Shown here piece by piece: positions 1-53,075 of a DNA stretch of 53,075 bases. How positions within the stretch are numbered: position 1 is the first letter of the stretch; every line of letters starts with the position of its first letter. Below the pieces are notes generated by a model that saw only the letters and a list, made by a program, of their open reading frames with translations, did no database searches and was not told where the DNA came from. This stretch comes from a virus, in IMG/VR virus record IMGVR_UViG_3300025030_000138, positions 1-53,075 of that record, one strand, 5' to 3'. Made by a program: the position numbers and the translations under genes.

Positions 1-48
1 GAGGCCTACGACAGCGCCTCGGTCGAGGCCTCCGGCAGCGCCTCGGTC
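1..48 (+). repeat. 24-bp tandem repeats, left-end portion
   Basis: Two 24-bp units encoding [E]-A-[YD/SG]-S-A-S-V, the same family as the 17 units at 52634-53041. The order of unit types differs from the last two units at the right end. Confidence 0.85.
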
Positions 49-180
49 GTGGCCTCCGCTCGGGTGACGGTCGTCCAGTGGCGCGGCTCCTGCTCGGTGC
101 GCGTGACCGAGCGAGCCGTGTGCGTGGACCGGAGCGGCGACGGGCCGCCCGTGGTGCGAGTCGCGGAGGTGGCGTCGTGA
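1..180 (+). CDS. Repeat-array protein, C-terminal part (continues from right end)
   Basis: Open from the first base in frame 1 to the stop at 178-180. It begins with two 8-residue repeats (E-A-Y-D-S-A-S-V and E-A-S-G-S-A-S-V) and ends in a non-repeat tail rich in Val and Arg. It is the 3' part of the gene that starts at 52283: base 82 corresponds to base 53075 and the frames agree, giving a protein of about 296 aa. The two repeats here are not the two seen at the right end, so the array ends are not identical. Function unknown. Confidence 0.8.
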   Translation, partial: EAYDSASVEASGSASVVASARVTVVQWRGSCSVRVTERAVCVDRSGDGPPVVRVAEVAS

Positions 181-219
181 GCCGCCGCACCCTCGGCGTC
201 ACCGTCACCCTCCCGGGCG

Positions 220-438
220 ATGCGGGCCCACTCCGAGGCCGTGCCCGACGAGCCCGCCGAGCCCGACGTGGGGATCCTCCGACCCTACGTGGAGGTGGAC
301 GGCCTGATCGTCCTCGCGGTCGGGTGGCCTGGGGAGATCGGCGTGGACGTGACCGGCGGGCTCTCCCGGCGGGAGGAGGAGCGGATCGTGGACAGGCTGG
401 CGACCGACGTTCTCGAGTCGGCGAGGAGCGCAAAGTGA
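220..438 (+). CDS. Small hypothetical acidic protein
   Basis: 72 aa. Central beta-like segment (V-D-G-L-I-V-L-A-V) followed by a charged helix. ATG at 220 is the only start after the preceding stop in this frame, but it has no Shine-Dalgarno sequence. A GTG at 177 overlaps the upstream stop as GTGA, the usual junction here, but is in another frame, so a frameshift or sequencing indel near 200-225 may have split the original N-terminus. Ends in GTGA overlap with the next gene. No family recognised. Confidence 0.6.
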   Translation: MRAHSEAVPDEPAEPDVGILRPYVEVDGLIVLAVGWPGEIGVDVTGGLSRREEERIVDRLATDVLESARSAK

Positions 439-614
439 ACCGCACCGAGACCTCCCGCCTCACCCCCACCGAGGCCGACGCCTGCGCCGCGGTGCTGGAG
501 TGGCGGACCGCCGTGGACGCGGACCCGCCGACCAACGGCGACATGATCCTCGCAGCGCTGGACCACCTCTCTCGGGCGGCCGATGCCCTCAATGCCGAAA
601 GGAGCAAGCCGTGA
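435..614 (+). CDS. Small hypothetical helical protein
   Basis: 59 aa, GTG start inside the stop of the upstream gene (GTGA), with GAGGAG about 9 bases upstream. Reads as two amphipathic helices (T-P-T-E-A-D-A-C-A-A-V-L-E-W and M-I-L-A-A-L-D-H-L). No family recognised; the short length and coupled position suggest an accessory early protein. Confidence 0.6.
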   Translation: MNRTETSRLTPTEADACAAVLEWRTAVDADPPTNGDMILAALDHLSRAADALNAERSKP

Positions 615-1108
615 GAATCGCCGCCAAGATGGACAAGGATCGGATGGTCGTCGCCGTCAGCCGTGGAGGAGACGGCGAGATCCCGATCGCCTCGTTCACG
701 TTCGACGTTGCCGCCGCCTTCGCCTCGCTCTCGGAGGTGGATCGCAAGTACGCCGTCGCGCTCGTGGCGATGGACGACGCGCTCTTCTCCGCCGTCCTCG
801 ATCGGCTCGCGTCGGAGTCGGAGTGCTGGGTCGGGACGGACGGGCTCAGCCGCGAGGCGTGGCTGCTCAAGATCGGCGCCGTTCACGAGGAGCGGGTCAA
901 AGCCGCGGAGGAGTACGCGAGCCGGACGCACGCGGAGGCGCTGGAGATCAAGAGCCACTGCCGCGACGTCGCCGAGGGGCTCCGCAACCACGCCCCCGAC
1001 CTGCCGCCCTGCTGCGTTCGTGCCGTCGCCGCGCTCAACGACGCCGGGTGGGGCGGCAAAGTGCTGCCGCCGCCGCACGCCCCGGACGCGAAGGAGGGCA
1101 CGCCGTGA
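611..1108 (+). CDS. Hypothetical protein, early operon
   Basis: 165 aa. GTG start overlaps the previous stop as GTGA, with AAGGAGCAAG just upstream. N-terminal beta strands (R-M-V-V-A-V-S and I-A-S-F-T-F-D-V), then a long helical region with Cys residues near positions 115 and 136-137. No family recognised. Translationally coupled on both sides. Confidence 0.65.
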   Translation: MRIAAKMDKDRMVVAVSRGGDGEIPIASFTFDVAAAFASLSEVDRKYAVALVAMDDALFSAVLDRLASESECWVGTDGLSREAWLLKIGAVHEERVKAAEEYASRTHAEALEIKSHCRDVAEGLRNHAPDLPPCCVRAVAALNDAGWGGKVLPPPHAPDAKEGTP

Positions 1109-1413
1109 CCTACGAGAACGCAGTCGCCCGGCTCCGCGGAGTCGGCACCACCGTCGAGACCGACTGGCCCCGGGCCGCATGCCAGCCTCCCTACCGACTC
1201 GCGCACCTGACGCTCGAGTTCCACCCCGAGGAAGCGATCGCCCGAGCCCGCGACCTGTTCGATCTGGCGATCGTGATCGGGGGCAACTTGACGCTGACCG
1301 AGTTCCGCGGCGTGGCGACGGTGGGCGTCTACGTCCGACGGCCGCTGACCGCCGAGGAGATCGAGGCAGCGCTGCCCCGTGCAGCGTCCGGCGCGGTCCC
1401 GGTGCTGGCGTGA
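1105..1413 (+). CDS. Small hypothetical protein
   Basis: 102 aa, GTG start in GTGA overlap with AAGGAGGGCACGCC upstream, a strong ribosome site. Predicted alternating helix and strand (A-I-V-I-G-G-N-L-T-L and V-A-T-V-G-V-Y-V). No family recognised. The next gene starts within its stop codon. Confidence 0.65.
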   Translation: MTYENAVARLRGVGTTVETDWPRAACQPPYRLAHLTLEFHPEEAIARARDLFDLAIVIGGNLTLTEFRGVATVGVYVRRPLTAEEIEAALPRAASGAVPVLA

Positions 1414-2126
1414 GCGCCAAGATCCTAGCCTGGCACTTCCTCCCGCCCGACGGCCGACTCGCCAACGGCGACGGCACCCTCGTCATCGCCGGCAAGACGT
1501 ACCGGGTCGAGCCGCCGATCGAGTGCTGCTCGCGCGGCCTGCACTACAGCGTGCGTCCGCTGGACGCGCTCCAGCACGCCCCGGGGCCGATCGTCTGCCG
1601 GGTCGAGTGCAGCGGCACGATCGACGCGCAGGACGACAAGGGCGCGTGCTCGGTGCGGCGCGTGCTCTGGCTCGCGGACGCCACGGTGCCGTTGCGGCTG
1701 TTCGCGTGCTGGTGTGCGGAGCAGGCGCTCAACGCTGAACACGCGGCGGGGCGAGAGCCGGACTCGCGGTCGTGGAACGCAATCGCCGTTGCCCGCCTGT
1801 TCGCGGAGGGCAAGGCCAGCATTCAGGATCTGGCCGCCGCGTGGGCCGCCGCGAGGGCCGCCGCGAGGGCCGCCGCGAGGGACGCCGCGTGGGCCGCCGC
1901 GTGGGCCGCCGCGTGGGACGCCGCGAGGGACGCCGCGTGGGCCGCCGCGTGGGACGCCGCGAGGGCCGCCGCGTGGGACGCCGCGAGGGCCGCCGCGAGG
2001 GCCGCCGCGTGGGACGCCGCGTGGGCCGCCGCGAGGGCCGCCGCGAGGGACGCACAGAACGCCAGGCTCGAGGAAGTGCTCCTCGCGCTCGCCCCGGAGA
2101 AGCGCAGCAAGAGGAGGACGGCGTGA
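1410..2126 (+). CDS. Repeat protein with N-terminal DUF7666-like domain and Ala-rich tetrapeptide array
   Basis: 238 aa. Residues 1-115 resemble the phage family often labelled DUF7666, with the hallmark C-x-R-G-L-H (C-C-S-R-G-L-H) and a following R-V-E-x-x-G and R-R-V block. The same blocks occur in the gene at 52283, so the two are paralogues. Residues about 142-213 are 18 tandem tetrapeptides [A/D]-A-A-[W/R], expected to form a continuous helix with Trp or Arg every fourth residue. A short charged tail follows. GTG start overlaps the upstream stop. Function unknown; assignment to the family is by eye. Confidence 0.75.
   Translation: MSAKILAWHFLPPDGRLANGDGTLVIAGKTYRVEPPIECCSRGLHYSVRPLDALQHAPGPIVCRVECSGTIDAQDDKGACSVRRVLWLADATVPLRLFACWCAEQALNAEHAAGREPDSRSWNAIAVARLFAEGKASIQDLAAAWAAARAAARAAARDAAWAAAWAAAWDAARDAAWAAAWDAARAAAWDAARAAARAAAWDAAWAAARAAARDAQNARLEEVLLALAPEKRSKRRTA
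1833..2048 (+). repeat. 18 tandem 12-bp repeats, [A/D]AA[W/R]
   Basis: Eighteen in-frame 12-bp units, each [gcc or gac]-gcc-gcg-[tgg or agg]. Only the first and last codons vary, each between two states, so each unit is one of four types. The array ends at base 2048 where the tail begins with GAC GCA CAG. Confidence 0.9.
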
Positions 2127-2617
2127 GGCCCTGCGAGGTCTGCGGAGACAGCGAGACGGTCGGACTCGTCGGCCGCCCCTGCCCCGCCCCCGGCTGCACC
2201 CGCGGCCAGGTCCAGGCGGTGGTGCCGCAGACGGCGGAGAGGGAGGCCGACCGCCTCCGCGCCGCCGTGACCCGCTGCCCCCGCTGCGGCGGTGCTGAGA
2301 GAGAGGCCGAGTTGCAGGCCTCGATCTGCGACTGGGGCGACCGCGCCGCCCGGGCCGAGGAGCGGGCTCTCGCCGCCGAGCAGGAGCGGGACCAGTGGCG
2401 GGCAAGGGCGGGGGTGCTGGAGGCCGAGCGCGACGAGGAGCGGCAGCACCGCGCCGTGCTCGGCGGGGAACTCGGGCGCGTGAGCCGGTCGGCCGAAGAG
2501 GTGCGCCTCCTGCTTGAGGCCACGATCGGTGAGCGCGACGAAGCCCGGCGGCACCTGTCGCCGCCCTGCGACGACGACACCAACGGCGCGCGGCTCGTGC
2601 GCGAAGGGGAGGGGTGA
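2123..2617 (+). CDS. Zinc-ribbon plus coiled-coil hypothetical protein
   Basis: 164 aa, GTG start in GTGA overlap. N-terminal C-x-x-C (C-E-V-C-G) and C-P-A-P-G-C, then C-P-R-C-G near residue 53, together a likely zinc ribbon. The rest is a long charged helix (E-R-A-L-A-A-E-Q-E-R-D pattern) typical of a coiled coil. Similar Cys-plus-coiled-coil proteins recur in this operon (8502, 10566). Function unknown. Confidence 0.65.
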   Translation: MRPCEVCGDSETVGLVGRPCPAPGCTRGQVQAVVPQTAEREADRLRAAVTRCPRCGGAEREAELQASICDWGDRAARAEERALAAEQERDQWRARAGVLEAERDEERQHRAVLGGELGRVSRSAEEVRLLLEATIGERDEARRHLSPPCDDDTNGARLVREGEG

Positions 2618-2811
2618 TGGAGGAGACGATCAAGGACAAGTTCGGGGACAAGACGACCCTTGGACGCTGTGGCTACGTCGTCAGCATGACCGTGAGCGAT
2701 CGCGTGAGCGGAACGGTTGCGCATGCGTCCTACTCCGCAGCCCAGGCCCGCCGCCTCGCCGCCGCACTGCTCCGCGCCGCAGACGAGGCGGAGAAGGGGG
2801 CGCGAAAGTGA
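2617..2811 (+). CDS. Small hypothetical protein
   Basis: 64 aa. ATG at 2617 overlaps the previous stop (TGATG) and has a GGGGAGGGG ribosome site; a GTG one codon earlier (2614) would make GTGA and is equally possible. Starts with beta strands (Y-V-V-S-M-T-V), then an Ala/Arg-rich helix. No family recognised. Confidence 0.6.
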   Translation: MEETIKDKFGDKTTLGRCGYVVSMTVSDRVSGTVAHASYSAAQARRLAAALLRAADEAEKGARK

Positions 2812-2978
2812 CCCACCTCCTCCTCGCCCCCTTCCGCTTCCTGGCCCTGCTCGCCCACGCGCTCGGCTGCACCGCCTGCCGCGGTGACTACTGCTGCCCG
2901 GTGGCGCGGCGCCGCGGGCTCGTGGCGGCGAACCGGCCGTGGGACGTGAGGGCTCGGGGGACGTTGGACAGGTTCTAG
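2808..2978 (+). CDS. Small Cys-containing protein with hydrophobic N-terminus
   Basis: 56 aa, GTG start in GTGA overlap. Residues 3-18 are hydrophobic (L-L-L-A-P-F-R-F-L-A-L-L-A), followed by C-T-A-C and a C-C pair (four Cys). It could be a tiny zinc-binding protein or a small membrane-associated protein. No family recognised. Confidence 0.5.
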   Translation: MTHLLLAPFRFLALLAHALGCTACRGDYCCPVARRRGLVAANRPWDVRARGTLDRF

Positions 2979-2998
2979 ACGTAGGACCGGAGGCACCC

Positions 2999-3967
2999 AT
3001 GGAACTCCTGACGATCTCTCGACTCAAGGCCGCGCGCTCCTGCCAGCGGCTCCACCAACTCTCCTACGTGGACGGCTACCGGCCGGCGAAGGATGCAGAC
3101 ACCCTGCGCTTCGGCACGCTGATCCACCGTGGCCTGGAGGCGTGGTGGCGCGGGGCCGGGGACCAGCGCCTCGACGCGGCCCTCGGCGCGCTGGAGGGCG
3201 AGGCCGATCCGTTCGAGCTCGCCAAGGCTCAGGTGCTCCTGACCGGCTACCACGTCCGATGGAGCGCCGAGGTGATCGAGACGCTCGGGGTCGAGATCGA
3301 GTTCAGGGCGCCGCTGATCAACCCGGAGAGCCACGCCCCGTCCCGCACCTACGAACTCGGCGGGAAGATCGACGCCCTCGCCCGACTCGCCGACGGCCGC
3401 GTTGCCGTAGTCGAGCACAAGACCAGCGCCGAGGACATCTCGCCCGGCTCGGACTACTGGAAGCGCCTGCGCATGGACGGGCAGGTGTCGATCTACTTCG
3501 ACGGTGCGAAGTCGCTCGGGCATGACGTGGAGGTGTGCCTCTACGACGTGATCGGCAAGCCGGGGCAGAAGCCGCTGAAGGCGACGCCGACCGAGAGCCG
3601 CAAGTACACGAAGGACGGGCGGCTCTACGCCGCTCAGAGAGACTGCGACGAAACGCCCGAGGGCTACCGGGCGCGACTGACGGAGGCCGTGGCCGCCGAC
3701 CCCGCCGGCTACTACGCCCGCGGCGAGGTCGTGCGGCTGGAGGCGGACCTCGAGGACGCGCGGTTCGACGTGTGGCAGACGGCGGACCAGATCCGGCAGG
3801 CCCGCAACGCCGGCCACGCGCCGCGGAACCCGGGGGCGTGCTTCTCCTACGGGCGGCTCTGCGCGTTCTTCGCGGTGTGCAGCCGCGAGGCTTCGGTCGA
3901 GGACCCGACGCTGTATCGCAAGCTGACGGTGGTGCATGAGGAGCTTTCGCAGCAGGCCGCCCCGTGA
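2999..3967 (+). CDS. PD-(D/E)XK nuclease, RecB/Cas4-like with Fe-S Cys set
   Basis: 322 aa. Core nuclease residues are visible: H43, G-G-K-I-D125, V-V-E139-H-K141 and Q162-V-S-I-Y, the PDDEXK_1/RecB-family order. C15 in S-R-L-K-A-A-R-S-C plus C281, C288 and C294 match the four-Cys iron-sulfur arrangement of Cas4/AddB-type nucleases. ATG at 2999 has GGAGG upstream and a 20-base leader after the previous stop, so this opens a new block. It precedes a Sak4-like ATPase and an SSB-like protein, so a role as the resecting exonuclease of a recombination module is likely (inference). Confidence 0.85.
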   Translation: MELLTISRLKAARSCQRLHQLSYVDGYRPAKDADTLRFGTLIHRGLEAWWRGAGDQRLDAALGALEGEADPFELAKAQVLLTGYHVRWSAEVIETLGVEIEFRAPLINPESHAPSRTYELGGKIDALARLADGRVAVVEHKTSAEDISPGSDYWKRLRMDGQVSIYFDGAKSLGHDVEVCLYDVIGKPGQKPLKATPTESRKYTKDGRLYAAQRDCDETPEGYRARLTEAVAADPAGYYARGEVVRLEADLEDARFDVWQTADQIRQARNAGHAPRNPGACFSYGRLCAFFAVCSREASVEDPTLYRKLTVVHEELSQQAAP

Positions 3968-5121
3968 GCCGCCACCGCAGTTACCAGGGCGTCTCTGACG
4001 CGGAAGTCGCAATCGCTTCCGGCGATATCGACGGCGCGATCGAGGCTCTGGAACGAATGAAGGCAGAGAGTGACTGCGAATCGCACCATGATCTCCGCGC
4101 TGAGATCACAAGCGCGCTCCAGGGCCGCCCAGAAGACACCGCAACCCCACCCGTAGCACAGTCGAAAGAGGACCCAGCCATGTCGCAGAAAGCCGCAGCA
4201 CCGCCCCGCATGACCCTCGCGTCGGTGACGAGCGGGCGTCAGCGCGAGCCCATGTCGCTCCTGGTGTACGGCGTGGAGAAGATCGGGAAGAGCACGTTCG
4301 CCAGCGAGGCCCCGGCGCCGATCTTCCTCGACGCAGAGAAGGGCACCGAGGAGATCGACGTGGCCCGGTTCCCCACGCCGGAGACGTGGGAGGACGTGAT
4401 CGAGGCCGTGCGCACGCTGATCGCTGGCGAGCACCCCTACCGGACGCTGGTGATCGACACCCTCGACTGGATCGAGCCGCTGCTGTGGGCGTCGATTTGC
4501 AAGCGCGACGGCTTCGCCACCGTGGAGGCATACGGCTACGGCAAGGGCTACGCCACGGCGCTGGATGAGTGGCGGGTGCTCCTCGCCGCGTTGGAGCGCC
4601 TGCGCACGCTCAAGCGCATGAACGTGATCCTGCTCGCGCACTCCTGGATCAAGAGCTTCAAGAACCCGGAGGGCCTCGACTTCGACCGCTACGAGCTCAA
4701 GCTCCACCCGAAGGCGGGCGGGCTGATCAAGGAGTGGCCGAAGGCCGTGCTGTTCGCCAACCACGAGACGATCGCCACGGAGGAGAAGAAGACCAAGCGC
4801 GTGCGCGGTGTCTCCACCGGGGCGCGGCTGATCTACACGAACCGCACCGCGGCCTACGACGCTGGCAACCGCTACAACCTGCCCGACTCCCTGCCGCTGG
4901 AGTGGGCGGAGTTCGCCGCCGCCGTCGAGGCCGGGCAGAGCGCCGACCCGAAGATCCTCGCGGACGAGATCACCCGCAAGGCGAAGGAGTGCGGCGGCGA
5001 GGTCGAGAAGCAGACGCTGGAGAGCCTGACGCGGGTCGGCTCCGACGCGGTGAAGCTGGCGAAGCTCAACAGCTGGATCAACTCGAAGCACAGCGCGGCC
5101 ACCGCGCAGAAGGAAGGGTAG
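3964..5121 (+). CDS. Sak4-like RecA-fold ATPase (AAA_24)
   Basis: 385 aa from GTG 3964 (GTGA overlap). Walker A is G-V-E-K-I-G-K-S at residues 103-110 and Walker B is T-L-V-I-D-T-L-D, the pattern of phage single-strand annealing/recombinase ATPases of the Sak4 group. An in-frame ATG at 4180 with AAAGAGGA seven bases upstream gives the usual short Sak4 form (313 aa). The extra N-terminal 72 residues are acidic and Ala-rich and look like an added segment, so two products are possible. Lies between the nuclease and the SSB-like gene. Confidence 0.82.
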   Translation: MSRHRSYQGVSDAEVAIASGDIDGAIEALERMKAESDCESHHDLRAEITSALQGRPEDTATPPVAQSKEDPAMSQKAAAPPRMTLASVTSGRQREPMSLLVYGVEKIGKSTFASEAPAPIFLDAEKGTEEIDVARFPTPETWEDVIEAVRTLIAGEHPYRTLVIDTLDWIEPLLWASICKRDGFATVEAYGYGKGYATALDEWRVLLAALERLRTLKRMNVILLAHSWIKSFKNPEGLDFDRYELKLHPKAGGLIKEWPKAVLFANHETIATEEKKTKRVRGVSTGARLIYTNRTAAYDAGNRYNLPDSLPLEWAEFAAAVEAGQSADPKILADEITRKAKECGGEVEKQTLESLTRVGSDAVKLAKLNSWINSKHSAATAQKEG

Positions 5122-5123
5122 CC

Positions 5124-5627
5124 ATGATCACCGAAGGCAAGCATCGCGCGAAGGCGAAGGAGTGGGCACTCGGCGAGACGGGCACGAACAAGGAGCAGAT
5201 CGGGATCTGCTTCGACCTGCTCGACCTCCCCGGCGAGGAGATCACCTACTACGGATTCTTCACGGAGAAGGGGCTCCCGATCACCGTCAAGGCCATGCGC
5301 GCCTGCGGCTGGCAGGGCGCGGACCTGACCGACCTCACCGGCCTCGACTCCAACGAGGTGACGCTCGTCATCGAGGAGGAGGAGTACCCGCCCGGCTCTG
5401 ACGAGTTCGCCATGAAGGTGAAGTGGGTGAACAGCGGCGGCGGCCTCGTCATGAACAAGACGCTGGACGAGGGCGGGGTCAAGAGCTTCGCCGCGCGCAT
5501 GCTCGGGGCGATCCTCGCCCTCGACCCGAGCTCGGCGGCGAAGCACGCGGCAGCGAAGAGGCAGCAGCCCCGCCCCTCGCAGCTCGACGGCCCGCCGCAC
5601 GACGACTCCGACGCCCCGCCGTTCTAG
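5124..5627 (+). CDS. SSB-like single-stranded DNA-binding protein
   Basis: 167 aa. A beta-rich body (residues 1-120) is followed by a polar linker and an acidic tail ending D-D-S-D-A-P-P-F, the hallmark of SSB C-terminal tips (D-D-x-x-P-F) that recruit partners. The body is not an obvious classical OB-fold, so the call rests on the tail and on position two bases after the Sak4-like gene. ATG 5124 has AGGAAGGG upstream. Probably acts with the nuclease and ATPase in recombination. Confidence 0.65.
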   Translation: MITEGKHRAKAKEWALGETGTNKEQIGICFDLLDLPGEEITYYGFFTEKGLPITVKAMRACGWQGADLTDLTGLDSNEVTLVIEEEEYPPGSDEFAMKVKWVNSGGGLVMNKTLDEGGVKSFAARMLGAILALDPSSAAKHAAAKRQQPRPSQLDGPPHDDSDAPPF

Positions 5628-5685
5628 CTAACCCACCACCCCGGCCCGCGAGCCGAGGTGGTCCACACGCAACGCAGGAGGAAGC

Positions 5686-6039
5686 ATGACCAACGAAGAG
5701 ATCGCCCGCGTCTGCCACGAAGCGAACCGCGCCTACTGTCTCGTCCTCGGCGACACCTCGCAGCTGCCGTGGGACGAGGCCCCGGAGTGGGCGCGCCGGA
5801 GCGCGATCGTCGGCGTGGGCTTCCACGCGGAGGGCAAGGCACACGGAATCACGCTGCGGCCCTCCGCCTCCCACGAGTCGTGGCTCGAGGAGAAGCGCCG
5901 CGAGGGTTGGAAGCACGGCCCGACGAAGAACCCGGAGACGAAGGAGCACCCCTGCTTCGTGCCGTACTCCGACCTCCCGCCGGAGCAGAAGCTCAAGGAC
6001 GCGCTCTTCGTGGCGATCTGCGGCGCGCTGCTGCCCTGA
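5686..6039 (+). CDS. RyR-domain protein
   Basis: 117 aa, one domain. The C-terminal half matches the RyR domain consensus: H-E-S-W-L-x-x-K-R-x-x-G-W, then H-P-C-F-V-P-Y-x-x-L-P-P-E-Q-K-x-K-D. The N-terminal half (I-A-R-V-C-H-E-A-N-R-A-Y-C) is the usual extension in bacterial and phage versions. ATG 5686 follows a strong CAGGAGG site and a 58-base spacer. RyR domains in prokaryotes are predicted ligand-binding modules, often in nucleotide-signalling conflict systems (family knowledge); the function here is not known. Confidence 0.85.
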   Translation: MTNEEIARVCHEANRAYCLVLGDTSQLPWDEAPEWARRSAIVGVGFHAEGKAHGITLRPSASHESWLEEKRREGWKHGPTKNPETKEHPCFVPYSDLPPEQKLKDALFVAICGALLP

Positions 6040-6053
6040 CCCCTTCACCCTTG

Positions 6054-6100
6054 CCGCGCCCGGGACCTGGGCACTCCCCCTGTCTCGGTTCCGGGCGCGG
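6054..6100 (+). promoter_or_regulatory. Inverted repeat after the RyR gene
   Basis: Perfect 10-bp arms CCGCGCCCGG (6054-6063) and CCGGGCGCGG (6091-6100) with a 27-base loop, between the RyR gene stop and the next start. No U-tract, so it may be a transcript-end stabiliser or an attenuator rather than a classical terminator. Confidence 0.5.
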
Positions 6101-6127
6101 TGCAGCACCAAGCAGCAGAGGAGACGC

Positions 6128-6196
6128 ATGGGAGCCAAGACCGGCAGCGAGATCATGCCGTGCCCGCGACACGGGATGAAGGGGGCGGCCAAGTGA
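6128..6196 (+). CDS. Micro-protein, 22 aa
   Basis: 22 codons from ATG 6128, reading M-G-A-K-T-G-S-E-I-M-P-C-P-R-H-G-M-K-G-A-A-K. A strong AGAGGAG site sits upstream and the stop overlaps the next gene's GTG (GTGA), so it is translated or acts as a leader peptide that couples the next gene. C-P-R-H-G resembles a metal-binding turn. No family recognised. Confidence 0.5.
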   Translation: MGAKTGSEIMPCPRHGMKGAAK

Positions 6197-6480
6197 CCAC
6201 GATCCAGCGCCGCAAGTTGATCCGCCACCTCCGCGTCACGCTGCGGAAGTTCGAGAGGGCGGCGGGGAAGGCGCGGCCCGCACGACACGAGGAGGCAGAG
6301 GCGGTGCTTGAGATCGCCCGCGCCGCTCGGGGCCTGCGCGATTCGCACGCAGCCGACAGCGCTGGGGCTACGTTCGCCGCCTCGTTCCTCGTCGCCGCCA
6401 AGGGCTTGGACGCAGCCGAGTTCTACAGGCGCGAACGGGATCTGCTCGACCTCGCGGAGATCCTCGGGGCGCTGCGATGA
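6193..6480 (+). CDS. Small helical hypothetical protein
   Basis: 95 aa, GTG start in GTGA overlap with the micro-gene at 6128. All-helical and highly charged (R-R-K-L-I-R-H-L-R-V-T-L-R-K-F-E then E-E-A-E-A-V-L-E). No family recognised. The next gene starts inside its stop codon (ATGA). Confidence 0.6.
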   Translation: MTTIQRRKLIRHLRVTLRKFERAAGKARPARHEEAEAVLEIARAARGLRDSHAADSAGATFAASFLVAAKGLDAAEFYRRERDLLDLAEILGALR

Positions 6481-7400
6481 CCACTGACCCCCGCCACGCC
6501 CTGGACCTCGCCCCGCTGGGGGTCGAGTACGAGTTGGAGCGCCCCAGCCCCGGCCACCGCCACGGGTCCGCCCCCTGCGGCTGGTGCGGCGTCGACGGTG
6601 ACGTGACCTGCGACGCCGCCTGCCCGGCCCCGGCAGGCTACGTGCGGCAGCCCCACCCCTGCCCCGCGGACGGCTGCTTGGTCGGGCACGGCGAGGACCG
6701 CGCCGAGCCGCTGACGGGGGCGCGCAAGACGGAGCGGTGCAACTACCTGTGCGGCCCGCACCTGTCTCGCTGCACCAGGCTGCGCACTCCGATCGGCGGG
6801 GGCCACCGCCTGCCGTGCCGCTGCGAGAGGTGCCCAGAGCCGATGCGCTGCGGCGCCCCTGTCGATGGCGTGCCGGGCGGGTGCTGGCTGGAGATGCCGT
6901 GTCCAGGGCACCCGGCGCCGCCCGACGAGCCCCGCAAGCAGCACTCGCAGACGTTCGCGGTGGGTGGCGTGGACGAGGTGGCGCCTGTGATCGTCGCCGT
7001 GGACCTCGCCACCGACTGCGACGCGGACCACTCGGGGATGGCTGCCAAGCCCGACGCCTTCGACTGGAACAACAGAGCGCACCGCCTCGCCCGCGAGGCC
7101 ACATGGCTCGACGCTAACCCGGGGTCGCCGGAAGCTGAGCGGTGCGTATGCGGAGAGCAGTGGTGCCGACACGGCGTATCCCATGAAACGGGACGCCTCG
7201 CGTGCGCGAAGTTGGACTGCCCGTGCGAGTCGTTCACCCCTGCCCCTCCGCACCCGACACTGTTCGACCCCCTCCGCGGCCCGGGGCGGTGCGCGGTGTG
7301 CGGATACGACCTGCGCACGGACAAGCACGCGGACGGGCTGCACTGCACGGCCCACGGCGAGGTTGCACGGCTGCGAGCGGAGAAGGCGAGGATCGCGTGA
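6477..7400 (+). CDS. Large Cys/His-rich protein (multiple zinc ribbons)
   Basis: 307 aa, ATG in ATGA overlap. More than twenty Cys residues in C-x-x-C type pairs: C-G-W-C-G, C-N-Y-L-C, C-R-C-E-R-C, C-V-C-G, C-P-C and C-A-V-C-G-Y-D. It appears assembled from several zinc-ribbon modules separated by Pro-rich linkers. The last residues L-R-A-E-K-A-R-I-A are repeated at the end of the next gene. Function unknown. Confidence 0.65.
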   Translation: MTTDPRHALDLAPLGVEYELERPSPGHRHGSAPCGWCGVDGDVTCDAACPAPAGYVRQPHPCPADGCLVGHGEDRAEPLTGARKTERCNYLCGPHLSRCTRLRTPIGGGHRLPCRCERCPEPMRCGAPVDGVPGGCWLEMPCPGHPAPPDEPRKQHSQTFAVGGVDEVAPVIVAVDLATDCDADHSGMAAKPDAFDWNNRAHRLAREATWLDANPGSPEAERCVCGEQWCRHGVSHETGRLACAKLDCPCESFTPAPPHPTLFDPLRGPGRCAVCGYDLRTDKHADGLHCTAHGEVARLRAEKARIA

Positions 7401-7403
7401 GCG
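7377..7403 (+). repeat. Gene-junction repeat type A, copy 1
   Basis: 27-bp sequence containing GAGAAGGCGAGGATCGCG and the GTGA stop/start overlap. It is repeated exactly at 7703-7729, across two consecutive gene junctions, and includes the ribosome site of the following gene. Confidence 0.7.
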
Positions 7404-7726
7404 CAAAAGCGAAGCGAACCCCCTGCGAGAAGTGCGGCGGCAAGACCTGTTGCCCTGACGCGCGCTGTTGCCACAAGTGCGCCGTGACGATCGAACTGAC
7501 GGGAACCGCCTGCGGCGCTGTCGGCTGCCTCGGCATCCCCGAGTTCGTATGGCAGGCGTTCGCCGAGGAGGAGCGCCGGGCCGAGTCGCGCGGGATCCGC
7601 ATGGCTGCGAAGCTGCTTGCGAGCACGCTGCCGGAAAGCATCGCGATCCGTGGCGTGGTCAAGGCACTGCGGAAGGCGGCAGACAGGCATGCCGTCGTGC
7701 GGGCGGAGAAGGCGAGGATCGCGTGA
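7397..7726 (+). CDS. Cys-rich N-terminal, helical C-terminal protein
   Basis: 109 aa, GTG start in GTGA overlap. Residues 9-43 carry C-E-K-C-G, C-C, C-C-H-K-C and C-G-A-V-G-C, probably a zinc-binding module; the rest is helical. It ends R-A-E-K-A-R-I-A, almost identical in DNA to the end of the preceding gene, which suggests tandem reuse of a gene-junction cassette. Function unknown. Confidence 0.6.
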   Translation: MSAKAKRTPCEKCGGKTCCPDARCCHKCAVTIELTGTACGAVGCLGIPEFVWQAFAEEERRAESRGIRMAAKLLASTLPESIAIRGVVKALRKAADRHAVVRAEKARIA

Positions 7727-7729
7727 GCG
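7703..7729 (+). repeat. Gene-junction repeat type A, copy 2
   Basis: Second exact copy of the 27-bp junction sequence at 7377-7403, again spanning a GTGA overlap. Confidence 0.7.
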
Positions 7730-7935
7730 ACCTCCGCCGAGAGCGCGCCCGGATCCGGCGGGCGCTGCGGGAGAAGGCCGGACTTCGCGCTGCGTGCATT
7801 GCCGTATCCGACGTGACGAGCAACCAGGCGCTGTTTGAATTCGCAGAGAAGGAGCAGACCCGGCTCGTGCGGCAGCTCCGCACCGGCAGGGCGATCGGAC
7901 CTCTCACCAGCGCACCACGAAAGGCGGGCAAGTGA
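7723..7935 (+). CDS. Small basic helical protein
   Basis: 70 aa, GTG in GTGA overlap. Arg-rich helices (L-R-R-E-R-A-R-I-R-R-A-L-R-E-K) ending P-R-K-A-G-K. The ending A-R/Y-R-K-A-G-K recurs in the next two genes because of a shared junction repeat. No family recognised. Confidence 0.55.
   Translation: MSDLRRERARIRRALREKAGLRAACIAVSDVTSNQALFEFAEKEQTRLVRQLRTGRAIGPLTSAPRKAGK
7916..7935 (+). repeat. Gene-junction repeat type B, copy 1
   Basis: CACGAAAGGCGGGCAAGTGA, identical to 8152-8171 and to 18 bp at 8306-8323. It encodes the last residues R-K-A-G-K of one gene and supplies the AAAGG ribosome site and GTG start of the next. Confidence 0.75.
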
Positions 7936-8171
7936 TCCGCCTCGCCGACGGCACGAGTTGGTCCGACCCCGAGGACCCGGCGCTAGTCGCAGCCATGTAT
8001 ACGGCCCGCTACGACTTGGAGAGCCTGACCCAGGCCGAGGCGTACCGCCTGCTTGACGCCGTGGCTGGTTACCGCCACCTGACGACGCACGAGAGCGGCA
8101 CGCAGCGGCAGATCGAAAAACTCCGGGACCTGCGCCGGGCGGTGCGCGCAGCACGAAAGGCGGGCAAGTGA
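7932..8171 (+). CDS. Small hypothetical protein
   Basis: 79 aa, GTG in GTGA overlap supplied by junction repeat B. N-terminal I-R-L-A-D-G-T-S-W, then helices and a basic end R-A-A-R-K-A-G-K. No family recognised. Confidence 0.58.
   Translation: MIRLADGTSWSDPEDPALVAAMYTARYDLESLTQAEAYRLLDAVAGYRHLTTHESGTQRQIEKLRDLRRAVRAARKAGK
8152..8171 (+). repeat. Gene-junction repeat type B, copy 2
   Basis: Exact 20-bp copy of 7916-7935 at the next gene junction. Confidence 0.75.
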
Positions 8172-8323
8172 AGGACAGGAGCAAACTCCGGGAGGAGCAG
8201 GCGCTGCGGCGCGGACTGGAGATGGTTCTGGCCGCTACCGTTCGCGACGCCGCCCGGACGGCGACTGAACTGGAGCAGTTGAAGGAAGCGATTGCGGACC
8301 TGTACCGAAAGGCGGGCAAGTGA
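8168..8323 (+). CDS. Small helical protein, 51 aa
   Basis: 51 aa from GTG 8168 (GTGA overlap, junction repeat B). Charged helix L-R-E-E-Q-A-L-R-R-G-L-E-M followed by E-L-E-Q-L-K-E-A-I-A, ending Y-R-K-A-G-K. It fills exactly the space between two coupled genes, which supports it as real. No family recognised. Confidence 0.55.
   Translation: MKDRSKLREEQALRRGLEMVLAATVRDAARTATELEQLKEAIADLYRKAGK
8306..8323 (+). repeat. Gene-junction repeat type B, copy 3
   Basis: 18 bp identical to copies 1 and 2 (from CGAAAGG to the TGA), at a third consecutive gene junction. A degraded form (GGTGGCAAGTGAGCGACGA) follows at the fourth junction, 8495-8513. Confidence 0.72.
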
Positions 8324-8505
8324 GCGACGAAAGCAAGACGGACGTGGAGTCCGACGTGGTGGCGGCGCTGCAGGATGTGATCGACGCCCTCGCCAAGTTG
8401 TCCAACGCGCAGCGCGTGCGGGTGCTGGACACGGTGAAGGCTTGGTACGGCCTGAGCCCGAGCGGGATGCCGCACTACCCGCCGGGCGTGCGAGGTGGCA
8501 AGTGA
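8320..8505 (+). CDS. Small hypothetical protein
   Basis: 61 aa, GTG in GTGA overlap. Acidic start S-D-E-S-K-T-D-V-E, then a helix (D-V-I-D-A-L-A-K-L) and a Pro/Gly end. The next gene begins with a similar S-D-E-T-K, consistent with duplication of the start region. No family recognised. Confidence 0.58.
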   Translation: MSDESKTDVESDVVAALQDVIDALAKLSNAQRVRVLDTVKAWYGLSPSGMPHYPPGVRGGK

Positions 8506-10082
8506 GCGACGAGACGAAGCCGTGGGAAAACAAGCCGTGGACGCGAGGCAACGCAGGGGAAAAGCTCGCGGCGTTGCAGTTGTACGTGGTCAGGGCCGAC
8601 GACGCGGGGCATTGGCCTGCCGAACTGAGCATTGCGATCTTGGAGGCGCTGAATGCCCACGCGACGCAGGCAGAGCGGGAGCGGGACGAGGCGGTGGCCG
8701 CCACGAAGGCCGCCCCCGCCCCCACCACCGTCCGCGACGACGGCTCCTGCTCCGCGCACGGCGAGAGCTACGCGCAGGGATGCCTGGCGTGCCTCGCTCG
8801 CCTGGTGCGGGAGAGGGACGCCGCCCGCGCCGAGGCCGCCGGGCGCGCTGACGCCCTCAAGGCTGCGTGGGGTGCGCTCGGTTCTGTGCCCGGCACGGAT
8901 GTCGCAGACACGCTCGCGGAGGCGAACGAGGAGATCGACGGGCTGCGCGCCGAGGCCGAGAGGCTGCGGGGGGCGCTGCTGATGTTCCACCACTCCGGCG
9001 ACTCGGCGCAGTTCCGTGCAGCGTGCCGCGCCGCCCTCTCCCCCGCCGCGGAGCCCACGCCGGTCGAGGCGCAGATCGAGGCATCGCTAGGCGAAGTCCA
9101 CCCCGACCCCGCAATTGCGAGCGAGGTGCTTGCTGACCGCGCAGCAGGAAGAGCGGTGGACGCGGAGGCTGGTGTGTGCGACGGGTGGCACCGCGGATGG
9201 ACGCCCACCCCCGCGGCGGAACCTGTGGAGGACTGCGCCGCCGACGGAGGCTGTGACGAGTCCCACGGCTGCGGCACGTGCGAGCCGCCCATGCCGACGA
9301 AGGAGCCTACCCCCGCGGCCGCGCCGGTCGCGACTGCGGCGTCGGAGACGAACAGCGAGGCCCACGCCAAGGCCCACCGAGATTTCATCGCAGACTGCTT
9401 GGCCCTAGGGGTCGACTTCCGAAACCCTTGCTACGTGGCCGGGCCGAACGGCCTTGTTACCAAGCTGTCGTTGGCTGAGATCGACGCACTGATCGCTCCC
9501 GCGCGCGCCAAGTACGCCGCGACGCTCGCCGCGTGCCCGAAGTGTGCCCCACCCACCCCCGCGGCGCGGACGGATGTCGCGGAAATGTGGGGTTTCGACG
9601 CCCCCACCCCGCCCACGGCCGAGGCAATGTGCGGCAGTCCGTGCAGCGGAACCCAATGCCCCGGATGCCTGCCGGAACCGGAGGAGCCCGGGGTGGAGGA
9701 GGCCGCGCTGGAGTGCGGCCACTGCGGCGGCCACGCCATCTACGCCAACAGCGAGGGGCTGTTCTACGAGGACGAGGACGGAACCTGTGACGACTGCGGG
9801 ATGCGCGGCAGCGTCTCCGTGGACGACGACGGCAGAGCATCGTGGAACTCCGCCGCTGACGACGACGAGACGGCGCTGTGTGAGCGCGGCGGCTGCAACG
9901 ACTGCGGGATGCTCCGAAGGAAGGCGGTGGAGGCCCGCCTCGCCGCCCTGGAGCGCGACCGGGACGCGCACGCGGAGTGTCTGCGAGAGGTGGCGGAGCG
10001 CATGGCGCGCACCGTCTGGGGCGGAGACGGTGGAAACCGCATCCTCGCCCGCCTCGCCCCGGGCGCGAAGGAGTCCGAGTGA
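8502..10082 (+). CDS. Large mosaic Cys-rich and coiled-coil protein
   Basis: 526 aa, GTG in GTGA overlap. Segments in order: short N-terminal domain; C-S-A-H-G-x(6)-G-C-L-A-C with a coiled coil (about 70-150); Pro-rich linker with C-D-E-S-H-G-C-G-T-C; helical region about 290-340; C-P-K-C; and a C-terminal zinc ribbon C-G-H-C-G-G-H-A-I-Y with C-D-D-C-G-M and C-N-D-C-G-M. The C-terminal ribbon is reminiscent of Lar-type zinc ribbons in other phages, but I cannot assign it. It looks built from reused phage modules. Confidence 0.65.
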   Translation: MSDETKPWENKPWTRGNAGEKLAALQLYVVRADDAGHWPAELSIAILEALNAHATQAERERDEAVAATKAAPAPTTVRDDGSCSAHGESYAQGCLACLARLVRERDAARAEAAGRADALKAAWGALGSVPGTDVADTLAEANEEIDGLRAEAERLRGALLMFHHSGDSAQFRAACRAALSPAAEPTPVEAQIEASLGEVHPDPAIASEVLADRAAGRAVDAEAGVCDGWHRGWTPTPAAEPVEDCAADGGCDESHGCGTCEPPMPTKEPTPAAAPVATAASETNSEAHAKAHRDFIADCLALGVDFRNPCYVAGPNGLVTKLSLAEIDALIAPARAKYAATLAACPKCAPPTPAARTDVAEMWGFDAPTPPTAEAMCGSPCSGTQCPGCLPEPEEPGVEEAALECGHCGGHAIYANSEGLFYEDEDGTCDDCGMRGSVSVDDDGRASWNSAADDDETALCERGGCNDCGMLRRKAVEARLAALERDRDAHAECLREVAERMARTVWGGDGGNRILARLAPGAKESE

Positions 10083-10297
10083 GCCGCCCCCGTCGCCCTA
10101 CGCGCTGGAACGCGGGCGGCCCCTACGACGGCGCGATCGTCGACGCCCTCGCCGCGTTGCTGCACGAGTCCTACCGCGACGGCGTGACCGACGACACGGC
10201 CGAGAGGATGCGGGAGTTGGCGTCGAACGGGCGCGGGGAGCTGGACCGGCTGCGGGCGCGGGTGGCGGAACTGACCATGGGAAAGGAGCAGCCATGA
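10079..10297 (+). CDS. Small hypothetical protein
   Basis: 72 aa, GTG in GTGA overlap. Helical with a C-terminal charged coil (E-L-D-R-L-R-A-R-V-A-E-L). Its end supplies the GGAAAGGAG ribosome site of the next gene. No family recognised. Confidence 0.58.
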   Translation: MSRPRRPTRWNAGGPYDGAIVDALAALLHESYRDGVTDDTAERMRELASNGRGELDRLRARVAELTMGKEQP

Positions 10298-10569
10298 CCA
10301 CCGCCGAACTGGACGAGTTGGAGTGCGTGTGGGGCCCCGCGGGTGGACCCGACGCCCCGACGATTCGCCGCCTCGTCGCGGCGCTGCGGGAGGCGAGGGC
10401 CGAGGTCGAGGAGCGGGACGTTTTGCTGATGGATACGTGGCTCCAGTTCTCCTGCGAGAACGAGAAGCGCGGCACGCGGCACGACGGCGGGCTGTCCGTG
10501 CTGACGGAGATTGCCGAGGCTCTGGACCTGGACCCGTACACGGGCCGCGCGCTGGGGAGGGAGGGGTGA
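10294..10569 (+). CDS. Small hypothetical protein
   Basis: 91 aa, ATG 10294 in ATGA overlap with AAAGGAG upstream. Helical, acidic, with a W-L-Q-F-S-C-E-N-E-K motif near residue 50. No family recognised. Confidence 0.6.
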   Translation: MTTAELDELECVWGPAGGPDAPTIRRLVAALREARAEVEERDVLLMDTWLQFSCENEKRGTRHDGGLSVLTEIAEALDLDPYTGRALGREG

Positions 10570-11006
10570 GCGCCTGCCCCCACGGCTCCCTCGCCCGCTC
10601 CTGCCCGCGCTGCGAGGACGCGGAGACGATCGCCTTCCTGCGCGGACAACTCCGCGACGCCAACCGGGCCGGGGAGGCGGCGGCGGAGGAGCGGCAGCGG
10701 GATGCAGAGAGCGCCCTCTCCGCGCTCCAGGTGGCCGCCCTGGCGGCGGCAGAGCACCGCGCCACCGTGGCCGGGCTGGCGGGCCGGCTTGCAGCTGCGA
10801 CCCCGGAGGAGCGCCGCCGGGTGCTCCTCGCGCTGTGCCCGCGCCGGGGCGTGGACGGGCTCCGGCTGCGCGCTGACGGGACGTGGGATCTGCGCGGGAT
10901 CCGCCCGGCCGCAGCCGCTCTCTCCTCCCCGGAGGGCGGAGCGGCTGCGGAGATTGTGATCGCTGGCGGCCCCGCGCGGTGCCGGGGGTGGAGGAGGAGG
11001 GCCTGA
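10566..11006 (+). CDS. Zinc-knuckle plus coiled-coil protein
   Basis: 146 aa, GTG in GTGA overlap. N-terminal C-P-H-G-S-L-A-R-S-C-P-R-C is a compact Cys/His metal site, followed by a long Ala/Arg/Glu coiled coil. Same architecture as parts of the proteins at 2123 and 8502. Function unknown. Confidence 0.6.
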   Translation: MSACPHGSLARSCPRCEDAETIAFLRGQLRDANRAGEAAAEERQRDAESALSALQVAALAAAEHRATVAGLAGRLAAATPEERRRVLLALCPRRGVDGLRLRADGTWDLRGIRPAAAALSSPEGGAAAEIVIAGGPARCRGWRRRA

Positions 11007-11041
11007 CCCACCCCGGCACGCCCCCTGCACCGCGCGAGCGC

Positions 11042-11344
11042 ATGAGCCTCGTCCAGCCCCGCCGCCCCGTCCCGCCTCCGTCCGAGCGCACCCTCGCCGA
11101 CCTCCGCGCCCGCCACGCCGCCGAGGTGGAGGCCCTGATCGTCGCCGCCCTGGAGGCCGAGGACGGGGTAGTCCTCCGCGCCGCCGGCCGCCTCGGGATC
11201 GCCGAGGGCTCGCTCCGGGAGCTCCTGTCGCCCCGAGCCCTCGCAGCACTCGCGGCACTCCGCGAGCAGCGCCGGGCCCGCAAGTCCGCGACCCGTGGTG
11301 GTGGCGCGGCTCCGGCTCCGAGCAAGCGGCGCCGCACGGCCTAG
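11042..11344 (+). CDS. HTH-containing small protein, last gene before non-coding region
   Basis: 100 aa from ATG 11042. An upstream in-frame GTG at 10988 or CTG at 11003 (the latter would overlap the previous stop) are alternatives with a better GGAGG site. Residues about 40-70 (V-L-R-A-A-G-R-L-G-I-A-E-G-S-L-R-E-L-L) look like a Fis/homeodomain-type helix-turn-helix; a basic tail follows. It sits beside the iteron-bearing non-coding region, so it is a candidate DNA-binding regulator of it (inference). Confidence 0.55.
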   Translation: MSLVQPRRPVPPPSERTLADLRARHAAEVEALIVAALEAEDGVVLRAAGRLGIAEGSLRELLSPRALAALAALREQRRARKSATRGGGAAPAPSKRRRTA

Positions 11345-11350
11345 TGATTA
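11341..11350 (+). repeat. CTAGTGATTA repeat, copy 1
   Basis: CTAGTGATTA followed by GGGTGCGG. The reverse complement of the adjoining bases, CCGCACCCTA, appears next to copy 2 (11651-11660), so a direct and an inverted element are nested. Confidence 0.5.
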
Positions 11351-11657
11351 GGGTGCGGCTCCTTTGGATAGACGCTGAAACGAGCGGAAACGCCGAGGAA
11401 GATCGATCGGTTACTGCGATTGTTGGGGAATCGAGGGCCTGCGTCTCCCGGCCCCCGCGCTGGACCTTCCTCCGCTCAAAAAACGCGGTGGGCAGCACGT
11501 CGCGCGACCCTCGGGGTGGAAAGAGCCCGCTGATGGAGGGGGCCACGTATGACGCTACGGCGTCCAAAGATGGCCAGAAACCGTTCACGCTGCGGCCAGG
11601 TCCATCAGGAAACGCTGGTTTTTGCAGGATTTCCCGTCTCGCCAGAAGATCCGCACC

Positions 11658-11667
11658 CTAGTGATTA
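11658..11667 (+). repeat. CTAGTGATTA repeat, copy 2
   Basis: Second exact CTAGTGATTA, preceded by CCGCAC. Together with copy 1 it bounds a roughly 300-bp segment. Confidence 0.5.
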
Positions 11668-11827
11668 CGGAAACTTGCGCTGCCGAACGCGCAGGAGGGC
11701 CTAGGTGGTGGCGGCACCAGGGCCGGCCCAGCACACGGACCGGGGTCCGATCGACGCAGGGCGGGGCAGCCAGCGCGCGTCCCTGGGCGACGCGGAGGGC
11801 TGCTGCGCTGGCACAGGACGTGACGAC

Positions 11828-11989
11828 TCGCGGGACACCGCGAATAACTGAGAGGCTCGCGGATTTTCGCGGATTGTGTTTTCGCGGAGTTGCGCGAATG
11901 GCAGGGCGCTGGTGTCGCGGGGTCGGGGTGGCGGCGAGGGAGAGGGCCGTGCAACCCCGCGACTGCTGGAGACTCGCGGGATTCCGCGA
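11828..11989. promoter_or_regulatory. Cluster of nine TCGCGG boxes (iterons or operators)
   Basis: TCGCGG at 11828, 11857, 11867, 11882, 11915 and 11974; CCGCGA at 11838, 11957 and 11984. Two pairs form near-palindromes with four bases between the boxes (11828-11843 and CTCGCGG-GATT-CCGCGAG at 11973-11990). Several are spaced 10 bp apart, one helical turn. This pattern fits a protein-binding array such as iterons or a multi-site operator. Confidence 0.6.
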
Positions 11990-12067
11990 GGGTGGCACAC
12001 CGGCTGCAATACCCCCTGACACGCGGCATGGAGCCGCCGCCCCGGGGACGGGGAGAGGAGAGCAGAG

Positions 12068-12322
12068 ATGGCTACCTACCGGATCGAGAGCGCGAAGGGC
12101 GGCACCACCGGGACCCTGGAGGAGTGCATCGCGTGGCAGGTGGAGCACCAGGCGGCGGTCGCCGACCTCTACCTCCTCGGGCTCGAGGGTGGCCCGCTGC
12201 TCGTCGCGGATGTGGGCCGGCTCGCGATCGAGGCGCCCGAGAACGGCGACGACGCCGAGGCGATGATGCGCCGCAACCTCGAGCGGGTGCAGCGCGAGAT
12301 CGACCGCGCCCTGACCCCGTAG
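12068..12322 (+). CDS. Small hypothetical acidic protein
   Basis: 84 aa, ATG 12068 preceded by GAGAGGAGAGC, a strong ribosome site that recurs before the next two genes. Beta-like start (A-T-Y-R-I-E-S-A-K), helices after residue 55. No family recognised. First gene after the non-coding region. Confidence 0.65.
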   Translation: MATYRIESAKGGTTGTLEECIAWQVEHQAAVADLYLLGLEGGPLLVADVGRLAIEAPENGDDAEAMMRRNLERVQREIDRALTP

Positions 12323-12338
12323 CTGCCCCGGCCTCTGG

Positions 12339-12359
12339 GGCGCTGGGCCTACCAGCGCC
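12339..12359 (+). promoter_or_regulatory. Strong hairpin between coupled cassettes
   Basis: Perfect 8-bp arms GGCGCTGG and CCAGCGCC with a 5-base loop, between the stop of the 12068 gene and the ribosome site of the 12402 gene. No U-tract; possible partial terminator or mRNA stabiliser. Confidence 0.5.
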
Positions 12360-12401
12360 ACCCCACCACCAGCACCGCCGGGAGGCGGAGAGGAGAGCGC
12401 G

Positions 12402-12614
12402 ATGAGGGTCTACGCGATGGCCGACCACGGGACGCCGTGCATGCCTGTCGTCGAGCGGCGCCAGTACCAGAGCAGGAGGAGCGCGGAGCGCTACGCCAGC
12501 GCGCACGGGCTCACGATCGTCGACTCGATGGCGCCGGGCGAGGAGTACCCGGCGGCGAACGACGCCGAGGGGTGGGATCGCCTGCGTCTCGCCCACGGAA
12601 TCGCCGCTCGCTAG
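12402..12614 (+). CDS. Small hypothetical protein
   Basis: 70 aa, ATG 12402 preceded by GAGAGGAGAGC. Contains a basic helix (R-R-Q-Y-Q-S-R-R-S-A-E-R-Y) and G-E-E-Y-P-A. No family recognised. Separated from its neighbours by hairpin-bearing spacers rather than stop/start overlaps. Confidence 0.6.
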   Translation: MRVYAMADHGTPCMPVVERRQYQSRRSAERYASAHGLTIVDSMAPGEEYPAANDAEGWDRLRLAHGIAAR

Positions 12615-12634
12615 CCCCACCCCACCACACAGGA

Positions 12635-12648
12635 CGCCCGGGAGGGCG
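12635..12648 (+). promoter_or_regulatory. Hairpin before 12662 gene
   Basis: CGCCC-GGGA-GGGCG, 5-bp stem with a 4-base loop, directly before the repeated GAGAGGAGAGC ribosome site. Confidence 0.4.
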
Positions 12649-12661
12649 AGAGGAGAGCGAC

Positions 12662-13183
12662 ATGGGGACCAAATTCGCAGCAGTGGACGACGGGGTGTGC
12701 GATGGAACCGGGGGCTCCGGCGCGGTCTACGCGGTCGCGCCCACCGAGCGGGGAGCGGTGCGGATCGCGCGGCGCGAGGCGCGGGAGCCCGCGGCCGAAT
12801 TCGACACCGTGCCGATCTCCGACGAGGCCGCGGCATTCGTCGCCGAGCACGGCGGCGCCCCGGATGATCGGCTGCTCGTGAGCCGGAGCGGCGTCAGCCT
12901 CGACGCCGACCCCGACGTGACCGAGAAGATCCGCGAGATCCTCACCGACGGCTCGTGGTCGGCCGCGAACCTCGAGGTGCTCCGGAGCGTCCGGTCGGCG
13001 TGGGCGGGCACGGTGCCGGCGGAGTTCCGCGCCGCGGTCGTGGCGGGGGTGCGCGCGGTGGTCCGGGACGCACTCGCACAGATCGAGGCGACCCCGGACG
13101 CGGTGGGCGTCGAGCTCTGCGACGGGGAGATCGTCGCGGTGGAGGTGGCAGACCGCGACGACGAGGACGCCGCCGCCGAGTAG
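12662..13183 (+). CDS. Hypothetical acidic protein
   Basis: 173 aa, ATG 12662 with GAGAGGAGAGC upstream. Acidic with an even acidic tail (D-R-D-D-E-D-A-A-A-E). Middle part has helices (E-K-I-R-E-I-L-T-D-G-S-W, V-V-A-G-V-R-A-V-V-R-D-A-L) and a final strand (V-G-V-E-L-C-D-G-E-I-V-A-V-E-V). No family recognised. Confidence 0.62.
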   Translation: MGTKFAAVDDGVCDGTGGSGAVYAVAPTERGAVRIARREAREPAAEFDTVPISDEAAAFVAEHGGAPDDRLLVSRSGVSLDADPDVTEKIREILTDGSWSAANLEVLRSVRSAWAGTVPAEFRAAVVAGVRAVVRDALAQIEATPDAVGVELCDGEIVAVEVADRDDEDAAAE

Positions 13184-13228
13184 CCCCACCCCGCCCTGAT
13201 CCCAGCGGGGCCCACCACCGAGACCCAC

Positions 13229-13250
13229 CCGCCTCTCGGGATCCAGGCGG
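13229..13250 (+). promoter_or_regulatory. Inverted repeat after 12662 gene
   Basis: CCGCCT and AGGCGG arms with a 10-base loop in the spacer after the stop at 13183. Weak candidate for transcript-end structure. Confidence 0.3.
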
Positions 13251-13299
13251 CCCGCCCCCACCGTCGGGTGCAACGGGGGCTGCAGTACCGCGAGGACAC

Positions 13300-13497
13300 A
13301 TGCCCAGCCACCGCTCACCGTCCGGGACAGCCCTCGCCACGAGGGCCGACCGGCTGGGGCTCCTGCTTCTGGACCTGCTCCGCGACCTGCCCGTCGGCGA
13401 CCCGGCGCGGGAGATTCTCGGGGCCGCGCTGGCCGAGCTCGCCGGCGTGGCGCGGCGGCTCCGGCGGACGAGCCGACCGGGGGACGCGAGGCGGTAG
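13300..13497 (+). CDS. Last gene of rightward operon, small Leu-rich protein
   Basis: 65 aa, ATG 13300 with CGAGGACAC upstream. Leu/Asp-rich helix (R-L-G-L-L-L-L-D-L-L-R-D-L) and basic end. Its TAG stop at 13495-13497 abuts the TAG stop of the opposing spanin gene (TAGCTA), so the two operons meet with no spacer. No family recognised. Confidence 0.5.
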   Translation: MPSHRSPSGTALATRADRLGLLLLDLLRDLPVGDPAREILGAALAELAGVARRLRRTSRPGDARR

Positions 13498-13905
13498 CTA
13501 CCACGCCACCGCCGCAGTCCCGGCCACAGCCCCCACCACCAGCGCCGCCGGCACCGTCCACCACGGCGGGCCGTCCCGCTGCTCCTCCCGGCACGCGGCC
13601 AACTCGGCGTCAGCCACCGCAGCGTCCGCAGCCTCGACCCGCTCGGCCCGGGCCCCCGACGCGAGGCAGGACGCGAGGTCGATCAGAGCGAGGTCGCGGC
13701 CGGTGGACGCCGCCACGTAGGCCCCATGCAGCCGCTCCAGCCCCCGCGCCTCGTCGGGGCCGCACCGCTCCCGGACCGCGGCGACGGCGCAGGACTCAGC
13801 CGGGGCCGCCACCACTGCCGGGGCCGCGCTCCTGCCGGTGGCGCACCCGGCCGTCAGCAGCAGCGCCCAGCCTGCCCAGCGTCTCGTCCACGGTCTCGCT
13901 CGCAC
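13498..13905 (-). CDS. Spanin-type lipoprotein with C-terminal membrane segment
   Basis: 135 aa. N-terminal basic stretch, hydrophobic core and lipobox L-T-A-G-C21, then a helical periplasmic part with several Cys, and a hydrophobic C-terminus (W-W-T-V-P-A-A-L-V-V-G-A-V-A-G-T). Lipoprotein at one end and a membrane helix at the other is the plan of unimolecular spanins, which fuse outer and inner membranes at lysis. The GTG start lies inside the preceding gene in another frame (110-bp overlap), the Rz/Rz1 arrangement, so it may instead be an o-spanin partner. Confidence 0.7.
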   Translation of the reverse strand: MRARPWTRRWAGWALLLTAGCATGRSAAPAVVAAPAESCAVAAVRERCGPDEARGLERLHGAYVAASTGRDLALIDLASCLASGARAERVEAADAAVADAELAACREEQRDGPPWWTVPAALVVGAVAGTAAVAW

Positions 13906-14137
13906 GGATCGCCACCTCCTGCCGCTGCCTCGCGGCGTCTGCCTGCTGGTCCCTGGCCTCGATCGCCGCCGCCGCCCGGGTCACGGCCGCGTCCTGCTGC
14001 CGCTGGCGCAGCTCGTCCGCGGCCTGGGCTACCCGCTCTGTCGCCGGGGCCCGGGTGGTGCGGTCGCGGAGCAGCCAGCCCACGGCGACGGCGAGCAGCG
14101 CGGCGCCGGCGCCTAGGGCGTAGAGGGCCTCCCTCAC
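13796..14137 (-). CDS. Rz-like inner-membrane spanin candidate
   Basis: 113 aa, GTG start in GTGA overlap. One N-terminal membrane helix (A-L-Y-A-L-G-A-G-A-A-L-L-A-V-A-V-G-W-L-L) followed by a long charged helix (Q-A-A-D-E-L-R-Q-R-Q-Q-D-A-A), the layout of i-spanins. The lipoprotein gene at 13905 starts inside it in another frame. Probable role in disrupting the outer membrane at the end of lysis. Confidence 0.65.
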   Translation of the reverse strand: MREALYALGAGAALLAVAVGWLLRDRTTRAPATERVAQAADELRQRQQDAAVTRAAAAIEARDQQADAARQRQEVAIRASETVDETLGRLGAAADGRVRHRQERGPGSGGGPG

Positions 14138-14331
14138 AGCCTCCCCTCCGCCCGCGCCCGCAGCAGCGCCTCCGCCAGCGAGAAGCGCAGCGGCTCCGAG
14201 GACTCGGGCTCGACCGGTGCCGTCCAGTCGCACTGGTCCGAGGTGCAGCACAGCAGTCCGGCCACGACGCGGTACGCGGTCGGGCAGCCGCAGGGGCACG
14301 GAGGGAGGGTCGTGGCTTCGGCGTGGGTCAT
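14134..14331 (-). CDS. Small Cys-rich protein in the lysis cassette
   Basis: 65 aa, ATG in ATGA overlap with the 24-aa gene upstream. C-P-C-G-C-P, C-C and C-D-W suggest a zinc site. No family recognised. Confidence 0.6.
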   Translation of the reverse strand: MTHAEATTLPPCPCGCPTAYRVVAGLLCCTSDQCDWTAPVEPESSEPLRFSLAEALLRARAEGRL

Positions 14332-14402
14332 GACTTCCACCGCAGGTCCCACCGCGCGCCCGGCCGGTAGCGGCGGCGAACGTAGAAGCGGAAGCGGATC
14401 AC
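14328..14402 (-). CDS. Micro-protein, 24 aa, Arg-rich
   Basis: 24 codons from GTG 14402 (GTGA overlap) to a TGA that overlaps the next ATG (ATGA). Sequence is strongly basic and aromatic (R-F-R-F-Y-V-R-R-R-Y-R-P). It exactly bridges the upstream peptidase gene and the next gene, so coupling is preserved only if it is translated. Confidence 0.45.
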   Translation of the reverse strand: MIRFRFYVRRRYRPGARWDLRWKS

Positions 14403-14980
14403 GGCGTCGGCCTCACCAGCAGCACGTTGAACCCGCCCCGCTGCGTCAGGAAGTCGTCCACGTCGACCCACTCCTCCGCAGCCCCGGCCGAGCAGGAGAC
14501 GAGCACCTCGTGCCGAATCACCCCGCCCACGCCCTCCTCTGGCCACACCTCGCGCACGCCGCAGAGCAGCACTTGGTGGTCCGGGAGGCCGAGCGGTCCC
14601 GCCCTCCGGTAGGACACCTCCGCGATCCCGTAGTACCCGGCATCGAGCGCCATGCGTAGGTGGGCGAACCACGGCATAGCCTGCGCGCTAGCGGCGAGCC
14701 CGAACCACGCCCGCGGTTCGTAGCCGGCCCACGGCCAGATCGGCACGTCCACGATGATCCGATCCGCGAGCCCGGCCGCACGCGCCCGGTGAAGCGCGTC
14801 CCGCGCATCGAACCAGGTGGCCCCCTGGATCTTGCCCTCTCGCAGACGGGCGTAGACCTCGGGCACGGTGAGTCCGAGTGCGCCGCCGAGGGCGCACGCG
14901 GCGCAGTCGCCGCCTGGGTTCATGTTCGGCTGCGGCTGCCGGAGCGAGCGGCGCGGCAGCGTGACGGAGTAGCCCCTCAT
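14399..14980 (-). CDS. Putative papain-like (C39-like) cysteine peptidase
   Basis: 193 aa from ATG 14980 (ATGA overlap with the holin-like gene). Contains N-P-G-G-D-C-A-A-C-A-L-G, a plausible catalytic-Cys loop, and D-H-Q-V-L-L-C-G, a plausible His strand, followed by a later W-V-D-V-D-D; this order fits papain/C39-like folds. Located in the lysis block, so it may help cut peptidoglycan or a protein at lysis or be a virion peptidase. The catalytic assignment is by eye. Confidence 0.5.
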   Translation of the reverse strand: MRGYSVTLPRRSLRQPQPNMNPGGDCAACALGGALGLTVPEVYARLREGKIQGATWFDARDALHRARAAGLADRIIVDVPIWPWAGYEPRAWFGLAASAQAMPWFAHLRMALDAGYYGIAEVSYRRAGPLGLPDHQVLLCGVREVWPEEGVGGVIRHEVLVSCSAGAAEEWVDVDDFLTQRGGFNVLLVRPTP

Positions 14981-15249
14981 GGCGAGGGCGGGGCCGGGGG
15001 CTGTGCTGCCGACGCCCGCAACTCCGCGGGGGTCAGCGCCAGCGCGTGAGCCAGGGCCCGGAGCCTCGGGTAGTCCCAGAGGTAGGCGCCGCCCGGGCCG
15101 CGGCTCTCCAGGATCCGGACGGCCAGGGACGCCGCGGTGACGACGCCGCTCCAGAGCGCGCCGAGGGCGGTGACCGCGGCGAGGACGTAGCCCCACCACG
15201 GCGCGTGGCCGACGGCGGAACTGAGGGTGTCGAGGGTCTGCTGGTCCAT
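14977..15249 (-). CDS. Holin-like small membrane protein
   Basis: 90 aa, ATG 15249 with AGGAGCGCGCC upstream. One long hydrophobic segment, or two short ones (W-W-G-Y-V-L-A-A-V-T-A-L-G-A-L-W-S-G-V-V), and a polar Pro-rich C-terminus. Lies between the candidate endolysin and a second cysteine peptidase, the expected holin position. Holins have no conserved motif, so the call is positional. Confidence 0.55.
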   Translation of the reverse strand: MDQQTLDTLSSAVGHAPWWGYVLAAVTALGALWSGVVTAASLAVRILESRGPGGAYLWDYPRLRALAHALALTPAELRASAAQPPAPPSP

Positions 15250-15258
15250 GGCGCGCTC

Positions 15259-15804
15259 CTATGCGTGGGCGAAGAAGATCACGGGCCGGTCGCCGAATCC
15301 CTCACGGATCGACCGGTCGAAGAAGCACGACGCGCCCGCCTGCGCGATCCGCAGCGGCCCGCCGAGCGGCGACGGCAGTACCACGGCGACGTGGCCGCTC
15401 CCGTCGGAGTTGCGCCAGCAGGCGATCACGAGGCAGCCCCGGTCCGCGAACGCCGCAGCCTGGTGCTCCACCACCGGCGCCCACTCGTAGCCGGCGCCGT
15501 CGCCGGCAAGCCAGTCGATCGTGCCGTTCGCCGAGAGCTCGCGGCCCCGCCACGACTGCGGGATCACGCAGCCCATGGCGTCGGCCACGTCACCGACGAA
15601 TCGATCGCAGTGGGTGTCGCGCTTCCCGTCGCCGCTCGTGTCCCGAGGGGCGTAGCGCGGCCCCGTCACGTCGAGGGCTCCGACGACGGCGCAGAGCCGA
15701 TCGGCAGAGCGACAGCAGGGGCACGAGCGGATCACGGGCTCGACGGGCACGGTCACGTCGGGGTTGCTCAGGTCGCCCGGACGGGGCTTTGGGGCTGGCG
15801 GCAT
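15259..15804 (-). CDS. Putative endolysin, CHAP/NlpC-P60-like amidase or peptidase
   Basis: 181 aa from ATG 15804 with GGAGGCGCCC upstream. T-H-C-D-R-F-V-G-D-V-A-D-A-M-G is the catalytic-Cys helix typical of CHAP/NlpC domains, and G-S-G-H-V-A-V-V-L-P the catalytic-His strand, with a late I-A-Q-A-G strand. An N-terminal Cys-rich segment (C-P-C-C) is extra. Followed by a holin-like gene and spanins. Family-level call by motif order. Confidence 0.6.
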   Translation of the reverse strand: MPPAPKPRPGDLSNPDVTVPVEPVIRSCPCCRSADRLCAVVGALDVTGPRYAPRDTSGDGKRDTHCDRFVGDVADAMGCVIPQSWRGRELSANGTIDWLAGDGAGYEWAPVVEHQAAAFADRGCLVIACWRNSDGSGHVAVVLPSPLGGPLRIAQAGASCFFDRSIREGFGDRPVIFFAHA

Positions 15805-15866
15805 GGGCGCCTCCTGGGGTTGAATGCGGGGACTGGCGCCACGTCGGCGCCTGTGGAGGTGGGGTC

Positions 15867-16280
15867 ATGCGGGGTCTACTGCTCGTGGTGTTGCTGGCGG
15901 GGTGCGGGACCGAGGCGGCGACGGCGCCGCCGGAGGGGGGTGGCGGGGCCGGCGGCCTCGGTGGCGCTGGCGGCCAGGGCGGCGCCGGCGGAGGCGGCGG
16001 CGTGGACCCGGGCGCCCCCGTCGGCACCGGGTGCTCCGCGGACGGGGACTGCGACCCGGGCCTCTTCTGCGACAGCGAGAGCCCCGGCGGGTACTGCACG
16101 GTCCTCTGTCCCGACGGGGATTGCCCGGAGGGGAGTGCGTGCTACTCGGTGCGATCCAACACGGACCCGGTGGAGGAGTGCCTCGTTCGCTGCGCCGTCG
16201 ACTTCGATTGCCGGATCGGCTACGTGTGCGGTGGTTCCGATGACAACCCCGTCTGCGTGCCGCGCGACCCGCCCCCCTAG
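15867..16280 (+). CDS. Surface lipoprotein of myxobacterial type (moron-like)
   Basis: 137 aa from ATG 15867 (GGAGGTGGGG upstream). Signal peptide with canonical lipobox L-L-A-G-C13 and no Asp at +2, so outer-membrane sorting is expected. A Gly-rich linker (G-G-A-G-G-Q-G-G-A-G) follows, then a Cys-rich domain with C-S-A-D-G-D-C-D-P-G-L-F-C and similar repeats. This layout is characteristic of Myxococcota lipoproteins. It is the only rightward gene inside the leftward operon, and its stop overlaps the tail gene's stop (CTAG). Likely host-derived cargo; may alter the cell surface or block superinfection (inference). Confidence 0.8.
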   Translation: MRGLLLVVLLAGCGTEAATAPPEGGGGAGGLGGAGGQGGAGGGGGVDPGAPVGTGCSADGDCDPGLFCDSESPGGYCTVLCPDGDCPEGSACYSVRSNTDPVEECLVRCAVDFDCRIGYVCGGSDDNPVCVPRDPPP

Positions 16281-18007
16281 AAGTCCTCCACCAGCGGGCG
16301 CTCCCGGATCTGCACGGCGTACAGGATCAGCGTCCGGCAGTTGTAGTTGTAGGTCGATCCCTGCTGCACCTCGCTGACGATCTTCGCTTCGACCTGGATC
16401 TGCGTGTACGGGTTGCTGGCGTGGCGGTCCACCGTGAACGGGCCGATCCACTCGACCGACGAGCCGGAGAGGTCGGCGTCCGGGGTCGTCTCGGGGTAGT
16501 GCGAGTTGTTGCGGTAGAGCGAGCGCGTCTCCGTCGTCGTCTCTCCGCTGACCCTGATCTCCCACTCACACCGCGTCGAAACGTCGTTCGTCCACGTCCA
16601 CGGCGGGCTGTTGCTGTTGTTGCTCTGCCGGTACGCATGGACGAGCGCGACCTTGAGCCACACCTCGATGCTCGTGAGATCGGCGCCGCCGGGCACGAGG
16701 TGGAGCGCCGCGAGGGATCCAGTCGAAGCGAGTCCGTCCGTGCCGAATTCTACGGTGCCGTCGTAGCTGGTCTGGAACCCAAGCACGCCGCAAGCCCACA
16801 CGGTTTCCACGTCCTTGAGCTGCGCAAACGTCCGCACCCGCCAGTCATTCACCAGCATCCGGCGCCGCGTTGACTTCAGATAGATCACGTCCTCGACCAG
16901 CGAGTCCCAGCCGCGGTCCGTCGTGTCCTCCTTGTCCGCGACGATCGCCACGCTGCCGGCCATGCTCTGGGTGTCGTTGCCGCGGTAGGCGGCGGGCACG
17001 GTCTCCGCGCCGGGGAGCCCGAGCTCGGTCGAGAGCCGCGCGTCCTCCCAGCAGTAGACCCCAGCCACCTGGATCCCGCTGCCGCTGATGCCGTCGCCGG
17101 TGGTCTTGATGCAACTCACCGTGAGCTGGTTCACGGCGTCGTCGTTGACGGTGGCGGTGTAGGGACCGTACAGCGCCCAGCTCCCGGTGAGGGCCACCGA
17201 GGTTGCCGCGGCGATCGGGGTGCCGTCCCACGACACCGTGAATGTCCCCGTGTCCTCGACACACCGGGCGTAGATGTAGATCGAGGCGTACTTGACGTAC
17301 TTCTCCACGCGGAAGCGGTAGTCGGCCACGTCCACGGCGCCGAGGGTCTTGTTCCACGGGAGCCCGTAGTAGCGGCTCAGGAGCGTGCTTGACGACTCCT
17401 GCCAGATGTTTGCCTCGTCCAGGATCACCTTCTGGATCAGGTACGAGGACAGCGGCTTGAGGTTGACGCTCGCGGCGTAGCCCTGGCTGAGAGCCTGGAA
17501 GGTGGTCGAGTTCGTCCCCAGGTAGCTGACGCTGTGGTCGTAGTAGACGCACAGCGAGAGCAGGGTCTCGGTGCCGGCGGTGGTCCCGGAGCCGAGCGTG
17601 ATTGTGTACTCGCCGCCGCGCTCGACGTTGACCTCGACCGGAATGTTCGACAGCGCCGCGTCCTCGGTGTCTCCGCCCTCGCTCGTGAACACCAACTTCC
17701 CGGCGCCCGCGGTGCCGGAGCGGGAGCAGACCACCAGCACCTTCAGCTTGCCGATCAGCGACTCGGGGACGCGGAAGCTGCCGACGGCGATCGAGTCGGT
17801 GCCGTTGCCGGTGGCCGTGAACTCCACCGTGAATTGCTCGCCGACCTTGTTCCATTTGTTTGCAGACCAGCCCCCCTCCATGACCTTGCCGCCGTAGAGG
17901 AAGTTGGCGTTCATGGACGCCTCGCGCAACAGGCTCAGTCGCGCGGCGATCCCACTCCCCGCCTTGCTCAACGGGATCGGACTCCAACCTTCGGGGATCG
18001 TCTTCAT
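16277..18007 (-). CDS. Distal tail or receptor-binding protein candidate
   Basis: 576 aa, beta-rich throughout with many Thr/Ser/Gly, several jelly-roll-like stretches (G-T-F-T-V-S-W-D-G, Y-T-I-T-L-G-S-G) and a C-terminal strand-rich domain. Last tail gene before lysis, the usual place of receptor-binding proteins. ATG 18007 overlaps the stop of the upstream gene (ATGA). No exact family recognised. Confidence 0.6.
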   Translation of the reverse strand: MKTIPEGWSPIPLSKAGSGIAARLSLLREASMNANFLYGGKVMEGGWSANKWNKVGEQFTVEFTATGNGTDSIAVGSFRVPESLIGKLKVLVVCSRSGTAGAGKLVFTSEGGDTEDAALSNIPVEVNVERGGEYTITLGSGTTAGTETLLSLCVYYDHSVSYLGTNSTTFQALSQGYAASVNLKPLSSYLIQKVILDEANIWQESSSTLLSRYYGLPWNKTLGAVDVADYRFRVEKYVKYASIYIYARCVEDTGTFTVSWDGTPIAAATSVALTGSWALYGPYTATVNDDAVNQLTVSCIKTTGDGISGSGIQVAGVYCWEDARLSTELGLPGAETVPAAYRGNDTQSMAGSVAIVADKEDTTDRGWDSLVEDVIYLKSTRRRMLVNDWRVRTFAQLKDVETVWACGVLGFQTSYDGTVEFGTDGLASTGSLAALHLVPGGADLTSIEVWLKVALVHAYRQSNNSNSPPWTWTNDVSTRCEWEIRVSGETTTETRSLYRNNSHYPETTPDADLSGSSVEWIGPFTVDRHASNPYTQIQVEAKIVSEVQQGSTYNYNCRTLILYAVQIRERPLVEDF

Positions 18008-20448
18008 GGCACGTACCTGTGCGGCACGTAGCCACCGAAGGCGAGAGCGTCGTCAGCCATGAAAGCGTAGATGTCCACCTGCTGCACCTCGACCACATCC
18101 GCTGCGTTCGCAAACAGCAGGATGTCGGTGTTCGCTGGCGTGTGCGTCGCCGGCACCACGTCGAGGACGATCGCCGTAGTGGACCCGCCGACGGTGATCG
18201 AGACGATCGTTGCCTGCCCGGAGATCGTTGCGAGGTCCGCGGTCGCCACCTCGATCACGTCGCCCACGGTGAAGTGGGCAACGTCGGTGTCTCCGTCCGC
18301 GGCGTAGCTGTCGTTGTCCACCGTCAGCGTCTTGGTCCCACCCACCCACGCCGTCACCAGGGCGGAGGGAGCGACGTGGCGGAACTGGCCCGAGTGGATC
18401 CCCATCATCAGCAGCAAGAACTCGACCGTGCCGTCCGCGTCGTTGGGCTTCTTCTTCGTGATCACGCCCGGCGCGGCCGTGACCCCGATCGTCCCGTCGG
18501 TCACGTCGGGGATCGCGGTGTTCGTCAGCGTCACCAGGTCGCCGGCCTCCAGCGTGTGCTGGCCCCAGAGAACGGTCACGTCCACGACCGGCGGCGGGCG
18601 CTCGAACCAGGTCTGCCACCAGCCGGTCTGGTCCAGCGCCCAGGCGTCGGCGCCACCACCGCCGGCCAGGCCGGGGAATCGGAGGCCAGCGCCCTCGAAG
18701 GCCGGCCGGTTCGCCCGGGCCCTCATCAGTCCGGAGTCGCGCTCGACGGTGCCGAAGACGCCCTCGTACAGTGCCTGCGCCTCGGTGAACTCGGAGAAGT
18801 TCTCCGTGGCGTGACCCTTCAAGCCGCGATCGTACTTGTAGCGGACGCGGCCAATGACTGCGGCGATGTTGGCGTCGAAGCCGGGGGCCTCGACCAGGTG
18901 CGCGGCCGTGATCGCCGTCGGGGTGTCGAGAGGCATCGGCGGATCGAGCCGCCGGATCGAGTAGAGCCCCTGCAGCTTCGTCACCGGGAACAGCCCCCAG
19001 GGCTGGTAGACCTCCTTCGTCAGAAACTCGCGGAGCTCGAACGGCTCCACGATGACCCCGGCCCCGCGCTGCCCGGGGATCTTGAGGTCGCGCGTCTGCT
19101 CGATCTCGGTCTGATCAAGCCAGGAGATGGGGACGCCCATCCCCCAGGCACGGGGAAGGCTGTCGTAGTTCGTCTGCCCGGCGGTGTAGTTGGTGCCGTT
19201 CGCCACGCCGTTTGTCGTGCTCGTGCTCGTGCCGGTGGAGAGGATCAGTTGCAGGGCGATGTCGATCGGGTGGTCGGAGATCCAGGGCAGGAAGAAGAGC
19301 TCACCCTTCACGTCGACGCTTCCATCGCTCGACCACGCAATCGGCAGCACCTCCTTGACCTCGGTCCCGGCCGAGTGCTGCTCTCGTGGGGTGCCGAAGC
19401 AGCCGCTCTTGATGATCTCCATGGCCCCGGGCGGGTGGCTCGCGGTGGTGAAGGAGACGAGCAGGATCTCGTCCTCCACCTGGACGAAGGTGGCCTTGTC
19501 TCGCCCACGCGCGTCGTTCCACGCGGCGAGCCCGGCGCTGTCCGCGCGGAGCCGCTCGTAGTCCTTCGGCTGCGGCGTGAGCCAGTCCCGATTCGACGCG
19601 AGGTTGTCGTCGCTGCTCTCGACCCCGGTGCCGCCGCCGACGCCCGGGAGTCCGATCCGCAGCGTCGACTTCCACTGCCCGTCAAACAGCTTCTTCTTCT
19701 GCCCGTTCCCGACCCAGCCCGAGACGCGCCGATCGATCGACTCCACCCGCAGCGCGAAGCCGGTCTTCTCCGAGTTCTGTGGGCAGCCGGTGACGATCCC
19801 GATCATGCGGATCACGGAGCCGTCGTCCGTCGCCTGCGCGTCAGCCCACGTCCCGAGGAAGTGGCGGACCGTGGCCTTGCGCTGGCCGAGGAACCGGGGG
19901 TAGTTCGTGACCACCGTGCTTGCGGTGTGCACTGCCGCGGTGCCGCCGTACATGCCGCGGTTGTCGGTGGCGCTGGTGATCGTGAACACGGAGCCGGCGC
20001 GGCTGGCGTAGACGATCGTCTCCCGGCCGACGTAGATGGTGCCGCCGGTGGTCGGGTAGGCGGTTGCGTCGGGCGTCTCGTTGACCGTGAGGCTCGTTGC
20101 CGCCGCGGTCATGGACGACGCGAGCGACAGGGCGTTGTCGGTGCGTCCGACCCCGAGCCCGAGAACGCCGGTCAGCGTGCGATCTAGGTCGAGGATCTCC
20201 AGGGTCATGACGCCGATCGTGGCCGTGGCCGCGAGCACGTCCACGCGCTGATCGAACCCAGCCGGCGGCTTCACGATCCACGGCTTGATCCCGAGCAGCC
20301 GGTCCTTGACGGCGGTGCGTCCGCCGAACACGGTGGCGGTCGCGGACCTGTAGCCGTACGCCCACGGCAGCCCCTCGATCTCCACCCAGGCCGAGACCTC
20401 GATCCGGCGGGCGGCGAGGGCCGTGCTGTAGGCCGCGGGGATCGTCAC
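18004..20448 (-). CDS. Large tail-tip / hub-like protein
   Basis: 814 aa from GTG 20448 (GTGA overlap). Follows the tape measure and one smaller tail gene, where siphophages encode the tail-tip hub and fibre base. Middle region has mixed alpha/beta (P-W-G-L-F-P-V-T-K-L-Q-G-L-Y-S-I-R-R-L); the C-terminal 150 residues are beta repeats. Function inferred from order and size; no motif identified. Confidence 0.65.
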   Translation of the reverse strand: MTIPAAYSTALAARRIEVSAWVEIEGLPWAYGYRSATATVFGGRTAVKDRLLGIKPWIVKPPAGFDQRVDVLAATATIGVMTLEILDLDRTLTGVLGLGVGRTDNALSLASSMTAAATSLTVNETPDATAYPTTGGTIYVGRETIVYASRAGSVFTITSATDNRGMYGGTAAVHTASTVVTNYPRFLGQRKATVRHFLGTWADAQATDDGSVIRMIGIVTGCPQNSEKTGFALRVESIDRRVSGWVGNGQKKKLFDGQWKSTLRIGLPGVGGGTGVESSDDNLASNRDWLTPQPKDYERLRADSAGLAAWNDARGRDKATFVQVEDEILLVSFTTASHPPGAMEIIKSGCFGTPREQHSAGTEVKEVLPIAWSSDGSVDVKGELFFLPWISDHPIDIALQLILSTGTSTSTTNGVANGTNYTAGQTNYDSLPRAWGMGVPISWLDQTEIEQTRDLKIPGQRGAGVIVEPFELREFLTKEVYQPWGLFPVTKLQGLYSIRRLDPPMPLDTPTAITAAHLVEAPGFDANIAAVIGRVRYKYDRGLKGHATENFSEFTEAQALYEGVFGTVERDSGLMRARANRPAFEGAGLRFPGLAGGGGADAWALDQTGWWQTWFERPPPVVDVTVLWGQHTLEAGDLVTLTNTAIPDVTDGTIGVTAAPGVITKKKPNDADGTVEFLLLMMGIHSGQFRHVAPSALVTAWVGGTKTLTVDNDSYAADGDTDVAHFTVGDVIEVATADLATISGQATIVSITVGGSTTAIVLDVVPATHTPANTDILLFANAADVVEVQQVDIYAFMADDALAFGGYVPHRYVP

Positions 20449-21179
20449 GACTGGTAGGCTCCGAAGGTGAGGTCGAGCTCGTACAGCGCCGGCTTCGGAA
20501 ACATGCGCACCGGGCGCCAGCGGTTCGCGGGGGCTTCGAGGAAGTAGTCCACGTACGTGCCCAGCGTCTCGCGGTCCTCCCAGTAGCGGAACTTGGTCTT
20601 CGCGGCCGACCACCAGCGCTCGAGCGACTGGTAGACGTAGGCGCCCTCCTCGTCCTGCAGCACCTTCCAGATGTCGACGAAGCGGAAGGCGACCTGCCGG
20701 ATCGTGACCGTCCCGTGCTCCACGAAGAGGTGGTGCCCGTCGAGCGACTTCTGCGCGCCCTGCGTGATCTCCGTGACATCGTAGCTGTCGAACGTCGGGG
20801 CGATGTCCGGGCTCCAGTAGTTCTGCGCCTGGTAGTCGCTGGTGTTGCTGACCGCGAAGTCCGAGGCCCCGGCGGCGACGAAGCCCAGCAGCTCATTGCA
20901 GTCGTTGGCGACGCTCGTCACCTTGATCGAGGTCCCGCTCTGCAGGATCGTCACCTTCCCAGTGGTCGCGGAGATCGTGATCGTGTACGTCCGCGCGTCG
21001 CCGTCAGCCGCCTCCATGGCTGTGTCGAGCGCAGCCAGCAGGGACTCCGGGTCGACGTAGGTGGCGCTGGCGATCGTCGCCGTGTAGTCCGTGACCCCGC
21101 CGTCCAGGCGGAAGCGCAGTTTGTTGTTGGTCGCGTCGATCGTCAGCGGGATCCAGAGGCGAGGGATGGGGCTGCTCAC
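20445..21179 (-). CDS. Minor tail protein, distal-tail-like
   Basis: 244 aa, GTG in GTGA overlap with the tape measure gene. Beta-rich N-terminal two thirds and a helical/aromatic C-terminal part (Y-V-Y-Q-S-L-E-R-W-W). Directly downstream of the tape measure, the usual distal tail protein position. No family recognised by motif. Confidence 0.6.
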   Translation of the reverse strand: MSSPIPRLWIPLTIDATNNKLRFRLDGGVTDYTATIASATYVDPESLLAALDTAMEAADGDARTYTITISATTGKVTILQSGTSIKVTSVANDCNELLGFVAAGASDFAVSNTSDYQAQNYWSPDIAPTFDSYDVTEITQGAQKSLDGHHLFVEHGTVTIRQVAFRFVDIWKVLQDEEGAYVYQSLERWWSAAKTKFRYWEDRETLGTYVDYFLEAPANRWRPVRMFPKPALYELDLTFGAYQS

Positions 21180-23425
21180 TTGACCCCCTCGTACAGCTTC
21201 AGCGCCTTGTCGACGGCCTCGCCCACGGCCTCGCCGGTCATGTACGGGCCGACCACGTTGATCGTGACCCGGGGCCCGGCGTTCTCGCTGGCTGCGTTGC
21301 GGGTCGCGGCCTCGCGCCGGCGCTCGTCTCCCTCGGCGGCGCGGCCCTCCGCTCGCTCCTTGCGGCTCCTGGCGTTGTCCTCGAACGCGATCTGCTCCTG
21401 TCCGGAGCGGTTGCGGCCGGAAGAGATGGACGAGGCCGCGGCCCCGGCCGTGACGGCGACGCCCGCGAGGAGCCCGGCGGCGGCGAAGTGGCCGGCGGCA
21501 GCGCCCTGCATGCCCGGGGTCGCGGCGGCGGCGATCCCGAGGGCCGTCTCCACGATCGCCCGGGTGCCGGCCTCGGCCGCCATCGAAGCGAGGACGGCGG
21601 CGAGGCGCTCGCTCTCTGCGGCCTTGGTGTCCTTGGCCGTCAGCACCTCGGCCTTGCGGCGCAGTTCGAGCTCGCGGCGCTTGATCGCTGCGATCTTGTT
21701 GTCGCGCTCGGCCGAGGTCGTGGCCGCGTCTCGCTCCTTCTGGAGCTGCGCGATCTGGGAGTCGGACGCCGCGAGCCGGTCCTCGTAGCCCTGGATCGTC
21801 AACTCGGTGGCGTAGCGGTTCTCGGTCAGGCTCTCCTGGATCGCCTGCGACAGAGCCCCGAGCGCGGCGCTTGCGACCATGGACCCGGCCTCTGCTGCGG
21901 CGCCGATCGCACCGAAGGCGGCGGCACCCTCGGTGCCCATGTCCATGAACTCCTGCTTCAGCTTCTCGATCTCGCCGCTGGTCTGCCCGGTGGCGGCGAG
22001 CAGCGAGTCCAGCGCCGAGGTGTCGAAGGTGGCGAGGGTCGCGTCGTTCTTGCCCTGCTGCTGCTCACCGGCGGCGACACCTCGGGCGACACCGGCAGCG
22101 AGGGTGTCCGCCTGCATGGCCTTCCACTGCTCGCGGCGGCGGATCTCCTGGGCGAGGGACTGGTCGTGCAACTCGTTCTGGAACTTGACCCGCTCGACCT
22201 CCTTTTGGAGGAGCGCGGCTTCGGTGGCGTCCAGCTTCTCGTGTCGGGCAATCTCTGCGCGCTGGAGTGCCTCCATCTCGGAGGCCCTGGCCTTGGCTGC
22301 GGCGGCGGCTTTCTGGTACGACGCGAACGATTCCTCGGCCGCGTTGAGCCGAGCGGCTGCTTCCTCTCGGTCGAGCTCTGCGGTCTTGTTCTCGCGGGCC
22401 CTGGCCTTGATGCGCGTGTACGTCTCTTCCGCCGTTCCGAGGCGCCCGATCGCGGCGGCCTCCTCAGCGCGCAGGCCGATCAGCTTTCGCGCCACGTCGG
22501 AGAGGGAGCCGCTCTGTGCTATGACCTTGGCGCGCTCCTCTTGGATCCTGGCGAGATTCTCCAACTCGACCCGGTAGTCAGTCTTGCTGCCGCCGACGGC
22601 GGCCTCCCGGGCGACCTGCTCATCGCCCTTCCCCTCGCGCGCAACCTGCTGCTTGGCGATCAGAGCGTCGAGGGTGGCTTCTGCCTTGGTTGCGTAGGTG
22701 TGGATGTCTCCGAGCGCGGTCTTGAACCCGGAGGCAAAATCTCCGCCTGCGATCGCTGCGGCATCGGACGCGGCCCGGCCCATGCCGACGATCTGCTGAG
22801 AGGTAAGGCCAGCTTCCTTGCCGGCCACAACGAGAGCCTGGACGGTTGCAATGTCGAGGTCCCCGGCGTACCCGCGGAATGCCTGCGCGCTGGCAACAAC
22901 CTCGGCACGAGTCACGCCGAACGTGCGGGTGAGAACCTGGAACTGTGCTTCCAGCGCCCGCACGTTCTTGACGTGCGAAACCAACTCACTGATCGCAAAG
23001 CCGGCCGCAGCAACAGCACCGCCGAGCACAAGACCTGCCCCGCCCGCAGCGCCGAATGCCCTTGTCGCCGCACCGCCGAATTGCACAACCGAACCAACCG
23101 CGCCGCTCGTGTCGACCCCGAGGGCAGACATCAACCCGCCGAGCTTGCTGATCGTCTCCCCGCCGCGCTTGGCGGAGGTCTGCATCTCATTGAGTCCGTC
23201 AGCGGCCTCCTTGCCAACCTTTGCGGCCTCCTTGCTGGCCTTTGCGGCCTCACGTGCGGCCTCCCTGTTCACCCTCTCGGCATCCCTGCTGGACGCCCCG
23301 AGCTCCTTGCTCGACTTCACCAGCGCGGCCTCGGCCGCCTTCGTCTCCGCCAGCGCCTTCTGCGACGCCTCCGCGCCGACGACGTTGATCCCGAAGGTGT
23401 AGTTCGTGTCGCTCTGCTCAGCCAC
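21176..23425 (-). CDS. Tape measure protein
   Basis: 749 aa. Long helical protein: N-terminal Ala/Lys/Glu coiled coils, hydrophobic Gly/Ala-rich segments (about 100-150 and 630-665), and a central heptad-rich region with many E-R-E-type repeats. Located after the two-frame chaperone genes, as in lambda-like phages. At the usual 0.15 nm per residue this length would fit a tail of about 110 nm (rule of thumb). Stop overlaps the next gene's GTG. Confidence 0.85.
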   Translation of the reverse strand: MAEQSDTNYTFGINVVGAEASQKALAETKAAEAALVKSSKELGASSRDAERVNREAAREAAKASKEAAKVGKEAADGLNEMQTSAKRGGETISKLGGLMSALGVDTSGAVGSVVQFGGAATRAFGAAGGAGLVLGGAVAAAGFAISELVSHVKNVRALEAQFQVLTRTFGVTRAEVVASAQAFRGYAGDLDIATVQALVVAGKEAGLTSQQIVGMGRAASDAAAIAGGDFASGFKTALGDIHTYATKAEATLDALIAKQQVAREGKGDEQVAREAAVGGSKTDYRVELENLARIQEERAKVIAQSGSLSDVARKLIGLRAEEAAAIGRLGTAEETYTRIKARARENKTAELDREEAAARLNAAEESFASYQKAAAAAKARASEMEALQRAEIARHEKLDATEAALLQKEVERVKFQNELHDQSLAQEIRRREQWKAMQADTLAAGVARGVAAGEQQQGKNDATLATFDTSALDSLLAATGQTSGEIEKLKQEFMDMGTEGAAAFGAIGAAAEAGSMVASAALGALSQAIQESLTENRYATELTIQGYEDRLAASDSQIAQLQKERDAATTSAERDNKIAAIKRRELELRRKAEVLTAKDTKAAESERLAAVLASMAAEAGTRAIVETALGIAAAATPGMQGAAAGHFAAAGLLAGVAVTAGAAASSISSGRNRSGQEQIAFEDNARSRKERAEGRAAEGDERRREAATRNAASENAGPRVTINVVGPYMTGEAVGEAVDKALKLYEGVK

Positions 23426-23428
23426 GCG

Positions 23429-23815
23429 CTACCTCCTTCGCCCCAGCACCTGCTGCAGTTGGCGCTTCCGCTCGCCTTCGGCCTCGTGCTTCTTCCGCTC
23501 CGTGTTCTGCCGCCGCAGGTACTCGCCCCGCAAGAACGCCAGGGCGGCGGCGAGCTTCGACGGCCAGAGCCGACTGTCTGCGCCGGGGGGCGCACCCATC
23601 TCCGTGGCCGACAGGTACATGTCGAGGATCCCGTACGCCCACGACGACACATCGAGCCGCGGGCAGCGCAGGCGCTTCGGATCGTCGCGGCCCTCGTAGT
23701 AGCCGGGCGGGTACTCCCACGAGATCGGAGACTCCGCCGGCTGCGAGTGGCCGAGGGCCACGCGCATCGGCGGCTCGCACTCGGAGCAAACGAACTCGTC
23801 AGCCGGCAGCCACAC
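23429..23815 (-). CDS. Tail assembly chaperone, downstream frame (GT-like)
   Basis: 128 aa from GTG 23815, but that GTG has no ribosome site. The same frame is open upstream to 23866, overlapping the end of the 23799-24404 gene. The extended reading (P-F-L-A-L-V-W-L-P-A-D-E) is smooth across the GTG. Most likely reached by a +1 (or -2) frameshift to make a fused chaperone of about 300 aa. C-terminus is basic and helical (R-K-K-H-E-A-E-G-E-R-K-R). Confidence 0.65.
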   Translation of the reverse strand: MWLPADEFVCSECEPPMRVALGHSQPAESPISWEYPPGYYEGRDDPKRLRCPRLDVSSWAYGILDMYLSATEMGAPPGADSRLWPSKLAAALAFLRGEYLRRQNTERKKHEAEGERKRQLQQVLGRRR

Positions 23816-24404
23816 CAGCGCCAGGAAGGGACCTCCGCTCGGCCGCGGAGAGGGACTGCTCTGCGGTCACGCGGTCGGCGAGCACGTCGAGGAGCGTGAC
23901 CTCGAAGAAGATGGGCTCACCCTTCCGCCACTTCGGCGCCCCGCCGGATGCGAGCGGCCCGTCCGACTGCGCGAGCACGGACTCGCCCTTCTTCCAGAGC
24001 GGGGCACCATCCTCTCCTGCGGGACCGTCCTCCGTCGCCGGCACCGTGGCCCGGCGAACGAGGGTGCGCTCATAGCGGTCGAGCACGTCGTCGCGCAGCA
24101 CCTGGAACTTCTCGCCGCAGAACGACGACTCCACGGTGTCGCACGGGATCTGCTTCCCGCTCTGCGACACCAGGCACTCGTGCTTGGCGATCCCCCAGCG
24201 CACGATCTCGCGGTTGTGCTGGCGCCCCTTGACGACGTGATCGCCGTCCCGCTTCTCGGCCGCGTGGTGATCCACGGCCTTGGCGGTGAGTTCATCCAGC
24301 TTGCCGCGCGGAATCGGGCGAACGTGGAACACGGTGCGCACCGGGCCCGGGTCCTCGGGGAGCGAGAACGGTTCGGTTTCCTCGGCGCTGTAGCCGGTCA
24401 GCAT
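23799..24404 (-). CDS. Tail assembly chaperone, upstream frame (G-like)
   Basis: 201 aa from ATG 24404 with TGGAGAC upstream. Lies between the tail tube gene and the tape measure and overlaps a second frame at its 3' end, the signature of tail assembly chaperones. Contains a two-Cys region (H-E-C-L-V-S-Q-S-G-K and S-F-C-G-E-K). Upstream frames reading through the tRNA-like segment are excluded because that segment has RNA-like structure. Confidence 0.7.
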   Translation of the reverse strand: MLTGYSAEETEPFSLPEDPGPVRTVFHVRPIPRGKLDELTAKAVDHHAAEKRDGDHVVKGRQHNREIVRWGIAKHECLVSQSGKQIPCDTVESSFCGEKFQVLRDDVLDRYERTLVRRATVPATEDGPAGEDGAPLWKKGESVLAQSDGPLASGGAPKWRKGEPIFFEVTLLDVLADRVTAEQSLSAAERRSLPGAGVAAG

Positions 24405-24441
24405 GATGTCTCCAGGGTTGGGGTTGAGCGGGCTGCGAGAG

Positions 24442-24572
24442 AGACCCGAGCGGGAGTCGAACCCGCCTCCACCGGACTGGCTTGCCGGTGCTCGTTGCCC
24501 GGGGCCGCGTGTCCACCCAGGCGCCTGGGCTTTCGCGCGGCATGTCTCCAGGCGTCGCTGAGCTATCGGGCC
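24442..24572 (-). tRNA. tRNA-like gene with interrupted D-loop
   Basis: Read on the minus strand it starts GGCCCGA-TA-GCTC-AGC and ends GCGGG-TTCGACT-CCCGC-TCGGGTC-T. The acceptor stem pairs over seven bases with one G-U, the T-arm is perfect with TTCGACT, and GCTC pairs with a later GAGC as a D-stem. About 55 extra bases lie in the D-loop, including the palindrome CCCAGGCGCCTGGG. Removing them leaves a 75-base cloverleaf, but the anticodon loop lacks the invariant U33, so the amino acid is unclear. It fills the gap between the tail tube and chaperone genes. Could be a decayed tRNA or a tRNA mimic. Confidence 0.45.
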
Positions 24573-24579
24573 GGAAGGG

Positions 24580-25737
24580 CTAGCCAATCGCCAGGTTCAC
24601 CGGGGCGAATGTGGTCGCGGCGGGCTGGAGCGCGCGAATCGTCAGCGTCATCCAGTCCTGCCCCTCCACCTCCTCGGCCGGGGGCGGGACCACGATCTGG
24701 CAGTTGGGCGCGTAGACGGCGACCATGTTTCCGAGTCCGCCGTCGAGGAAGGTGAAGATCGGGAACGTGGTCTTGGCCTGGTACGCGGTGAGGTATGCCT
24801 CGTCGCGCTGCACCTTGACGGAGAAGATCCGCGACTGACCGACGACCTTCCACCCGCTGCGACCCTGAGCCCCGCCGTTCGACGGGATCGGCTTGCGGTC
24901 GTTGCCGAGATCGAACGACAGCTCGGCGCACTCGGTCGCGGTGCCGTTGTAGTAGAAGGGCGCGCGCCGAGTGACGACGGCGGACGGGTAGGCGTCGGTC
25001 GTGGCCGCCAGCGAGCCCTTGGCGCTGGCGAAGTCGGGGTCGTCGATCAGGTAGTCGAACGCGAGGAGCGGCACCTTGCGCGCGGACAGGCTCTCGATCT
25101 TCACGTTGCCGATGCAACCGAGACACGTGATCTCGTAGCCGTTGTCGCCCTTCATGCACAGGGCCTCGTAGCCGAAGCCGGAGGACGCCGCGCGGTAGTT
25201 CGCCATCGCGTAGCAGACATCGGTGTTCGCAGGCGTCCCGCTCCACGCAGGAGCCACGGTGAGCGTGGAGCCCACTTTGACGGTGACGGCGCGCGCCTCG
25301 TAGACCCCGGCGGACGCGAGCCGGTAGATGATGTCTCCCACGTTGATGGTCGTCGCCACGGCCACGTCCCCGCTCGTGGTGGTCCACCCCGCGGAGAACG
25401 TGGTCCCGGTGCCGAGGTTGACGGCGCCGAACTGCGCGAGGAGCGAGAGCCCCATCTCGCCGTGGATCGCTGCGACGGTCGAAGCAGCGGCGGTGCCGGA
25501 GCCGCGAAGCTCCGTCTTGAAGCTGAAGGCTCCACCCTCCGCGCCGGGGATGATCCCGCTGCTGTCGAAGGTGTCGTCCTGCAGCTCGCGCTCGATGGGC
25601 TCGCCGAAGTCGGGAGCCGGAGAGAAGTCGCGCGCGTGGACGAAGCGGTAGTCGGAGCCGTCCGCGTCGGGGTCCGTCGCCCAGGTCGACTGCGTGGCGA
25701 CGTAGAGCGACTTGATCCTGGAGATTCCGACGGCCAT
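24580..25737 (-). CDS. Major tail (tube) protein candidate
   Basis: 385 aa, ATG 25737. Beta-rich, with a start pattern common to phage tail tube proteins (M-A-V-G-I-S-R-I-K-S-L-Y-V-A-T-Q-S-T-W) and an immunoglobulin-like middle. Preceded by connector genes and followed by the chaperone pair and tape measure, so order strongly supports tail tube. Residues 110-190 may be an inserted domain. Confidence 0.75.
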   Translation of the reverse strand: MAVGISRIKSLYVATQSTWATDPDADGSDYRFVHARDFSPAPDFGEPIERELQDDTFDSSGIIPGAEGGAFSFKTELRGSGTAAASTVAAIHGEMGLSLLAQFGAVNLGTGTTFSAGWTTTSGDVAVATTINVGDIIYRLASAGVYEARAVTVKVGSTLTVAPAWSGTPANTDVCYAMANYRAASSGFGYEALCMKGDNGYEITCLGCIGNVKIESLSARKVPLLAFDYLIDDPDFASAKGSLAATTDAYPSAVVTRRAPFYYNGTATECAELSFDLGNDRKPIPSNGGAQGRSGWKVVGQSRIFSVKVQRDEAYLTAYQAKTTFPIFTFLDGGLGNMVAVYAPNCQIVVPPPAEEVEGQDWMTLTIRALQPAATTFAPVNLAIG

Positions 25738-25750
25738 GGGCGTTCCCTCG

Positions 25751-25767
25751 CGGCCCGAGCGGGGCCG
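25751..25767 (-). promoter_or_regulatory. Hairpin upstream of tail tube gene
   Basis: CGGCCC-GAGCG-GGGCCG, 6-bp stem, 14 bases upstream of the ATG on the minus strand. Similar hairpins precede the capsid and decoration genes. Confidence 0.4.
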
Positions 25768-25794
25768 AAGACGTTGGGTTGGTTGGGTGGCTCG

Positions 25795-26265
25795 CTACGT
25801 GGTGGCGAGCTGGTAGAGGACCGTGAAGGAGAGGACCATCGTGCGCACGTCCGGGTGCGCGTGGTTGCGCTTGAAGCTCGCGCCTCGGGCGAGGACGAGG
25901 CGGACGCCGGTCGGGTTTCCGGTGAGGTTGGCGAGCCGGTTCTCGATCGCCTCTGCGTCTCGGCCCATGCGCGCGTCGAGCTCCGCGCGCGAGAGGCTGA
26001 CCATGTACATCACTTCAATCTCGAACCCCTGCTCCACCTGGCGGCTGCTGGCGCCGAAGGTCTCGGCCTCTCGCCGGCTCGTGAGCCGGATCTCGAACTG
26101 GCGGTCATGCCCCCGGTAGATCGTGGACCCGTTGGGCTCGAACGTCTCAAGCGGCGTGGCGCGCACGAACGAGGCATCCACTGGTGCGGTGGCAACAGGT
26201 GGCGTCGTCGCCGCGACCTGGGTGGCGATCCAGGTGATCACGTCGGCGACGTTGGTGTTCGCCAT
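25795..26265 (-). CDS. Tail terminator or head-tail completion protein candidate
   Basis: 156 aa from ATG 26265, overlapping the upstream stop (TGATG). Order (connector, then a gp10-like protein, then this gene, then tail tube) matches the tail-completion slot of siphophages. Contains a strand-turn E-I-R-L-T-S-R-R and a V-R-L-V-L-A-R-G. Motif support is weak. Confidence 0.6.
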   Translation of the reverse strand: MANTNVADVITWIATQVAATTPPVATAPVDASFVRATPLETFEPNGSTIYRGHDRQFEIRLTSRREAETFGASSRQVEQGFEIEVMYMVSLSRAELDARMGRDAEAIENRLANLTGNPTGVRLVLARGASFKRNHAHPDVRTMVLSFTVLYQLATT

Positions 26266-26738
26266 CAGCGCCCCCGGGTCTTGCGCACGAGCGCGTCCAT
26301 GAAGTTGTTGCCGATGGTGCCGAGTTCCAAGCGCTCGCCCGGCTGGCGGATGCCGAAGAACTTGCGGCCGGAGAGCCCGGTCCGCGTGACCGACTCCAGC
26401 CCGCGAGCGATGTCGACAAGGTGCGAGTCCAGCCACCCGACCTCGGCCCGGTTGCCGGCGTTGGCGATCTCCATGAGCCCGGACATCAACTCGCCAGACC
26501 ACCAGAGCCGCGGTGTGCCTCCGTGCATCAGCCCCGCCTTCTTCCGCTTCAAGGCGTAGGGCTTGGTGTACTTGCGGAACTTCTCGTGGTTGAGATCCCC
26601 GCGGCCCGTGCGCACGCGGTTGACGATGATCCCGACCACCCCAGCCGCCAGGTCCGACAGCAGCCCAGACACCGCCACGCCGTCGAGGTCGGGCGGGATC
26701 CAGTTCTTGTCTACCTTCAGGGTGGAGACGACTTCCAC
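26265..26738 (-). CDS. HK97 gp10 / virion-morphogenesis-like head-tail protein
   Basis: 157 aa, ATG 26738. Helical N-terminus, basic middle (R-K-Y-T-K-P-Y-A-L-K-R-K-K), then L-W-W-S-G-E-L-M-S and beta strands (A-E-V-G-W), as in gp10-like or Mu G-like proteins that join head and tail. Followed at once by the tail-completion candidate. Confidence 0.6.
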   Translation of the reverse strand: MEVVSTLKVDKNWIPPDLDGVAVSGLLSDLAAGVVGIIVNRVRTGRGDLNHEKFRKYTKPYALKRKKAGLMHGGTPRLWWSGELMSGLMEIANAGNRAEVGWLDSHLVDIARGLESVTRTGLSGRKFFGIRQPGERLELGTIGNNFMDALVRKTRGR

Positions 26739-26770
26739 GGGCGCCTCCGAGGTGGCTGGTTGCGGCAGGG

Positions 26771-27244
26771 CTACGGCTCGTCGTTGCGCCGAACGATCGG
26801 GGCGATGTTCTCGTCCTCGCCCTCGTCGTCGTCGGACAGAGACAGGCGCTTGATGTGCGAGCCCACGCCCTCGGAGTTGGTCGGCAGCACGTCGGAGAGG
26901 TAGCGCTCCGGCTTCTCCTCCAACTTCTCGATCCGGCGCTGGTACTCCTCCCAGTCTGCGTCGGCGCCGGGGGATGCGGCCTGGAGCAGGCCGGATTTGG
27001 CGACGAACCAGTGCGCGGCGAGCTCCACTGTGGTCCGCAAGAACTCGTACGCCTCGGTCCCGGAGACGAGATCCGCCGGCGTGATCCCCTGCGCCCGGAC
27101 GATCGCGTTCACCTCGGTCGAGGCGTCGGCGATGATCAGCGCCACGTTCGCCGCCGTGGGCTTGGTCGTGGTCGAGAACGCAGCGGCGTCCGGCCAGAAC
27201 TTCGCCCGGACGAGCTCGGCGGTGATCCCGTAGACCTGGGCCAC
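26771..27244 (-). CDS. Head-tail connector (gp6-like adaptor) candidate
   Basis: 157 aa, ATG 27244. Mostly helical (A-A-N-V-A-L-I-I-A-D-A-S-T-E-V-N, T-T-V-E-L-A-A-H-W-F-V-A) with an acidic tail (S-D-D-D-E-G-E-D-E-N), typical of connector adaptors. Position after the capsid genes agrees. Confidence 0.65.
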   Translation of the reverse strand: MAQVYGITAELVRAKFWPDAAAFSTTTKPTAANVALIIADASTEVNAIVRAQGITPADLVSGTEAYEFLRTTVELAAHWFVAKSGLLQAASPGADADWEEYQRRIEKLEEKPERYLSDVLPTNSEGVGSHIKRLSLSDDDEGEDENIAPIVRRNDEP

Positions 27245-27247
27245 GAC

Positions 27248-27592
27248 CTACCTCCGGCCGCGGTTCGGCCTGTGCTGCTGCTGCGGGATGAACTCGCGGT
27301 GCGGGGCCACTGCGGGGGCCTGCTGCGGGGTGATCGAGAGCGCGGCGGCAGGCTCTGCGGCCGGGGCGGGTATGAGGTCCGCCGCCTCACGGAGCGCCTG
27401 CTGCGTTGCCTCCGCGCCGGCGACGGCGATCTCTGCCTCCACCGCCACCCGTACGATCCGCTTGGCTCGGATGTGCAGGTCGAGGTTGGCCCACTTGGCG
27501 GCCTCGGGCACGTCGTCGCCGGGGGCGTAGCGCCGGCCGGTGTTGCCGACGAGCGAGGACCGCGGCCCGCAGACGTATCGGAACTGAGACAC
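27248..27592 (-). CDS. Hypothetical head protein, 114 aa
   Basis: GTG 27592 with GGAGG six bases upstream. Short N-terminal domain (F-R-Y-V-C-G-P, R-R-Y-A-P-G-D-D-V-P-E-A-A-K-W), a helix of Ala/Glu, and a Pro/Gln-rich basic tail. Lies between capsid and connector genes. No family recognised. Confidence 0.55.
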   Translation of the reverse strand: MSQFRYVCGPRSSLVGNTGRRYAPGDDVPEAAKWANLDLHIRAKRIVRVAVEAEIAVAGAEATQQALREAADLIPAPAAEPAAALSITPQQAPAVAPHREFIPQQQHRPNRGRR

Positions 27593-27651
27593 GTGAGACC
27601 TCCGGAAGCGCAGCGGGGCCGCTGTCACGAGCCGGCCCCGCGCGAAGTGGG

Positions 27652-28626
27652 CTACTGGACGACGAGGGAGAAGAAGACGCCCAGGCTGGAGGCGATGATC
27701 TTGTGCTGCACCGCCACGATCCCGTCCACCCGGTCGCTGCGGCGGCTGCGGATCTCGTACTTGTCGAGGAGCGCCCCGCCCTTCGCGTCGGAGTACGGCT
27801 TCCAGGCGAAGGTGTACATAGCCGAGGGCGTCCGCTTCCCGGGCTTCTCCGGGACGTGCATCAGCAGCGCGGACTTGCCGTAGAGGAAGGCGGTGGTCTG
27901 CGATGCCTGCCCCTCCTTCGAGGTGGTGGAGACGGCCCTGGCGGTGACGACGCGCTTGAGCTTGAACGTCCGCGCCAGATCCTCGTTGGTCGGGGTCCGG
28001 TTGGTGTCGTTCGGCATCCGGTCCCGCACGTCGGGCGAGGAGTAGAGCGCGCGCTCCACGTCCGGGCCCATGACCATGATGTTCGGGCGGTAGCCGGTCA
28101 GGCTCTCGACGTAGTTGCACTGCCGCAGCACCGCGTCGACCGGGGTGGAGCCGGCCGAGCCCCAGTACACGGTGGTGGTGTCGGCCTCGGCGGTGGCGTG
28201 GCCGGTGATGTCGCGGCCCCAGATCGAGGTCGCGAACGCCGCGGTCTTGAAGAGGACCTCGCACTTGAGGGCCATCTTGTGCGCGACGAACTCGGCGGCG
28301 TCGTTGTCCTCGTCCAGCACCGCGTCCTGGTTGCTGCGGCTCAGCCACGAGATGTCCTTGTGGTAGCCGTATGGCACGCACTGGAACGTGTCGGTGGAGA
28401 GCCGGTAGCCGCCGCCGGCCGACTCCGCGCCCTCGGCGAGGACCTCGGCGTCGTCGCGGAGCCAGTCCTCCTTGTTGAAGACGTAGTAGCTGTCACTCAT
28501 CTTCGGGGTGAGGATGAGCGGGGACGCCTGGTGGGCGACGAACTTCTCCGGGTCCTGCATGTACGCGACCGCGGTATCGGTCAGCGGCTGGTTGATGTGT
28601 CCGGATGCGAGCGTGGGGTTTGCCAT
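27652..28626 (-). CDS. Major capsid protein
   Basis: 324 aa, ATG 28626 with GAAAGG upstream. Follows protease/scaffold and decoration genes. Sequence features fit HK97-fold capsids of Mu-like heads: a hydrophobic-beta spine region (V-L-F-K-T-A-A-F-A-T-S-I-W-G-R-D), R-P-N-I-M-V-M-G-P-D-V in the A-domain area, and beta-rich C-terminus. Abundant protein, and a 7-bp-stem hairpin precedes its ribosome site. Confidence 0.8.
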   Translation of the reverse strand: MANPTLASGHINQPLTDTAVAYMQDPEKFVAHQASPLILTPKMSDSYYVFNKEDWLRDDAEVLAEGAESAGGGYRLSTDTFQCVPYGYHKDISWLSRSNQDAVLDEDNDAAEFVAHKMALKCEVLFKTAAFATSIWGRDITGHATAEADTTTVYWGSAGSTPVDAVLRQCNYVESLTGYRPNIMVMGPDVERALYSSPDVRDRMPNDTNRTPTNEDLARTFKLKRVVTARAVSTTSKEGQASQTTAFLYGKSALLMHVPEKPGKRTPSAMYTFAWKPYSDAKGGALLDKYEIRSRRSDRVDGIVAVQHKIIASSLGVFFSLVVQ

Positions 28627-28645
28627 TGCGAGCTACCTTTCTGGT

Positions 28646-28660
28646 GCCCGCAATGCGGGC
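28646..28660 (-). promoter_or_regulatory. Hairpin upstream of capsid gene
   Basis: GCCCGCA-T-TGCGGGC on the minus strand, perfect 7-bp arms, 20 bases upstream of the capsid ATG. Confidence 0.45.
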
Positions 28661-28729
28661 GAAAGTGAAACGGCGCCAGAGTCGCGAGACCCGGACGCCG
28701 GTGGGGAGGATGGGTGTGTCGGGGTGAGG

Positions 28730-29452
28730 CTACTGGTAGAACATCGTGATCGTGGCCTCGCCCTGGCTGAACTGGGTCGAGCCGGAGACCTCGATGTCGA
28801 TTGCGTCCGTGGCGGTGAAGTCGCCCCCGGCGGTGACGGCGGTGGACTCCACGGTCTCACCGCGGGTGTCCTGGTTGTCGGTGGTGAGGGTGAGGACACC
28901 GCCGGTCACGTCCACGGTGGCGATCTCGGCGTTGATCGCGCAGCCCTTGCCGCCGGTGCTCGCCACCACGTCGACGCTCGAGGTGAACTTCACGATCCGC
29001 CCCGGGAAGCCCATCACGATGCCGGTGCGAACGTTGCCGTCCACGGAGAGGCCGGCCAGGGTGCCCTGGTAGACGACCATCGTGCGCACGGGCCGCGCCT
29101 TCCCCGCAGGGACGAGGAACACGCTGGCGATGTCGTTGGCCACGCCGTCGACCAGCGCCCGCGCCACGACCGGGTGCCAGGTGGCGACGATCAGCTTGCC
29201 GGCAGCGTCGACGCCGAGCGAGTCGCCCGCGTTGACGGTGCCGCCGAGCTTGGCCTTGCTGCGGCCGAGGCACATGATCGCCGCGTTCTCGGCGTCCTCG
29301 GGGTCGTTCTGCAAGATGCCGAATGCCTCCGCGCCGAGGCCGGCGAGGGCGGCCCTGCCGTTGCCGTCGACGGTGACGGCGTAGTACTGCGAGGACGAGA
29401 GGTCGCCCTCGGCCTCCAGGGAGGTGACGAGGATCGGGGTCTCGGTTGCCAT
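28730..29452 (-). CDS. Capsid decoration protein candidate
   Basis: 240 aa, ATG 29452. Beta-rich, with G-I-L-Q-N-D-P and A-G-D-S-L-G-V-D-A-A-G-K-L that resemble DUF2190-type decoration proteins found just before capsid genes. The C-terminal half is extra beta structure. Gene order protease/scaffold, decoration, capsid supports the call. Confidence 0.68.
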   Translation of the reverse strand: MATETPILVTSLEAEGDLSSSQYYAVTVDGNGRAALAGLGAEAFGILQNDPEDAENAAIMCLGRSKAKLGGTVNAGDSLGVDAAGKLIVATWHPVVARALVDGVANDIASVFLVPAGKARPVRTMVVYQGTLAGLSVDGNVRTGIVMGFPGRIVKFTSSVDVVASTGGKGCAINAEIATVDVTGGVLTLTTDNQDTRGETVESTAVTAGGDFTATDAIDIEVSGSTQFSQGEATITMFYQ

Positions 29453-29489
29453 TTCGGAGCCTTTCGGACGCACGACGGCGCCCATGCGG

Positions 29490-29503
29490 CGAGCGGTGGC
29501 TCG
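29490..29503 (-). promoter_or_regulatory. Hairpin upstream of decoration gene
   Basis: CGAGC-CACC-GCTCG on the minus strand, 38 bases upstream of the ATG. Confidence 0.35.
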
Positions 29504-29541
29504 TCGCGAAGTGGTTGCGTTGGGTGCTGCGGTGCGGCGGG

Positions 29542-30186
29542 CTAGTTGAGCTCGCCCTCGGTGTCGTCCACGTCGTCCACGGACCCGCGCCGAGCCTGGT
29601 AGGCCTCGGCGTAGAGCCTCGCGTACCCGGGATCCCTCTGCGCCAGGACCGCGGCCTTGGCCGGGGTCAGGGTCGGGTCCTTCTCGCGGAGCGCGATCAC
29701 CTTCGCGGCGGTGAACGCCTTGAGCTGCGCGCGCGCCGAGGTGCCACCGCCGGGGACCGCCGAGGCCGAGCGGCCGCGCTCGGTCATGGGCACGACCTCG
29801 GGAGCTGCGGCGCCGAAGCACTTGGAGAAGCCGTCGGCGCCCATGGCGTCGTACGCCTTGAGCAGCGAGTCGCGCGCGGCCGCGGGCGCCTTGCCGGCGG
29901 CGATCGCGGCGTCGACCGCGGCCTCGGCCTCGCCCTTCTTCGCGGCGTCCTCCGCGGCCTTGATGGTCTCCTTCGCCTTCCCGAGATCCTCGGAGAGCTT
30001 CAGGATCTGCGCGTCCTTCGAGTCGCGGGCCGCGGTCAGGACCACGACCTCGGCCTTGGCGCGGGTGAGCTCCACGTCGGCCGCGGCTGCCTTGCCGGCG
30101 GTCTCGGCGAGGAGGGCGGCGGTCTTGGCGTGGTCCGCAGCCATCTTCTCGTGCTCCGCGAGGGTGATCGTCTTCGGTGCGTCCAT
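29542..30186 (-). CDS. Internal-start scaffold protein (Mu Z-like)
   Basis: In-frame ATG at 30186 (Met183 of the protease-scaffold) with AGGAG six bases upstream, giving 214 aa starting M-D-A-P-K-T-I-T-L-A-E-H-E-K. This is the exact boundary between the protease and coiled-coil parts, like the nested gene pair of Mu and lambda. Nested product inferred, not proven. Confidence 0.6.
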   Translation of the reverse strand: MDAPKTITLAEHEKMAADHAKTAALLAETAGKAAAADVELTRAKAEVVVLTAARDSKDAQILKLSEDLGKAKETIKAAEDAAKKGEAEAAVDAAIAAGKAPAAARDSLLKAYDAMGADGFSKCFGAAAPEVVPMTERGRSASAVPGGGTSARAQLKAFTAAKVIALREKDPTLTPAKAAVLAQRDPGYARLYAEAYQARRGSVDDVDDTEGELN

Positions 30187-30732
30187 GGTGTTCTCCTGTC
30201 TCAGCGCGACGGTTGAGGCGGGGACGATCCCCACCGCGTTCATGTCCGGGATCGCCGGACGATTCGTGAGGGCGACGGCCTGCAGCACTGCGGAGAGCGT
30301 GTCTCCGCTCGTCGGGTCGAGAACGTCGAACCCGATCTCGGGCGAACACAGGTCGTACTCCTCGGCCTCGGCGTACTGCAGCGCGCGAGGCGTCGGCTTG
30401 ATGTACGCGAACAGGGCCGGGGCCCCGGCTTCGTTCGTCTCGATCTTGAGGCCGATCACACGGCCGGCGCTCTTGCCGTCCTCGGCGTTCTGCGGCGAGT
30501 AGGTCCCGTGGTTGTAGTCAGCGGGGACGCGGCGCGCGTACGCCTTGAAGTTGGCCAGCAGCGTGTCTGCGAGCTCCGCGGAGAACTCGATCTTCCCGTA
30601 CCGCGAGTCGTGCACGGTCGCGCCGATGGGTGCAATCTGGAGACGCAGCAGCTTGGTGTCTGGGGCGAGCCCGAAAGACACGTCCGCCGTCACGACCCGC
30701 ACTGGGGTCGCTGCGAGGATCCAGGGGTGCAT
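29542..30732 (-). CDS. Head maturation protease-scaffold (Mu I-like)
   Basis: 396 aa, ATG 30732. N-terminal part resembles Mu I proteases: D-Y-N-H-G-T (H as possible catalytic residue), Y-D-L-C-S-P-E-I-G-F and A-V-A-L-T-N-R-P-A-I near residue 165. The C-terminal half is a long Ala/Lys/Glu coiled coil, the scaffold. An in-frame internal ATG (30186) with AGGAGA makes scaffold alone. Acts in procapsid assembly, then cleaves itself and capsid parts (family knowledge). Confidence 0.75.
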   Translation of the reverse strand: MHPWILAATPVRVVTADVSFGLAPDTKLLRLQIAPIGATVHDSRYGKIEFSAELADTLLANFKAYARRVPADYNHGTYSPQNAEDGKSAGRVIGLKIETNEAGAPALFAYIKPTPRALQYAEAEEYDLCSPEIGFDVLDPTSGDTLSAVLQAVALTNRPAIPDMNAVGIVPASTVALRQENTMDAPKTITLAEHEKMAADHAKTAALLAETAGKAAAADVELTRAKAEVVVLTAARDSKDAQILKLSEDLGKAKETIKAAEDAAKKGEAEAAVDAAIAAGKAPAAARDSLLKAYDAMGADGFSKCFGAAAPEVVPMTERGRSASAVPGGGTSARAQLKAFTAAKVIALREKDPTLTPAKAAVLAQRDPGYARLYAEAYQARRGSVDDVDDTEGELN

Positions 30733-30735
30733 GGG

Positions 30736-31002
30736 CTACTCCGGCTTCTTGCAGTCGGTCGCGTTCGGGTTGTCGCTCCGACACACGAGGTAGAGGTTGA
30801 ACGAGTCGATCAGCCTCGCTCGCTCCAGCTTCGCGATCCGCTCCTCGTGCTGCTCCGAGGTGGCCTGCACGTCGGCGAAGGATGCGGACGCGCGGCCGGC
30901 CATGAACAGGGCCCCGGCCGAGAGCAGGATCGCAGCCCCGGCGGCGGTGACGATCCGCCACGAGGGGGCCTCAGCAACGGCGAGGAGAGCGTCCTTGCTC
31001 AC
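30736..31002 (-). CDS. Small membrane protein, 88 aa
   Basis: GTG 31002 in GTGA overlap. One membrane helix (V-T-A-A-G-A-A-I-L-L-S-A-G-A-L-F-M-A), then a coiled coil (E-Q-H-E-E-R-I-A-K-L-E-R-A-R) and two Cys. Sits in a block of exported or membrane proteins between head genes. Could be a holin-like, spanin-like or envelope protein; no family recognised. Confidence 0.6.
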   Translation of the reverse strand: MSKDALLAVAEAPSWRIVTAAGAAILLSAGALFMAGRASASFADVQATSEQHEERIAKLERARLIDSFNLYLVCRSDNPNATDCKKPE

Positions 31003-31451
31003 GGGACCTCCACTGGAGCGCCACACCCGGGCGGCTCGTGGCCAGCGATCACGACCTCGGGGCATGTCACGCCACCACTAGGCCGCCCGTGCTTGCTCAT
31101 GGGCACGACCGTCAGCGCCAGGCCGCCCCGCGACAGCGACGCGCACAAGACATCGCGGGCGGTGCCGGGCACTCCGTCGAACCCGGCCGGCAGCGCGGCC
31201 CCGCCCCCGCCCTCGGCCTCCGGCGCCGCCACGATCTCCACGTACTGCGTGGTCAGCGTCCCGGACTCGCAGTCGATCCCGTTCTCGCTCAGAGCCTGCG
31301 CCGCCTCGCATGGCCCCTGAGCCAGGGCGACGAAGCACTCGCCACCAACCAGGGCCGCGGGGACCTCTCCGGTGGCGAGCCACACAGCGACCGCGCCACC
31401 GGCTGCGGCGAGGGCGGCGGCGGCGACTGCAGCGGAGGAGCGGTGGTTCAT
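30999..31451 (-). CDS. Exported Cys-rich protein with signal-like N-terminus
   Basis: 150 aa, ATG 31451 in ATGA overlap. N-terminal hydrophobic segment (A-A-V-A-A-A-A-L-A-A-A-G-G-A-V-A-V-W-L) then a soluble domain with about seven Cys (E-C-F, P-C-E, D-C-E, L-C-A, T-C-P, G-C-G), suitable for periplasmic disulfides. Function unknown. Confidence 0.58.
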   Translation of the reverse strand: MNHRSSAAVAAAALAAAGGAVAVWLATGEVPAALVGGECFVALAQGPCEAAQALSENGIDCESGTLTTQYVEIVAAPEAEGGGGAALPAGFDGVPGTARDVLCASLSRGGLALTVVPMSKHGRPSGGVTCPEVVIAGHEPPGCGAPVEVP

Positions 31452-31735
31452 GCGTTCACCGCCTCGCCGTTGCGGATCCACCCGTGCCACCCGGCGGCGC
31501 CCTTGGCGTTGACCGAGGGCGAGAGCGAGAGCGTCTCGATCGTGTCCCCGGTGCGCACCCACCAGTGACACGCCACCGGGTAACCCTGGCCCTCGCCCTT
31601 CGGCCCGCCGTCGAGCGGGTTCTCGAAGGGGACGGCGATGTAGTCGTTCTGGTGGTTCGGGTTCAGGAAGAGCACGCCCATCCCGTCGCGGCCGTTCTCC
31701 GAGTAGAACTTCGCGTCCAGGTCTGTGAGCCTCAC
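31448..31735 (-). CDS. DUF6527-like small protein
   Basis: 95 aa, GTG in GTGA overlap. L-T-D-L-D-A-K-F, G-V-L-F-L-N-P-N-H-Q, I-A-V-P-F-E-N-P-L-D-G-G-P and T-L-S-L-S-P-S-V with a final W-H-G-W-I-R-N-G-E follow the pattern of the DUF6527 phage family as I recall it; the usual Cys positions are replaced. Role unknown. Confidence 0.6.
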   Translation of the reverse strand: MRLTDLDAKFYSENGRDGMGVLFLNPNHQNDYIAVPFENPLDGGPKGEGQGYPVACHWWVRTGDTIETLSLSPSVNAKGAAGWHGWIRNGEAVNA

Positions 31736-33615
31736 TGCCGCACCTCCAGCGTCCGCAGCCACCCGTTGAACTGCCCAGCCCCGGCCACGGTCGCACCGAT
31801 GCCCGCTGAGGCAGCGTGTGCGGTCGGCATGTACCCGGCCCCCGTGAGCGAGGTTGCGACCGAGACGTGATCCTGCTCGACCCAGACGTTGCCGGCTCCC
31901 CACCGGAGACAGACCTCGTGCGCGCCGCCGGTCCACGTCAGGGCCGCGGACTGAACCGTGGTTGTGTTCGCGGCGGTTCCGGTCGAGCAGTTGGCGCGGC
32001 GGCTGGAGTCAACCCAGCAGGCGACGCCGTTCGTGCCCGTCCTCGTGTCGAAGAGGTAGGCGTCCGCGGCGGGTGCGGTCCACTCCGGCGTGACCGTGAC
32101 GCAGACCTCGCCCTGCCCGGTCGGGAACCCCTGCGTCCCGACCGTCGGCTTGTCCGGCAGGCGCGCCGTGGCGAGGGTGGTGGTGTTGATCGAAGACGTG
32201 GCGAACGTCCCCGCTTCCTTCTGCGCTCGCCAAGCGTAGACGGTCAGCGCCGGCTGCGTGTTCGGCTGCCCAGTGTCGCGGGCGTCGGGACCGAGCACGA
32301 GGAATGACGACGGGGTAGCGAAGCCCTCCAACTCGCACCGGCTCCACGAGGTCGTGAGCGCGCACGCCGTCCGCCCCTGGTACGTCACGGCGTCGTTCGT
32401 GGTGGAGAGGTAGAGCGTTCCCGTCCCGGTGACGGTGCGGAGGTAGATGGAATTCGACGCTACGGCACCCGCCGCCTTCGACATGGTGACGACGCTGAAC
32501 TCTCCGGCGGCGTCGATCGCAGTGAATGCGATCTGCTCGGCGGTGGTGGTTCCATCCGGGGCAACGGCAGCGTTCGGCGTGACCACCGGAGCCGCGGTCC
32601 CGGCGCCGTTGTTCGACTTCGCCCACGCCGCGTTGTCGAACTCGCTCGCGTTCGTGAGCAGGTTGGTTCGCCCCTCCTCGACGTAGAGCCCGGTCCCCGG
32701 CAGCACGCGGCCCATGTCGTCGCCAAAGTCAGCGACGGCGACGCCCGCGGCGTTGGTGTAGTCCATGCCCGCGGTGCTGTTGCGGTCCACCGCGACGTTG
32801 CGCGACTCGGCGATGGTGCCGGCCCACTGGCTCTCGATGCGGAGCAGTTCTGCGTCGGTGAGGGTGCAGGGGAAGATTGCAACGAGCGACTCCACCCCGT
32901 TGAGCCAGTACGACGTGGACGAGTGCCGCCCAAACCACGCCTCTTCGGTTGTGGCCGCCGCGGGGTTCACGTTCCACGCTGCGGCTGCCGACTGGCTCCC
33001 ATTCGCGCGGGCGGTCAAGACCTTGGTCGCGGTGTCGAATCGGCACGATTCCACGAACCATCGCCCCGACTGCGACGCTAGATTCGCAGACACGGCCTTG
33101 GTCGTGGGCGTGCCCGCGGCGTTGGCGACGTTGCAGACGTAGGTCGACGCGGCGCCGTAGGCGTAGAAGCCACGCAGCGCTGCGGCTCCCTGATCGAACG
33201 TGGGCGAAACCGCCAGCGCCCCGCCGGGTGCCGAGATCGTGATCACGGTGAAGTCGGCCACCCACAGATCCGCCGTCGTCGCCTTCGTGGTGAGTCGAGG
33301 CGCCTCTGCCAGTGCGTCGATCCTCGCCCCGTACCGCGCCGTCGCCCCGGTCCCCGGCACGAAGGGGCCGGTCTCGAACGTGGTCCCGGTGCCCTGCGTC
33401 ACCGCCACGCTCGCCCCGGCGCCGTCCACGCAGTCCCAGGAGTCGGCGTCGGGCGTGCAGACGAGGGACGGGGCGCAGGTCAGGCCGGAGAGGTTGACGA
33501 GGCCGGAGGTGGAGAGGGGGCCGGAGAGGATTGGGCCCACGCCCTCAACAAACACCTCCTGCGCGGCGGCGGGAGAGGCGCAGGCGAGCGCGAGAGTGAG
33601 GGCGAGCAGGCGCAT
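31732..33615 (-). CDS. Signal-peptide-bearing lectin-like fibre protein
   Basis: 627 aa, ATG 33615 overlapping the upstream stop (TAATG). A clear Sec signal peptide (M-R-L-L-A-L-T-L-A-L-A-C-A-S-P-A-A-A-Q) starts it. The body is beta-rich with two concanavalin/LamG-like stretches and the motif G-L-Y-V-E-E-G-R-T-N-L-L-T-N-A-S-E-F with A-V-A-P-D-G-T-T-T-A, common in phage fibre carbohydrate-binding modules. A Sec signal on a structural-type protein is unusual: it may be exported to the envelope instead of the virion. Confidence 0.6.
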   Translation of the reverse strand: MRLLALTLALACASPAAAQEVFVEGVGPILSGPLSTSGLVNLSGLTCAPSLVCTPDADSWDCVDGAGASVAVTQGTGTTFETGPFVPGTGATARYGARIDALAEAPRLTTKATTADLWVADFTVITISAPGGALAVSPTFDQGAAALRGFYAYGAASTYVCNVANAAGTPTTKAVSANLASQSGRWFVESCRFDTATKVLTARANGSQSAAAAWNVNPAAATTEEAWFGRHSSTSYWLNGVESLVAIFPCTLTDAELLRIESQWAGTIAESRNVAVDRNSTAGMDYTNAAGVAVADFGDDMGRVLPGTGLYVEEGRTNLLTNASEFDNAAWAKSNNGAGTAAPVVTPNAAVAPDGTTTAEQIAFTAIDAAGEFSVVTMSKAAGAVASNSIYLRTVTGTGTLYLSTTNDAVTYQGRTACALTTSWSRCELEGFATPSSFLVLGPDARDTGQPNTQPALTVYAWRAQKEAGTFATSSINTTTLATARLPDKPTVGTQGFPTGQGEVCVTVTPEWTAPAADAYLFDTRTGTNGVACWVDSSRRANCSTGTAANTTTVQSAALTWTGGAHEVCLRWGAGNVWVEQDHVSVATSLTGAGYMPTAHAASAGIGATVAGAGQFNGWLRTLEVRQ

Positions 33616-34250
33616 TACTGAGCCGACACCGCGGTCGCGTTGATATCTCCGGTTGCGCCCGCGCTGCGGCAGTAGCCGGTGATCGCCGGGACCTTGAGCC
33701 GCCGCGTGACGCCGGGGTGGAACTTGCTGCCGAGCGTCGCGCAGTCGGTTCCAGAGCCGCCGTCGTCCGTGCCGCAGAGGAAGACCAGTTCGTCGCTCCC
33801 CGTGAAGTCGTAGGTCCCGGCGGAGAGGCTGACGACGGTGGTCCCGTTCGCGGCGCAGTTGCTTGCACCCACGGGGGTCGTGAGGTCGGCAGCGGCCACG
33901 GAGAAGGCGTTGCCGCCGGTGACGCTGACGGTGCCGTCCACCGTCAGGCTGCCCGCGTTGTCGCTCACCGGCTGGACCAGCGGCGACGTGGCCGGCGACA
34001 CGTAGAGCGGGGACGCGGCGGTGCCGATCGCGGTGCCCGACCCGTTGACCGGCGTCACCTTGAAGCCGCCCGCCGCCGTCAGGTACGCCTCCTGGAGGGC
34101 GTAGTAGGCGTTGGTGATGTACTTCGAGGTGATGCCGCTCGGCGCCGAAGCGTCCGCGTGCGCGAGCGCGACGGTGCCGAGGACGGCGCCGAGCACGAGC
34201 AGCGCGAGCGCGCCCGCTGCCGCGCTGAGGCGGTGGAGGATCTTGGTCAT
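33615..34250 (-). CDS. Exported beta-rich protein
   Basis: 211 aa, ATG 34250. N-terminal signal peptide or anchor (A-A-A-G-A-L-A-L-L-V-L-G-A-V-L-G-T-V-A-L-A-H-A-D-A) with a plausible A-H-A cleavage site, then a beta-rich domain with four Cys. Adjacent to the lectin-like exported protein. Function unknown. Confidence 0.6.
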   Translation of the reverse strand: MTKILHRLSAAAGALALLVLGAVLGTVALAHADASAPSGITSKYITNAYYALQEAYLTAAGGFKVTPVNGSGTAIGTAASPLYVSPATSPLVQPVSDNAGSLTVDGTVSVTGGNAFSVAAADLTTPVGASNCAANGTTVVSLSAGTYDFTGSDELVFLCGTDDGGSGTDCATLGSKFHPGVTRRLKVPAITGYCRSAGATGDINATAVSAQ

Positions 34251-34262
34251 GGTCGGGGGCTC

Positions 34263-37200
34263 CTACTGCGGGGGCTGCAGGACGCGGAGACAACGGCAGA
34301 GCAACCACCTGCCCTTGCTGCTCTCGCACTGAGGGTTGGGCGACGCTGGGATCTGCCCAGCGTCAGCACCGGCCACGCTGTCTGCGATCGTCCCGTCTGC
34401 CTCGCGGCACGGGCCGCAGGTGCCGGAGTCGAGCAGGGCGCTGTAGAGCACCGGGTACAGCACGCCCTCGCTCTCGGCCTCGCGCATGAACGCCGCGCGC
34501 CCGGCGGAGTTGCCCTCCACCGAGAGCTCCATGGCCGTGCGCTTGATCGCGGGCGCCTCCTCGACCGAGGCCACGAAGTCGGCCCAGATTTTCTCTTCGC
34601 TGATCTCCTCCGGCGAGAGCCCAGCTTCCTCCGCCCACCGCGCGTCCCGGATCGCCAGGGCCCGGGTCATGCGGAGGATCTCGTCTGCGATCGTGTCGCC
34701 CTGCGAGCGGGCGAGGGAGTCGAGGGCCGGATCCTCCGGCTCCTCGATCGGCACCGCGGCGGAGTCGTCGTCATCCTGCGCGAGCGTCAGCGGCTCCGGC
34801 GCCGGGTCCGCGATGTCCTCCCGGATCGCCGCCTGCGACGCCTTGGCCGCGGTCTCCGCGCGCCCGGGCGCCATGTCCAACTCGGCCTTGGCGTGCTCGC
34901 GGCCGAAGGCGTAGAGGGCGGCGGCGTAGCCTGCGGTCGCGTCCGTGAGCGCGGCCCGGACCTCGGGCGGCACGTCGGCAGCGTTGACCGCCTTGAAGTC
35001 GCCCGTGGCTGCAGCCTTCCGGAGCCCGGCGACCCACGCGGTCACGGACGAGCGCTGCGCTTTGAGCGCGGCTGCGACGCCGGCCTGCAAGTCGGCCGGG
35101 GCCGCGTCGAGCTTGGCGCCGATCTCGGCGAAGCGGACCGCGCCCTCCCCGGCGAGGAGCGGGCGTCGGGCGGACCACGGGGCGCGCTCGCTGTGGAGCT
35201 GCGCGGCCGGGGCCCCAGCCAGCGGGAACGCGGTGTTCGCCTCGCCCACGGTGACGACGATCTCCGCGAACCGCAGCGGCTTCCGCTCCGCCCTCACGCC
35301 CACGTCCGGCTGCCCGGGGTCGACGTACGAGAGGGTCATGTGCGGCGTGAACCCGTGGTTGCGCTTCGGCCCGCAGCTCGCCGCGTCGAGGGCCGCGCAC
35401 AGCGACTGCCGCAGGTCAGGCAGCGTCGGCGCGTCGAACGAGAGGTACAGCACGTCCTTGCCGTCGCTGCTCTCGGTCGCGGCGAACCGGCCGGTGCCGG
35501 AAAGCTCGCCCTCGCAAGGCGCCGCGGACTTCGCCCACGCCTCGACGGCGGCGAGCACCTTCGGCCCGAGACCCGGCTCCTTGCCGACGTAGGCCAGCGT
35601 CAGGTGGAGTTCGTCGGCGGGAAGCCCGCCCGCGACAGCCAGCTCCGCGGCCACGTCGGACGGCGGCCAGAACGCCACCATGACGCCGGCGTGCTTGGTC
35701 GGGTCTTCACCCATAAGCAGCGGCTCGCAGGTCCCGCACGAGCAGCCGGTCAGGCTGTGGGTCTGCGGCGGAGCGGCCGGGGCCGGCGCCTCCTCCACCT
35801 TCGGCACGAAGCCTTTGCCCGCGCTCCCGAGCAGCCGGTCCGCGGTGGGCCAGTCCACCTGGAACGCCATCTTCGCGATCTCAACCGCGGCATCCCGCGG
35901 CAGCGTGCCGGCCGCGACCTGAGACACGATCGCCACCAGGGCCGTGACCTGCGCGCCGTTGAGCGCGGACTCCTGCACGTCCGCCACCGGCTCCGCGGCG
36001 GGGGCTGCCCCCGGCACCGCAGCCGCCACCGGCGCCGCCTCAGCCTCCGGCGCCGGCAGCGAGAGCAGCTCGTGCGTGCGCTCCAGCGCCGAGCGGCCCG
36101 AGGTGAGCCCCGCGGTCTTGGCGTCGATCAGCGGCTTGAGGGCAGCGGCCACGTCCTCGCTGCGCAGCTTCGGCGTGGCAATGTAGGGGTAGGCGGCCTG
36201 CGGCCCGAAGTTCCACGTGATCAGCGCCGGGATCAGCTGCGTGTTGATCGGCTCCAGCAGGTCCCCGGCGAGCGCCTCCTCTGCGAGGACCCAGGGATCC
36301 TGCATGGCCGTGGACGCCGACAGGCTCCCGTTCGGGGTCGTTCCCGCGGACTGCCAGCCCTGCAGGAAGGCGTCCCGGATGTCTCGCTTCAGGAAGTCGA
36401 TCGCGTCGGCGATGGCCTTGCCACCGTCGGGGTTGCCCTGCTTCCAGCTGATCTCGACGCCAGTGCGGAAGCGCCCGAACGCGCCCTCATGCGCCCGGAG
36501 GTTGCCGAGCCACTCGTCAATGTCCAGGAGGTCGGCCGGGGTCGTCCCCTTCTCCACGTTCGCAACGGGAACGCCAAGCGCCTCGCGGTCCATCCAGATC
36601 CCGAGGAGTTTCAGCCCGTCCAGGACGAGCTTGATCGGCATGTGGCACGGACGCAGCCAACTCTCGCCCGTGGGGTCGTCGCCGCTGGGCTCGACCGTGT
36701 GCACCAGCAGCGAGTCCACCGGGAGCGGCTCGAAGGTCTGGGCGCCCCCGTAGACCCGCTGGACGATCCCGGTGAGCACGCCGCCCGTGAACAGCCAGCG
36801 GTAGATCGTCCACGGCGGACGCGGCGCCAGCCTTGCCAGCGTGGTCTGCCGCCTGGTCTTGTCGTACCGACACACGACCTCGGAGACAGCGTGGCCGTTG
36901 ACGATCGCGGTCCGGGCGGCCTCGCGGAGGTACCGAGAGAACCCTGGCTTCAAATCCTCGAACAGCGCCTTGCGGATGAACTCCGCGTGCGGGTCGAGGT
37001 TCTCCGTCCCCTTCCGGTCCCGCGCCTTACCGTCGGCCGGGGTCACGTCGGCGCCGGCCAGGGCGAGGACGATCGGCAGCACCGCCCCACGGACAGACTG
37101 CGCGCAGGCGGAGATCGTCTTCGCGCCCTTCTCGTACAGGCCGAGGGTGGTCACGTCTCCGTACGTCCGCGAGTCCACAGCCAACTCGCTGTTGGGCTCG

Positions 37201-37271
37201 CGCCGGTAGAGCCGACCACCGGGAGCGTAGAGGCCGGAGCTGCCCACCGGAGCGAAGGAGGGGACGAGCAT
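34263..37271 (-). CDS. Portal (DUF935/Mu gp29-like) fused to 2H phosphoesterase and MuF-like domain
   Basis: 1002 aa. Residues 1-485 resemble DUF935 portals, including the A-L-N-G-A-Q-V-T-A-L-V-A-I-V end. A Cys trio (C510, C512, C515) precedes residues about 527-685, which carry H556-L-T558 and H644-M-T646, the paired H-x-T motifs of 2H phosphoesterases (2'-5' RNA ligase family). The C-terminal 300 residues are helical and end with C952-G-P-C955, C982, C992 and C994, like MuF/SPP1 gp7 head-morphogenesis proteins. A portal-MuF fusion is known; a phosphoesterase between them is unusual. Confidence 0.78.
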   Translation of the reverse strand: MLVPSFAPVGSSGLYAPGGRLYRREPNSELAVDSRTYGDVTTLGLYEKGAKTISACAQSVRGAVLPIVLALAGADVTPADGKARDRKGTENLDPHAEFIRKALFEDLKPGFSRYLREAARTAIVNGHAVSEVVCRYDKTRRQTTLARLAPRPPWTIYRWLFTGGVLTGIVQRVYGGAQTFEPLPVDSLLVHTVEPSGDDPTGESWLRPCHMPIKLVLDGLKLLGIWMDREALGVPVANVEKGTTPADLLDIDEWLGNLRAHEGAFGRFRTGVEISWKQGNPDGGKAIADAIDFLKRDIRDAFLQGWQSAGTTPNGSLSASTAMQDPWVLAEEALAGDLLEPINTQLIPALITWNFGPQAAYPYIATPKLRSEDVAAALKPLIDAKTAGLTSGRSALERTHELLSLPAPEAEAAPVAAAVPGAAPAAEPVADVQESALNGAQVTALVAIVSQVAAGTLPRDAAVEIAKMAFQVDWPTADRLLGSAGKGFVPKVEEAPAPAAPPQTHSLTGCSCGTCEPLLMGEDPTKHAGVMVAFWPPSDVAAELAVAGGLPADELHLTLAYVGKEPGLGPKVLAAVEAWAKSAAPCEGELSGTGRFAATESSDGKDVLYLSFDAPTLPDLRQSLCAALDAASCGPKRNHGFTPHMTLSYVDPGQPDVGVRAERKPLRFAEIVVTVGEANTAFPLAGAPAAQLHSERAPWSARRPLLAGEGAVRFAEIGAKLDAAPADLQAGVAAALKAQRSSVTAWVAGLRKAAATGDFKAVNAADVPPEVRAALTDATAGYAAALYAFGREHAKAELDMAPGRAETAAKASQAAIREDIADPAPEPLTLAQDDDDSAAVPIEEPEDPALDSLARSQGDTIADEILRMTRALAIRDARWAEEAGLSPEEISEEKIWADFVASVEEAPAIKRTAMELSVEGNSAGRAAFMREAESEGVLYPVLYSALLDSGTCGPCREADGTIADSVAGADAGQIPASPNPQCESSKGRWLLCRCLRVLQPPQ

Positions 37272-37325
37272 GTGTCGTGCCTCCTTCGCTGCGGGGGTGG
37301 GGATGCTACGGGCTGCGGCTGCGGC

Positions 37326-38540
37326 TTACGCGAAGGTGATCGCGCCGGAGACGATCCGCTTGCCATTCGGCAGCACGAGCACCAGGTACCAGGTGGCGGC
37401 GCCGGCCTCGGTCACCACGAGATCGATGTCACCGTCGGACTCGCTCGTGAGCATCCACGCCTTCGCGCCGGCGATCGGCGTCTCGGTCGAGTCGGTGAAC
37501 GCCGCCGTGGTCACGTCGGAGGCGTTGGTCAGGTCGTCGGTGTTGGCCGTCCAGTCGCCCGCGTTGTTCTCGATGGCGATGTGACCGAGCGAGACGTTGC
37601 CGGCGTCGGCAGCGGGGAGCGCCGCGAGGGCGGTGGGCGCGTCGTCGTACGCCTGCGGGGTGCCGACGACCTTGGTGCTGACGGTCCCGGCGGCGTTGAT
37701 CTGCACGCGGATGCAGCCGAATTTGAGCGCGGTGATGACGTGCGCGGCGGTGAACACGAGCGCGGTCGTCGCCGCCTTGGTGTGCGAGACGCCACCGATC
37801 AGGAAGGCCGAGGTCTGCCCGGTCTTGAACTTCTCCGCCACCGAGTCGATCGCGAGGTTTCCGTCCACGAGTAGCGCGTTGGTGAGCGCCGGGGTCACGG
37901 GGATCGCGAGCCCGTCCGCGCCCACGGCGACGCCACCGCTCGGGGCGGTGGCTGCGATGCTGTCGCCCGTCGAGTCGTCGGAGAGGTAGGCGTAGAGCGA
38001 GGCGCGCTCGGCCATGTCGCCGCCGGCCGCGTTCTTGAGCTGGATTGTGAGCGCGATCGTGGTGCCGGCGTCCGCGCCGACCCCGATCGTGTGGACGCCG
38101 AGGGGGGCGAGGTTGAGCTTGCCGAGCTCGGCGGTGGTGGTGGCGAGGCCCGCGAGCTTCTCCAGCTCGGCCTCGGTCGTGGACAAGCCGGCCAGCTTGT
38201 TGATCTCGGTGGCGGTGGCCTCGATCGCGACCCCGCCCTTCTTGATCTCGGTGAAGTCCATCGAGTTGACGAGCCCGCCCGTGGTCGGGATCACCGCCTT
38301 GTTCGCGGCCACGGTGCCGGGGGTGATCCCGTCGAGGTAGCCGAACTCGGTGACGCTCAGGTCGGCGGTCTCCTCGAACGTCATGTAGCCGGAGCCCTTG
38401 AGGTGGGCGAAGTACGTGCTGGTGTTGTCGACGGCTGCGACGATCGCGGACTCCCCGGGAGCCAGGGCGGTGGCGGTGCCAGGGACGGTGATCGGGCCAC
38501 GGATCCGGCCGGTGTTGGTGCAGCGCATGGTTGCAGACAT
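37326..38540 (-). CDS. Head fibre or decoration protein
   Basis: 404 aa, ATG 38540. Contains the repeated A-T-E-I-N-K-L-A-G-L / T-E-A-E-L-E-K-L-A-G-L / T-A-E-L-G-K-L stretch (about 108-143) typical of trimeric head-fibre helices, flanked by beta-rich N- and C-terminal domains. Lies between large terminase and portal, where phages often carry head-fibre genes. Confidence 0.65.
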   Translation of the reverse strand: MSATMRCTNTGRIRGPITVPGTATALAPGESAIVAAVDNTSTYFAHLKGSGYMTFEETADLSVTEFGYLDGITPGTVAANKAVIPTTGGLVNSMDFTEIKKGGVAIEATATEINKLAGLSTTEAELEKLAGLATTTAELGKLNLAPLGVHTIGVGADAGTTIALTIQLKNAAGGDMAERASLYAYLSDDSTGDSIAATAPSGGVAVGADGLAIPVTPALTNALLVDGNLAIDSVAEKFKTGQTSAFLIGGVSHTKAATTALVFTAAHVITALKFGCIRVQINAAGTVSTKVVGTPQAYDDAPTALAALPAADAGNVSLGHIAIENNAGDWTANTDDLTNASDVTTAAFTDSTETPIAGAKAWMLTSESDGDIDLVVTEAGAATWYLVLVLPNGKRIVSGAITFA

Positions 38541-38543
38541 GGG

Positions 38544-39911
38544 TCAGCCCTCTTCCGAGTAGCGAGAGCGGCCCGGAGGCGCCCCGCGGGTTGTCGTTGC
38601 GGAGCCGGAGCCGAGCCCGGCGAGCTTCTCGACGGCGCCGCTCAGGCCGTCCACCTGGTCGTCATGCGCGCCCGCGGGGAAGCCCTCGATCTCGTCCAGG
38701 AACGCCGAGTTCCAAGGGCCTCGCACGATGTCGACGTTGCCGGCTTCGGCAGCGGCGTTCACCGGGTTGGCGCGCGTGCGCTTGTCTCCCGTCGGTCGGT
38801 TGCCGCGACAGGAGAAGCCGCGCAGCACCGCCCGCTGGTAGTGATCCACGGTGTTGACGCCCGCGCTTCCGGGCTCCTGCTCGATCCAGACTTCCACGTC
38901 CGGGCCGTCGATCTCCGCGGTCTGCCGCACCAGCGCCTCGACGGCGCCGGGCTTGCCTCGCATTCGGCGCACGTCACAGACCGTGTAGCGGCCGCGGCTC
39001 TCAGCGACGAGGGCGCCTACGGTCCAGTCGGGGTCGGTGCCGGGAGCGGGCTCGGTCGCGGCGAGGTCCCAGTAGCGAACCCGGTGCGTGCCCGCCGGGG
39101 CGGCGTCGACGGTCTTGAACCACTCGCGGCGGAACAGGTTGCCGGCGGCGCGGACCGTCCAGTCGCCATTCTCCAACTGCGCCCGCGTCACCGGGTCGAG
39201 CTGCCGCAGGCTCTCCCGGTACTCGTCGCGGTCGAGGTGCGGGTTGTCGTCCAGCCGCGCCGGGATGAACGGCCGTCCCTGCTGCGCGCCCTCGATCAAG
39301 AACCGCTGCCGCACCCACTCGTGCCCGAGGCCACCGGGGTTGCTTGAGCCCCGCTGCCGCATGGGGATCTTGGAGCCGGCGAGCCGGCGACCGCGGGAGA
39401 GTAGGTAGCGGTACTGGCTCTCCGTGAACTGCGTCACCTCATCGAAGCCGACGTAGTGGAACTCGCTGCCCTGGTAGCGGTACTTGTCGATCTCGGTTTC
39501 CAGGTAACCGAACGTCAGCGTGGCCCCGCTCGGGAACGTCCACGTCTTGCGCTCGCCGCTCCACCGCGCGGCCGTGCCACCGAGCCACTGGTGCGCCCGG
39601 TCCATGAGCGCGCCCGGCAGGCTCAGGTCTGCGAACGTCCGCCGAAGCAGCAGGGCCGCGTAGCCCGGAACGTCCGCGTGCTGCAGCGCAGCCATGAGCT
39701 GCGCCGAGCTCTTGCCACCGCCAGCGGCCCCGCCGTAGAGAGCCTCACGGGTTTCGAGCAGGAGGAAGGCTGCCTGCGGTGCTGTCGGTTCTTGCGGGAT
39801 CCAGCGGTTCTGCAGCGAGGCCACCCGCTGCCCCAGCGCCGCCTTCCGCTCCGCCGAGAGCGAGGCCACCCGCTCCGTCCATGATCGCGAGGATCGCAGC
39901 AAGGTGTCCAT
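38544..39911 (-). CDS. terL: Terminase large subunit
   Basis: 455 aa. ATPase: Walker A G-G-A-A-G-G-G-K67-S and Walker B Y-V-G-F-D157-E158. Nuclease: Y-W-D282-L-A-A-T, W-I-E344-Q-E and H-D417-D418-Q-V-D421. Cuts and pumps DNA into the prohead through the portal. ATG 39911 gives a 167-bp overlap with the small terminase gene; a later start is possible. Complete by length. Confidence 0.93.
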   Translation of the reverse strand: MDTLLRSSRSWTERVASLSAERKAALGQRVASLQNRWIPQEPTAPQAAFLLLETREALYGGAAGGGKSSAQLMAALQHADVPGYAALLLRRTFADLSLPGALMDRAHQWLGGTAARWSGERKTWTFPSGATLTFGYLETEIDKYRYQGSEFHYVGFDEVTQFTESQYRYLLSRGRRLAGSKIPMRQRGSSNPGGLGHEWVRQRFLIEGAQQGRPFIPARLDDNPHLDRDEYRESLRQLDPVTRAQLENGDWTVRAAGNLFRREWFKTVDAAPAGTHRVRYWDLAATEPAPGTDPDWTVGALVAESRGRYTVCDVRRMRGKPGAVEALVRQTAEIDGPDVEVWIEQEPGSAGVNTVDHYQRAVLRGFSCRGNRPTGDKRTRANPVNAAAEAGNVDIVRGPWNSAFLDEIEGFPAGAHDDQVDGLSGAVEKLAGLGSGSATTTRGAPPGRSRYSEEG

Positions 39912-40242
39912 CCGTCGGCCGCGCCTTCACGGTGACCGCGGTCTCGACTGGCCCGCCGTTCGGGCCGGTGAGCGCGACGGCCTGCGCCGGCTTGCCCAGC
40001 GCGCGGTCGGCGATCATGCGGGCCGCGTCGAGGCGCACCCGCGACTCCTCGGCCGGGTTGAGCATGATCTCCACGGCGACCCGGATCGCCTCCTCGGCGT
40101 TCTCGGCAGCCAGTGCTCGAGCCGCAGCCAGGCGCTCCGCAGCGTCGGGCGTCAGCTTCTTCCGACCCCCGGGGTTGCCGCTCTGCCCGGGCTTGAAACT
40201 GGTCGGCGTTGGCACCCGCGACGGGTTCTTGCGGCGCGGCAT
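39745..40242 (-). CDS. terS: Terminase small subunit (DUF5681-like)
   Basis: 165 aa, ATG 40242. N-terminal S-F-K-P-G-Q-S-G-N-P-G-G-R-K-K is the hallmark of DUF5681 proteins, which precede large terminases; helices follow (E-S-R-V-R-L-D-A-A-R-M-I-A-D-R-A-L-G-K-P). DNA recognition for packaging is the expected role. Gly/Ala-rich C-terminus overlaps the next gene. Confidence 0.8.
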   Translation of the reverse strand: MPRRKNPSRVPTPTSFKPGQSGNPGGRKKLTPDAAERLAAARALAAENAEEAIRVAVEIMLNPAEESRVRLDAARMIADRALGKPAQAVALTGPNGGPVETAVTVKARPTDGHLAAILAIMDGAGGLALGGAEGGAGAAGGLAAEPLDPARTDSTAGSLPPARNP

Positions 40243-40494
40243 GGCTCGCCTCGGGTAGTGCCTACTTCACGGTCAGCGCCTCGGGCGCGGATGGTGGCTC
40301 GTACGTGAAGCGGTAGCCGTGGAGGTGGGGCGGCGCCGCTCGCTGGCGGAAAGTGCGGGGCCGTTGGACCCGGCTAGCGGGCGGGCCCCTGCGTCGGGCG
40401 TCCTCGCGCACGAGATGCAACCCTGCGCCTAGGGTGCACCTCGGTTGCTGTCTTGTCTCGCCGAGAGTCGCCGCAGGACGCCGCTGCGTGGGCG
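40243..40494. other. Spacer between early and packaging genes
   Basis: 252 bp. Holds a hairpin with arms GGGGCC (40357-40362) and GGCCCC (40384-40389), and one weak open frame of 49 codons (40262-40411, minus). A late promoter for the packaging and head genes could lie here, but I cannot place -10/-35 boxes with confidence. Confidence 0.4.
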
Positions 40495-40836
40495 CTACGG
40501 CTTCGGCGGCGGCTCCGGCTCGTGCTCGCACCCCGCCTGGCGAAAGACAGCCGTCGCGATCTGTCTGCAGAACTCCGCGTCACTGGCGCGCGCCTCCTCG
40601 CCCGGCCGGCTCTCCCCGGACGTGTGCCACGCCAACCCGCACGGCGCGCAGCAGAACCAGAACGTGCGAGGGACCAGCGCCGGGTCGCCGTCCTCGCCCT
40701 CGCAGCAGTCGCCAGACAAGCCGGCGATCCATGCGTTGCGGAGTTCCACCGCGACCCGCTCTCGGGCTTCGGGGTTCAGCCCGTACTGCGTGGCCATCTC
40801 CTCGGCCAGCGCGGCGAAGTCGGTTCGGTTGCTCAC
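40495..40836 (-). CDS. Zinc-finger-like small protein
   Basis: 113 aa, start overlaps the upstream stop (GTGA). Cys pattern C-C-E-G, F-W-F-C-C-A-P-C-G-L-A-W-H and F-C-R-Q, with a late C-E-H: a probable zinc-binding site. Pro-rich end. No family recognised. Confidence 0.6.
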   Translation of the reverse strand: MSNRTDFAALAEEMATQYGLNPEARERVAVELRNAWIAGLSGDCCEGEDGDPALVPRTFWFCCAPCGLAWHTSGESRPGEEARASDAEFCRQIATAVFRQAGCEHEPEPPPKP

Positions 40837-41369
40837 GGGATCCTCGCCTTCAGTGTGCAGCCGGGTTTGTGCGGCCCGAACGGTGGGCGCAGCCGCTCGT
40901 ACTCCTCGTCGTAGATCCGCTCGCGCTCATGCCTGCTGGCGATCTCCCGACGCGCGAGCAGCGTCACCAGGAATTCGCCAGCCTGGCGACTCGCCTCGTA
41001 GTCGCCATCGCGGTCCACGAACTTCGGCGCCTCGCACTCGGGGCACGCCTGTCCGTCGGCGTCGTAGCAGACCTCGTACGCCACCCACTCCAGCCGCCGC
41101 AACGCGGCCCGGCAGGCGAGGAGGTCTTCGGCGAGAGCCAGCGCCCCGTCATCGCCCAAGAGCGCGAGAAGGTGCTCGAACTCCTGGTTCTCCCGTCCGC
41201 GTGCATCGGACAGCGCGTCGGACAGCAGCCTCTTCGCCGGCCAACTCAGAGCACCACCCGCCGCCTCTGTCTGCCGAGACACCTCGGCAACACGAGCCGC
41301 CGCCGCCTGCCGCTTCTGCCCGCGCGCCACGATCTCGGCCAGCACCTCATCCGTCAGCAAGTCACCCAC
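40833..41369 (-). CDS. Hypothetical helical protein with C-x-x-C
   Basis: 178 aa, GTG 41369. Helical, with C-Y-D-A-D-G-Q-A-C-P-E-C-E-A-P near residue 100, a possible zinc ribbon, and basic C-terminal helices. It overlaps the end of the HTH gene upstream by 8 bp. No family recognised. Confidence 0.6.
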   Translation of the reverse strand: MGDLLTDEVLAEIVARGQKRQAAAARVAEVSRQTEAAGGALSWPAKRLLSDALSDARGRENQEFEHLLALLGDDGALALAEDLLACRAALRRLEWVAYEVCYDADGQACPECEAPKFVDRDGDYEASRQAGEFLVTLLARREIASRHERERIYDEEYERLRPPFGPHKPGCTLKARIP

Positions 41370-42012
41370 GCTCCACCCCCTGCGCCGCTAGCGACGCCAC
41401 CACCCGCCGCTCCATCCAGTCCTGCAGCTGCGACGGCAGCGCGAACACCCGCCGCCGCTTGCCCCTCACCACCGGCAAGCCCTCCTCGTCGGCCCACAAC
41501 TGCGCCGTGTCTTCGCTCACCCCGAGCGCGTCTGCGATCACCTTCCACCCGTGCAACGGCTTCTCCACGCGATCCTCCTCGCTGCGTTGGACGACAAGCA
41601 CCGGCGCCGCGTCCACGTGCCCGTGCCGCTCCACGACCCCCACCGTCACCAGCGCCGCGAGCAGCTGCTGCCGCCGCAGTCGCAGCGACGCCTCGGCCAG
41701 CCCCGCCGGCCAGCCGCGCCACGTCCACGGGAGCTCGGCGCGCTCCAGGTGCGGCGGCCCGCCGTCGTCGGGGGCCGGGTCCTTCAGCGCGTCCACGCCC
41801 CGGCGCCACCCCGCGTTGACCACCGTCACCCCGCGCCACTCCAGCGGCAGCGTGCAGATCGCCCGGTCGATCGCGCGCAGGGTGGCGTCCACGTCCACGG
41901 GGCTGGTGCTTCGCCCGGGGATGTGGTCGAGCAGGCTGCCCTTGCTCTTGTCGCGGGAGCCCAGCCACCAGCGGCAGGCGTGGGCCTCGTCGGCGAAGGT
42001 GCGGAGGGTCAT
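41362..42012 (-). CDS. Protein with C-terminal MerR/excisionase-type HTH
   Basis: 216 aa, ATG 42012 in ATGA overlap. Residues about 155-205 (G-W-K-V-I-A-D-A-L-G-V-S-E-D-T-A-Q-L-W-A then G-L-P-V-V-R-G-K-R-R-R-V-F-A) form a winged-helix DNA-binding motif of the excisionase/HTH_17 type. The N-terminal 150 residues are unassigned. Could regulate the late genes or bind an origin or packaging site (inference). Confidence 0.65.
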   Translation of the reverse strand: MTLRTFADEAHACRWWLGSRDKSKGSLLDHIPGRSTSPVDVDATLRAIDRAICTLPLEWRGVTVVNAGWRRGVDALKDPAPDDGGPPHLERAELPWTWRGWPAGLAEASLRLRRQQLLAALVTVGVVERHGHVDAAPVLVVQRSEEDRVEKPLHGWKVIADALGVSEDTAQLWADEEGLPVVRGKRRRVFALPSQLQDWMERRVVASLAAQGVERG

Positions 42013-42323
42013 GGGTGCCTCTTGCGCGCGGCGACCCACTCCGCGTGTGCGGCGTCGCCAACGTCGGTTGGCTCCGCGGCAGGCCGGTGCTCCCCGCACG
42101 CCACGCACGGATGCCACACACGATACCACCGGGACGTGTCGAGCACCCTCCCCGTGTCGCGGCACGTCTGGCACGTCGGCTTCCTGGCCGCGTGCTCCCC
42201 GCAGCCGTCACCCAGAGCCACGCGGGGCCAGCGGCCGAAGTCGTCCCGCGGGTCACCAGCCAGTGGCGGCCCCCGGTGGCACGTCCTCTCGACTCGGTAC
42301 CTGCACGTCTCACACGTCTTCAC
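42009..42323 (-). CDS. Zinc-ribbon protein, 104 aa
   Basis: GTG 42323 in GTGA overlap. C-E-T-C-R-Y-R, C-H-R-G, C-Q-T-C-R-D-T-G and C-V-A-C-G make two or more zinc pairs. The C-x-T-C-x-D-x-G-R-V-x-D-T-S-x-x-Y-R-V-W segment is repeated in the preceding gene, so the two share a module. No family recognised. Confidence 0.6.
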   Translation of the reverse strand: MKTCETCRYRVERTCHRGPPLAGDPRDDFGRWPRVALGDGCGEHAARKPTCQTCRDTGRVLDTSRWYRVWHPCVACGEHRPAAEPTDVGDAAHAEWVAARKRHP

Positions 42324-42805
42324 TTGGCACGCTCCTTGTCTGACCTGCTGTGAGGGGGCTTTACACCACGGGGCCCGCACACCGAGCACACCTGCCACAC
42401 GCGATACGACAGCGACGTGTCGGGCACCCTCCCCATGTCGCCGCACGTCGGGCACTTCGGCTCCGGGGTCGCCTCACGCTCCCGCCTCGGCGGCGACACC
42501 GCGAGCCCGTCACCCACAGCGCACGCCTGCGCCTTCAACTCGGCGCGGCGCCCCGGCGTGACACGTCCCGCGAACGCGGTGGAGTCCATCTCCGCTTCCA
42601 CGGCCCGCATCTTGGCGAAGAACGCATCGCCCTTCGCGGTCCGTGCCTCCCGTCCTGCGTTGGTCTCCAACTCCACCCTGATCGCGTCCCGCAGCGCACC
42701 GGCGGGGAGCACGGCCCAGACCTGCCACAGCAGCGTGCGCAGGCGCGGGCTCACGCGACCTCCGCGGGGTGGGGTGCTGCTGGGGTGCGACTGGTGTCGA
42801 TCCAT
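42320..42805 (-). CDS. Zinc-ribbon-containing helical protein
   Basis: 161 aa from ATG 42805; an in-frame GTG at 42754 with GGAGG gives 144 aa and is a strong alternative. Helical middle, then C-P-T-C-G-D-M-G-R-V-P-D-T-S-L-S-Y-R-V-W-Q-V-C-S-V-C-G, nearly the same module as in the next gene. Begins just after the G-rich repeat cluster. No family recognised. Confidence 0.6.
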   Translation of the reverse strand: MDRHQSHPSSTPPRGGRVSPRLRTLLWQVWAVLPAGALRDAIRVELETNAGREARTAKGDAFFAKMRAVEAEMDSTAFAGRVTPGRRAELKAQACAVGDGLAVSPPRREREATPEPKCPTCGDMGRVPDTSLSYRVWQVCSVCGPRGVKPPHSRSDKERAK

Positions 42806-42978
42806 GCTGTTTCTCGCCTTGGACCCCGAACTCAGCCGGGGGCCTGCACGCGGGGTTTTTCCCCCACACCCCCTACGCCCCCGGGGTGCGGGGTGCGGTT
42901 GCCGCACCTCCGGGGGCAGAGAGAGGATTTTCCGCGCCGGGGTGCGGCCCGGGGTGCGGTGGGGTGCTACGGGGTGCG
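42771..42978. repeat. Cluster of GGGGTGC(G/T) repeats
   Basis: GGGGTGCG at 42782, 42883, 42890, 42939, 42951 and 42971, plus GGGGTGCT at 42771 and 42961. It overlaps the Pro/Ala-rich, low-complexity C-terminus of the primase-helicase gene and the following spacer. Possible protein-binding or replication-linked array. Confidence 0.6.
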
Positions 42979-44921
42979 ATTGGCCGTTCCGGCGCCCCAG
43001 GGACGACGATCTGGTCTCCGGCCTTGGCGAGCTTTCCGTCCCGGAAGAGGCGGGCGATCGCGTCCTGCTTCTCCTCGGTCTTGCCCGGCACGAGTCCGGC
43101 AAGGGCGCGCTGGGAGGTGATCTCGGAACGGGCCTCCAGCACCGCCTGGATCAGGGCCGCCTGGTGGGCTTCGATCCTCCCCTCCTTCGCGGCCAGCTTG
43201 GCGCGTGCCCTGGCGTCCTGGACGCTCTCCAACTCCTCCTCCCGGGCGAACGCCTCGCTCTCCGTCGGGACGCGCAGGGCCCCGCCGTCGGCGCGCACCA
43301 GCCGCAGATCATCCGGCATCGGCCGCGAGTAGTTCGACTTCACCTGGCGGAACAGCACGTCTGACTCGTCCACGCAGAGGCTTGCGGTCCAGCGCAAGGC
43401 GTCGGTCAGGGCGGAGGATCCGCGCGCGTCGGCCCTGCCCTCGCTGCGGGCTGCCTTCGTGCTGTGGTGCAGCACCAGCACCGTCGGTGCGCCGGGTGCC
43501 CCTGTCAGCGTCTCTAGCCCCTGGACGAACCGGGTAGCGGCGGCGTTGTCGATCTCGGCCGTCGGGCCAGCGAAGCGGGAGAGAGGGTCGACCGCGACAA
43601 GGGACCAGCCAGCGGGGCCCGCGGTGCGGGCGAGGAGATCGCGCAGGTCGGAGAGGGCCTGCGTCTCGAGCAGGGTCTTGCCGTCGTCGGCGAGGGCCAT
43701 GAACGGGCACGCGACACCAGCCAGCGGCAGCACCGTCAGCCGCTCGCTGATCGCCTGCTGGTCCGCCTCGCGCAGTCCCAGGGCTCGCCCCGACGCGTAG
43801 ACCCGGCGCCACACCTCCTCGGTGTCCTCCTCGCCAAGCAGCAGCAGGATCTGCCCCTCCCGTGCCTCGCCCTCAGGCTCGAAGTGATCAAGCCACCGCC
43901 GCCCCGACAGAAGCGACAGCGCGAGAGAGATCAGGATGCTCGTCTTACCGGCCCCGCCCTCGGCGAGGATCGCACCGACTTTCCCGCGCGGGAGCATCCC
44001 GTCACCACAGCCAGGGAGGCACGGCTGCCAGTCCTTCGTGGGGTGGCGCACGAGCCAGCGCCGCAGCGGAGGCACCTCGGTCAGGTACGACACGGGGACG
44101 CGCTTCCACGCAGCAGACAGAGCTCCCTCGGGCCATTCCAGCGCGCGGAGCTCCTCGACGATCGCGGCGTCGTCGCGGCCGTCCCTGGCTTCGAGCCAGT
44201 CGGACACGTCGCCCTTCTCCGACAACCCGGGCAGAGCGACGACGCGGACGACGATCCCGGCCGCGCGCAGCGCCGCCTGCACTTTGGCTGCGTGTTCGCG
44301 ACCCGGGTCGTCGTTGTCTGGCAGCACGACGACGGAGGCGCCACGCAGCGGCTTGGTGTGTGCCTGCGTCCACGCCGCGGAAGCTCCGCCACAGGCCGTG
44401 GTAGCGACGAGCCCCAGAGCGCGGAGGTTGTCCACGTCCTTCTCGCCCTCGACCACGTAGACGGTGGCTCCCTTGGCAGCGGCGGCCACTACCTCGGGCA
44501 GGCGGTACAGCCCGCGGGGAACGTCGCCCCGTCCCCACGTCCAGCCCCCACAGCCGTCCGGGCGTCGCTGGCGGAAGTCCTTGGGCTCGCAGCGGAGCAC
44601 CTCATACAGGGCTGTGCCCGCGGCGTCGGTGTACTGGTACGCGGCGGCGACCTTCATGCCGTTGCTGGGGCGCGGTGCTGGTGCCTCGACGGCGGGGAAC
44701 ATGGCGGAGACCTCGAGCCCGAGTGCCGCCGTGATCGCGGCGAAGTCGCAGCCGGCGAAGCAGTTGACGAGCGCGCGACCGTCGTCACCGACTCGCAGAG
44801 AGAGCGACGCCTTCTTGTCGTCGTGAGCCGGGCACTTGCCGATCCAGCCTTGCTTGGTCTGGCGCGCAGGCGTACCGCGAGCGTCGAGAGCCTGCCGCAC
44901 AGCGTCGATCGGACTCGTCAT
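42873..44921 (-). CDS. Primase-helicase fusion (CHC2 zinc, TOPRIM, RepA/RecA-like ATPase)
   Basis: 682 aa from ATG 44921 in ATGA overlap. Zinc site C30-x2-H33-x20-C54-x3-C58. TOPRIM motifs V-Y-V-V-E158-G-E and L-P-D202-N-D204-D. Walker A A-E-G-G-A-G-K-T near 320-327, L-L-L-L-G-E-E-D, Walker B-like V-A-V-D-P-L-S-R-F and V-L-V-L-H-H-S. Combines primer synthesis with hexameric helicase at the phage fork. The Pro-rich tail (last 35 residues) lies in the G-rich repeats. Confidence 0.88.
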   Translation of the reverse strand: MTSPIDAVRQALDARGTPARQTKQGWIGKCPAHDDKKASLSLRVGDDGRALVNCFAGCDFAAITAALGLEVSAMFPAVEAPAPRPSNGMKVAAAYQYTDAAGTALYEVLRCEPKDFRQRRPDGCGGWTWGRGDVPRGLYRLPEVVAAAAKGATVYVVEGEKDVDNLRALGLVATTACGGASAAWTQAHTKPLRGASVVVLPDNDDPGREHAAKVQAALRAAGIVVRVVALPGLSEKGDVSDWLEARDGRDDAAIVEELRALEWPEGALSAAWKRVPVSYLTEVPPLRRWLVRHPTKDWQPCLPGCGDGMLPRGKVGAILAEGGAGKTSILISLALSLLSGRRWLDHFEPEGEAREGQILLLLGEEDTEEVWRRVYASGRALGLREADQQAISERLTVLPLAGVACPFMALADDGKTLLETQALSDLRDLLARTAGPAGWSLVAVDPLSRFAGPTAEIDNAAATRFVQGLETLTGAPGAPTVLVLHHSTKAARSEGRADARGSSALTDALRWTASLCVDESDVLFRQVKSNYSRPMPDDLRLVRADGGALRVPTESEAFAREEELESVQDARARAKLAAKEGRIEAHQAALIQAVLEARSEITSQRALAGLVPGKTEEKQDAIARLFRDGKLAKAGDQIVVPGAPERPIAPRSTPPHPGPHPGAENPLSAPGGAATAPRTPGA

Positions 44922-45661
44922 GGGGTGGGCTTCGCCTTGAGCTGCGCCAGCAGGTCCCCGAAAAAGGTGAGGGACCGAGCCTTCTCCTCCGGAGTGATCG
45001 TCGGGGCAGGCTCCTCGCGGAAGGGAGGCGGCCCGTCCCTCTTTGGCTTCGGCTGTCCGGGCACCCAGCGCGTCGCGCGCTTGGCGTCGCCCCATAGCCG
45101 CGTGATCGCCGCCTCTCGGGCCGCTGCTGCGTCGGCCCAGTACTTCCACGCCGGGCTACCAACGCAGCCGCTCTCCTTTGGGTGCCCACCGCACTTGCGA
45201 CACGTCCACGACCCAGCGTCGGACTGGAACCCTACGTGGTCTCCAACCGTGGTCCACGAGGCCACGGTCCAATGTCCGGCACCCCAGCCGTCATCATCCC
45301 CACGGCCAATGACGCCCATGATCGGGCCCGCCCAAAGACACGACTCGCCCGGCACAGTCCAATTTGCGCCAACAATCACAACCTCCCTGCGCTGGTCGAA
45401 CCAGGGCGAAAGGGCGCGGTGAACCTTCGGCTTGTACTCGTCCATAGCACTGAGCGTTAGCGCTGGTTTCACCTCGATCAGAAGAGGCGTTTCCCATTGG
45501 ATCGCGAAGTCCGGGATGTAGCCAGCGAACTCGTAGGGCTCGTACACCCACGGCCACTCGAGCCGATCGAAGAACGCGGCCCACGTAGCCTCCAGCGAGG
45601 AGCGAAACAGGTGCCCGGCGTAGACGGTCTCGCGTGCCGGGATCCTGGTCTCTGGCTTCAT
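44918..45661 (-). CDS. PD-(D/E)XK-type nuclease domain protein with zinc site
   Basis: 247 aa, ATG in ATGA overlap. F-R-S-S-L-E-A-T-W-A-A-F-F-D, then G-Y-I-P-D-F-A-I and P-L-L-I-E-V-K-P, the E...PD...ExK arrangement of small phage nucleases with TnsA-like fold. A zinc pair W-T-C-R-K-C-G lies near residue 155. Might be a structure-specific or single-strand nuclease; target unknown. Confidence 0.72.
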   Translation of the reverse strand: MKPETRIPARETVYAGHLFRSSLEATWAAFFDRLEWPWVYEPYEFAGYIPDFAIQWETPLLIEVKPALTLSAMDEYKPKVHRALSPWFDQRREVVIVGANWTVPGESCLWAGPIMGVIGRGDDDGWGAGHWTVASWTTVGDHVGFQSDAGSWTCRKCGGHPKESGCVGSPAWKYWADAAAAREAAITRLWGDAKRATRWVPGQPKPKRDGPPPFREEPAPTITPEEKARSLTFFGDLLAQLKAKPTP

Positions 45662-46173
45662 GCCGCCCCCCTCAATGCCTCAAGCGCCGCCCGCACCGCC
45701 GGCAACTTGGGGTTGTCCTCGATCACGTAGACGGCGCCGACCCGCGTCACCAGCCGCTCGAACTTCTCCTGCACCGCGCTCTGCTTGCCCTTCCCGTCGG
45801 GCCGCTTGAGTTCCACGCACAGCAGCCGGCCCAGCGGAGCCACGAGCGCGAGCACGTCGGCGCTGCCCTTGAGGCTCGTCGCCGTGTACCGCTCCTTGCC
45901 GGTGGCGTCGGTCCACTTCTGCCCGCCGACGTTGTTCCGCCACGCGAAGCAGTCGGGCTGCGCCTGGAGGTAGCGCAGGGCCGCACGCACCACGTCGCGC
46001 TCGAGGAGCGGAGGCGGGGCCGGCCTCTCCACCTGGTGGCTCTTGAGCAGCTGCTCCGCGCACGGGTTGCCGAAGGACCCGAGCACGCACCACAGCGGCA
46101 GCGCCATGATCCCCTTCTGGCTCGGGTAGAGCGGGGCCGGCGTGCTCTCCTGGTGGCAGCGGGGGCAGATCAC
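45658..46173 (-). CDS. VRR-NUC-type nuclease
   Basis: 171 aa, GTG in GTGA overlap. N-terminal C-P-R-C-H zinc pair. C-terminal nuclease: R-N-N-V-G (start of fold), K-G-S-A-D-V-L-A-L and L-L-C-V-E-L-K-R-P-D-G-K-G-K-Q-S-A-V-Q, the G-x-x-D...E-x-K...Q order of VRR-NUC. Usually acts on branched DNA in phage replication or recombination (family knowledge). Confidence 0.82.
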   Translation of the reverse strand: MICPRCHQESTPAPLYPSQKGIMALPLWCVLGSFGNPCAEQLLKSHQVERPAPPPLLERDVVRAALRYLQAQPDCFAWRNNVGGQKWTDATGKERYTATSLKGSADVLALVAPLGRLLCVELKRPDGKGKQSAVQEKFERLVTRVGAVYVIEDNPKLPAVRAALEALRGAA

Positions 46174-46325
46174 CTCTTCCCTCCCATCTCCGCCACCCTC
46201 TTCTCCGCCGCGTCCGCCCGCGCCGTCTCCGTCCGGGCCCAGCTGCGGAGCTCGCGCAACTCCCGCTCCCGCTCAGCAAGGAGGGCGAGCAGCGCGGCCT
46301 TGTCGAGCTTGGTGGGGTCGGTCAT
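46170..46325 (-). CDS. Small coiled-coil protein, 51 aa
   Basis: ATG 46325 in ATGA overlap. Whole length is one heptad-like helix (A-L-L-A-L-L-A-E-R-E-R-E-L-R-E-L). No family recognised. Confidence 0.55.
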   Translation of the reverse strand: MTDPTKLDKAALLALLAERERELRELRSWARTETARADAAEKRVAEMGGKR

Positions 46326-46930
46326 GGCGTCTCCGGCTTCGGCTGCCGCAGACGCCACCACTCGGGCCGCTGTCGCAGCGCGAGCCTGACGAGGTGGCGC
46401 AGCTGCGCGGGTCCGACTCCGGCGAGGATCCGGGCCGCGAGCCTTGGCTTGCTCAACTTCCTCATGCCGCGGTGCATGTCGTAGCGCGTCGCCAGCGCCT
46501 CCAATTCCTCGCGCCACAACAGGTGCATCTGCCACGCGGCGACCTCGCCCGGGTTGTCGTGGGCGAAGCGGGCGGTGCGCATGACCGCGGCCCCGTGCAA
46601 CCACGAGAACACCTCCACGCCCCACCAGCCGGGCGACTTCGCCAGCGCTTCCTTCTCGTGCTTCGCGTCCACGCACAGGGTCACGCGGTCGAACACGAGC
46701 GAGAACGTGGGCACCTGCGTCGCCAGCCGGCGGCAGGTATCGGCCTCACTCTTGATCTCGTAGCCGTGCAGCCACCCCTCGACCATGCCCGGGGCCGCGG
46801 CCTCACCGACGGCGAGCACGTCGATCCGTCCGACGCCGCAGCCGACGGCAACCTCCTCCAGGATCAGTGCGCGGTCCTGCTCGCGTGCCGCCCAGAGGAG
46901 GACGGCGGCTCTGATCTCGCGCTCGGTCAC
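46322..46930 (-). CDS. sce7726-family putative nuclease
   Basis: 202 aa, GTG in GTGA overlap. G-V-G-R-I-D-V-L-A-V and H-G-Y-E-I-K-S-E-A-D-T-C-R-R-L with F-D-R-V-T-L-C-V-D match the sce7726 family, a PD-(D/E)XK-like fold (D and E-x-K visible). The family takes its name from Sorangium cellulosum but is widespread. Role unknown, probably DNA processing. Confidence 0.75.
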   Translation of the reverse strand: MTEREIRAAVLLWAAREQDRALILEEVAVGCGVGRIDVLAVGEAAAPGMVEGWLHGYEIKSEADTCRRLATQVPTFSLVFDRVTLCVDAKHEKEALAKSPGWWGVEVFSWLHGAAVMRTARFAHDNPGEVAAWQMHLLWREELEALATRYDMHRGMRKLSKPRLAARILAGVGPAQLRHLVRLALRQRPEWWRLRQPKPETP

Positions 46931-47274
46931 GCGGGGCCCTTGAGGGCGGCGCGGGCGACGCAGGCCGCGCAGGCCGGCGACTCGCCCTGGTCGCAGTCGC
47001 AGCCGAGCATGCGGACTTCCTCCACCGCCTCCCTCAGCCTGTCCCGCTCGTCGGCCGCGTCGAGGAGGGAGCCGAGTGCGTTGACCGCGGCGACCGTCAG
47101 CGCCAGCGCATTCGCGGTGTCGAACGGCAGCCCGTCCCGCGTCACCACCGCGTCGCCCTCGTCGTCGACGACGATCCGCTCCTTCCCGTCGCACTGCCAC
47201 GGCAACGGACTCTCCGCGCCGTGCGTCGCGATCCCCAGCAACTCCCTCAACGTGTCCCTCTCCGCCCTAGTCAT
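46927..47274 (-). CDS. Small hypothetical protein with Cys tail
   Basis: 115 aa, ATG 47274 with GGAGGAGAC upstream. N-terminal R-D-T-L-R-E-L-L-G-I, central V-V-D-D-E-G-D-A-V-V, helix, then C-D-C-D and C-A-A-C. Resembles common phage proteins of the same size but I cannot name a family. Confidence 0.58.
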   Translation of the reverse strand: MTRAERDTLRELLGIATHGAESPLPWQCDGKERIVVDDEGDAVVTRDGLPFDTANALALTVAAVNALGSLLDAADERDRLREAVEEVRMLGCDCDQGESPACAACVARAALKGPA

Positions 47275-47432
47275 GGCCGTCTCCTCCCGTGTCTCACCCC
47301 GTCTCGAAACCATCTCCGCCTCTGCCCCAACGTCGCCGGCACCACCCGCTCCCACAGCCTGCCGAGCACGAACCCGGCCGGGAGCGCGCCCAGGGCTAGG
47401 GCGAGGAACACGGTGGCGTCCACGGCGGTCAT
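47271..47432 (-). CDS. Small membrane protein, 53 aa
   Basis: ATG 47432 in ATGA overlap. Membrane helix (A-T-V-F-L-A-L-A-L-G-A-L-P-A-G-F-V-L-G) and a very basic tail (R-R-R-W-F-R-D-G-V-R-H-G-R-R-R). No family recognised. Confidence 0.55.
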   Translation of the reverse strand: MTAVDATVFLALALGALPAGFVLGRLWERVVPATLGQRRRWFRDGVRHGRRRP

Positions 47433-47743
47433 TGCTGCCGGCTCGATCCCGGTGCGTTCGGCACCTTGCCGGCGATCGTAATCAGGGCGGTGGGTCCGCG
47501 CCGGTCCACGCGCTCGACCACGAACGCGAACCCGGCCAGGTGCACCACGTCGCCGGGGAGCACGGGGTCGCCGCGGATCCGCCCCCGCTGCCGCCTCGTC
47601 CACAGACAGAGGCGGTGCCAGTGCGCCCGCGCGTCGGGGTACAGAGCCCAGCCGAGGAGGGCGGCGGAGAGGGCTAGCACCGCCAGCGCGGCGAGCTCCG
47701 GGGACTCGATGGTGGCCCACAGGTCGCCGGTCAGTCCGTGCAT
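47429..47743 (-). CDS. Membrane-anchored small protein, 104 aa
   Basis: ATG 47743; a GTG four codons earlier is also possible. Hydrophobic helix near residues 17-37 (E-L-A-A-L-A-V-L-A-L-S-A-A-L-L-G-W-A-L-Y) then a basic stretch and a beta-rich end (V-L-P-G-D-V-V-H-L-A-G-F-A-F-V-V). Adjacent to another small membrane protein. Function unknown. Confidence 0.55.
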   Translation of the reverse strand: MHGLTGDLWATIESPELAALAVLALSAALLGWALYPDARAHWHRLCLWTRRQRGRIRGDPVLPGDVVHLAGFAFVVERVDRRGPTALITIAGKVPNAPGSSRQQ

Positions 47744-48477
47744 ACGCAATCCCACCGAGGCTCGCTTGCCTCATCCACGTCGAGCAGGAGCGGCTGCGCC
47801 TGCGTCTTGCGGAAGAGGGCCGCATAGGACACCTCGTCGGGTCGGAACGTGGCCCCGATCTGCGCCTCTTTCTCGATCCACCACGCCGCCGTCTCCGGGT
47901 GGTCGCGCATGATGCGGCTGCGAATGTTCCGCGACTTCATGAAGCACAGCGAGCAGTTCGACTCCCACCAGCGCAGGTGAAGATCGAACGGCTGCGCGTC
48001 CCAGAAAGCCATCACGTCGTCGCGCGTGACCCTCGCTTCGTAGAGCGGGAAGGCGTCCTCCCACGCTTCGGCCTCCTTCGCCCGCGCCTTGGCCACCCGG
48101 CGTGGATCGTCGTAGCGCAGGCCCACCACGTTCGCCCACGACTCGTGGCCCAGGCCGCGCATGAGGCCGGCCATCGGCTTGATCTTGAGGTCCGACGTGC
48201 AGAACCGAGCCACGGGGTTGGGCAGGTAGCTGCGCTTGCGGATCAACTCATCGAACCCGCCGGGCGCAGAGACGGTGTGGATCTCGACGCCCCACCGCTT
48301 CGCGCACTCGGCAACGAAGGCGTAGGTGGCAGGCATCTCCAGTCCGGTGTCGGCAAACGCAACGACAACGCCGGGCCGAAGCCCAGCATCGAGGACGCGC
48401 CGAAGCATGTAGCCGGAGGTTCGCCCGCCCGAGAAACTGATCAGCGCCGGGCCTTCAATTGCGAACGGGTTAATCAC
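47731..48477 (-). CDS. PP-loop ATPase, PAPS-reductase-like
   Basis: 248 aa from GTG 48477 (GTGA overlap; a TTG at 48498 is less likely). S16-G-G-R-T-S21 is the PP-loop, followed by V-A-F-A-D-T-G-L-E, R-F-C-T-S-D-L-K-I-K-P and N-C-S-L-C-F-M-K-S-R-N. These match the phage PAPS-reductase superfamily, which adenylates or thiolates substrates. No Dnd or sulfur-carrier genes are seen, so the substrate is unknown; a modified base is one option. Confidence 0.78.
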   Translation of the reverse strand: MINPFAIEGPALISFSGGRTSGYMLRRVLDAGLRPGVVVAFADTGLEMPATYAFVAECAKRWGVEIHTVSAPGGFDELIRKRSYLPNPVARFCTSDLKIKPMAGLMRGLGHESWANVVGLRYDDPRRVAKARAKEAEAWEDAFPLYEARVTRDDVMAFWDAQPFDLHLRWWESNCSLCFMKSRNIRSRIMRDHPETAAWWIEKEAQIGATFRPDEVSYAALFRKTQAQPLLLDVDEASEPRWDCVCTD

Positions 48478-48671
48478 CTCTCCCCCGCCGTCCCGCAAGA
48501 CCCCAGAAACGTCCCCGGCGCCGCGACCCCGGCCTGTCTCCGCGCCTTGCGCACGAGCGACTCCGGCGCCCCGGTCCGCTCCCGGATCGCAGCCGTGGGC
48601 AGGGTGGGCTCGGCGGCGACGAGGGCCACGAGGCGGGCGAAGAAGGGGGGCGAGGCGTTGGGGCGTCTCAC
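48474..48671 (-). CDS. Small HTH-like protein, 65 aa
   Basis: GTG in GTGA overlap. L-P-T-A-A-I-R-E-R-T-G-A-P-E-S-L-V-R-K-A-R-R fits a helix-turn-helix with basic recognition helix. No family recognised. Confidence 0.55.
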   Translation of the reverse strand: MRRPNASPPFFARLVALVAAEPTLPTAAIRERTGAPESLVRKARRQAGVAAPGTFLGSCGTAGER

Positions 48672-49045
48672 TTCGCGGCTGCCGTCAGCGCCAACAGCGC
48701 GGCCTCGGCCTCGGGAGAGAGGCCGTAGGTGGTGCGCATCCCGATCGCGGGCCACGTCGTCTCCTCCGGCTTCCACTGGTCCTCCAGCCCGTAGCACGAG
48801 CAGTGCGAGGCGTTGACCTCGTAGAGCACCCCGTCGCGGCGGAAGACCACGAGCGCGGCGCCCTCGTAGTCCTCGCGGTCGTAGGTGGCGAACACGATCT
48901 CGGCGTCGGTCGCAATGTCGGCAGGCGATCCGGCGGCGCCGAAGCCCGCGAAGTCCGACGCCACCTGCGCGTGCTTCGTCCACTCTCCGAAATAGCGTCT
49001 CGCTTCGACTCCGGCAGTCATGGCCTCTCCGTTGGTTGTGCTCAT
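48668..49045 (-). CDS. Conserved-type phage hypothetical protein
   Basis: 125 aa, ATG 49045 in ATGA overlap (alternative ATG 49021). Contains D-Y-E-G-A-A-L-V-V-F-R-R-D-G-V-L-Y-E-V-N-A-S-H-C-S-C-Y-G-L-E, a pattern I recognise from other phage hypothetical proteins without known function. Confidence 0.6.
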   Translation of the reverse strand: MSTTNGEAMTAGVEARRYFGEWTKHAQVASDFAGFGAAGSPADIATDAEIVFATYDREDYEGAALVVFRRDGVLYEVNASHCSCYGLEDQWKPEETTWPAIGMRTTYGLSPEAEAALLALTAAAK

Positions 49046-49512
49046 CCCGCCCTCGTCGCCGCGCCGTTCGAGGCCCAGCCGCCGAAGTCCTCCGCGCGCA
49101 GGGTCGGCAGCGGCTCCAGCGTCACGCCTGGGGGCAGGGGCGAGGCCGGCGACCGGCGCGGCTTCTTTGCCGGCCCGCGGAAGAACCGGGGGCGGTGGGC
49201 GGTGCACGTCCTCCAGAACGGCGCCGGCACCTCGGCCGCCCGGGCGTCGACGTACTCCACCTTCCGCGCCCGCCGCGGGCACAGCGCGACCTGGCAGTCG
49301 TCGGCGCGGGCGTCGCGCACGATCAGGTCCGGCGGCCGCCCGGGGCCGGCCACGTCCACGGTCACGTGCTGCCGCCCTGCGAGCTCGGCAGCGCGGGACT
49401 CGCAGGCCAGGCACGTGGTCTTGTGCGGGCCGCTGCGGCTGCAGCGTTCCGAGCGGCCGAAGCGCCGCTGCGGCTTCTCGTTGTGGCAGGTGTCGCACGT
49501 CTGCCTATCCAC
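49042..49512 (-). CDS. Zinc-finger-like protein, 156 aa
   Basis: GTG 49512 overlaps the upstream stop. T-C-D-T-C-H-N-E-K-P and C-S-R-S-G-P-H-K-T-T-C-L-A-C make a four-Cys zinc site, and C-P-R-R with R-T-C-T-A-H are further Cys. Basic throughout. No family recognised. Confidence 0.58.
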   Translation of the reverse strand: MDRQTCDTCHNEKPQRRFGRSERCSRSGPHKTTCLACESRAAELAGRQHVTVDVAGPGRPPDLIVRDARADDCQVALCPRRARKVEYVDARAAEVPAPFWRTCTAHRPRFFRGPAKKPRRSPASPLPPGVTLEPLPTLRAEDFGGWASNGAATRAG

Positions 49513-49660
49513 GGATCGTCCTCCTCTGCCGCCGCAGCTCCGCGGCCAGCGCCAGGTGCTCCTCGGCTCCGTGCCGGTCTCCACCCGCGAGGCAGTGGGC
49601 GGCGAGGGTCAGCTCGCGGGACTGCGCGAGGCGGAGGGAGGCGTAGAGGGTGGGGGTCAT
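49505..49660 (-). CDS. Small helical protein, 51 aa
   Basis: ATG 49660 with GGAGGAGCG upstream, ATGA overlap. Two helices (L-Y-A-S-L-R-L-A-Q-S and E-E-H-L-A-L-A-A-E-L-R-R). No family recognised. Confidence 0.52.
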   Translation of the reverse strand: MTPTLYASLRLAQSRELTLAAHCLAGGDRHGAEEHLALAAELRRQRRTIRG

Positions 49661-49785
49661 GGGCGCTCCTCCCCGCAGCAGCTCCCGCCCTCGCGGTCGG
49701 CGCCGCAACGCGGGCAGATCCAGTGGCGCTGGCGGCGGGCGAGGCGGGCTCGCAGCCAGGCGTTGAAGAGGTCTAGGGCGGTCAT
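49657..49785 (-). CDS. Small zinc-ribbon protein, 42 aa
   Basis: ATG 49785 in ATGA overlap. Helix, then W-I-C-P-R-C-G and G-G-S-C-C-G: four Cys in a zinc-ribbon layout. Small size but good coupling on both sides. Confidence 0.52.
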   Translation of the reverse strand: MTALDLFNAWLRARLARRQRHWICPRCGADREGGSCCGEERP

Positions 49786-50156
49786 GGGCGCGCCCCCGGC
49801 GCCACGCACGGGATCCCGGCCAGCCGGCGGTCCAGCCACCAGCAGTAGCGCCCGTGGACCTTCGCCGGTCGCGGCGGCGCCATCGTGCAGGCGTCAGTCC
49901 TCGGCGCCGCCGGGCCCGTCGCGTGGACGGCGTGGAGCACGGCAGCGAGTCCGCGCCCGAGCCGGGAGAAGTCGACGGCCCAGAACAGCCACGGCCCGGG
50001 ACGCAGGGCCCAGGCGCTCCGAGAGAACATGGGGTTGATGATCTCGGCGAGGCGCCAGTTGTTGCGGCTGGCTCGCCTCCCGCGGGTCCGCCATTGGTGG
50101 CGCAGCGGGACCGACGGAGGGCGGTAGCTGCCCCCTACGGACGGGCGCGAGTCCAT
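49782..50156 (-). CDS. Hypothetical protein, 124 aa
   Basis: ATG 50156 overlaps the upstream stop (TGATG). Trp/Arg-rich, with a hydrophobic stretch (P-G-P-W-L-F-W-A-V-D-F) and basic flanks. No family recognised. Confidence 0.5.
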   Translation of the reverse strand: MDSRPSVGGSYRPPSVPLRHQWRTRGRRASRNNWRLAEIINPMFSRSAWALRPGPWLFWAVDFSRLGRGLAAVLHAVHATGPAAPRTDACTMAPPRPAKVHGRYCWWLDRRLAGIPCVAPGARP

Positions 50157-50440
50157 CACACCACCTCCCCCGCCGCCCTCCACCACAGCCGCCCCTTCTC
50201 GTCCGCCACGACATCGGCGCCGTGGGCGCGGAGGAAGCCGCGCAGGGTGCAGGGGCAGGAGACGCGCTGGCGATCCTTGGGGACGGGGACGGCGGTGCCC
50301 TTGCCGCCGCGCTTCTCCCGGTGGACGCGGACGAGGGTCGTGAGCACGCCAGAGGACTGGCAGGGGCGGCAGCTGGAGGCGGCGTGGCCCTTCATCTCTT
50401 CGATCGTGACGGGGCGGAGGGGCTGCGGGGTCGTGGTCAC
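50156..50440 (-). CDS. Small Cys-containing basic protein
   Basis: 94 aa, GTG 50440 in GTGA overlap. C-R-P-C-Q-S-S-G and S-C-P-C-T-L-R-G are two C-x-x-C or C-x-C pairs; positively charged middle. Follows the methyltransferase gene. No family recognised. Confidence 0.55.
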   Translation of the reverse strand: MTTTPQPLRPVTIEEMKGHAASSCRPCQSSGVLTTLVRVHREKRGGKGTAVPVPKDRQRVSCPCTLRGFLRAHGADVVADEKGRLWWRAAGEVV

Positions 50441-51243
50441 TTGGGCTCCGGGGGGAGGGGGAGGGAGGACTGCTTCACCTTCCGCGGCTTGGCGAAACAG
50501 AGCTCGGGCTGCTCGGTCGCTCCGGCGATCCGTGCCGAGGCAATGGCGTGGTACTTCGGCTGAATTTCCCAGCCCACGAACGAGCGGCCCATGCGCTTGG
50601 CGACGACGCCGCACGTTCCGCTCCCGGCGTGGCTGTCGAGGATGGTTTCGCCGGGGTCGGAGAAGTCGAACACGAGCGCGGCGAGTAGCGCCTCGGGCTT
50701 CTGCGTGGTGTGGACGCGGTGCTCTCCGTTGCCGCGCTCCAACACGATCGGGAACGTCCACAGCGCGTGACGCCCGCCGCCGTTCCACCGCTTCCGCCCA
50801 CGACGGTGGGCGATGACGATCGCCTCGTACCCAACGGCGGGACGGTCGCCAACGAAACTCGGCGTGGCGCCGACCTTGATCCATGCGCCGACACGGATGG
50901 GCTCGAGCCCGGCGGCGGTGAATGCGTCGCGCCAGAGGTGGACGCTCTCCACGTCGCAGAACGAGAGCACCCACCGCCTCGTCAGCCGGGCGTACTCCTT
51001 CGCCAGCGCCGCGATCTCCTTCGGAGTGATCGACGCGAAGCCGAGATCACGGACGCGGTTGAAGGACGTGCGACCGTTGCCGCTCTCGCCGTCGTTCGCG
51101 CACCCGGTCGCGCCCCGGCGGCTGCGGGTGTGGACGTGCTCGGAGTAGGGGCAATCCACGATCGTCACGTCGATCGACAGGTCGGGTAGCGACGCGAGCC
51201 CGGCGGGGCCGAGGGCGTCGCCGAGGTGGAGGGTGTGGCTCAC
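50437..51243 (-). CDS. DNA methyltransferase, N6-adenine/N4-cytosine beta-type
   Basis: 268 aa, GTG 51243 in GTGA overlap. Catalytic motif D30-C-P-Y33 (a D-x-P-Y variant) comes first, and the SAM site T-I-L-D-S-H-A-G-S-G-T-C-G with T-Q-K-P is near the C-terminus: beta-type order. No cognate restriction gene seen, so it is an orphan enzyme, likely self-protection or regulation of phage DNA (inference). Confidence 0.85.
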   Translation of the reverse strand: MSHTLHLGDALGPAGLASLPDLSIDVTIVDCPYSEHVHTRSRRGATGCANDGESGNGRTSFNRVRDLGFASITPKEIAALAKEYARLTRRWVLSFCDVESVHLWRDAFTAAGLEPIRVGAWIKVGATPSFVGDRPAVGYEAIVIAHRRGRKRWNGGGRHALWTFPIVLERGNGEHRVHTTQKPEALLAALVFDFSDPGETILDSHAGSGTCGVVAKRMGRSFVGWEIQPKYHAIASARIAGATEQPELCFAKPRKVKQSSLPLPPEPK

Positions 51244-51296
51244 GCGGACACCGGACGGGGCGCGGGCTGGCCGACGGGGCAGGGGCAGGGGGTCAT
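51240..51296 (-). CDS. Micro-protein, 18 aa, linking HTH and methyltransferase genes
   Basis: 18 codons from ATG 51296 (ATGA overlap with the HTH gene stop) to TGA 51240 (GTGA overlap with the methyltransferase start). Reads M-T-P-C-P-C-P-V-G-Q-P-A-P-R-P-V-S-A. Its exact fit makes it a likely translational bridge. Confidence 0.45.
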   Translation of the reverse strand: MTPCPCPVGQPAPRPVSA

Positions 51297-51532
51297 GCGG
51301 CCCTCTTCTTGCGCGGCTTCGTCGCCGGCTTCTCGGGCCACGCCTCGACCGGCACCGCGCCGCGGGTGACGCGGGCGATGAGCACGCGGTACATCCACGG
51401 CGGACCGACCAGCGCCCACCGGCTGATCTGCTGCTGCCGGACCTTTCGCCCGGTGGCGGCGGAGAACCGCTCCGCAAACTCCGTTTGGGTCAGGCTCCGC
51501 TCGGACAGGTACACCGCAAGGGGGTTGGCCAT
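51293..51532 (-). CDS. Cro/YdaS-like HTH regulator
   Basis: 79 aa, ATG 51532. L-T-Q-T-E-F-A-E-R-F-S-A-A-T-G-R-K-V-R-Q-Q-Q-I-S-R-W is an HTH of the Cro/YdaS kind, with a basic Lys/Arg tail. First gene of the leftward operon and divergent from the XRE gene at 51626, flanking palindromes O1 and O2. Likely Cro-like repressor of the switch. Confidence 0.75.
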   Translation of the reverse strand: MANPLAVYLSERSLTQTEFAERFSAATGRKVRQQQISRWALVGPPWMYRVLIARVTRGAVPVEAWPEKPATKPRKKRAA

Positions 51533-51541
51533 GTCCGCAGG

Positions 51542-51559
51542 CTACACTTTTCCGCGTAG
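51542..51559. promoter_or_regulatory. Operator O1 (palindrome)
   Basis: CTACAC-TTTTCC-GCGTAG, matching CTACRC-N6-GYGTAG. Sits just upstream of the leftward HTH gene. A possible leftward promoter (TTGATC, 16 bases, TAGCCT) overlaps it. Confidence 0.7.
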
Positions 51560-51573
51560 AGATCAACAGAGGA

Positions 51574-51591
51574 CTACGCCAAAGTGCGTAG
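51574..51591. promoter_or_regulatory. Operator O2 (palindrome)
   Basis: CTACGC-CAAAGT-GCGTAG, perfect 6-bp arms, 32 bp (three helical turns) from O1 in the divergent promoter region. Confidence 0.75.
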
Positions 51592-51625
51592 GCCGCCGGG
51601 ATGTCGGAAGGGCTATCCTCCCGTC

Positions 51626-51817
51626 GTGGCCCCTACCCCAGGTCAGCGCCTAGAGGCACTCCGCGAGGCTCGCGGCATGAGTCAGTCCGACGTCGCGCGA
51701 GCGTGCTCGACGACGCAGCAGACGATCTCAAGGATCGAGGGCGACAAGAGCGCGCCGACCCTGACGACGCTCCAGGAGATCGCCCGACCCGGGACGCTCT
51801 CCGCCGGCTCGGGCTGA
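51626..51817 (+). CDS. XRE-family HTH repressor (CI-like), short
   Basis: 63 aa from GTG 51626. G-Q-R-L-E-A-L-R-E-A-R-G-M-S-Q-S-D-V-A-R-A-C-S-T-T-Q-Q-T-I-S-R-I-E is a complete XRE HTH with no dimer or cleavage domain after it. No ribosome site; TATCCT at 51614-51619 would put the transcript start at the GTG, so translation may be leaderless, as for lambda cI. The last residues may be altered by a frameshift. Confidence 0.7.
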   Translation: MAPTPGQRLEALREARGMSQSDVARACSTTQQTISRIEGDKSAPTLTTLQEIARPGTLSAGSG

Positions 51818-51822
51818 CCTAG

Positions 51823-51840
51823 CTACTCCTTTTCTTGTGG
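51823..51840. promoter_or_regulatory. Degenerate operator-like site
   Basis: CTACTC-CTTTTC-TTGTGG, one good CTAC half-site and a weak opposite half, between the XRE gene and O3. Confidence 0.35.
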
Positions 51841-51865
51841 CCCGCGCGGATAGCTACTTGCGCCC

Positions 51866-51883
51866 CTACGCGTTTGTGTGTAG
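51866..51883. promoter_or_regulatory. Operator O3 overlapping a rightward promoter
   Basis: CTACGC-GTTTGT-GTGTAG. It lies over a candidate promoter TTGCGC (51858-51863), 17-base spacer, TAGGGT (51881-51886), facing the rightward operon. Confidence 0.65.
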
Positions 51884-52040
51884 GGTTCCGTTCACGGTGC
51901 TCGCACAGACCAGCAGCGCGGGCGGGCAGGGGCAGGGCGCGGAACCGGGGCTGCCTACGGGCGAGCCGGGGCGCTGGCAGGGCAGGGACGGGCCGAGGTT
52001 GAGCGGCCCGAGTAGTAGGCGACCGGGGAGGGTCGCGGAC
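51884..52040. other. Untranslated leader of rightward operon
   Basis: 157 bp between O3 and the first rightward start. G-rich, with no convincing gene and no other named site seen. Confidence 0.45.
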
Positions 52041-52286
52041 ATGGGCAAGCACACCGCAGGGTCGTGGACCGTCCACGACAGATCGACCGCCTACGACATC
52101 GAGCACGTCGGCCCGGACGGACTGAGCCGGATCGCCGAGTGCTGGGACTGGGACGTGGCGAGGTTGCTGTCCTCCGCCCCCCTCCTCCTCGCCGTCGCCG
52201 AGGAGCTGCTGGCCCCCGGCGGCGACGTGCAGCGCGCGATCGGCCTCGCCCGCACCGCCCTCGCCGCCGCCCGGGGTGAGTCGTGA
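52041..52286 (+). CDS. Conserved-type phage hypothetical (M-G-K-H-T-A-G-S-W)
   Basis: 81 aa, ATG 52041 with GGGGAGGG upstream. M-G-K-H-T-A-G-S-W-T-V-H at the start and L-L-S-S-A-P-L-L-L-A-V-A-E-E-L-L at the end follow the pattern of common phage proteins (M-G-K-H-T-P-G-P-W ... A-A-P-E-L-L-A-A-L). First gene of the rightward operon; function unknown. Confidence 0.68.
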   Translation: MGKHTAGSWTVHDRSTAYDIEHVGPDGLSRIAECWDWDVARLLSSAPLLLAVAEELLAPGGDVQRAIGLARTALAAARGES

Positions 52287-53075
52287 GCGCCCTCTACAAG
52301 GTCACCGGCCCAAACGGCGAGCCGATCCACAACGGCAGCGGCGCCTACTCGCTGCCGACTGCGGACGGCCCCGGGGCGTGGCGTGAGGAGGAGGTGGTCG
52401 AGCTCTGCCGTCGCGGCCTACACCTCACCGACTCCCCGGCGTGGTGGTGGGCGCCCAGCTGCCGGATCTGGGAGGTCGAGGCTGAGGGCGTCGAGGGTGT
52501 CTGCGACGACGCGGGAAGCCGCAAGGTCGTGGCGCGGCGGGTCCGGCTGCTCCGCGAGATCGTTGATGCCGCCGAGCTCGCCGAGCTGAGGATCTACACG
52601 AGCGGCGCCGTGGAGATCCGCGAGGGCAAGGCGGTGGCCTCCGGCAGCGCCTCGGTCGAGGCCTCCGGCAGCGCCTCGGTCGTGGCCTCCGGCAGCGCCT
52701 CGGTCCGGGCCTCCGGCAGCGCCTCGGTCGTGGCCTACGACAGCGCCTCGGTCGTGGCCTCCGGCAGCGCCTCGGTCGAGGCCTACGACAGCGCCTCGGT
52801 CGAGGCCTCCGGCAGCGCCTCGGTCGTGGCCTACGACAGCGCCTCGGTCGTGGCCTACGACAGCGCCTCGGTCGAGGCCTACGACAGCGCCTCGGTCAAG
52901 GCCTCCGGCAGCGCCTCGGTCGAGGCCTCCGGCAGCGCCTCGGTCGTGGCCTCCGGCAGCGCCTCGGTCGTGGCCTACGACAGCGCCTCGGTCGAGGCCT
53001 CCGGCAGCGCCTCGGTCGTGGCCTACGACAGCGCCTCGGTCGTGGCCTCCGCTCGGGTGACGGTCGTCCAGTGGC
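52283..53075 (+). CDS. Repeat-array protein with N-terminal DUF7666-like domain (continues at 1-180)
   Basis: GTG start in GTGA overlap. Residues 1-117 share C-R-R-G-L-H, W-E-V-E-A-E-G-V and A-R-R-V with the 1410 protein. From residue 118 there are 17 eight-residue repeats [V/E/R/K]-A-[SG/YD]-S-A-S-V, expected to form a beta-solenoid. The gene runs off the right end and continues in frame at base 1 (total about 296 aa). Strong candidate for a variable, possibly surface-exposed or binding protein; the role is not known. Confidence 0.8.
   Translation, partial: MSALYKVTGPNGEPIHNGSGAYSLPTADGPGAWREEEVVELCRRGLHLTDSPAWWWAPSCRIWEVEAEGVEGVCDDAGSRKVVARRVRLLREIVDAAELAELRIYTSGAVEIREGKAVASGSASVEASGSASVVASGSASVRASGSASVVAYDSASVVASGSASVEAYDSASVEASGSASVVAYDSASVVAYDSASVEAYDSASVKASGSASVEASGSASVVASGSASVVAYDSASVEASGSASVVAYDSASVVASARVTVVQW
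52634..53041 (+). repeat. 17 tandem 24-bp repeats
   Basis: Each unit is [gtg/gag/cgg/aag]-gcc-[tcc ggc or tac gac]-agc-gcc-tcg-gtc. Variation is confined to the first codon and to the two-codon block, while the rest is invariant at DNA level, indicating recent duplication or conversion. Confidence 0.92.
53029..53075. repeat. Terminal direct repeat (contig join)
   Basis: The last 47 bases are identical to bases 36-82. The bases before the match differ because of different repeat units. This shows the contig closes into a circle or has redundant ends, with the break inside the array. Confidence 0.85.

Follow-up and report, generated by a model that had tools for sequence, protein, structure and literature searches.

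Our analysis shows that a viral portal protein carries a 2H phosphoesterase domain inside its chain. The protein is encoded in the window, by which we mean the whole stretch of DNA analysed here, a linear virus contig of 53,075 bases, and it joins a Mu-type portal domain, a linker, the 2H domain and a probable MuF-like C-terminus (Table 1). Judged from its residues and its predicted fold, the 2H domain looks intact and catalytically competent, of a LigT-like kind. That the whole is a Mu-type portal with a LigT-like 2H domain as its cargo, loaded into the head and acting on a host RNA or nucleotide target, is a reading to which we give about even weight.

Table 1. Features of the portal-2H fusion and its surrounding head module (window coordinates).
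Feature	Position	Strand	Basis
Portal-2H-(MuF-like) fusion gene, 1002 aa from ATG	34263..37271	(-)	GC3; Pfam and PHROG matches
Portal_Mu / DUF935 portal domain, residues 70-391	36099..37064	(-)	PF06074 5.9e-29; phrog_113 portal 2.3e-32
Linker, residues 392-524, Ala/Pro-rich stretches	35700..36098	(-)	Sequence; no Pfam match
2H phosphoesterase domain, residues 525-690	35202..35699	(-)	PF13563 5.7e-14; AF2 pLDDT 94.6; Foldseek best is LigT family
First catalytic motif, H556-L-T558	35598..35606	(-)	Translation; H and T in 62/62 aligned sequences
Second catalytic motif, H644-M-T646	35334..35342	(-)	Translation; H in 61/62; T in 61/62 and one S
Y649, equivalent of LigT Arg130 (His125 + 5)	35325..35327	(-)	Tyr in 58/62
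Probable MuF-like C-terminal domain, about residues 884-1000, CGPC...CRC	34272..34622	(-)	PF04233 E 0.002; hhalign; ctLpZ231 likeness
Terminase large subunit, upstream, same module	38544..39911	(-)	PF17289/PF03237; phrog_979 1.7e-115
Mu I-like prohead protease, downstream	29542..30732	(-)	PF10123 9.8e-21
Major head protein	27652..28626	(-)	phrog_1005 3.8e-57

The codon-position GC signal of the fusion gene (GC3 0.93) exceeds any other in the window, whose overall GC is 71%. A plus-strand ORF over the same DNA (33717-37874) was rejected as a gene, given the GC3 and the Pfam domains of the minus strand. The DUF935-like portal that the earlier note had placed N-terminal to the 2H domain is borne out by a Portal_Mu match of 101.9 bits against a cut-off of 23.9, which makes this a Mu-type portal, and the gene sits in a terminase-protease-capsid module, with the terminase upstream and the protease and major capsid protein downstream. 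No other portal or MuF gene was matched within the window. The portal-2H order recurs in other contigs and in Deinococcus plasmids that are finished sequences, which makes misassembly an unlikely source of the fusion. One viral contig (L002) matches the N-terminus at 100% but breaks off at residue 414, short of the 2H domain, and is therefore no evidence for the junction; a DNA-level search in phages found no match. Elsewhere in the window, positions 47731-48498 (-) encode a phage-borne PAPS-reductase-like protein (phrog_424, 4.2e-55).

The earlier note had read H556-L-T558 and H644-M-T646, 88 residues apart, as the double signature of 2H phosphoesterases. Both motifs lie at these positions, and PF13563 matches residues 550-654 with 52.9 bits against a cut-off of 27 (E 5.7e-14); PHROG families labelled 'RNA ligase' match the protein at 2.9e-15 and 2.1e-13. 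We modelled residues 525-690 in AlphaFold together with 61 homologues (a 62-sequence alignment). The resulting model has a mean pLDDT of 94.6 and predicts a LigT-like fold in which the two motifs begin strands 33-39 and 120-126. A chance pattern was rejected on the strength of the PF13563 match, this pLDDT and the LigT, Usb1 and Acb1 structural neighbours. Together, these results confirm that a 2H phosphoesterase domain lies within the portal protein.

Both H-x-T motifs are retained in 61 of the 62 aligned sequences. Because the patterns used to collect homologues contain the motifs, each motif was rechecked in the sequences that match the other seed alone: motif 1 is kept in all 24 homologues matching only the motif-2 seed, and motif 2, as H-x-T/S, in 19 of the 20 matching only the motif-1 seed. 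The histidines of both motifs are invariant in a further 13-sequence set, nine rows of which came from tblastn of annotated phages and not from patterns. The earlier note would have been refuted by motifs that do not face each other in one cleft or by histidines that vary among homologues; we found neither, the cleft being judged from the strand positions of the motifs in the predicted fold.

The C-terminus is the weakest of the three parts, and we regard it as probably MuF-like from sequence comparison. Whole-protein scans of Pfam and PHROG gave no MuF match. A six-frame search gave PF04233 at E 0.002 with 14.4 bits, below the cut-off of 29.6, and hhalign profile-profile comparison with MuF reported 41% probability over 109 columns. 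The final ~95 residues also align by tblastn (E 5e-7) with the C-terminal end of the ctLpZ231 portal, which carries a sub-threshold MuF match of its own. A scan of viral contigs with the C-terminus found no relative, and AlphaFold modelled the C-terminal 312 residues at a pLDDT of 43. A homologue search did recover portal-2H-MuF fusions, with MuF above the cut-off at the equivalent place in several relatives (L055, 3.6e-12; L060, 1e-6; L093, 1.1e-6). Thus, the portal and 2H parts of the architecture described in the earlier note stand, while its MuF-like end is probable, with the protein's own PF04233 match sub-threshold.

A profile scan of IMG/VR with the 2H domain identified 374 relatives, of which the best 80 of 374 loci were kept; a single-protein scan of bacterial genome contigs confirmed no relative. 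Among the best 80 loci, the 2H domain nearly always belongs to a longer ORF, and most of these ORFs also encode a head-protein domain. The 70 distinct 2H rows divide into 18 portal, 25 prohead-protease, 4 capsid and 2 MuF ORFs, plus 21 that have no assigned partner or stand alone, several of these in head operons. The portals are of more than one family: Mu-family (the window, L032, L060, L096), HK97-type Phage_portal (L034, L055, L071, L075, L079, L082, L085, L091, L093) and portals recognised by other PHROGs (phrog_776 in L026 and L031, phrog_3753 in L054, phrog_64 in L061 and L066), and portal-2H fusions of the relatives often continue into MuF. Other partners are prohead proteases (for example L018, L021, L029, L033), MuF (L013, L015, L028) and major capsid proteins (L022, L030, L087). 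Cultured relatives occur in Gordonia, Streptomyces and Arthrobacter phages, where the 2H domain, alone or fused, lies in the head operon. The head is thus the common denominator of these fusions.

On a tree of the 70 rows, which has modest support and does not place the window's own domain, partner labels take 21 changes compared with 35.8 when shuffled; the labels therefore cluster, and the 21 changes also mean that partners have been exchanged repeatedly. In two relatives (L074, L076) the portal-MuF protein lacks the 2H domain, which sits instead on the adjoining protease, and for this reason we view it as a movable add-on. Several further arrangements were seen among the relatives. On a phage-like Streptomyces sp. 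NBC_01278 plasmid (L101:5368-7551), a prohead protease S78-2H protein lies directly before the major capsid gene, and a 3400-aa ORF (L044:2-10201) combines ART-PolyVal, LigT-like 2H and PGDYG domains as a polyvalent protein with the same 2H type. Nudix or histidine-phosphatase domains lie within or beside the head-associated 2H ORF in L057, L062, L019, L024, L052 and L083. The 82-aa phrog_6439 directly precedes the 2H domain in a number of distinct head ORFs (L015, L017, L063), and intein or LAGLIDADG homing-endonuclease insertions occur in portal genes of relatives (L018:2810-5044, L029:182-2647, L059:1597-4080).

Portals are dodecamers with their C-terminal side turned to the head interior, and they remain with the capsid rather than being ejected with the DNA. 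By analogy, we infer that the 2H domain lies inside the head; with twelve subunits per portal, each prohead would have about a dozen copies facing inward on the crown side, and head assembly itself would load every head with the enzyme. The window yielded no second portal or MuF gene, and if 34263-37271 is the phage's portal, the 2H domain would be in every virion. The domain is in any case fused to a head structural protein, as is expected of a head-packaged effector. Catalysis, release, injection and target we likewise infer. The enzyme would most likely cut a phosphodiester in host RNA or a nucleotide, be it a 2'-5' bond, a cyclic oligonucleotide or a 2',3'-cyclic phosphate, and as infection begins this could weaken a host defence or target host RNA. 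A portal-borne 2H domain would be left behind when the DNA leaves the capsid, so delivery would require that the prohead protease or some other protease cut it free; the Mu I-like prohead protease encoded downstream is a candidate for this processing. Release in the prohead would be consistent with other partners of this domain, since proteases and capsid proteins undergo processing there. Without release, a portal-borne 2H domain would act during assembly. The window offers no pointer to any one defence system; the Nudix (L057) and histidine-phosphatase (L019) co-fusions lead us to lean toward small nucleotide targets.

The earlier note had suggested an Acb1-type enzyme, which would cleave the 3'-5' cyclic di- or trinucleotides of CBASS. 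The fold is common to Acb1, which appears in a Foldseek search of the PDB (7t26, E 1.5e-5, TM 0.47), and three relatives have weak, sub-threshold Acb1 Pfam matches (L057, L087, L093). In that same search, however, LigT-family enzymes come out on top (E 3.4e-9 to 4.9e-8), led by the Thermus LigT homologue 1iuh (E 3.4e-9) and followed by 5h7e and E. coli LigT, with Usb1 and Acb1 further down the list. Query-normalised TM scores are 0.47-0.48 for FBB1 Acb1 and 0.53-0.59 for BCSR5 Acb1, against 0.71 for the Thermus LigT homologue. When PDB sequences are searched with the profile, LigT/ThpR entries score 3e-8 to 5e-7 and Acb1 0.41, and Pfam Acb1 (PF23474) gives no match to this protein at E<=0.1. 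We rejected Acb1 membership on these last two results, and the placement in the earlier note gives way to one nearest LigT/ThpR, which comes first in both sequence and structure searches. An Acb1 or CBASS role is possible but not favoured, and we judge such an enzyme unlikely here. In Acb1 itself, E141 is the adenine-contacting Glu (PMC10419184).

The same ranking lends some weight to an RNase or RNA end-processing enzyme of the Usb1/LigT type, directed at host RNA or at healing RNA ends without degrading any signal: its closest relatives in sequence and fold are LigT/ThpR, Usb1 is also listed, and a Usb1-like RNase role is proposed for such fused domains in the relevant passage of PMC5512222. 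Against this, the score for the LigT/ThpR equivalog TIGR02258 is 22 bits, under the cut-off of 65.7, and the phosphate-binding Arg of LigT, three residues past the second HxT, is replaced by Tyr649 here and by Tyr throughout the family. As LigT Arg130 binds the product phosphate (PMC5283653), this systematic change suggests an altered substrate pocket. A complete RNA-repair set is also not favoured, since neither RNA_ligase (PF09414) nor RtcB was found in this record, a linear contig in which absent genes prove little. We consider the RNase explanation somewhat improbable, and find it harder still to favour a purely structural or assembly role, with activity irrelevant or confined to the prohead (on trapped RNA or nucleotides, for example). 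Such a role would suit a 2H type that is almost always linked to head proteins and a portal-fused domain that would stay in the head after ejection. It fits poorly with catalytic residues that are near-invariant across diverse fusion partners, and portal-MuF relatives do exist without the 2H domain, both ctLpZ231 and the two with 2H on the neighbouring protease.

Beyond the reading of a head-loaded, LigT-like cargo, we can offer a more specific proposal that we hold to be doubtful: that one 2H subfamily, marked by the Arg-to-Tyr change and repeatedly joined in many tailed phages to portal, MuF, protease and major capsid proteins, is a pre-loaded counter-defence enzyme against a nucleotide signal other than the Acb1 substrate, released by the maturation protease and leaving the head along with the DNA. 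If loaded and delivered, the domain would equip the phage, ahead of any expression of its own genes, with a ready enzyme against a rapid nucleotide-based defence. Its recurrent attachment to head proteins makes the idea testable in cultured Gordonia and Streptomyces phages and in prophage-like Deinococcus plasmids.

The passages on these domains in Iyer et al. 2017 (PMC5512222) describe 2H fused to MuF or portal in phage polyvalent proteins, and propose a role as a Usb1-like RNase or in degrading defence nucleotides; a passage in a 2022 survey (PMC9503650) takes 2H-head fusions to suggest head packaging and injection against nucleotide-based immunity. Since both the fusion and the anti-immunity idea were published in 2017 and 2022, the window protein is a further example of a known architecture, and the anti-defence link drawn in the earlier note is not new but agrees with the suggestion made in those passages. 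Domain combination, head context and proposed roles are alike. What differs from the fusions described there is that a Mu-type portal, a 2H domain and a probable MuF-like domain here form one chain, and that in relatives this 2H type is joined to prohead proteases and major capsid proteins as well. The passages in question make no mention of 2H fusion to proteases or capsid proteins; we do not claim these fusions as new, because PHROG models (phrog_14859, phrog_18402) already combine 2H with protease.

Compared with known enzymes, LigT/ThpR (the E. coli 5ldi series, Thermus 1iuh, Deinococcus 5h7e) is the best match in sequence and fold and has both HxTL motifs in common with our domain, which differs in Tyr649 for Arg130, in its sub-equivalog score and in being embedded in a head protein. 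Acb1 (anti-CBASS; 7t26/7t27, 9q2g) shares the 2H fold, the two HxT motifs and phage encoding, but is more distant in sequence and structure, with no PF23474 match here. Two DUF935 family portal proteins on Deinococcus plasmids (WP_014686833.1 on D. gobiensis I-0 plasmid P2 and WP_264778904.1 on D. aetherius pDAETH-4) likewise have Portal_Mu followed by a PF13563 2H domain with both HxT motifs, encoded between terminase and protease; at 27-31% identity to the window protein, they end in 2H and lack the C-terminal MuF-like part. Finally, actinophage genes annotated 'RNA ligase' (YungMoney gp19, Lilbeanie gp16, Mischief19 gp12, DalanDe gp19, GMA6 orf12, Shrooms gp18) encode a homologous domain of 26-36% identity in the portal-protease-capsid region, carried there on a protease or MuF protein or free-standing, and here on the portal.
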